A stretch of 25,564 nt of DNA from a virus, in the IMG/VR virus record IMGVR_UViG_3300017732_000058, positions 1 through 25,564 of that record; one strand, given 5' to 3'. A program made the translations under genes and the position numbers. How positions within the stretch are numbered: the first letter of the stretch is position 1; every line of letters begins with the position of its first letter. Shown here one piece after another: positions 1 to 25,564 of this stretch. Under the pieces are notes generated by a model. The model searched no databases. It worked only from the letters and a program-made list of their open reading frames with translations, and was not told the origin of the DNA.

Positions 1-41
1 CCTGTAAGGGCGTACTAGCGAACTATCGTACTAAAACGTAA
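1..41 (+). CDS. possible 3' end of an upstream gene
   Basis: The third frame reads through bases 3-38 and stops at TAA 39-41, giving a C-terminal tail ending in NYRTKT. Another frame stops at TAG 16-18. Either could be the end of the gene to the left. A candidate promoter follows at once, which fits a gene end here. Nothing can be said about function. Confidence 0.3.
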   Translation, partial: CKGVLANYRTKT

Positions 42-49
42 TTACATCT

Positions 50-57
50 ATATTTAT
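50..57 (+). promoter_or_regulatory. ATATTTAT late-promoter-like element before the head-cargo cassette
   Basis: The octamer ATATTTAT lies 18 bases before the ATG at 76, in the sequence TATATTTATTAATAAA. The same octamer recurs before several other transcription-unit starts at 16-18 bases from the start codon. A T4-type late promoter is a -10-like octamer only (TATAAATA), so this is a plausible counterpart. The function is inferred from recurrence and position. Confidence 0.5.
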
Positions 58-75
58 TAATAAATTGGACTAATC

Positions 76-501
76 ATGATTAAACTATCAAAACTTATCA
101 AAGAAAGTTATGCCTGGGAACGTAAAGATGATGGATCTTTACCTACATTATCCGACGCTATTCAATCACATCAAAAATCATTGTCAGAAGTTGCTTCTAT
201 AAAAATAGGAGACAATCAATATACAGTTCGTGCTGCAAATAATGGTGTAAATGTACAAGGCGGTAATGTAAATAATAATTACAATATAAAAGTAGATGGT
301 TTTATAGACATACCAGTAGATATAAAAGACGTATCATTGTCAGGAGGCAATGTAAAAATAAAAGCATCAGCAATGGGTATGGAAAAAGAAGGCATGTTGC
401 CAATACAACAAATAGCTAGAATTATTGATAACATAGAAGCTGGCAAAAAAGAATTTATGATTGACGGGGACGAAAATACATTTATATTCACTCAAGCGTA
501 A
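76..501 (+). CDS. putative internal head protein with N-terminal capsid-targeting tag
   Basis: A 141-residue protein that begins MIKLSKLIKE, the variant tag of the cassette, with I-K-E at residues 8-10 as the possible prohead-protease site. The tag runs into a Y-A-W-E-R-K segment (12-17). The remainder is predicted mostly beta, with N-rich repeats around residues 55-70 and no motif I recognise. It is the first gene after the ATATTTAT element and is 8 bases from the next tagged gene, so it heads an apparent operon. The packaging role is inferred from the shared N-terminus by analogy with T4 internal proteins; the body of the protein is unknown. Confidence 0.75.
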   Translation: MIKLSKLIKESYAWERKDDGSLPTLSDAIQSHQKSLSEVASIKIGDNQYTVRAANNGVNVQGGNVNNNYNIKVDGFIDIPVDIKDVSLSGGNVKIKASAMGMEKEGMLPIQQIARIIDNIEAGKKEFMIDGDENTFIFTQA

Positions 502-509
502 GGAAAATC

Positions 510-1022
510 ATGATTAAATTAAAATCACTACTATCAGAAAAATTTCTTGGATTTGGCTTTGGAGCTGGTAAAGTTAAAGAACAACAATTACCTGATGCAT
601 CTGCAACAGATATAATGCAAGGATTAGATAGAGATCCAGCAACTGGTAATTTACGGGATACAAAAGAATTTACATTAGATCAATTGAAATTTGATTTGTT
701 AGTAAAAACATTTCCTAGGAATTATAATCAAGTTCATTTCACAAGAATGCAACCAGATGGCAAAGAAGGCCCATATTATAAAGATGCTGTAACGTTTCCT
801 AATCCAAACGACGCATCTTCTGTTATAGGAGATATGGAATCATTAGAAGATTGGAAAGACCAAACAAAAAGAAGATTTGGTAATGTTAAAATAATATTAA
901 ACCCTGACGCAAAAGAAAGTTGGGAAAACGTTAAAATTGAAGATGATAAATTCACTCAAGATAAACAAGATGCAGACTCTGCAAAAATGGATATGTTAAA
1001 ACAATGGGGAACCACAACATGA
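510..1022 (+). CDS. putative internal head protein with capsid-targeting tag
   Basis: A 170-residue protein that begins MIKLKSLLSE with L-S-E at residues 8-10. Its first ~25 residues closely resemble those of the protein at 1897: both run S/T-E-K-F/Y-L-G-F-G and then reach a short E-Q-Q segment near residue 24. The rest is unrelated, so the two look like one targeting leader attached to different cargo. The body is charged, with no membrane segment and no family I recognise. An AAGGAAAA ribosome binding site lies upstream, and its end overlaps the next small gene by 4 bases. Confidence 0.75.
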   Translation: MIKLKSLLSEKFLGFGFGAGKVKEQQLPDASATDIMQGLDRDPATGNLRDTKEFTLDQLKFDLLVKTFPRNYNQVHFTRMQPDGKEGPYYKDAVTFPNPNDASSVIGDMESLEDWKDQTKRRFGNVKIILNPDAKESWENVKIEDDKFTQDKQDADSAKMDMLKQWGTTT

Positions 1023-1183
1023 ATTGGATAAATAGCTGGAAAGCATACAATAAAAAAAGAGTATTTGAAGTTAATATTAGATTAGGTAAACTAACATTGC
1101 TAGAACTTAATTATTGTCCCTGTGATAAAGAAGGATGTATTAGATTTAAAATAATGATTTTAAACTTTGGTGTTGAAATTTGA
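1019..1183 (+). CDS. 54-residue cysteine-containing microprotein
   Basis: ATG at 1019 overlaps the previous stop in an ATGA. The 54-codon frame ends at TGA 1181-1183, which overlaps the TTG start of the next tagged gene. The protein has a compact Y-C-P-C-D-K-E-G-C segment at about residues 32-40, which could bind metal, and no head-targeting tag. Overlap at both ends is the usual sign of translational coupling in this phage and supports it as a gene. Function unknown. Confidence 0.5.
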   Translation: MNWINSWKAYNKKRVFEVNIRLGKLTLLELNYCPCDKEGCIRFKIMILNFGVEI

Positions 1184-1695
1184 TTAAACTCAAAGATATA
1201 TTAGAACAATCTATAGGATTCCAAGTTCCGGGGACTCCTAAACAAAAAAATATTGGACGACAAACACGTCAGGAATTTGCTAAGTTTTTCAATAATTTTG
1301 AAGCAGGTAATACAAAAACTGCTATATCAAATTATGCTGAACAAATAATGAATTCAGATGCACCTGACGATATAAAGAAAAAAGTATCTGAAATATTAAA
1401 TGAAATGGAGACAGTAGCAATTGATATTCAAGACGAATTGCATACAAGACAAATAAGCGACGATGCTGTTGCTGAAAAGTTATTTGATTATGTAAACTCA
1501 GAAATGGACTCATCAGATTCTATAGAGTTTGAACAATTGTTATGGTACGACAATCAAATTGATATGAGTATCAAATCCGGCATGATTGAAAATGCTGTTG
1601 CTATAATGGGTCAGTTATTACAACAACTAGAATTCATACGTGGTTTTATTTTACAAGAATTCCCTGAAATCTCTACTATAGGATTTAAAAGGTAA
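1180..1695 (+). CDS. putative internal head protein with capsid-targeting tag, TTG start
   Basis: A 171-residue protein. The start codon is TTG at 1180, chosen because it restores the family leader MIKLKDILE, with I-L-E at residues 7-9 as the candidate cleavage tripeptide. The rest is predicted to be almost entirely alpha-helical and acidic, ending in G-F-K-R. The rare start may lower translation, or it may rely on coupling to the preceding gene, whose TGA stop at 1181 overlaps this start. No recognised domain. The head-cargo role is inferred from the tag. Confidence 0.75.
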   Translation: MIKLKDILEQSIGFQVPGTPKQKNIGRQTRQEFAKFFNNFEAGNTKTAISNYAEQIMNSDAPDDIKKKVSEILNEMETVAIDIQDELHTRQISDDAVAEKLFDYVNSEMDSSDSIEFEQLLWYDNQIDMSIKSGMIENAVAIMGQLLQQLEFIRGFILQEFPEISTIGFKR

Positions 1696-1728
1696 AATAA
1701 AACAAAACTAATCTAGAAATATATCAGT

Positions 1729-1869
1729 ATGAAACATACGCAATTTCAAACTATCCGTACGTACATTCGATGTGGTAAATGTAATTATAAATGGTATGTA
1801 CAAGGACTTTTTGTTAAATATATATGTCCTAAATGTAAACATGAAGATTCATCAATGAAATCATTATGA
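1729..1869 (+). CDS. 46-residue zinc-ribbon microprotein
   Basis: ATG 1729 to TGA 1867-1869 encodes 46 residues with two C-x2-C knuckles (C15/C18 and C33/C36) separated by a hydrophobic and aromatic stretch, the layout of a minimal zinc ribbon. It lacks the head-targeting tag although it sits inside the tagged cassette. It could be a small nucleic-acid or protein binder. Function unknown. Confidence 0.6.
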   Translation: MKHTQFQTIRTYIRCGKCNYKWYVQGLFVKYICPKCKHEDSSMKSL

Positions 1870-1872
1870 CAT

Positions 1873-1880
1873 ATATTTAT
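1873..1880 (+). promoter_or_regulatory. ATATTTAT late-promoter-like element
   Basis: The octamer lies 16 bases before the ATG at 1897 and is followed by TTATAAAAGGA, which supplies the ribosome binding site. It follows directly after the stop of the zinc-ribbon gene, so it would start a second transcript inside the cassette. It matches the other elements in sequence and spacing. Confidence 0.5.
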
Positions 1881-1896
1881 TTATAAAAGGATTCTA

Positions 1897-2295
1897 ATGA
1901 TCAAATTAAAATCATTACTAACAGAAAAATATTTAGGTTTTGGTAATCAAGGAAGATTAAACGAACAGCAATCACAAATGGCTGATCAACTACTTGGATT
2001 TTTTAATGATGTAACTGGCGACTCTAATGATCCAGCTATTATAAATTGTGTAATTAAATGTATCAAAACTAAAATAATGAAAGATTTACCTAATATACAA
2101 GAACGTGATATTGATCAATTAATTGATGGATTAAAAGCAGGTCAACCTATTAAAGTAATACAAGCAATAAGTAAGTTTACAATTAACATAGGAAATTTAG
2201 CTGTATTTATTGAGGATATAATGGATCCAAATACATGTAAAGAATGTGAAGGACTACAAACAACACCTACGGGTGGAGCAGCAAAACCTATATAG
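1897..2295 (+). CDS. putative internal head protein with capsid-targeting tag
   Basis: A 132-residue protein that begins MIKLKSLLTE, with L-T-E at 8-10 and a second possible site L-N-E at 21-23. The leader is paralogous to that of the gene at 510. The mature part is helical with two cysteine pairs (C-V-I-K-C near 46-50 and C-K-E-C near 115-118) that could form disulphides or bind metal. It ends in a G/A/P-rich tail. RBS AAAGGA upstream; 8-base gap to the next tagged gene. Function of the body unknown. Confidence 0.75.
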   Translation: MIKLKSLLTEKYLGFGNQGRLNEQQSQMADQLLGFFNDVTGDSNDPAIINCVIKCIKTKIMKDLPNIQERDIDQLIDGLKAGQPIKVIQAISKFTINIGNLAVFIEDIMDPNTCKECEGLQTTPTGGAAKPI

Positions 2296-2303
2296 GAATA
2301 ATT

Positions 2304-3275
2304 ATGATTAAATTACAAGAATTATTACCACACCGTCAATTAAACGAATTAAGTTTAAAAAGTATGGGTAATCGTGTCAAAACTATTTTAAATAAAGTAG
2401 CAATAAAAAAAGGTAAAAAAGATGCAGAAGATTTACAACAATCAGATATAGCTGCGGCAGTACCTAGTACAAGTCTTAAAAAATATTTAGGACAATTAAA
2501 GGCAATTATATCTCCATTATATGCATTAGCAATTGCAGGAGATCAAGAGCAGACAGAAGCTTGTAGAGCAATTGCAATGGAAATGGGTATACTTAAGTTA
2601 TTAAAAGGATCTGCAGATTTTAATTCACCTGAAGGAAATTTTGCTAGTGATAAATATCATGCACAAAAGCTTGGATCGAGTGTAGAAGCTATAAAAGATC
2701 TTATGTATCGTATGCAACAAGACATGAAAAAAGAAGTTGCTAAACTTGATCCAGAAGGAGCTGCTTCATTTTCAGTTGAAGATGCAATTGAAATGTTATA
2801 TTTTAAATATAGTACCGAAAAAAGTGCATTAGTTACAGTTGCTAGAGGTATACAAAAAGTAGTAGGTGGATTTATGTTAGACGGAAGAATTTTTAGAGTT
2901 TTACAAAATCAATTAAGAAAAGCTTTTCCAGGAGAGTCTGGAAGATTATTAAATTCAGTAATGGCAGATTTTATAGGAAGTATTGCTGGTATTTCTGATG
3001 ATTATGGTGGTAAAGCATGCTCTGCATATTTTGATGGAATACGAAAACAAATAAATTACTATACTAGAGCATTTGGAGATCAAGGAGCTCCAAACGGAGG
3101 ATATGGAACATTTTGGAATGATGGAGATATAGATTGGAATATAAGAGTTAGATGTACACAAAATTGTGAAGCTTCTGGCGCTAGAAATTTATTACCATCT
3201 GATCAGATAGCTGATAGAAAAAAGAATTTAGGAATTGCAGATACAGGTAGAGTTAAACGTACGTATAGACAGTAA
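2304..3275 (+). CDS. large putative internal head protein with capsid-targeting tag
   Basis: A 323-residue protein, the largest tagged protein on the plus strand. The leader is MIKLQELL and the candidate cleavage tripeptide is slightly later, L-N-E at residues 13-15. A basic, helical N-terminal third is followed by a long helical region, then a C-terminal part rich in Gly, Asn, Tyr and Trp (about residues 240-300) with a C-x3-C pair near 284-288. It resembles no enzyme family I can name. TAGGA RBS upstream. By size it could be a major core or ejection protein; this is inference. Confidence 0.7.
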   Translation: MIKLQELLPHRQLNELSLKSMGNRVKTILNKVAIKKGKKDAEDLQQSDIAAAVPSTSLKKYLGQLKAIISPLYALAIAGDQEQTEACRAIAMEMGILKLLKGSADFNSPEGNFASDKYHAQKLGSSVEAIKDLMYRMQQDMKKEVAKLDPEGAASFSVEDAIEMLYFKYSTEKSALVTVARGIQKVVGGFMLDGRIFRVLQNQLRKAFPGESGRLLNSVMADFIGSIAGISDDYGGKACSAYFDGIRKQINYYTRAFGDQGAPNGGYGTFWNDGDIDWNIRVRCTQNCEASGARNLLPSDQIADRKKNLGIADTGRVKRTYRQ

Positions 3276-3283
3276 AATATAGT

Positions 3284-3796
3284 ATGATTAAACTAAAAGA
3301 CATAATATTAAATGAAGGCACTCGATGCTGGAAAGGATATGAAAAGAAGGGCATGAAAACAATGTTTGGAAAACGTGTTCCTAATTGTGTTAAGCGCGAA
3401 GCTAAATTACCAGATGAAGGGTTTTCAGATCCAGATCAAATGAGAATGTATAAAGATGAAAGCATTGCTCCTAATCATGACGGAAAAGCTGCTCCATATG
3501 GATCTGGATATGATCAAATTGAAGAAGAATTAGCTGAAATAGATGAAGATTTAAGAAATTGGGTAAAACAAAAATGGGTTAGGATGGGACCTGATGGTAA
3601 AATTAGAGGTTCATGTGGCGGAAGAAAAAAAGGAGAAGGTAAGCCTAAATGTTTACCATTAGCTAAAGCAAGAGCGATGGGTAAAAAGAAAAGAGCATCT
3701 GCAGCTAGAAGAAAAAGAAGAGAAGATCCAAATCCTGATAGAAGAGGTAAAGCTAAAAATGTAGCCACATCTCGTAAAAAGAAAAAGAAATCATGA
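3284..3796 (+). CDS. basic head-cargo protein, likely DNA-binding
   Basis: A 170-residue protein that begins MIKLKDIILNE (L-N-E at 9-11). Directly after the tag is a short cysteine module (G-T-R-C-W-K-G-Y ... P-N-C-V-K). The middle is acidic (E-E-E-L-A-E-I-D-E-D), then comes a W-V-R-M-G-P-D-G-K motif, a cysteine pair around G-S-C-G-G ... K-P-K-C-L-P, and a strongly Arg/Lys-rich tail ending in a run of lysines. Similar cysteine and basic segments are common in uncharacterised marine phage proteins. The basic tail suggests binding to packaged DNA. It overlaps the next gene by 4 bases. Confidence 0.75.
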   Translation: MIKLKDIILNEGTRCWKGYEKKGMKTMFGKRVPNCVKREAKLPDEGFSDPDQMRMYKDESIAPNHDGKAAPYGSGYDQIEEELAEIDEDLRNWVKQKWVRMGPDGKIRGSCGGRKKGEGKPKCLPLAKARAMGKKKRASAARRKRREDPNPDRRGKAKNVATSRKKKKKS

Positions 3797-4107
3797 TTAA
3801 GTTAAAAGATTTATTACCAGAAAAATTTGCGTCAAAAGCTCAACAAGGTTATATGTTTGCAACTGATAAAGAAGCAGCAGAAAAATTAGCTAGTAAAATG
3901 ACTAAAAAGGATTATGAAAATCTTCCTGACAAAGTAGACGAAGTTGAATTAGCTGAAAAAAAGAAAAAGAAAAAGAAAAAAGCAAAGCGTGATAAATGTT
4001 ATTACAAAGTAAAAGGACGTTATAAAGTTTGGCCTAGTGCATATGGTTCATTAGCATTATCTGCGTGTAGAAATGTTGGAGCAGCCAATTGGGGCAATAA
4101 AAGTTAA
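3793..4107 (+). CDS. basic head-cargo protein with polylysine linker
   Basis: A 104-residue protein that begins MIKLKDLLPE (L-P-E at 8-10). Next is a helical segment, then an E-K8-A-K-R polylysine stretch at about residues 55-67, then a C-terminal module with the pattern C-Y-x-K-V-K-x-R-Y-K-V-W-P-S-A-Y followed by C-R-x-V-G-A-x-N-W-G. That module is one I know as a widespread uncharacterised marine phage segment. The positive charge suggests nucleic-acid contact inside the head. The start overlaps the previous stop (ATGA). Confidence 0.75.
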   Translation: MIKLKDLLPEKFASKAQQGYMFATDKEAAEKLASKMTKKDYENLPDKVDEVELAEKKKKKKKKAKRDKCYYKVKGRYKVWPSAYGSLALSACRNVGAANWGNKS

Positions 4108-4121
4108 AGTAAATTAATTTC

Positions 4122-4487
4122 GTGATTAAACTTAAAAATATATTATTAGAAAAAGATCAAATAGTACAAACAGAAGATCCTAAAAAAATTAAAAAACTTA
4201 GAATTGTTTTTGCAAATGATACAAAAATTGAAAAAGCTTTATCTGGATTATTTGTACGATTAGGACTTGTTACAAAAACGTTTACCTCTATAGCAGATGC
4301 AATTAAATATGTTATGGAATTACGAGATCAAGGAGTTTCTGATTTAGAAGAATTGGTTATTGGATCTCATGGAACAAAAACAGGTACAAAATTAGTAGGC
4401 TCAGCTGCCAAAGATCAAACTGTTGGTAGAGATTTTGAATATGAAGATGGATCAAAAAATGGCATAATTATGACGAAGCTTTATTAA
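4122..4487 (+). CDS. caspase-like (clan CD-like) head-cargo protein, N-terminal half, GTG start
   Basis: The start is GTG at 4122, chosen because it restores the leader MIKLKNILLE (L-L-E at 8-10). The 121-residue frame contains a hydrophobic strand ending in the motif V-I-G-S-H-G at residues 79-84, which looks like the catalytic histidine strand of caspase/CHAT-type folds. The frame then stops at TAA 4485-4487 before any cysteine motif. The missing half is encoded in the -1 frame immediately downstream (next entry). The last ~8 residues after the A-run near 4454 are probably out of frame. The protease assignment comes from the H...C pattern only. Confidence 0.6.
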   Translation: MIKLKNILLEKDQIVQTEDPKKIKKLRIVFANDTKIEKALSGLFVRLGLVTKTFTSIADAIKYVMELRDQGVSDLEELVIGSHGTKTGTKLVGSAAKDQTVGRDFEYEDGSKNGIIMTKLY

Positions 4488-4774
4488 TAGCATGTAAAGA
4501 TTTAATTAACTCTTCTACTAATGTATTTTTTACTGCATGCTATGGTGCAGATCAACTTAATATTTTAGTACATGCTGCTAATGTATTAGGAGTTACCGTA
4601 TATGGTGCAGCTGGAGTTAGTGCTCCTGGATTAAATAGAATATTAAATAAATTCTCTAAAAAGATTTTTAAATGTAATCCTGCTCAAGAAGGATTAACAA
4701 ATGATATGTATTTAAATCAAAAAATATGTTCTAACACAAATTCACCAATTCGATGGTTGCGAGTAAAAGCATGA
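4445..4774 (+). pseudogene. C-terminal half of the caspase-like cargo gene, in the -1 frame
   Basis: The -1 frame relative to 4122 is open from 4445 to TGA 4772-4774. It encodes W-H-N-Y-D-E-A-L-L, a hydrophobic strand and then F-F-T-A-C-Y-G-A, matching the catalytic cysteine strand that follows the S-H-G strand in caspase-like folds. Joining the frames at the six-A run 4454-4459 gives about 217 residues with H83 and C140. The joined gene ends with an ATGA overlap on the next tagged start at 4771, as intact neighbours do. It is either a one-base homopolymer error, a real mutation, or a programmed -1 shift at A-AAA-AAT. Confidence 0.6.
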
Positions 4775-5046
4775 TAAAATTAGAATCTATATTAAAAAGC
4801 ATTCCAAATCAAAAAATAATTGAAACAGATTTAGGTCAATGGGAATATCCTGGAAGAATAACAAGAATACCTAGTAATAGTATAACAATGGAACCAGATC
4901 CAAGAACAGGTAAGCCTATACAACATATATTATTGATAATTGGAGATCAAAGTGGAGAAAAAAAGATAGGAATACCAGGAGGACCTGAACTATATTTTCC
5001 AAATGATAAAACAGTTACAGAATATCCTATTAAAAAATATCCGTAA
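4771..5046 (+). CDS. putative internal head protein with capsid-targeting tag
   Basis: The start is placed at ATG 4771, not at the upstream in-frame ATG 4753, because 4771 gives the family leader MIKLESIL and a 4-base ATGA overlap with the -1 frame of the upstream gene. The protein is 91 residues; its first L/I-x-E is I-I-E at 16-18, later than in its relatives. The body looks like a small beta domain rich in Ile, Pro and Gly. It is the last tagged gene of the plus-strand cassette. Function unknown. Confidence 0.65.
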   Translation: MIKLESILKSIPNQKIIETDLGQWEYPGRITRIPSNSITMEPDPRTGKPIQHILLIIGDQSGEKKIGIPGGPELYFPNDKTVTEYPIKKYP

Positions 5047-5047
5047 T

Positions 5048-5055
5048 ATATTTAT
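5048..5055 (+). promoter_or_regulatory. ATATTTAT late-promoter-like element
   Basis: The octamer follows the stop of the last tagged gene and lies 17 bases before ATG 5073, with AAGGAAG as ribosome binding site between them. It marks the boundary between the head-cargo cassette and the next gene group. Confidence 0.5.
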
Positions 5056-5072
5056 ATTATATAAGGAAGTAT

Positions 5073-5249
5073 ATGAAAAATATTAATGAATGGACAGATA
5101 GAAGTTTTAAAAATCAACCAAAGCGATGGTCTAAAAACGGAAAAGATTCAGACGGATTAACTGAATTTGAAAGAAAAAATGTTGAAAAAGAAGAATCAGT
5201 ATTTAAAAAACAAATGAGACGATTTAAAACTAAGAACATGAAATGGTAG
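5073..5249 (+). CDS. 58-residue basic hypothetical protein
   Basis: ATG 5073 to TAG 5247-5249 encodes 58 residues starting M-K-N-I-N-E-W and ending in a lysine/arginine-rich stretch (K-K-Q-M-R-R-F-K-T-K). It is highly charged, without hydrophobic segments. It follows an AAGGA ribosome binding site and an ATATTTAT element, and overlaps the next gene by 7 bases. Function unknown; a nucleic-acid role is possible from its charge. Confidence 0.6.
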   Translation: MKNINEWTDRSFKNQPKRWSKNGKDSDGLTEFERKNVEKEESVFKKQMRRFKTKNMKW

Positions 5250-5440
5250 ATACAATCAAAAAATTTGATTTAATAAAAATACAAGATTACAATAACAAAG
5301 ATATTTATATAAATAAAAAATATATAACAAGAATACATAAAAATAGTTCAGATATCATTGAAATACAATTATTAAATGAAACTACTATTTTTACAAATGA
5401 AGAAAATATAGATTTATTAGCCGATAAATTATCATTATAA
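5243..5440 (+). CDS. 65-residue hypothetical protein
   Basis: A 65-residue frame beginning M-V-D-T-I-K-K-F, alternating short hydrophobic and Asn/Lys-rich stretches, which suggests a small beta-strand domain followed by a helix (D-L-L-A-D-K-L). It overlaps the previous gene by 7 bases and has an AAAGGAAA RBS for the next gene after its stop. No family recognised. Confidence 0.6.
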   Translation: MVDTIKKFDLIKIQDYNNKDIYINKKYITRIHKNSSDIIEIQLLNETTIFTNEENIDLLADKLSL

Positions 5441-5448
5441 AGGAAAAA

Positions 5449-5634
5449 ATGAGTTCAATTGAAATTTATAATAAAATAAACGAACAATGGGAAGTGTTTG
5501 TTGAAAATCATGAAAGATTTAATGAAAAAAAAGTTAAAGCAGCTGGTGTAAGAGCTAGAAAAGCTATAGGAGAAATTAAGAAATTAGCGTCTCAATATAG
5601 AACTGCATGTTTAACCGAATCAAAAGAATTATGA
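5449..5634 (+). CDS. Hc1-like histone-like protein
   Basis: A 61-residue helical protein whose C-terminal half carries the pattern K-A-A-G-V-R-A-R-K-A-I-G-E-I-K-K-L-A, characteristic of the Hc1/histone H1-like family found in Bacteroidota, Chlamydiae and some of their phages. Members are small nucleoid-associated proteins. The N-terminal half (W-E-V-F-V-E-N-H-E-R-F) forms the first helix of a likely hairpin. An AAAGGA site precedes the start, and the stop overlaps the next start as ATGA. Role proposed: DNA binding or compaction. Identification by motif only. Confidence 0.55.
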   Translation: MSSIEIYNKINEQWEVFVENHERFNEKKVKAAGVRARKAIGEIKKLASQYRTACLTESKEL

Positions 5635-7469
5635 AAAATGCAAATCTAAGAAATATTATACGTGAAGAGCTGTTAAATGCACTTAAAGAACAAGAAATTC
5701 CTACAAGTCCATTTTCTGAAGCTGAAGAAAAGTTTCTAGCTAAGTTTGCTGAGCTAGGATCTAGATCATTGGGTATATTATATACTCCAAATGATGTCGG
5801 AATACGTGAATTTCTTGGAAGAAGTGGTAAAGATTTCAATTTAACACCAGATGTTCTTCATAAATTAATGAAAGACGGCATAATTTCGATTGTACCTTAT
5901 GGAGGATATGCAAGAAATCAAGATTATACACTGCAATGTAATTTAGAACTAGACGAATTAGAAGGATTAAGCTCAGGGGATGACAAAAAAGACGACGCTG
6001 GTGGTGATGATGCAGCTGACGCAGCTACTACAACTGAAGAATCTGTAGAAACATCCAAAGATTTAGCTAACTTATTGGTTACTGAACAAAAAAGACATAC
6101 TAGTACAAGGGTATATACCAATAAATCAAGAACATTGCGAAGATTACCTAAAGGTTATGTGGTATATCTTGAAAAAATTATTAAAATCCTTGGACAAAAA
6201 CTTCGAAATGACCTAGAAAAGCAACATTTAGTTGCAGATATACTAGATAATTTAGCTCATAACTTTGGATTAACTCCAAAACAAGTATATAGATCGTTTA
6301 TTTTCTATAATTCTCAAAATAGATTGAAAAATGTTGTTCAAGAGTCAGCTATATTGAATGAGCAGGGTGGTCCAAAACCATTAGAAATTCCATTATCAGC
6401 AACTTTTGATTCTGGAAAATATAAACAATTACCTAATAACTTTAAACAAGAATTAAATATTGCATTACAAGGTAAAATTAAAAAATTTCTAGAAACATAT
6501 AAAAATAATGAAATACAGGTTACTATTGAAGCTGGCGAGTCTCAAGTTACAAATTTTGACAATGAAGTTTCGCCTGCTAAAGAAGTTAAACCAGGATATC
6601 TTTCGCAAAAACGTGGAGAAAGTTTAACAGCTTTTTTAAATGCTGCATTTTCAGCGTTAGTTAAAGAAAAATCACTTTCAAAAGTGCCTACAATAGATAT
6701 TAAAACTGTAATTGGTAAAACTCCATATACAAAAGGTACTAGTGATCCAAAAGATCCTGCATATAAAAAAGAACAATATGTAAAATTAATTATTTCTGTA
6801 AAAGGAGACTTAACTACAAATAAACCTAATCCTTGTATATTTGATTTATCTTTTACTATTGCATATGATAAAGGAAATGATCACACTTGCGATCAAGCAA
6901 TTTTTGAATTGATAGCAAACGGAGTAAATTTAGGAATTTGTAATTTAAATAATAGTTGGAAAGATGAATATACCCAAAGTGGCCAACAAGGTCCTATGTC
7001 AATAGCAAATGAATATAATAAAAAAGATATGGTTAGTTATGCAGTTGAACAAAACGCAGTAGGTGGAAAATCAAGAGGTTCTGATGGTCAAAAAGGTGGT
7101 TCTAGATCACAAGAATATATTATTGGAGAAACTTTAGCTTTACAAATATTAAAAAACTCGCCTAGAAACTGGGCTCCAAAGAAAGTTATTAAATTTGAAT
7201 TACAACCATTAGTTGGAAGAAAAGGAAGATATTCAATGTTTTATAATTGGGATGCAGCAGTAGTCCCAGGATCAACTAAAAAAGGACAAAAAGTACAGCC
7301 ACAAGGTCCAGGAAGTCATGGATCCGTTCCGCGTGTTATTATAAAAAATAAAGAAGGTGTAGAAATATATAATAAAAAACCTAGCGTTACAATTCCCAGA
7401 AATTCTATGAAAAAATCAAGAATATTAATAGTTGATGAATGTGGTAAGCCAATTGGAAAATCTGCATAA
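5631..7469 (+). CDS. large probable virion protein with I-R-E-E-L tag and OmpA-like region
   Basis: A 612-residue protein. ATG 5631 is preferred over an in-frame ATG at 5607 because it overlaps the previous stop as ATGA. The N-terminus L-R-N-I-I-R-E-E-L (6-14) is a second kind of leader common in marine phage structural proteins, and contains I-R-E. An acidic low-complexity linker follows (about 115-142), then a helical domain (170-240), then an L-N-E-Q at 242-245 resembling a prohead-protease site. Residues ~280-365 have the OmpA-like pattern of a beta strand, then L-S-Q-K-R-G-E-S-L-T. The C-terminal part is beta-rich and basic. Role unproven; likely structural or internal. Confidence 0.6.
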   Translation: MKNANLRNIIREELLNALKEQEIPTSPFSEAEEKFLAKFAELGSRSLGILYTPNDVGIREFLGRSGKDFNLTPDVLHKLMKDGIISIVPYGGYARNQDYTLQCNLELDELEGLSSGDDKKDDAGGDDAADAATTTEESVETSKDLANLLVTEQKRHTSTRVYTNKSRTLRRLPKGYVVYLEKIIKILGQKLRNDLEKQHLVADILDNLAHNFGLTPKQVYRSFIFYNSQNRLKNVVQESAILNEQGGPKPLEIPLSATFDSGKYKQLPNNFKQELNIALQGKIKKFLETYKNNEIQVTIEAGESQVTNFDNEVSPAKEVKPGYLSQKRGESLTAFLNAAFSALVKEKSLSKVPTIDIKTVIGKTPYTKGTSDPKDPAYKKEQYVKLIISVKGDLTTNKPNPCIFDLSFTIAYDKGNDHTCDQAIFELIANGVNLGICNLNNSWKDEYTQSGQQGPMSIANEYNKKDMVSYAVEQNAVGGKSRGSDGQKGGSRSQEYIIGETLALQILKNSPRNWAPKKVIKFELQPLVGRKGRYSMFYNWDAAVVPGSTKKGQKVQPQGPGSHGSVPRVIIKNKEGVEIYNKKPSVTIPRNSMKKSRILIVDECGKPIGKSA

Positions 7470-7473
7470 ATAT

Positions 7474-7502
7474 TTGGATATTTCATTTTTATTTCTTATT
7501 AT
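7474..7502 (+). promoter_or_regulatory. sigma-70-like promoter of the small lipoprotein gene
   Basis: TTGGAT at 7474-7479, a 17-base spacer, then TATTAT at 7497-7502, followed by AAAGAAAAA and ATG 7512. A near-identical copy with the same spacing precedes the broken lipoprotein at 11299, including an exact shared 20-mer beginning TTCTTATTATAAAG. This suggests host-polymerase transcription, distinct from the ATATTTAT class. Confidence 0.6.
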
Positions 7503-7511
7503 AAAGAAAAA

Positions 7512-7715
7512 ATGAAAAATATACTATTATTATTATTTACGACTATATTATTTAGTTCTTGCGGAACTTTATTTGATATTACTAAAAAAGAAACCGAACA
7601 AGAAAAGTGGGATAGAATTATCAATCAAGCTTGGGAAGAAACAATATCTTCTAAAAATTTAGATCATTTATTTGAAGATGTATCATTAAGTGTAGATACA
7701 ATTAGTACTAAATAA
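7512..7715 (+). CDS. small lipoprotein
   Basis: A 67-residue protein with a hydrophobic signal peptide (residues 4-14) and a lipobox-like L-F-S-S-C-G with the lipidated cysteine at about residue 17. The style is typical of Bacteroidota lipoproteins. The mature part is short, acidic and helical. It has its own sigma-70-like promoter and little-overlapping neighbours, which fits a separately controlled envelope gene. Possible roles are an outer-membrane spanin-type lysis factor or superinfection exclusion; nothing in the sequence decides between them. Confidence 0.6.
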   Translation: MKNILLLLFTTILFSSCGTLFDITKKETEQEKWDRIINQAWEETISSKNLDHLFEDVSLSVDTISTK

Positions 7716-7718
7716 TAT

Positions 7719-7746
7719 TTGAAAATTCAATTAAATTTTATATAAT
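7719..7746 (+). promoter_or_regulatory. sigma-70-like promoter of the DUF4494-like gene
   Basis: TTGAAA at 7719-7724, a 16-base AT-rich spacer and a perfect TATAAT at 7741-7746, 26 bases before ATG 7773. It matches the bacterial housekeeping consensus closely. It would drive the run of overlapping small genes 7773-8950. Confidence 0.6.
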
Positions 7747-7772
7747 ATAATAAATAAATAAAACAAATAAAA

Positions 7773-7970
7773 ATGGGTTACTATACAGCCAAAGTCCAGT
7801 TATCAGATGATTCAACTGGCAAAAAGAAGAAAGTTACAGAAATGTATCTTGTCGAAGCAATGTCTGTTACAGAAGCAGAAGCTAAAGTAGTTAAAGATTT
7901 TGGATCTACTACATTAGAATATGAAGTAAAAGCAGTGTCATCAAGTAAAATCATTAAAATTATAGAATAA
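7773..7970 (+). CDS. DUF4494-like protein
   Basis: A 65-residue protein whose pattern (Y-Y-T-A-K-V near the start, K-K-K-V-T-E-M-Y-L-V-E-A-M-S-V-T-E-A-E-A in the middle, and a basic I-I-K-I-I-E end) matches what I know of the DUF4494 family, found mainly in Bacteroidota and their phages. Its function is not known. It supports a Bacteroidota host. It is the first gene after a sigma-70-like promoter, and its TAA shares a base with the next ATG. Confidence 0.65.
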   Translation: MGYYTAKVQLSDDSTGKKKKVTEMYLVEAMSVTEAEAKVVKDFGSTTLEYEVKAVSSSKIIKIIE

Positions 7971-8266
7971 TGTATAATCAAGGAGAAACTGTAATTGTTA
8001 CAGAAAATTTAGACAAAAAAGGAAAAGAACAAAAACATGAAGTAGGCGTTATCATGAAAGCCTTCGTTCATAAAAAGCAAACTTTTTACGATGTATTATT
8101 AGAGAGGAGGACAGCATTATCCTTTCTGAATACAGCTAAATCTTCTAAAAGACATTTTGTTAATAGAGATCTTACCAAAAGATTATGTGAGTCTGGCAAT
8201 ATAGAATCTACAATACCATTCAGGTATATGTTAGATAATGAGCAACTTCCTATAATTATCGCATAA
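7970..8266 (+). CDS. hypothetical protein
   Basis: A 98-residue protein starting M-Y-N-Q-G-E-T-V-I-V, which looks like a small SH3-like beta barrel (about residues 1-45) followed by a basic helical part. It shares one base with both neighbours' termination and start codons, so it is translationally coupled in the 7773-8950 operon. No family recognised. Confidence 0.6.
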   Translation: MYNQGETVIVTENLDKKGKEQKHEVGVIMKAFVHKKQTFYDVLLERRTALSFLNTAKSSKRHFVNRDLTKRLCESGNIESTIPFRYMLDNEQLPIIIA

Positions 8267-8571
8267 TGGCTAGGCCAAGAATACCAGAAATAGATAAGTT
8301 TAAAAAAAGAGTCAGGAAAAGATATCCTGGCTCTCGGTGTGTTCAAGACTCTTATGGACAATATTATGTAGAATGGAACTCAGAAAATTTAAATGATATA
8401 TTCCTTTTAGATAATGCATTAACCGAAATAAAAGCATGGGAACAGGCTAGTATAACCGCCAAACACGAACAGCATATCAATCGTACTCATCCTATGAAGA
8501 AACTAGTATCAGAAGAGCAAAAGAATTTAAATAAAGAACGTATAACAAAAAGAATAAGAAAATATGAATAG
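8266..8571 (+). CDS. hypothetical basic protein
   Basis: A 101-residue charged protein. The N-terminal half (R-V-R-K-R-Y-P-G-S-R-C-V ... Y-Y-V-E-W) looks like a small alpha/beta domain; the C-terminal half is a long basic helix. No catalytic motif. The start overlaps the previous stop by one base, and the end overlaps the next gene by 8 bases. Function unknown. Confidence 0.6.
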   Translation: MARPRIPEIDKFKKRVRKRYPGSRCVQDSYGQYYVEWNSENLNDIFLLDNALTEIKAWEQASITAKHEQHINRTHPMKKLVSEEQKNLNKERITKRIRKYE

Positions 8572-8950
8572 TATAAATCATCCATGGGCAATATCAGAAA
8601 AATTTAAAAATAGATATGGAAAAATTTGGTCTGAGATGGATTTTAAAGTAGCAAAAATTAGTAATTATAATTTTCGAAATGATCCACTGAATACTATAGT
8701 TGGAACATTACATTTATGTGGACAAGAAATATCAGTTAAATATAAACATTTAATATCAGCTGTAAATTCTGCAGAAGAATATGCAACTGCAGTATATTTT
8801 CAACGTGCTGAGAAAGATCATAAATTTTCTATAGATTTATTAAATAAAACATTTATACTTAAAAAACATGAAATTGGAAAATTATCAGAAACATTAACAG
8901 ATTCTTTACAAACTATCCAGACAGGATATCAAATTGGAACATATTTATAA
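8564..8950 (+). CDS. hypothetical protein
   Basis: A 128-residue protein, apparently a beta-rich N-terminal half containing G-T-L-H-L-C-G-Q-E-I (a small OB- or SH3-like strand set) and a helical C-terminal half. No membrane segment or known motif. Overlap with the preceding gene suggests co-translation. Function unknown. Confidence 0.6.
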   Translation: MNSINHPWAISEKFKNRYGKIWSEMDFKVAKISNYNFRNDPLNTIVGTLHLCGQEISVKYKHLISAVNSAEEYATAVYFQRAEKDHKFSIDLLNKTFILKKHEIGKLSETLTDSLQTIQTGYQIGTYL

Positions 8951-8962
8951 TAAATAGAATTT

Positions 8963-9121
8963 ATGAATACATATAAATATTTTTTTAAATCAGATAACAA
9001 AAAAGAAGCCGTAGGAAAAATAAATGCAGATGGCTTATATGAAGCAATGAAAAAAGCAGCTTCTAAAAAAAGATTAAGCCTTGAGCATTTTATAGAATTG
9101 TTTAATGTAGAGATAATGTAA
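8963..9121 (+). CDS. 52-residue hypothetical protein
   Basis: ATG 8963 to TAA 9119-9121, 52 residues, starting M-N-T-Y-K-Y-F-F-K-S and containing basic helices (E-A-M-K-K-A-A-S-K-K-R). The stop lies directly against the ATG of the next gene at 9122. An ATATTTAT octamer lies 14 bases upstream at 8941-8948, but inside the end of the previous gene. Function unknown. Confidence 0.55.
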   Translation: MNTYKYFFKSDNKKEAVGKINADGLYEAMKKAASKKRLSLEHFIELFNVEIM

Positions 9122-9556
9122 ATGTTAAATTTTGATGATATATTTGTAGGATTTCCAGAATATAGTTATTTTAAAGATCTTTCTGGAATTGAAAAAATAG
9201 AATATTTAATGGAAATTTACGGAATTGAAGTTGCAAAAAAACATTCTAAACAAAATTTATCAGACGGATTAAATGAATTTTTTAATGATATATCAATACC
9301 AGACGAAGAAATAGAATTAAGTAGTTATATCAATGGTACTAACGATCGAGTAGATATAATGATTGATCGTGAAAATGTATTAGTTGAATCTGATAGTTTA
9401 AAAGCGGTTAGACATATTATTAAAAAATGTATGGAATCTGGATATCTTTTAAAAAGAGATCAAGAAACAGAAAAAATGTTTAAGAAAAATAAAATTTCTA
9501 GATATTTAAGAATATATAATATAATTGGTACAGAGAATCATTTATGTTATAGTTGA
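9122..9556 (+). CDS. hypothetical acidic protein
   Basis: A 144-residue mostly helical protein. The N-terminal half is acidic (P-D-E-E-I-E-L) and the C-terminal half basic (K-K-C-M-E-S-G-Y ... K-M-F-K-K-N-K). No known motif. It starts immediately after the previous stop. A small hairpin overlaps its stop. Function unknown. Confidence 0.6.
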   Translation: MLNFDDIFVGFPEYSYFKDLSGIEKIEYLMEIYGIEVAKKHSKQNLSDGLNEFFNDISIPDEEIELSSYINGTNDRVDIMIDRENVLVESDSLKAVRHIIKKCMESGYLLKRDQETEKMFKKNKISRYLRIYNIIGTENHLCYS

Positions 9557-9573
9557 GATACGGTAGGTCTCAA
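9553..9573 (+). other. hairpin at the end of the gene at 9122
   Basis: TTGAGA (9553-9558) is perfectly complementary to TCTCAA (9568-9573), with a 9-base loop. It overlaps the TGA stop of the upstream gene. It is followed by A-rich rather than T-rich sequence, so it is not a standard intrinsic terminator; it may protect or process the mRNA before hsp20. Confidence 0.4.
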
Positions 9574-9593
9574 AAATTAAATTAATAAAAAAC

Positions 9594-9631
9594 GGTTAGC
9601 TAATGCAACCATAAAACACAGGAGGTTTAAA
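9594..9631 (+). promoter_or_regulatory. hsp20 leader: small hairpin and perfect Shine-Dalgarno
   Basis: GGTT (9594-9597) can pair with AACC (9607-9610). AGGAGG at 9620-9625 lies 6 bases before ATG 9632. It is the strongest ribosome binding site in the window, where most genes have only AGGA or AAGGA, so Hsp20 is probably made in large amounts. Confidence 0.55.
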
Positions 9632-10045
9632 ATGACACATTTTAAAGAAACATTATTACTCAATGATTTCGATTTAGTTTGGAAAAACTTTTTCGATCAA
9701 ACATCTAAATTTTTACCAGTAACATCAAATAAAATGAATTATCCAGTTGATATATTTACAACTGATAGTGGTATACAATTTGAAATTGCTGCAGTAGGTT
9801 TAGAAAAATCAGATATTGAAATATCAACAGAAGGAGAAACTTTAAGAGTTCGATATGACAAAGGTAAAGAAGAAAAGCGTGAATTTATTCACAAAGGTAT
9901 CGCTAAAAGAGCTTTTGATTTTGCTTGGAAAATATCTAAAGAATTAGATTTAACTAAAGCAGGAGCAAAAATGGAAAAAGGATTATTAGCAATTGATATT
10001 CCATATGCTAAAGATAGAGCACCAAAGCGATTAATAATTAAATAA
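9632..10045 (+). CDS. hsp20: Hsp20 / alpha-crystallin small heat shock protein
   Basis: A 137-residue ATP-independent holdase chaperone. The N-terminal arm (about 1-35) is followed by an alpha-crystallin domain (about 38-135) with Y-P-V-D-I-F, the strand F-E-I-A-A-V-G-L-E-K-S-D-I-E-I, and the family signature K-G-L-L-A-I-D-I-P near the end. Hsp20 genes are a regular feature of marine T4-like phages and are thought to assist head or tail assembly. Length is typical for the phage type. It has a perfect AGGAGG site and its own leader. Assignment is confident; the client proteins are unknown. Confidence 0.88.
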   Translation: MTHFKETLLLNDFDLVWKNFFDQTSKFLPVTSNKMNYPVDIFTTDSGIQFEIAAVGLEKSDIEISTEGETLRVRYDKGKEEKREFIHKGIAKRAFDFAWKISKELDLTKAGAKMEKGLLAIDIPYAKDRAPKRLIIK

Positions 10046-10050
10046 GTTAC

Positions 10051-10254
10051 ATGAGACCTACCAACTCATTATATATACCACCAACAATAGAATATCAGAA
10101 TAAAAGATATAATATTCGTAGATTAGTTCGTGAAAATCCAGATGAAAATATAGAGTTCTGGAAAAATTTAATTGAACATGATGTTGTATTGCGTAAAGAT
10201 GGATATTTATGGTTTTTAATTGAAATTTCAGACGCAGAAATTATCATAGAATGA
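10051..10254 (+). CDS. 67-residue hypothetical protein
   Basis: A 67-residue protein beginning M-R-P-T-N-S-L-Y-I-P-P, with an aromatic C-terminal half (G-Y-L-W-F-L-I-E-I) that looks beta. Five bases after hsp20 and coupled to the next gene by an ATGA overlap. No known family. Confidence 0.55.
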   Translation: MRPTNSLYIPPTIEYQNKRYNIRRLVRENPDENIEFWKNLIEHDVVLRKDGYLWFLIEISDAEIIIE

Positions 10255-10751
10255 AAAAGAAAAAATTACCTAAATATATACAAGAAAAATTTAAAAAACA
10301 ACAATTTAAAATTGGAGACATTGTTAAATGGGAATTTTTAGGAGAATCTGGTTGGGGAGTTGTTAAAAAAATATTAAATGCAAATGATAAAATTACTTAT
10401 ATGGTTAAAACAGGCAAGTATACGTATCCTTGCGGTATTCAAATCAAAGAATACTCAAGTTACTATGCCGGATCAATCGACTACGAGACTTCAAAAAATA
10501 GATCAAATAATGGCAAAGCCGGAGTTTCAACAATTGAAACACGAAATGACGATAAAACAAGGAAACGACTTTCTGGATCTATTAGCAACACAATATCAAA
10601 TACAGGATCTAACAGTAGGACAACGAATGATTCTGGGTATGGCGTTACAAACAACATACGATCAAATAGAAAAATCAAAAAGTCAGCTGAAAACAATGAA
10701 TTAGAACAAGCTATAGACAAACAAAAAGATTTTCTTAGAAAATTTACTTAA
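10251..10751 (+). CDS. SH3-like protein with Ser/Asn-rich linker (contains an overlapping gene)
   Basis: A 166-residue protein. Residues 1-75 look like a folded beta domain (K-I-G-D-I-V-K-W-E-F-L-G-E-S-G-W-G-V-V, typical of SH3-like barrels). Residues ~76-145 are a low-complexity linker rich in Ser, Asn, Thr and Arg, and residues ~146-166 a short acidic and basic helix. The linker coincides with a second open frame at 10465-10704 that looks like the better folded protein, so the linker composition may result from overprinting. The start overlaps the previous stop as ATGA. Function unknown. Confidence 0.6.
   Translation: MKKKKLPKYIQEKFKKQQFKIGDIVKWEFLGESGWGVVKKILNANDKITYMVKTGKYTYPCGIQIKEYSSYYAGSIDYETSKNRSNNGKAGVSTIETRNDDKTRKRLSGSISNTISNTGSNSRTTNDSGYGVTNNIRSNRKIKKSAENNELEQAIDKQKDFLRKFT
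10465..10704 (+). CDS. overlapping 79-residue helical protein in the +1 frame
   Basis: ATG 10465 starts a 79-residue frame nested in the gene at 10251. Its product is amphipathic and helical with ordinary protein composition (M-P-D-Q-S-T-T-R-L-Q-K-I ... L-T-V-G-Q-R-M-I-L-G-M-A-L). The codons include CCG, TCG, ACG, CTG and GCG, scarce elsewhere here, as expected where two frames constrain each other. The same frame is open upstream to an ATG at 10378, but that extension looks non-coding. An AAGT-type upstream site gives little RBS support. Confidence 0.5.
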   Translation: MPDQSTTRLQKIDQIMAKPEFQQLKHEMTIKQGNDFLDLLATQYQIQDLTVGQRMILGMALQTTYDQIEKSKSQLKTMN

Positions 10752-10760
10752 ACTTATATT

Positions 10761-11249
10761 ATGAATAAAATAATAATATTATTATTTATATTGTTAATCG
10801 GAATGAGGTCTATTCCAGAAAATAAATCTGAATTTTGTATACCAATTGAAATTGAAAATTATCATGTAAAAATTAAAAATAAAGAAATACAAGATAATAA
10901 ACTAATTGAAGCATTAATTCAAGTTGAAAGTAGAGGAAATGATAGTTGTATAGGTGATAGGCATTTAATACTTCCATCCATAGGATGTTTACAAATTAGA
11001 CCAGTAATGGTAAGAGAAGTTAATAGAATATTAAAGAAACAAAAGGATACACTGCGATTTAAATATAAAGATAGATGGAGTAGAAAAAAATCTATTCAAA
11101 TGTTTTATATTTGGAAAGACTTTCATCATACAAATTCTTCTGATGAGAAAATAGCAAGAAATTGGAATGGAGGACCTAAAGGTTATAAACGTAAACGTAC
11201 TTTACAATATTGGGAAAAAGTAAAAATAGAAATGAATAAAAAACTTTAA
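10761..11249 (+). CDS. transglycosylase-type endolysin with signal peptide
   Basis: A 162-residue protein. Residues 3-15 form a hydrophobic signal or anchor segment. The catalytic-type region has L-I-E-A-L-I-Q-V-E-S-R-G with the likely catalytic Glu56, then G-C-L-Q-I-R-P (about 75-81), and a conserved R-N-W-N-G-G-P-K-G-Y near residue 135. These are the SLT lysozyme-like fold motifs seen in endolysins of Bacteroidota phages. It probably cleaves peptidoglycan glycan strands at lysis. Its neighbour is a lipoprotein gene with an NlpC/P60-like fold, suggesting a lysis or envelope cluster. No separate holin is evident. Confidence 0.78.
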   Translation: MNKIIILLFILLIGMRSIPENKSEFCIPIEIENYHVKIKNKEIQDNKLIEALIQVESRGNDSCIGDRHLILPSIGCLQIRPVMVREVNRILKKQKDTLRFKYKDRWSRKKSIQMFYIWKDFHHTNSSDEKIARNWNGGPKGYKRKRTLQYWEKVKIEMNKKL

Positions 11250-11256
11250 CTAAAGG

Positions 11257-11285
11257 TTGGATTTTTCATGTATAATTCTTATTAT
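11257..11285 (+). promoter_or_regulatory. sigma-70-like promoter of the broken lipoprotein gene
   Basis: TTGGAT at 11257-11262, a 17-base spacer, then TATTAT at 11280-11285, 13 bases before ATG 11299. It shares an exact 20-mer and the same spacing with the promoter at 7474-7502, so the two lipoprotein-type genes are probably co-regulated. Confidence 0.6.
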
Positions 11286-11298
11286 AAAGAAAAAAGAT

Positions 11299-11961
11299 AT
11301 GAAGAAAGTAATTTATTTATTAGTAATTGGATTTTTAGGAATAAATTAAATTAGTTGTACTCAAAATGATAGCACAAGAGTTTTACCAGAAGATCAAGAA
11401 ATATATTCACCTGCAAATGGAGATGTTATATTTCATACATCAAAAAGTTCTCAAAGTCCAATAATACAAAAAATTACTAATTCAAATTTAAGTCATTGTG
11501 GAATTGTTTATATTAAAAATGGAGTTCCTTATGTTTTTGAAGCATCTAGCAAAGTAAAATTAACTAAACTTCAAACATTTATTAATAATGGAGTAGATAA
11601 AAAATATGAAGTATTAAGACATACAGGAGGATTATCTCAATCTGAATTAAAGAAAATGTTTGCATATGCTCAAGATCAAATAGGAAAATCATATGATGTA
11701 AAATTCGAATGGTCAGATGATAAAATATATTGTTCTGAATTAGTTTGGAAAATATATAGTTCAGCTGGTATTGAATTATCTTCGCCAACTAAATTTGCAG
11801 ATTATGATTTATCTTCTAAAGAAGCTATTAAATTAATTGAAACAAGATATAATACAAAAATTAATTTAAATGAAGATGTTGTGACTCCTGTACAGATATA
11901 TCAAGATCAAGATTTACAAATAATATATCAAAACTATAGAAATAAATTATATGCTTTTTAA
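11299..11961 (+). pseudogene. YiiX/YebB-like (NlpC/P60 fold) lipoprotein interrupted by a stop in its lipobox
   Basis: ATG 11299 opens a signal peptide (M-K-K-V-I-Y-L-L-V-I-G-F-L-G-I-N) that meets TAA at 11347-11349 (codon 17). The same frame then continues I-S-C and stays open to 11961, 220 residues in all. TTA (Leu) in place of TAA would give a perfect L-I-S-C lipobox. Catalytic-type residues of the permuted NlpC/P60 family are present: L-S-H-C-G-I-V (H66) and Y-C-S-E-L-V-W (C145). No good start exists between the stop and M120, past the histidine. It is a recent nonsense mutation, a sequence error, or readthrough. Confidence 0.7.
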
Positions 11962-13313
11962 GCACTTCCGATTGTAACAACATTAGGAGAGTCAGAAACA
12001 GCTTTGAAATTTGCATTAATATTTGGAAAACATGATCCTTGTAATCCAGGAATTTTTCCAGCTATCATTGTATCTACCATAAACGTTGCACAATTAGATC
12101 CTCCGCCCGTTCCAATATCAACTAAAGTATATTCACGCGTTGTAAAACTATTAATAAACTGTAATCCGGTTTTATAATCGTAACCTCTTACTAATACTCC
12201 TTGCATTGGTAACTTAGGACCTTTGCCTTGTGAATTAGATTTGACACGTTTTAATACAGAGTCAAAATTAGTTATTTCGCCATTTTCAATTCTAGCAATT
12301 CTACCTAAAGATTTCTTTTGTACAACTCCATACCCGGCAACTGCATCAGCTGGTATATCATCTATAGTAACAGGTCGACCTTCTTTTTCTTGAAAAGCTT
12401 TCGCAAATTTTCGTCCTTCTGGTTGAGTTAAAAACCATTTTTTGCCATCTTGCATAGATTTACCAGACGTATATCTTCCAAATTCTGCTAAATATACATT
12501 TCCAGCTGGATCAATAATAGCTATTCCTCCATGCCCTTGTGGACCTAGAGTTCCTGATTTAAAATCATCTCCATAAATTGTTTTTCCTATAGTATTATAT
12601 ATTTTATCAACGTCAAATACTTTCATACCTTGTTTTACAGATGCAGGTAACGAAGGTTGATATGTAGGCCAACTTAAACCAATTGCCCATCCGGTATCAG
12701 ATAATGATTTTGGATCTTTTAGTGTTTTTAAATGATAATTTAATTTATTTTTTATTGTTTGATCTAAAATTCCTAATTCTCCGTCAATAATAGCTTGTAT
12801 AGATGTATATCCTTTCAACCAATCACTATTAACTCTAGAACCATCTGATAATGTTATCATACTATTAGGAGGATATCGATCGTATAATTTTTGATTACTT
12901 TGTAAAACTTTATTTATTTGATTTAATATATTTTTATCTTTAATATTTTTTACTACTTTAAAAAATCCAACTTCATTAGTTCCTGTTCCGCGCGTTGTTT
13001 TATGTAAAGCTTCAATATATTGTTTTGTTATATTAACTTTTGGAGATGATGTTAACTTTGTTTGTAACATACTATAAGTATTTTTTCCTACAATTCCATC
13101 TGCAGATAACTTATTGTCTTTTTGAAATTTTTGTACTGCAACTTTTGTACCAGAACCAAATATTCCATCTGCAGAAGAATTTCCGCTAGCTAACTTAGAT
13201 GGAAGATATTTTAATTGAATTAATTGTTTTTGTAATTTTTTAACTTGTTCTCCACGACTACCTTTACGGAGCACAGTAGTTTGTTCTTGTAATAAATATT
13301 TTAATTTAATCAT
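11958..13313 (-). CDS. head-cargo lysin: capsid-targeting tag, peptidoglycan-binding domain, cysteine-peptidase-like domain
   Basis: A 451-residue protein, the only minus-strand gene here. It begins MIKLKYLLQE (L-Q-E at 8-10), the same leader as the cassette. Residues ~13-87 are a PG_binding_1 domain (two repeats ending A-D-G-I-F-G and A-D-G-I-V-G). Residues ~95-200 contain T-R-G-T-G-T-N-E-V, an annexin-like pattern also seen in other phage proteins. The C-terminal part has G-H-G-G-I-A-I-I (H261), then G-S-N-C-A-T-F (C408), an H-then-C order like permuted papain/NlpC folds. A packaged, wall-acting protein is inferred. It overlaps the upstream plus gene tail-to-tail by 4 bases. Confidence 0.72.
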   Translation of the reverse strand: MIKLKYLLQEQTTVLRKGSRGEQVKKLQKQLIQLKYLPSKLASGNSSADGIFGSGTKVAVQKFQKDNKLSADGIVGKNTYSMLQTKLTSSPKVNITKQYIEALHKTTRGTGTNEVGFFKVVKNIKDKNILNQINKVLQSNQKLYDRYPPNSMITLSDGSRVNSDWLKGYTSIQAIIDGELGILDQTIKNKLNYHLKTLKDPKSLSDTGWAIGLSWPTYQPSLPASVKQGMKVFDVDKIYNTIGKTIYGDDFKSGTLGPQGHGGIAIIDPAGNVYLAEFGRYTSGKSMQDGKKWFLTQPEGRKFAKAFQEKEGRPVTIDDIPADAVAGYGVVQKKSLGRIARIENGEITNFDSVLKRVKSNSQGKGPKLPMQGVLVRGYDYKTGLQFINSFTTREYTLVDIGTGGGSNCATFMVDTMIAGKIPGLQGSCFPNINANFKAVSDSPNVVTIGSA

Positions 13314-13345
13314 GATTTGTTTTCTGATTATTTTTTATTATATTA

Positions 13346-13353
13346 ATAAATAT
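13346..13353 (-). promoter_or_regulatory. ATATTTAT late-promoter-like element, minus strand
   Basis: On the minus strand this reads ATATTTATTAATA, identical over 13 bases to the element at 50-62. It lies 32 bases before the minus-strand start at 13313, farther than the usual 16-18. With the plus-strand copy at 13374 it forms a divergent promoter pair. Confidence 0.45.
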
Positions 13354-13373
13354 ATCAACAATTTAAATTACTA

Positions 13374-13381
13374 ATATTTAT
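13374..13381 (+). promoter_or_regulatory. ATATTTAT late-promoter-like element
   Basis: The octamer lies 17 bases before ATG 13399, followed by AAAGGAAA as ribosome binding site. It would drive the 13399-14707 genes. Confidence 0.5.
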
Positions 13382-13398
13382 ATAAAGAAAGGAAAGTT

Positions 13399-13578
13399 AT
13401 GGCAAATTTAAAATTTAAAACACAAATTACTGATAGTTTAACAGATGCATATGAAATTGTTAAATCTGTAGGTAGAGGAATTGAAAAAGGAAAAATTGAT
13501 CCACAATCTGCAATGACAAATTTAGCAGAATGTTTAAGAAAATTAGAATCAGTAAAACATTTTATTGAAAGAGAATGA
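13399..13578 (+). CDS. 59-residue helical hypothetical protein
   Basis: ATG 13399 to TGA 13576-13578. The protein is 59 residues, predicted all-helical, with a T-Q-I-T-D-S-L-T-D-A-Y segment and an end L-R-K-L-E-S-V-K-H-F-I-E-R-E. Clear AAAGGA ribosome binding site, an ATATTTAT element, and an ATGA overlap with the next gene support it. Function unknown. Confidence 0.65.
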   Translation: MANLKFKTQITDSLTDAYEIVKSVGRGIEKGKIDPQSAMTNLAECLRKLESVKHFIERE

Positions 13579-14564
13579 ATCGAACATTTTCATATATTGT
13601 TCTAATTACTGCATTATCATTAGCAGGAAGTGCTGCATATTATAGTGTGTTTGGAATAAGTAAATTATTTTCAGCTCAAGCAGTAGCTGTAGCTATCATG
13701 GCTGGTACATTAGAAGCAGCAAAACTAATAACTGCTACATATTTACATCGTTTTTGGAAACAGATAAATTTTTTACTAAAAACATATTTAACTACTGCAG
13801 TTATTATATTAATGTTTATAACATCATTAGGTATATATGGATTCTTAACAGCGGCTTATCAAACTACAGCTAATGAGTTATCTGTAATGAATAAAGAAAT
13901 AACTATTATTAATCTTAAAAAAGAACGATATCAAGAACAATTAAATAGTTATATTAACGAAAAAAATCAATTGGCTGGTTCAATTACTGAATTAACTAAA
14001 GGACTTTCTAATAATAAAGTTCAATGGAAAGACAAAGAAACCGGACAAATTATCACATCAACATCAAGTAGAACAAGAAAAGTTTTAACATCACAACTTG
14101 ATGATATGAAACAACAACGAAATAATGTTTCAATAAAAATTGAAGCATTAACTGATTCTGTAACTACATTAGATTTAAATATATTAGATATAGAATCTAC
14201 CTCTACAGTTACTAACGAAATTGGACCATTAAAATATGTTTCTGAATTATTAGAACGTCCAATGAATCAAGTTGTAAATTGGTTTATATTAATTTTTATA
14301 TTTGTGTTTGATCCATTAGCTGTAATATTATTAATTGCTTCAAATAAGGCTTTTGATATTATTTCTGAAAATACAAAAGAGAATATATACGGCGAACAAG
14401 TTATAAAAAATAGTAATCCAGAAGCTTTTAGGCCTCCACATCCGAGTGATGCGTGGGACGAAAATAAAGCAGATCGAAGAATGGATGTAATTGGTCAAAA
14501 TGGAAATGAAGGATTACATTACGAAGAAAACAATCCACCAAGTGGAACAACAGTAATATCATGA
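13575..14564 (+). CDS. multi-pass inner-membrane protein with long coiled coil
   Basis: A 329-residue protein. Hydrophobic segments lie at about residues 5-27, 33-55, 70-92 and 234-256. Between the third and fourth is a ~130-residue charged, helical, coiled-coil-like region (E-L-S-V-M-N-K-E-I-T ... L-D-D-M-K-Q-Q-R). The tail after the fourth segment is polar and disordered. The layout (three helices, long helical loop, one helix) resembles uncharacterised membrane proteins in other large phages. Start and end both use ATGA overlaps. Host-membrane remodelling or superinfection control are possible; nothing shows which. Confidence 0.65.
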   Translation: MNRTFSYIVLITALSLAGSAAYYSVFGISKLFSAQAVAVAIMAGTLEAAKLITATYLHRFWKQINFLLKTYLTTAVIILMFITSLGIYGFLTAAYQTTANELSVMNKEITIINLKKERYQEQLNSYINEKNQLAGSITELTKGLSNNKVQWKDKETGQIITSTSSRTRKVLTSQLDDMKQQRNNVSIKIEALTDSVTTLDLNILDIESTSTVTNEIGPLKYVSELLERPMNQVVNWFILIFIFVFDPLAVILLIASNKAFDIISENTKENIYGEQVIKNSNPEAFRPPHPSDAWDENKADRRMDVIGQNGNEGLHYEENNPPSGTTVIS

Positions 14565-14707
14565 AAAAAGAAAAATCAACAAAAAAGTTACAATGTAGAT
14601 GTAAAAACTGTACTAATATAGTAGAAGTTGCAAAAACATCTTTATCAGTAGTATGTTCTTTATGTACATTTAAAATGGCAGAAGGCATATTGGAATATTC
14701 CAAATAA
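14561..14707 (+). CDS. 48-residue zinc-ribbon microprotein
   Basis: ATG 14561 overlaps the previous stop; TAA is at 14705-14707. The 48 residues carry C-R-C-K-N-C (C12, C14, C17) and C-S-L-C (C32, C35), a minimal zinc ribbon after a lysine-rich N-terminus. It is the second such microprotein in the window, the first being at 1729. Function unknown. Confidence 0.6.
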   Translation: MKKEKSTKKLQCRCKNCTNIVEVAKTSLSVVCSLCTFKMAEGILEYSK

Positions 14708-14718
14708 TTTATTATAAT
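14690..14718 (+). promoter_or_regulatory. sigma-70-like promoter of the HD phosphohydrolase operon
   Basis: TTGGAA at 14690-14695, a 17-base spacer, and a perfect TATAAT at 14713-14718, 12 bases before ATG 14731. It overlaps the end of the zinc-ribbon gene. It would drive the HD protein, the membrane protein and the late sigma factor before late promoters are active. Confidence 0.6.
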
Positions 14719-14730
14719 AAATAAAAAGTT

Positions 14731-15507
14731 ATGTTAGACGCCGAAAAAATAAAATCCAATTGGGATGAATATAGAAATAGGGTTAATACGTTATTTCCAG
14801 ATAGAGCAGATAAATTAAATAAATTATATGATGACTATGAAGAAAGGATTGTAATGATGCCTGCTTCTTCAGTTGCTCATTATCATAATGCATTTGCTGG
14901 AGGATATATTGATCACGTACTTAGAGTTATGGATTGTACAGAAAAATTGTATAATTCTTGGGAAAGTATGGGTTCTGATATGTCTGGATATGAATATAAT
15001 GAAATGATGTTTGCTGCTATGCATCATGATTTAGGTAAATGTGGATTTCCAGGAAAAGGAAGAGAAGTATATCAAGTAGAAACTTCTGATTGGCATAGAA
15101 AGAATATGGGAAGAATGTATAAGCATAATGAAAATATTCCTTTCACAATGGTGCCAGATCTTTCACTATATTTACTTCAAAAATATCAAGTTCAAATGTC
15201 TTGGAATGAATATCAAGCTATTAGAATACATGATGGTATATATGATGATGCTAATAAACCATATTTTATTGCAAGATCGGCACAAGCTAAATTAAAAACT
15301 AATTTGCCTTTACTATTACATCATGCAGATCATATGGCATCTCAAATAGAATATGAAAGATGGAGATCTTATAAAAATAATTCTCCTAATCCAGTTAGTG
15401 CAAAAACAAAAGCTACTAAAAAAACAGCAATTAAAAATTTAGCAGAACAAAATCCAGATATTGACAAATCAATAACAGATATATTTAAAACATTTGGAGA
15501 ATCATGA
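14731..15507 (+). CDS. HD-domain metal-dependent phosphohydrolase
   Basis: A 258-residue protein with the metal-binding HD pattern: H-N-A-F-A-G-G-Y-I-D-H (H52/H62), H-H-D-L-G-K (H99, D100) at the fold's core, I-H-D-G at ~167, and H-H-A-D-H-M-A (H197, D200). HD proteins remove phosphates from nucleotides or nucleotide signals; relatives occur in many T4-like marine phages. A lysine-rich tail follows residue 220. It has its own sigma-70-like promoter and overlaps the next gene as ATGA. The substrate cannot be told from sequence. Confidence 0.85.
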   Translation: MLDAEKIKSNWDEYRNRVNTLFPDRADKLNKLYDDYEERIVMMPASSVAHYHNAFAGGYIDHVLRVMDCTEKLYNSWESMGSDMSGYEYNEMMFAAMHHDLGKCGFPGKGREVYQVETSDWHRKNMGRMYKHNENIPFTMVPDLSLYLLQKYQVQMSWNEYQAIRIHDGIYDDANKPYFIARSAQAKLKTNLPLLLHHADHMASQIEYERWRSYKNNSPNPVSAKTKATKKTAIKNLAEQNPDIDKSITDIFKTFGES

Positions 15508-15803
15508 TATTTGAAATAATAGGATTATTAATATTATCAGGAGGATTTGTTTATTTTGTATGGAGATCATTGACATTAGCTAATGTTACTGCAGATCAAG
15601 AAGAATATATAAAAGAATTAGAAGAAATGTCTCAATATATGTATCAAAAAATAAATGAATCATATAAAGAAATGAAACGTATTGATCGTATTGGAGCTTT
15701 TGAAAAAGATGATGAGGCAGGAACTACGTTTGATTTATTAAAAAATGTAATAACAAATTTAGAAGAAGAATTTAATGGGGAGAAAGAAGAAAAAATCAAA
15801 TAG
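15504..15803 (+). CDS. small membrane-anchored coiled-coil protein
   Basis: A 99-residue protein with one N-terminal transmembrane helix (about residues 3-24) and a helical, acidic body. It contains R-I-D-R-I-G-A-F-E-K-D-D-E-A-G (about 60-75), a short conserved motif I know from small membrane proteins in other marine T4-like phages. It starts at the ATGA of the HD gene and overlaps the sigma factor by 29 bases. Function unknown. Confidence 0.7.
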   Translation: MIFEIIGLLILSGGFVYFVWRSLTLANVTADQEEYIKELEEMSQYMYQKINESYKEMKRIDRIGAFEKDDEAGTTFDLLKNVITNLEEEFNGEKEEKIK

Positions 15804-16476
15804 ATATTGGACTAAAATTACTGAATATTCAGTTTCAGCATATAATAGATCTGAAGATAATCAAGTATTAAAAGAGAAAATATATAGAAGATTTATATTT
15901 CCTGCTTTCATGAAGTTAGCTGAAAATTTGATAAATAAAATGAAATGTGAATATATTGATTCTACATTTCGTGATTTGCAAACAGATTTAGTTACATATT
16001 TAACAATTCGTTTAGATAAATTTAATCCAAATGCTGGAAAAGCATATTCTTATTATACAAGAACTGCATTTAATTATTTAATTGCTGAAAATCAAAAGGG
16101 ATATTCTAAGTTAAAGAAAACAGCAGAACCTGTTAATATTGATGATCAAAGAAATGTAATGATAGAAATGCATAACACTGAAATGCAAGATACGTTAAAA
16201 TATTTTATGGATGCATATGTATCATATTGTTATGAAAATTTAAATTTTATATTTACGAATCAAACTGATATACATGTTGCTGATTCAATATTACATATTT
16301 TTGAAGATAGACAAAACATAGAACAATTTAATAAAAAAGCATTATATGTTTTTATAAGAGAACGTACTGGATTAGAAACAAACAATATTACAAAAGTAAT
16401 AAAAGTATTAAAACAAATATATTCAACAAAATTTTTAGAATATGAACGTACTGAGTTCGTGAATTTGCCTTTTTAA
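15775..16476 (+). CDS. gp55-like late-transcription sigma factor
   Basis: A 233-residue protein (T4 gp55 is 185). Residues ~40-110 resemble sigma region 2: F-R-D-L-Q-T-D-L-V-T-Y-L, then F-N-P-N-A-G-K-A-Y-S-Y-Y-T-R-T-A-F-N-Y-L-I, the core-binding and -10 reading helices in gp55-type factors of marine phages. The N-terminus is very basic. The C-terminal half is helical and could hold a clamp-binding tail. gp55 directs host polymerase to late promoters with only a -10 element. The start lies inside the previous gene. I judge it likely, not certain, from motif alone. Confidence 0.65.
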   Translation: MGRKKKKSNRYWTKITEYSVSAYNRSEDNQVLKEKIYRRFIFPAFMKLAENLINKMKCEYIDSTFRDLQTDLVTYLTIRLDKFNPNAGKAYSYYTRTAFNYLIAENQKGYSKLKKTAEPVNIDDQRNVMIEMHNTEMQDTLKYFMDAYVSYCYENLNFIFTNQTDIHVADSILHIFEDRQNIEQFNKKALYVFIRERTGLETNNITKVIKVLKQIYSTKFLEYERTEFVNLPF

Positions 16477-16483
16477 TATTTAT
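16476..16483 (+). promoter_or_regulatory. ATATTTAT late-promoter-like element before the tail module
   Basis: The octamer sits 18 bases before ATG 16502, with AAAAGGAG as ribosome binding site. It overlaps the end of the sigma factor gene and starts the structural block. Confidence 0.55.
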
Positions 16484-16501
16484 TATTAAAAGGAGTCCAT
16501 T

Positions 16502-16936
16502 ATGGATGTAAATGATAAATTATTTAAAGGAACTAGTTTCTCTGATTTAATGTCTGATGTATATCATAATTCAAAAAAGAAAGATAGACAAATAAATCAA
16601 TTAATATCACAATTACAACCACTCATAAGAACAGCTTCTGATGCTACTATAATAGTACCTTTAATTAAAGAGTATCTTGATGTAGCTGTTAAAAATGACG
16701 ATCATTTAGTTAAATTAACAGCAATAGTTCAACGATATATATCAACTCAACAAACTATTACTGGCGAATCTTCTTTATTAAGCGATGATGAAAAAAATCA
16801 ATTATTAAAAATTGCAGATGATACTTTTCAAGAAGAATTATCAGATGAAATAGAAAAAATTGAAAATGAAGATAAAGAACTTCAAGAAAAAATTAACAAT
16901 GTAAAAAAATCATTGGAGAATAAAAATGGAAGTTAA
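16502..16936 (+). CDS. conserved helical protein of the tail module
   Basis: A 144-residue helical protein. Residues ~5-85 have the pattern L-F-K-G-T-S-F-S-D-L-M-S-D-V-Y, then I-V-P-L-I-K-E-Y-L-D-V-A-V-K-N-D-D, which I have seen in uncharacterised proteins next to baseplate genes in marine phages. Residues ~95-140 are an acidic coiled coil (E-E-L-S-D-E-I-E-K-I). It overlaps the next gene by 11 bases. Likely an assembly or structural factor; not proven. Confidence 0.6.
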   Translation: MDVNDKLFKGTSFSDLMSDVYHNSKKKDRQINQLISQLQPLIRTASDATIIVPLIKEYLDVAVKNDDHLVKLTAIVQRYISTQQTITGESSLLSDDEKNQLLKIADDTFQEELSDEIEKIENEDKELQEKINNVKKSLENKNGS

Positions 16937-17915
16937 TTTTTTATTAGCCGAAGTTATTCAAAATAATATAACTGACACATATAAAGAAAATGATAAGTCA
17001 AATTTTGGATCTGTCGTTGTTCGTACATATGATGAAAGAAGAACACAAGAAATATCTTGTAGACCTGCTAATCCTAGACATAATGATATTCCATTAATTG
17101 GAGAACATGTATTAATATTTCAAGGAACTAATGAATTTAGTACTGTAGATAAATTTAGAAGACAATGGTATTATTTTCCTGCATATAATATACAATCAAA
17201 TGTTAACCATAATGCATTACCCGGTATTGCTGAAGCACAAACATCTAATGTTAATGCAGTTGGACAACAAAATCCATTAGGAGAATCTTTTAAACAAAAA
17301 TCAGTATCTCAGTTACAAATATTCGAAGGAGATACTATAATACAAGGACGTTTTAGTAATAGTATACGATTAGGCAGTACTGTAAATAATGGATCATATA
17401 CACTTCAGCCAACATGGAAAGGTAATGCAGATGGAGATCCTATAATAATATTGTCAAATGCACACTTTGATAAAAAAGATAAATTATTTACTATTGAATC
17501 ATTTAAAAACGATTTTTCTTCATTATATTTAACATCAATGCAGCAGTTAATTGATTTAAAATTATACAGAACTCCAACAAAATCTTCTCCTATTAATAGT
17601 TTTAAAACATCGCAACTAGTTGCAGATGCAAATAGAATTATTTTACGAGCTAAATCTGATTCTATTATATTAGATTCACCAAATAGAATAACATTAGGAG
17701 CTCCACAAGTTAGAATTGGAGCAGAAAATGCAGGACATCCATTAGTTAAAGGAGATAAATTAAGAATGATATTAAATGATTTAGTAGCAGTTATTTCAGC
17801 AGGAGTAATAGGACCTGCAGGTATAGCTTCTAGTCCATTACAACAAGGAAAATTAATTAATATATTAAAATCCATAGGTGATTTAAATAGTAACAAACAT
17901 TATTTTGATAAATAG
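16926..17915 (+). CDS. baseplate hub/spike protein, gpV/gp5-like
   Basis: A 329-residue protein. Residues ~1-85 look like an OB-fold (G-S-V-V-V-R-T-Y-D ... L-I-G-E-H-V-L-I-F-Q-G) as in the N-terminal domain of gpV/gp5 baseplate spikes. After a Gly/Asn-rich linker comes a region with alternating beta strands (N-R-I-T-L-G-A-P-Q-V-R-I-G) that could form the beta-helix part, ending in G-H-P-L-V-K-G-D-K-L typical of this family. No lysozyme domain like that of T4 gp5 is seen. Position before gp25 and gp6 supports the call. Confidence 0.7.
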   Translation: MEVNFLLAEVIQNNITDTYKENDKSNFGSVVVRTYDERRTQEISCRPANPRHNDIPLIGEHVLIFQGTNEFSTVDKFRRQWYYFPAYNIQSNVNHNALPGIAEAQTSNVNAVGQQNPLGESFKQKSVSQLQIFEGDTIIQGRFSNSIRLGSTVNNGSYTLQPTWKGNADGDPIIILSNAHFDKKDKLFTIESFKNDFSSLYLTSMQQLIDLKLYRTPTKSSPINSFKTSQLVADANRIILRAKSDSIILDSPNRITLGAPQVRIGAENAGHPLVKGDKLRMILNDLVAVISAGVIGPAGIASSPLQQGKLINILKSIGDLNSNKHYFDK

Positions 17916-17926
17916 AAAGACAAGTT

Positions 17927-18946
17927 ATGCCAGTTTCATTTCCATTAGATAAAATACCAGCTCTGCCAAATCAAGCAGTAGCTTTAATAGTAGATCAAAT
18001 AGTAAAATTTATAAATAAAATACAATTAGAGATTGAAAAAGTTATTTCTGATTGTGCTAAATTGCCAGATGATTGCAATTGTGACTCTCCAGACATTCAA
18101 GATTTATTAGAAAGAATACGACAAATCCAAGAATTAGTCCAAAAAATTTTACAATTAGTTCCTTTAATAGAAAAAATTGTTAATTTGCTAAAAACATTAG
18201 TAGGTATTGCAAATGCAATAAAAGCATTACAATTACTTAATCCTATTACAGCGTTACCAGTATTAGCAGCTGAATTAGTAATCGTTCAAAATATGATTTT
18301 AGCAAATGCTGGAATTGCAGTTAAACAATTAGGCACTATACCTCCGCAAATACGAACATCATTAGAATCTGCTTTAGGAGGATTAGGTGATGTAGCAGTA
18401 CAAATTGGAGGAGTTTGTGGTGATGAAGTTTCAATTAATGCAACTAATTCTTTACGTAATGCAATTGATAATTTAGATTTTTCAGATAGTATTCCAGAAA
18501 AACAACCAGCTGGTTCTTGGTTATTGATTCAAGGATCTGGAAATAATGGATCTCCATTAAATCCTCCGCCTAATCCTAAAAGTCCATATAATGATACTGA
18601 TGGAAGTATATGGATTTGGGATGGAGAAATAGATCCAGGCACAGGAATAGCATGGGGAAGTGAACAAAGTAGAAAGGATGACGAAACAATGGGAAGTGAA
18701 TTTTATACAGAAATAAATACAGGAATTGAAGATATTAAATCTAGAATTGGATTAATTGAATCATTAGTAGATACACAACAAGATTTATTAAAATCTTTAC
18801 AAGAAGCACCAGCTCAATCATATAATGGAGAAGGAGCACCAAAAATATCAGTAGGAAAACCAGGAGATTATTATGTAGATACTAAAAATAAAAATATTTA
18901 CGGGCCTAAAACAAGTTCTGGTTGGCCGACGCCCGTAAATTTCTAA
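17927..18946 (+). CDS. tail/baseplate structural protein with helical rod and fibre-like tail
   Basis: A 339-residue protein. Residues ~1-130 form a long hydrophobic helical rod (repeats of I-Q-E-L-V-Q-K-I-L-Q-L-V-P-L), with D-C-N-C-D near residue 50. The middle is glycine-rich. The C-terminus has a Gly-Pro-Gly-Asp-Tyr-Tyr-Val-Asp-Thr pattern followed by Y-G-P-K-T-S-S-G-W-P, which recurs in phage tail fibres. The layout suggests a needle or fibre attachment protein. Its 3' end overlaps a GC-rich inverted repeat. Function inferred from position and composition. Confidence 0.6.
   Translation: MPVSFPLDKIPALPNQAVALIVDQIVKFINKIQLEIEKVISDCAKLPDDCNCDSPDIQDLLERIRQIQELVQKILQLVPLIEKIVNLLKTLVGIANAIKALQLLNPITALPVLAAELVIVQNMILANAGIAVKQLGTIPPQIRTSLESALGGLGDVAVQIGGVCGDEVSINATNSLRNAIDNLDFSDSIPEKQPAGSWLLIQGSGNNGSPLNPPPNPKSPYNDTDGSIWIWDGEIDPGTGIAWGSEQSRKDDETMGSEFYTEINTGIEDIKSRIGLIESLVDTQQDLLKSLQEAPAQSYNGEGAPKISVGKPGDYYVDTKNKNIYGPKTSSGWPTPVNF
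18896..18940 (+). repeat. 10-bp perfect inverted repeat in the 3' end of the tail gene
   Basis: ATTTACGGGC at 18896-18905 is perfectly complementary to GCCCGTAAAT at 18931-18940, with a 25-base loop containing GGCC. The repeat lies within the coding sequence, ending 6 bases before the last stop base, and precedes an ATATTTAT element at 18952. It is strikingly GC-rich for this window. It has no following T run. Confidence 0.6.
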
Positions 18947-18951
18947 TGTTA

Positions 18952-18959
18952 ATATTTAT
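18952..18959 (+). promoter_or_regulatory. ATATTTAT late-promoter-like element before the baseplate wedge genes
   Basis: The octamer lies 18 bases before ATG 18978 and just after the GC-rich hairpin. It would begin transcription of the 18978-21738 group, including gp25 and gp6. Confidence 0.55.
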
Positions 18960-18977
18960 AAAAAAAGAAGAATAATT

Positions 18978-19406
18978 ATGGAACAAAAAAAGTTTATACA
19001 AGTTTTAAGAAAAATCGTAAAAGAAGAAGTTAGATCAGTAATTAAAGAAGAACTAACTGAAATATTACAAGAAGGGTTACAACGTACGGTTAGTGAAATA
19101 AAACAACCAGTATCAGTAAAAAAACATAGTAAATTCAAAGAAAATAAATTTGCTTCGGTATTAAATGAAACAGGAGCTTTAAAAGAACAAACCAGTTATG
19201 CTGATATAATGAATGAAAATATTCATATGACGTCTACAGATGCAAGAAATTTTGGAGTACAGCGAACAATGTCTACTGCTGCATCTGCAGTTATGCAAGA
19301 TCCAGAAACTGGTAAGTCTATGAAAGTTGATCCAATTGTAGCAAAAGCAATGACTAAAGATTATACTGCGTTAATGAAAGCAATTGATAAAAAGAAAAAT
19401 AAATAA
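18978..19406 (+). CDS. small basic protein with R-K-x-x-K-E-E leader
   Basis: A 142-residue protein. The first 45 residues form a long helix with repeated K-E-E (L-R-K-I-V-K-E-E-V-R-S-V-I-K-E-E-L), like the leader of the 612-residue protein at 5631. The rest includes Q-D-P-E-T-G-K-S-M-K and is basic. Its TAA shares a base with the gp25 ATG, so it is part of the baseplate operon. A virion or assembly role is likely; no family recognised. Confidence 0.6.
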   Translation: MEQKKFIQVLRKIVKEEVRSVIKEELTEILQEGLQRTVSEIKQPVSVKKHSKFKENKFASVLNETGALKEQTSYADIMNENIHMTSTDARNFGVQRTMSTAASAVMQDPETGKSMKVDPIVAKAMTKDYTALMKAIDKKKNK

Positions 19407-19849
19407 TGGCATATAAAATAGTTGAAATAGATACAAATACATTAACTCCCAATAGGGCTATTGGAGTTAAGTTTCCATTCAACGCGCCAGGTGTTTTTCA
19501 AAAAACATTTACAACATTTGATCAGGCATCTACAAATGTTAAAACATTATTATTAACAAGAAAAGGAGAAAGGTATTTACAACCAAATTTTGGTACAGAT
19601 CTCTTAAATATTGTTTTTGAACCAAATGTATTTGAATTAAAAGACTTTATATCAACTACAATAACAGATGCAATAAGTTTTTGGTTACCTTATATAATAA
19701 TTACAGAATTAAAAATTGTTACAAGCGATGACGATCCTAATATGATACATAATATAATGATATCGATTACATTTACAGTATCTGGATCAGAATCGGAAAA
19801 AACAATAACAATTTTTGCAGGTGAAGATGGAATACTTAAAATTGAATAG
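19406..19849 (+). CDS. 25: gp25-like baseplate wedge protein
   Basis: A 147-residue protein (T4 gp25 is 132). GPW/gp25 family features are visible: G-V-K-F-P-F-N near residue 20, N-V-K-T-L-L-L-T-R-K-G-E-R-Y-L-Q-P-N-F-G (about 45-64) and the conserved V-F-E-P-N motif (about 71-75). It is part of the inner baseplate wedge where sheath polymerisation starts. It is immediately followed by gp6, as in T4-like phages. Confident. Confidence 0.88.
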   Translation: MAYKIVEIDTNTLTPNRAIGVKFPFNAPGVFQKTFTTFDQASTNVKTLLLTRKGERYLQPNFGTDLLNIVFEPNVFELKDFISTTITDAISFWLPYIIITELKIVTSDDDPNMIHNIMISITFTVSGSESEKTITIFAGEDGILKIE

Positions 19850-19857
19850 GAAATAAA

Positions 19858-21738
19858 ATGGAGGTAACAAAAGACATATCATATTTAGGAAAAGATTTTG
19901 GTCAATTTAGAAAAAATTTAATTGATTTTACAAAACAATATTTTCCAAATGATTATAATGATTTTAATGAATCTTCTCCTGGAATGTTATTTATGGAAAT
20001 GGCATCCTACGTAGGAGACGTTTTAAGTTATTATGCAGATAATAATTTAAAAGAATCATTATTAGAACAAGCGTCAGAACGTAAAAATATTTATGATCTA
20101 GCTAGAACATTAGGATATAAAGCAAAAAATGCTATTCCTGCATATACTAATATTGATATATTTCAGTTAGTACCAGCTATAGGATCTGGAGATAATGTCT
20201 CTCCTGATTTTAATTATGCATTAACAATTAAACCTGGGTTACAAATTAAACAAGAAAACGGAGCTGCAGAATTTAGAACATTAGATACAGTAGATTTTTC
20301 ATTTAGTTCATCTATAAATCCTACCGAAGTAACAATATATGAAAGTGATGAATCAACAAATTTACCAATATATTACTTATTAAAAAAATCAACTCAAGTA
20401 GTTTCTGGAAAAATTAAATCTGCACAATTTACTTTTACTACTCCAAAAGAATATGATAAAGTTGTAATTGACGATACTAATATTATAGATATTATATCAT
20501 GTAGAGAATCAGATGGAGATGCTTGGTATAAAGTAGATTATTTAGCACAAGATACAATATTTCAAGAAATTCCAAATTTAATAGAAAATGATCCAGATTT
20601 TGCTCAATATAGAGATTCTAGTCCTAGTTTATTAAAACTATTAAAAACTTCAAAAAGATTTATTACAAGATTAAGAAGTGATAATAAATTAGAAATACAA
20701 TTCGGAGCAGGTATTTCAGATAATAATGATGAAGAAATTATACCAAATCCTGATAATGTTGGTAATGCGTTAGCTGGATTTAGAAAACCAATTGATGTTG
20801 ATATAGATCCTTCAAATTTTCTATATACAAGAGCATATGGTCAAGCACCATCTAATACTACATTAACTATACAATATACAGTAGGAGGAGGAGTGGCAGA
20901 TAATGTATCAGCTGGTGTATTAACAAAAATACAAAATATTGAATATGATGATGATCCAAATGCTACTACATCAAATGCAATGACAAATTTTGTAAAATCA
21001 AGTGTAACTGTAACAAATGAAAAACCAGCTGGTGGTGGTAAAACGAGTGACTCTATACAAGATATTAAAAATAATGCTATGGCAAATTTTGCTACTCAAA
21101 ATAGATTAGTTACAAGAGATGATTATATAATAAGATCTTATTCAATGCCATCAAGATTTGGAAGTATTTCAAAAGCATATATTGTTCCTGATGATCAATT
21201 ATCACAGAATCAATTTGAATCTACTAGAATTCCTAATCCATTAGCAATGAATTTATATGTTTTAGGATTTAATGAAAATAAAAATTTAACATCATTAAAT
21301 GACGCTGTTAAAACAAATTTAAAAAATTATTTAAATTATTATAGAATATTAACAGATGCAATTAATATTATCGATGCGTTTATTATTAATATTGGAGTCG
21401 ACTTTGAAATTACTGTTGCAACTAATTTTAATAGTAATGAAGTATTATTAGATTGTATAGATCAATTAAGAACATATTTTAATGTCGATAAATGGCAAAT
21501 AAATCAACCTATAGTAATGTCTGATATCATGAATATATTAGGAAGAGTAAAGGGAGTAAATTCAGTAGTTGATGTAGAGTTTAAAAATTTATATAATACT
21601 GAAAGTAATTATTCAGGAAATGTATATGATTTAAATACAGCTACAAAACAAGGAATAATATATCCTCCTTTAGATCCTGCAATATTTGAAGTCAAATTTT
21701 TAAATAAAGATATTAAAGGACGAGTAGTAAACTATTAA
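19858..21738 (+). CDS. 6: gp6-like baseplate wedge protein
   Basis: A 626-residue protein (T4 gp6 is 660). It starts with F-R-K-N-L-I-D-F-T-K-Q-Y-F-P-N-D-Y-N-D-F and then E-S-S-P-G-M-L-F-M-E-M-A-S-Y-V-G-D, the N-terminal signature of gp6/gpJ-like baseplate proteins. It forms the ring that joins the wedges. The D-D-Y-I-I-R-S-Y-S segment and the C-terminal beta domain also fit the family. AGGAAA RBS and 8-base gap after gp25. Confident by motif and order. Confidence 0.88.
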   Translation: MEVTKDISYLGKDFGQFRKNLIDFTKQYFPNDYNDFNESSPGMLFMEMASYVGDVLSYYADNNLKESLLEQASERKNIYDLARTLGYKAKNAIPAYTNIDIFQLVPAIGSGDNVSPDFNYALTIKPGLQIKQENGAAEFRTLDTVDFSFSSSINPTEVTIYESDESTNLPIYYLLKKSTQVVSGKIKSAQFTFTTPKEYDKVVIDDTNIIDIISCRESDGDAWYKVDYLAQDTIFQEIPNLIENDPDFAQYRDSSPSLLKLLKTSKRFITRLRSDNKLEIQFGAGISDNNDEEIIPNPDNVGNALAGFRKPIDVDIDPSNFLYTRAYGQAPSNTTLTIQYTVGGGVADNVSAGVLTKIQNIEYDDDPNATTSNAMTNFVKSSVTVTNEKPAGGGKTSDSIQDIKNNAMANFATQNRLVTRDDYIIRSYSMPSRFGSISKAYIVPDDQLSQNQFESTRIPNPLAMNLYVLGFNENKNLTSLNDAVKTNLKNYLNYYRILTDAINIIDAFIINIGVDFEITVATNFNSNEVLLDCIDQLRTYFNVDKWQINQPIVMSDIMNILGRVKGVNSVVDVEFKNLYNTESNYSGNVYDLNTATKQGIIYPPLDPAIFEVKFLNKDIKGRVVNY

Positions 21739-21754
21739 AAGAAAATAAAACATT

Positions 21755-22918
21755 ATGTTTAAAATAATATATCCATCAAATGACTCTACATTATATGAGG
21801 GACAACCTAAGGTTAATACTGGATTAGATGAAATATTAGAAATAGGAAAACGTTTAACAACAGGAGTAACTTCTAGTTATTCATTATCTAGATCATTAAT
21901 AAAATTTGATATGAATGATGTATCAAATACTTTGTCAAAGTATAACGTAGGAATCAATGATTGTAAGTTTATATTACAATTATATACCACACATGCAAAA
22001 AATTTACCTTCTTCATATACTATTAATGCAAATGTAGTTGGACAAGATTGGACAAATGGAACAGGATATTTAAATTATCAAAGTACTCCGGAGAATAATG
22101 GATGTACATGGGATAATCCTAAATCTGGATCATATTTTTGGATATCTAGTAGTCAAGAAGTAAATATGCCATCTGGTAGTACATTATATATTTCTGGATC
22201 TGGTAGTGGAGGTAGTTGGTTATATGAATCTGGATCTGCTCAAATAAGCGGAAGTTCAACTATATATTCTCAATCGTTTGACTCAACTACATTAACAGAC
22301 ACATCTGTGCGTCCTACTGATATTGATATCAATATAACACAAGCTGTTAAATTATGGGTATCTGGTAGCGGAGGATATACAGTACCTAATTATGGATTTT
22401 TATTAAAATTTTCAGATGATGATGAATCTGATTCTGCAGTTTCTGGTTTTGTTAGATTTTTTAGTAGAGATTCTAATACTGTATATGTTCCTAGAATATT
22501 AATGTATTTTGATAAATCTTCGTTTTCTACTGGTAGTTTGTCTTCTATTGATTTAGATTCATATGCAGTATATACTAGATTAAAAAAATCATATAAAGAC
22601 GAAGAAGTTGTTAAATTAAGAATTTTTGGAAGAGATAAATATCCGCAAAGATCTCCAAGTAACGAATTTCCAATGACAACGGTTAAATATCTTCCTAGTA
22701 GTTCATTATATACAGTAATAGATGCAGCAACCGAAGAAACAATTGTTCCATATGATACATCATATACAAATATTAGCTGTGATTCTACTAGTAGCTTTAT
22801 ACAAATGGATATGTCAGGACTTATGCCAGAACGATATTATAGATTAGAATTTAAAGTTGTTGATGGGTATTTAGAAGAATATATAAGTGATAAATTTTAT
22901 TTTAAAGTTACAAGATAA
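21755..22918 (+). CDS. DNRLRE-like beta-sandwich structural protein
   Basis: A 387-residue protein. Residues ~1-250 look like a DNRLRE/carbohydrate-binding beta sandwich: S-R-S-L-I-K-F-D-M, then Q-L-Y-T-T-H, W-T-N-G-T-G-Y-L, and later N-Y-G-F-L-L-K-F-S and F-F-S-R-D-S-N-T-V-Y-V-P-R. An S/G-rich insert lies at about 135-170. The C-terminal part is a second beta domain. Position after gp6 suggests a baseplate or tail component, possibly contacting the cell surface. The role is inferred. Confidence 0.65.
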   Translation: MFKIIYPSNDSTLYEGQPKVNTGLDEILEIGKRLTTGVTSSYSLSRSLIKFDMNDVSNTLSKYNVGINDCKFILQLYTTHAKNLPSSYTINANVVGQDWTNGTGYLNYQSTPENNGCTWDNPKSGSYFWISSSQEVNMPSGSTLYISGSGSGGSWLYESGSAQISGSSTIYSQSFDSTTLTDTSVRPTDIDINITQAVKLWVSGSGGYTVPNYGFLLKFSDDDESDSAVSGFVRFFSRDSNTVYVPRILMYFDKSSFSTGSLSSIDLDSYAVYTRLKKSYKDEEVVKLRIFGRDKYPQRSPSNEFPMTTVKYLPSSSLYTVIDAATEETIVPYDTSYTNISCDSTSSFIQMDMSGLMPERYYRLEFKVVDGYLEEYISDKFYFKVTR

Positions 22919-22945
22919 AATTATTATCTATATTTTTCTAGTTTA

Positions 22946-22953
22946 ATATTTAT
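22946..22953 (+). promoter_or_regulatory. ATATTTAT late-promoter-like element
   Basis: The octamer is in the short gap between 22918 and 22960, only 6 bases before ATG 22960. That is closer than the usual 16-18, so either the next gene is leaderless, its start is further in, or the match is chance. Confidence 0.35.
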
Positions 22954-22959
22954 ACATAT

Positions 22960-23439
22960 ATGAATCATTATAATCTAATATCAAAATTAAAAAAATATCC
23001 TAAACAATCATTTCCTGGCGGTGTAGATGATCCTAAATATAATCTAATTAATCAAGAACCTGACGATGGTTCTGTAAATACAGCTCCATTTCCTGCAGCA
23101 GAAACTCCATCAGACACAATTACTGGAGATACTGGCAACTCAAGAATTCCAAATACTCAAGTTCCTATAGATTCAAAAAATTTAAATGCAATTAGTGTTA
23201 AAGATTATACCAAAGAAATAAAAAATATACAAATTAAAGATCAAAATAAAAAAATAAACATTTCAAAACAAGAAAATATTCCGCCTAGTATAATAGAACC
23301 AATTCCATCTCCAATTGATCAGAAAATAATTAGAGAATATAATTCAAAAGGAATTTATTTTAAATCTAATTTAAATGCAATTAATAAAAGAGATAATTCT
23401 GGAAATATTACATTAATAATAAAGGATACTAATGGCTAG
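22960..23439 (+). CDS. low-complexity structural-module protein
   Basis: A 159-residue protein rich in Asn, Ile, Pro, Asp and Lys, probably largely unfolded, with P-P-S-I-I-E-P-I-P-S-P-I near residue 115. No domain recognised. It overlaps the next gene by 8 bases. There is no good ribosome binding site before ATG 22960, so the start is less certain than others. Its place in the structural block suggests a linker, tail or assembly protein. Confidence 0.5.
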   Translation: MNHYNLISKLKKYPKQSFPGGVDDPKYNLINQEPDDGSVNTAPFPAAETPSDTITGDTGNSRIPNTQVPIDSKNLNAISVKDYTKEIKNIQIKDQNKKINISKQENIPPSIIEPIPSPIDQKIIREYNSKGIYFKSNLNAINKRDNSGNITLIIKDTNG

Positions 23440-24430
23440 AGCAGTAGATACAAATAAACCAGAAGAAATAAAAGAAGTTGCAGTTCAAAAACAAGCTGAA
23501 AAAGAATTACAATTATTTCAAACTGCCGGCCGGCCTGCTAATCAAGAAGAATTAATAATATTTGAACAGATTAAACAAAATTATACTAATAGATCTGTTG
23601 TAAAAACAATTGACACCCAATTTAGATATTTTTCATTTCCTCCAAGTACAACTATTTCTGCAGATAATTTCGATGTTACATTACCTGACTTAAATTTATC
23701 AGAGTTTGGAATAGATCCAGTAAGTGGATTTCATCGTGTACCATTAGATCCAAATTTGGATAGAGGATCAAATGAATATAGAAAAATTAATTTATCATAT
23801 GGAGATGGAAATAGTTGGAATATAACTACAGCAAATCCTCAAGGATATAAAGGCCCTAGAAGAATACCATTTGAACAAACATTATCTGGAACTCCATTAG
23901 GAGAACGTTTTGGGTTTGTTTTAACACCAGAAATTATTTCTTTAGTTAATGATACAAACAAAACTATAAAGTTTACAGTAGGATTTAGTGTTAATCAAAA
24001 AGAATCATCCGATCCTCTTCGTAATACTGGATATAACTTACAACTAGAACGAGATATGCCAACTAAATGGAGACGTAATAATAAAATAGGAGCAGATGGA
24101 AAACCAATATTTGGATCCACAAAACCAAGATCGTATCAAAGATCTCAAGATCATGCAAATTATATTGGATTTTCTGGTACTAGTTATTCCCAAATGTGGC
24201 CATATATTAAATTTGTATATATAATAGATCCAACTGATATGTTTGATTATGATACTTATTTTCTAACATTAGAAACAGGAGGGCCTTCTTGGTATTTACG
24301 AAGTTCAATGTTCTGGAATATTGAATTAATTGATGATCCTGGTAAAGGATTGATAGGATCAACTAGATCTAGAAATTATGGAAAAATACCAACAAATTAT
24401 AGAACGGATATAGATTCGCCAAAAACATAA
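23432..24430 (+). CDS. large tail-module protein, unknown
   Basis: A 332-residue protein. After a helical, charged N-terminal ~45 residues (E-V-A-V-Q-K-Q-A-E-K-E-L) it is beta-rich with many aromatic residues, e.g. F-R-Y-F-S-F-P-P-S-T-T-I near 65-76 and Y-S-Q-M-W-P-Y-I-K-F-V-Y near 253-264. I do not recognise the family. Its place among baseplate genes suggests a virion component. It ends one base before the next ATG. Confidence 0.6.
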   Translation: MARAVDTNKPEEIKEVAVQKQAEKELQLFQTAGRPANQEELIIFEQIKQNYTNRSVVKTIDTQFRYFSFPPSTTISADNFDVTLPDLNLSEFGIDPVSGFHRVPLDPNLDRGSNEYRKINLSYGDGNSWNITTANPQGYKGPRRIPFEQTLSGTPLGERFGFVLTPEIISLVNDTNKTIKFTVGFSVNQKESSDPLRNTGYNLQLERDMPTKWRRNNKIGADGKPIFGSTKPRSYQRSQDHANYIGFSGTSYSQMWPYIKFVYIIDPTDMFDYDTYFLTLETGGPSWYLRSSMFWNIELIDDPGKGLIGSTRSRNYGKIPTNYRTDIDSPKT

Positions 24431-24431
24431 T

Positions 24432-25564
24432 ATGTTAAAACAATATTCAAATATAGAAAATATTAATAATGCAAGTAATGCAATAGCAGGAGAACGTTAT
24501 AGTTCGATCGATAAATCTTTATTTAAGGATACATTATTTCCATATATACCAGTTACATTAACATCAGTAAATAGTTCTAATGAATTTCATGTATATTCTG
24601 GAGATTCATGGATTACTGCAAAACAAAATATAACATTAACAGATTATAATAAACAAGTATTTGATAAAACTGGTAATGAAATACAATTAAATCAGCCAGC
24701 TAAATTTAATATAACACAAACATTAAATGATTTAAAATTAACTAGTGGAAAATATAAGATAGTTTTAAACTTTTTTGAAAATATTATAGGAAGTTACAAT
24801 AGACAATTATTAGCAATCGATGAAATATCTCCAGATAGAACAGAAATACGTTTACGAGCTATAGATGAAGCAAATCCACATTTTTTAGTTGCAATTAATC
24901 AATATATTAATAATATACAACAAACTTCATTAAATGATGATGCTCATGAAAGATATCTATTAAATTTTTCTAGAAATGAAACTGCATTATTTGTTAATAG
25001 TGTTGTTGTTGGAAAATATCTATTTGTAAAATTATATAAACCAATTTCTAGAAATATAGAGAAAAATTTTAAATGTTGGATAGTACGTGAAAATAAACTA
25101 CCGTATATTGATAATATATCTATAACTGAATTAATACAAGATGTAACATTTAATGTAATATCTGGAGTAAATTGGTATGCTTCTGCAGAACAAAATACAT
25201 CAAATGCAACATCATTAAAAAATTGGAATGATTTATTAGGATCTTCTTTACAAACATCTCAACAAATTATTGATTCATATTTTTCAGGAAGTTTATCTGG
25301 AGTTAAATTAAATATTGATTATACAGATTTTAATAATTTTATATTTTATAGTTCAGCTACAGAACGATTAGCTAATTTTAAATATAAAGTTGAATTATTA
25401 GAATATTATAACGCTCAATCTGCGTCAATTGCATCTGTATCTGGATCTGATGCTCGTTTAAATGCTATACAAAATAAAACATTATATACTAATTTAATAG
25501 GAGGATTTGATCAATTTGAACAATTCTTATATTATCAGTCTTCATCAGGATTATTTACTTATGA
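24432..25564 (+). CDS. large structural protein, 5' part, cut by window end
   Basis: ATG 24432 opens a frame that runs to the right edge, at least 377 residues. The sequence includes E-I-S-P-D-R-T-E-I-R-L-R (about residues 134-145), a pattern I recall from large uncharacterised tail proteins of marine myoviruses. The part seen is a mixture of beta strands and helices with many Ser/Asn. Probably a large baseplate or tail component; the end lies outside the window. Confidence 0.6.
   Translation, partial: MLKQYSNIENINNASNAIAGERYSSIDKSLFKDTLFPYIPVTLTSVNSSNEFHVYSGDSWITAKQNITLTDYNKQVFDKTGNEIQLNQPAKFNITQTLNDLKLTSGKYKIVLNFFENIIGSYNRQLLAIDEISPDRTEIRLRAIDEANPHFLVAINQYINNIQQTSLNDDAHERYLLNFSRNETALFVNSVVVGKYLFVKLYKPISRNIEKNFKCWIVRENKLPYIDNISITELIQDVTFNVISGVNWYASAEQNTSNATSLKNWNDLLGSSLQTSQQIIDSYFSGSLSGVKLNIDYTDFNNFIFYSSATERLANFKYKVELLEYYNAQSASIASVSGSDARLNAIQNKTLYTNLIGGFDQFEQFLYYQSSSGLFTY

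Follow-up and report, generated by a model that had tools for sequence, protein, structure and literature searches.

Why do ten proteins encoded on one fragment of viral DNA begin with nearly the same residues, and what might that shared beginning do? In the window, by which we mean the whole 25,564-nt stretch of IMG/VR record IMGVR_UViG_3300017732_000058 that was analysed, we identified ten ORFs starting with MIKLxx[LI][LI], nine on the plus strand and one on the minus strand, each with an [LI]-x-E motif by residue 18. All ten lie where a sequence-only reading of this DNA had placed them, and its account of the motif, mostly at residues 8-10 and at the latest at 16-18, agrees with our counts (exactly 8-10 in six of the ten; latest 16-18). 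IKL occupies residues 2-4 in 10 of the 37 window ORFs (P about 4 × 10−24 by composition), and in 2,000 residue shuffles never more than one ORF had IKL at these positions; a chance origin of the shared N-termini is excluded.

The nine plus-strand ORFs form an array (a slash marks the putative cut; ATG starts unless stated). The first, 76..501 (141 aa, MIKLSKLIKE/S, IKE10), has a body motif, YAWER..LPTL, that also occurs in leader proteins of other phages (tblastn to L082). The second, 510..1022 (170 aa, MIKLKSLLSE/K, LSE10), contains a second site, KVKE/QQLPDAS, where the homologue at 4423 in the closest relative, contig G001, reads MIKLKDLLE/QQLPDAS. ORF 1180..1695 (171 aa, MIKLKDILE/Q, ILE9) starts with TTG, which is kept in three relatives and is ATG at the identical place in a fourth; it is 84% identical to G001 6453 (MIKLKDILIE/Q). 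It is followed by 1897..2295 (132 aa, MIKLKSLLTE/K, LTE10) and by 2304..3275 (323 aa), whose LNE at residues 13-15 corresponds to a protein with 73% identity, G001 5504, that carries both LPE10 and LNE15. Next come two PHROG 727-like proteins, 3284..3796 (170 aa, MIKLKDIILNE/GTRCWKG, LNE11) and 3793..4107 (104 aa, MIKLKDLLPE/K, LPE10). ORF 4122..4487 (121 aa, GTG start, MIKLKNILLE/KDQIVQ, LLE10) is shorter than its intact homologues (217-258 aa) because its reading frame shifts near codon 112. The last, 4771..5046 (91 aa, IIE at 16-18), starts at an internal ATG of a longer ORF beginning at 4753 and is 82% identical to G001 9480 (IVE at 16-18). A probable degenerate member follows at 5073..5249 on the plus strand (MKNINE/WTDRSF); its homologue in L029 has a full leader, MIKLKQLLKE/WNDTSF (tblastn 57% over 35 aa, E = 1.7 × 10−6). 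The minus-strand ORF, 11958..13313 (451 aa, MIKLKYLLQE/Q, LQE10), has PG_binding_1 and TseH-like domains (PF01471, 9.9 × 10−18, and PF25218, 1.2 × 10−10); the other nine cargoes have no Pfam match above curated cut-offs. The claim that the proteins diverge completely after the tag does not extend to every case: 510 and 1897 have a second piece in common, EK[FY]LGFG..G, and the 3793-type protein and the 3284-type module form a single fused protein in relatives. Tail and baseplate genes lie near both the window array and that of its relative.

The database search that the sequence-only reading had proposed found the leader consensus MIKLKD[IL]LxE in at least 120 IMG/VR stretches. Viral contig matches numbered at least 120 for the leader pattern and at least 120 for a permuted control, and we compared locus content instead: among the matches listed, 120 leader loci of total length similar to that of the control loci contained 90 non-selected leaders, versus 2 in 120 control loci (Fisher P = 7 × 10−21). 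One leader match (L068:2847) sits within ribonucleotide reductase and was rejected as a false positive. Of 89 leaders recognised by residues 1-8 only, and so unselected for E10, 65 have Glu as residue 10. In representatives of 127 cargo families with a mean column identity of 4%, M1, K3 and L4 are invariant and I2 and E10 reach at least 90%; positions 7, 8 and 10 carry 3.3-3.6 bits of information (the E10 value being partly due to selection in this set), position 9 and those past position 10 at most 0.8.

Could the resemblance of these N-termini stem merely from a recently duplicated stretch of DNA, or from a translation-start element, without function at the protein level? The DNA around the window starts is 83-100% alike over short stretches, and the layout is tandem, 134 of 255 leader ORFs having a leader neighbour at most 60 nt away. 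However, across 247 leaders L4 is encoded by all six Leu codons, I2 by all three Ile codons and K3 by both Lys codons, the start codon varies as well, and no obvious element is common to the 30-nt stretches that precede the window leader genes. Since synonymous codons vary and the upstream 30 nt lack an obvious common element, selection acts on amino acids and not on DNA, and the variation in codons largely refutes duplication. Moreover, many phages have the identical tag, on proteins of 127 unrelated families, and orthologous pairs retain [LI]xE even though x and its position differ. We therefore give this explanation almost no credence.

What the conserved residues might do is suggested by phage T4, in which IPI, IPII, IPIII and Alt carry a capsid-targeting sequence (CTS) that is processed by gp21; ten residues suffice, of which 4 and 7 target and 8 and 10 process, and the cut falls C-terminal to L/I-x-E (PMC9026906). 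The conserved columns of the MIKL leader coincide with these functional residues (4, 7, 8 and 10), with L4 invariant, [LI] at 7 and [LIV] at 8. We consider it highly probable that MIKLKD[IL]LxE is a T4-type capsid-targeting and processing sequence, expanded into a modular cargo platform; cleavage, packaging, ejection and effector function are inferred. Under this interpretation, residues 2-8 would bind the prohead core, and any tagged protein would therefore co-assemble into the prohead; a gp21-type protease (Peptidase_S77) would cut after the E of [LIV]-x-E and release the cargo in the maturing head; and the released cargo would be packaged with the genome, most members being ejected into the host, where they might modify host targets or block defence. 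In this clade the tag would act as an interchangeable N-terminal part, placed before a large number of quickly changing cargo families that are laid out as tandem arrays and partly as multi-module proteins with internal cut sites.

The gp21-like protease that the sequence-only reading had called for is absent from the window, a 25.5-kb fragment in which we found neither an S77 match nor head genes; it is present in the nearest relative, G001 (75.7 kb), which encodes Peptidase_S77 (E = 3.6 × 10−34) and gp23 (E = 1.9 × 10−76). S77 is encoded by 12/12 leader contigs of at least 40 kb with gp23, and the two genes always co-occur across 28 leader contigs; this is ordinary T4-like synteny and no proof of function. 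Presence of S77 was also compared with long control contigs (12/28 leader contigs vs. 3/14, P = 0.31) and was left out as evidence because the excess is not significant. The gp23 arms of 12 leader phages, all relatives since the window has no gp23, retain [LMI]LE/NQA and [LIV]xE/[AST].

Leader genes lie between the gp21 and gp22/gp23 genes in 6 of 11 sampled head modules (L259, L261, L265, L266, L268 and L269), with five consecutive leader genes in L269. This location fits a prohead-core role equally well as a cargo role. The tagged proteins might mainly be core or scaffold components, in which case the tag would build the core, the protease would destroy it, the fragments would exit before packaging and no effectors would be delivered. 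Some leader proteins are indeed small and charged, and in T4 gp21 cuts up the core proteins gp22, gp67 and gp68 (PMC9026906, PMC5694885). Yet many cargoes are intact enzymes, often of families to which known effectors or counter-defence proteins belong; turnover of the families is rapid (89 of the 130 are singletons); and most of the arrays that we located are not in the head module. We regard this as an unlikely account of the set as a whole, although the prohead core may include some of the leader proteins, which would then be degraded instead of delivered.

The same location between gp21 and gp22 bears on another possibility, namely that the tag addresses a different structure (baseplate, tail or membrane) and that [LI]xE is merely part of an amphipathic helix. 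Such a helix is possible for the leader, and tail and baseplate genes are the neighbours of the arrays noted above. Against this, conservation of E10 between freely varying residues 9 and 11 is sharper than a helix requires, 7/7 cultured phages that have related arrays or cargo encode S77, and module junctions retain an internal [LIV]xE in the absence of the remainder of the tag, as in DSLNE/KGTRCW. We think this explanation very improbable. The junctions also bear on processing by the protease: [LIV]-x-E stays immediately upstream of cargo modules even where a module has been relocated behind other domains, and the CWxGY..VPNCV module of ORF 3284 has [LIV]xE directly upstream in 15/15 contexts found. 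This is indirect support for tag removal, cleavage itself being inferred. Proposed from the window alone, the T4-like targeting-plus-cleavage interpretation was contradicted by none of the tests run and is supported by E10, by location in the gp21-gp22/gp23 interval and by the match to the T4 CTS map.

The tagged cargoes comprise at least 127 unrelated families with only the tag in common, and their observed domains include ADPrib_exo_Tox, ART-PolyVal, NUDIX, Zeta_toxin and RimK, as well as an Acb1-like anti-CBASS protein; T4 Alt is a member of the same ADP-ribosyltransferase family. For two homologues of cargo proteins, G001 7704 and 8477, the AlphaFold2 models (pLDDT 52.8 and 46.1) were unusable and Foldseek with the former gave generic alpha/beta matches only, so the HG..AC signature (clan CD-like) suspected in the family of ORF 4122 remains a guess. 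From one label on unrelated window proteins of this uncultured T4-like phage and on well over 100 families in related phages, we infer that the label probably loads a swappable protein arsenal into the head for delivery to bacteria with the DNA; this has not been shown in virions, and neither virion proteomics nor N-terminal data were found for a phage with the MIKL tag. Not every such phage has a large arsenal, since the near-complete contigs G016 and G018 have merely about 2-5 leaders each.

To our knowledge, such cargo has so far been hardly recognisable outside the T-even phages. A near-invariant ten-residue tag turns packed and injected phage proteins into a sequence query, which already yields candidate effectors (the Acb1-like protein and Alt-family ADP-ribosyltransferases); many unannotated phage genes would gain a predicted location and delivery route, and new tags would become available for loading proteins into phage heads. 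It would also suggest that phages counter defence in the first minute with a large repertoire whose members are quickly exchanged. More broadly, zip-code tags specific to each lineage and co-evolving with the prohead core might be in general use among S77-head phages; the head would then be a delivery vehicle for hundreds of effector families, in a repertoire that is open and exchangeable, and several modules could travel as one polyprotein cut apart in the head, a proposal to which we assign even chances. If true, the tag alone would identify injected effectors in metagenomes, akin to a secretion signal, and these would include ADP-ribosyltransferases, anti-CBASS enzymes, kinase-like proteins, peptidoglycan hydrolases and ligases that modify proteins.

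A repeated-tag search of two isolates, Microcystis phage Mel-JY01 and immuto, found no leader cluster, while a looser pattern matched MIKLKSLLQE and MIKLMSLVTE in the former, whose two MIKL-tagged ORFs span 60276-60926 and 62056-62718, and MIKLIDLLTE in the latter. We found no mention of the tag strings in the literature, for which only open-licence papers were searched, so that an earlier description is possible, and a text search of jumbo-phage reviews for shared leaders returned nothing. The cultured Alishewanella phage Slicko01 has eight consecutive tagged genes, several cargo types (one a Pfam ART) and an S77 protease, but its tag differs (MKI[DE]xLYESxLxE); no virion proteomics were found for it. 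In Agrobacterium phage Atu_ph07, also cultured and with S77 in the genome, ten tandem ART-like genes (CDS 53-62) share a short tag that closes with LxE (M[KR]WxQL[TN]E). Its array lies inside a cluster (CDS 31-76) of which 29 proteins were detected in virions by mass spectrometry, a count that applies to the cluster as a whole (PMC6102473). This is indirect support only for head location and ejection, both of which are inferred. Unlike the MIKL system, Atu_ph07 has another tag and cargo resembling ART-type paralogues, and the tag could therefore be inherited with the gene.

In phiKZ, 201phi2-1 and SPN3US, too, varied head proteins are processed after x-E and some are ejected into the host, but the gp21-like protease is diverged and cleaves at S/A-x-E, and SPN3US propeptides frequently exceed 100 residues without a common 10-residue tag (PMC5694885, PMC9026906). 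MIKL leaders, mostly 9-11 residues long and ending in [LI]-x-E, do not meet this pattern of long propeptides and S/A-x-E sites. They are closer to T4, where the CTS was reportedly defined by Mullaney and Black in 1996. Both systems place an N-terminal tag of about ten residues, hydrophobic at 4, 7 and 8 and with E10 in [LI]xE, on unrelated proteins, with an occasional later site (ITE19 in ipI), an S77 protease and Alt-family ADP-ribosyltransferase cargo. The T4 tag, in contrast, is MKTYQEFIAE (ipII and ipIII) rather than MIKLKDILxE, and four named CTS cargoes stand against ten tagged genes in 25 kb of window and at least 127 cargo families across MIKL-tagged phages, whose packaging in the head is inferred; the MIKL system also stands apart in its fused modules, which contain [LIV]xE sites internally. 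The principle is thus known from T4, and what is new is its scale, its invariance and the swapping of modules.

As the sequence-only reading had stated, ten ORFs of the window start with MIKLxx[LI][LI]: an uninterrupted plus-strand series of nine (76 to 5046) and a single minus-strand ORF (13313 to 11958). All ten carry [LI]-x-E by residue 18. The E is residue 10 in ORFs 76, 510, 1897, 3793, 4122 and 13313, residue 9 in 1180, 11 in 3284, 15 in 2304 and 18 in 4771, which agrees with the earlier placing of the motif mostly at residues 8-10 and at the latest at 16-18. From residue composition, the chance of ten such starts among 37 ORFs is P ~ 4 × 10−24. The conserved residues of this leader show synonymous codon variation, and no obvious common element was found upstream of the leader genes in the DNA compared, so the constraint is at the peptide level. 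The gene content of the 25,564-base fragment is T4-like, with baseplate genes of gp25- and gp6-type (PHROGs).

The tag is common to many proteins. A search of IMG/VR with a degenerate DNA pattern encoding MIKLKx[IL]LxE yielded the further leader proteins that the sequence-only reading had proposed to look for, in at least 120 stretches, in many of which two to six different leader ORFs are adjacent. Among the matches listed, the 1.09 Mb of leader loci contain 218 MIKLxx[LI][LIV] starts, of which 90 lie outside the pattern selection, vs. 2 in 1.02 Mb of control loci, i.e., 120 stretches among the matches listed for a pattern with the same codons permuted. Once the tag was removed, 237 leader proteins formed about 130 families, of which 89 were singletons. 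When 127 family representatives were aligned, M1, K3 and L4 were present in all, I2 and E10 in at least 90%, and no other residue was common; information was 3.5 bits at position 10 and about 0.6 or less per column beyond. The choice of representatives made use of positions 1-8 and, in part, of E10, so the unbiased figure for E10 is 65/89, from leaders outside the pattern selection that were identified by residues 1-8 alone. At least one false positive, a start internal to an RNR gene, was in the leader set. Not all of these viruses have large arrays, as the near-complete contigs G018 (about five leaders) and G016 (about two) show.

No match to Peptidase_S77 (S77), the family of the predicted gp21-like protease, was obtained in the window, which is a fragment without head genes. 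The closest relative of the window, contig G001 (75.7 kb; 73% identical in the 2304 protein), has nine leader ORFs and matches to S77 (E = 3.6 × 10−34) and gp23 (E = 1.9 × 10−76). Among 28 leader contigs of at least 40 kb, S77 and gp23 were both found in the same twelve; the S77 frequency (12/28) did not differ significantly from that in controls (3/14). More telling is the location of the leader in head modules. In 6 of 11 fetched modules, the stretch from gp21 to gp22/gp23 contains ORFs with the leader or a leader-like start: MIKLKDILKE (L259), MIKLRHLVEN (L261), MKLKDILNE and MKLKAIIQE (L265), MKKLKTLLSE (L266), MIKLKDILLE and MANIKLKDLLNE (L268), and five consecutive ORFs (L269); in L264, one follows gp23. 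The gp23 arms (n = 12) keep [LMI]LE↓NQA (arrow, putative cut) as well as [LIV]xE↓[AST], the latter at what we take to be the place of the LTE↓A site of T4 gp23. A small basic ORF (about 70-85 aa) was also seen between gp21 and gp22 in L260, L266, L268, L269, G001 (54692-54928) and Microcystis phage Mel-JY01 (22183-22410, annotated as ribosomal protein S21).

Within the cargo, [LIV]-x-E is retained immediately upstream of homologous modules irrespective of the preceding sequence. The counterpart of LLE↓KDQIVQTED (window 4122, L272) is KLTE↓KDQIVQTED, which follows a zinc-ribbon-like module in L271; that of LNE↓Q..YPSAQAA (G001 8477, L271) is KLTE↓Q..YPSAQAA (L273); that of ILNE↓GTRCWKG (window 3284) is DSLNE↓KGTRCWKG, internal in L107 and L013; and that of LLE↓QQLPDAS (G001) is KVKE↓QQLPDAS (window 510). 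Before the GTRCWKG-type module, [LIV]xE ends at most 4 residues upstream in 15/15 contexts found, which are not independent because several are orthologues. Between orthologues, x and position vary and the site is retained (IIE/IVE in 4771, LNE/LDE in 3284, ILE9/LIE10 in 1180). This is the trace that would be expected from a processed site, and it suggests that part of the cargo may be cut apart from a polyprotein.

Compared with its intact homologues (L272, L271, G001), window 4122-4487 is cut short by a frame change around codon 112; the remainder of the gene apparently continues downstream in a different frame, and decay cannot be distinguished from assembly error. The intact homologues contain VIGSHG...FFTACYGA, reminiscent of HG..AC peptidases. 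In L271 3910-4917, L127 8477-9475 and L273 1140-2276, the N-terminal half of the cargo is conserved (..ALPIIGSIPGVKQ..) and the C-terminal half exchanged, resembling a polymorphic toxin layout. The large window ORF 5607-7469 matches the leaderless G001 10127 over its first half; its second half comes after an internal LNE↓QGG, and at the equivalent place in G001 a leader gene stands on its own (10857).

The cargo is mostly unannotated. Domain matches include ADPrib_exo_Tox (L056), ART-PolyVal (L067), NUDIX, RimK-type ATP-grasp and Zeta_toxin, with GNAT, M23, lysozyme, RNase_T and HD across all representatives; L191, from a control locus (tag MIKLLDLLFE), matches Acb1 anti-CBASS barely above the cut-off (27.6 vs. 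27 bits). The window 13313 protein has a peptidoglycan-binding and a TseH-like domain. T4 packs an ADP-ribosyltransferase, Alt, in its head, by analogy the obvious functional precedent for such cargo. By eye, window 10761-11961 holds lytic-transglycosylase-like and NlpC/P60-like ORFs, possibly forming a cell-wall locus with the adjoining minus-strand leader gene, and 9632-10045 resembles a small heat-shock (Hsp20-type) protein. Another motif at the N-terminus, approximately LKx[LIY]P[NK]Q, recurs on several phage proteins, in part structural (window 4771 and 22960; G001 26002, 31836 and 73653).

An S77 gene occurs in each of the seven cultured phages examined. Mel-JY01, whose gp21 is 54.6% identical, carries MIKLKSLLQE and MIKLMSLVTE on ADP-ribosyltransferase (ART)-like proteins; its gp21-gp22 interval encodes a homologue of the L056 ART that lacks the tag. 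Alishewanella phage Slicko01 has MKI[DE]xLYESxLxE or close variants on eight consecutive genes, one with an ART domain, and Agrobacterium phage Atu_ph07 has M[KR]WxQL[TN]E or close variants on ten (CDS 53-62, in record order), with products ART-like by eye (YRGM motif). This array falls inside the cluster CDS 31-76, from which ESI-MS/MS of virions identified 29 proteins (PMC6102473), a cluster-level count that does not single out array members. Homologues of leader cargo at L279 2980-3642, L280 2977-3645 and L283 3971-4552, in Pelagibacter phage HTVC008M (MIPFILKE↓G), Methylophilales phage Melnitz (MKTFAELQE↓G, which resembles the T4 tag) and Vibrio phage K566 (..LAE↓A), likewise have a short N-terminal tag that ends in LxE.

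We consider it very likely that the leader is a targeting plus processing signal. The prohead core would recognise the tag, as inferred from T4 and the head-module location; S77 would cut after [LIV]xE, given the positional conservation, the gp23 sites and the junctions; the cargo would be packaged in the head, with indirect support from Atu_ph07; and, judging from T4 and the cargo domains, it would be ejected and act in the host. Delivery of most cargo to the host seems probable, with somewhat less assurance. In the open-licence literature searched, we found no description of one near-invariant tag on more than 100 families, of arrays that reach ten tagged genes in 25 kb, of module swapping around internal junction sites, or of parallel tag systems in cultured phages. 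The principle of tag-based head loading is already known from T4, and a T4 review has already proposed the capsid-targeting sequence (CTS) as a means by which related phages load a variety of proteins (PMC9026906). For T4 IPIII, the ten N-terminal residues are enough for head targeting, with residues 4 and 7 as the main determinants of targeting and 8 and 10 of processing in the CTS, and gp21 cleaves after L/I-x-E (PMC9026906). In the T4 record, ipII and ipIII start with MKTYQEFIAE↓A, and a late site, ITE19, occurs in ipI. The conserved columns 4, 7, 8 and 10 of the MIKL leader fit this functional map, and the late sites of window ORFs 2304 and 4771 fit the occasional late site of T4.
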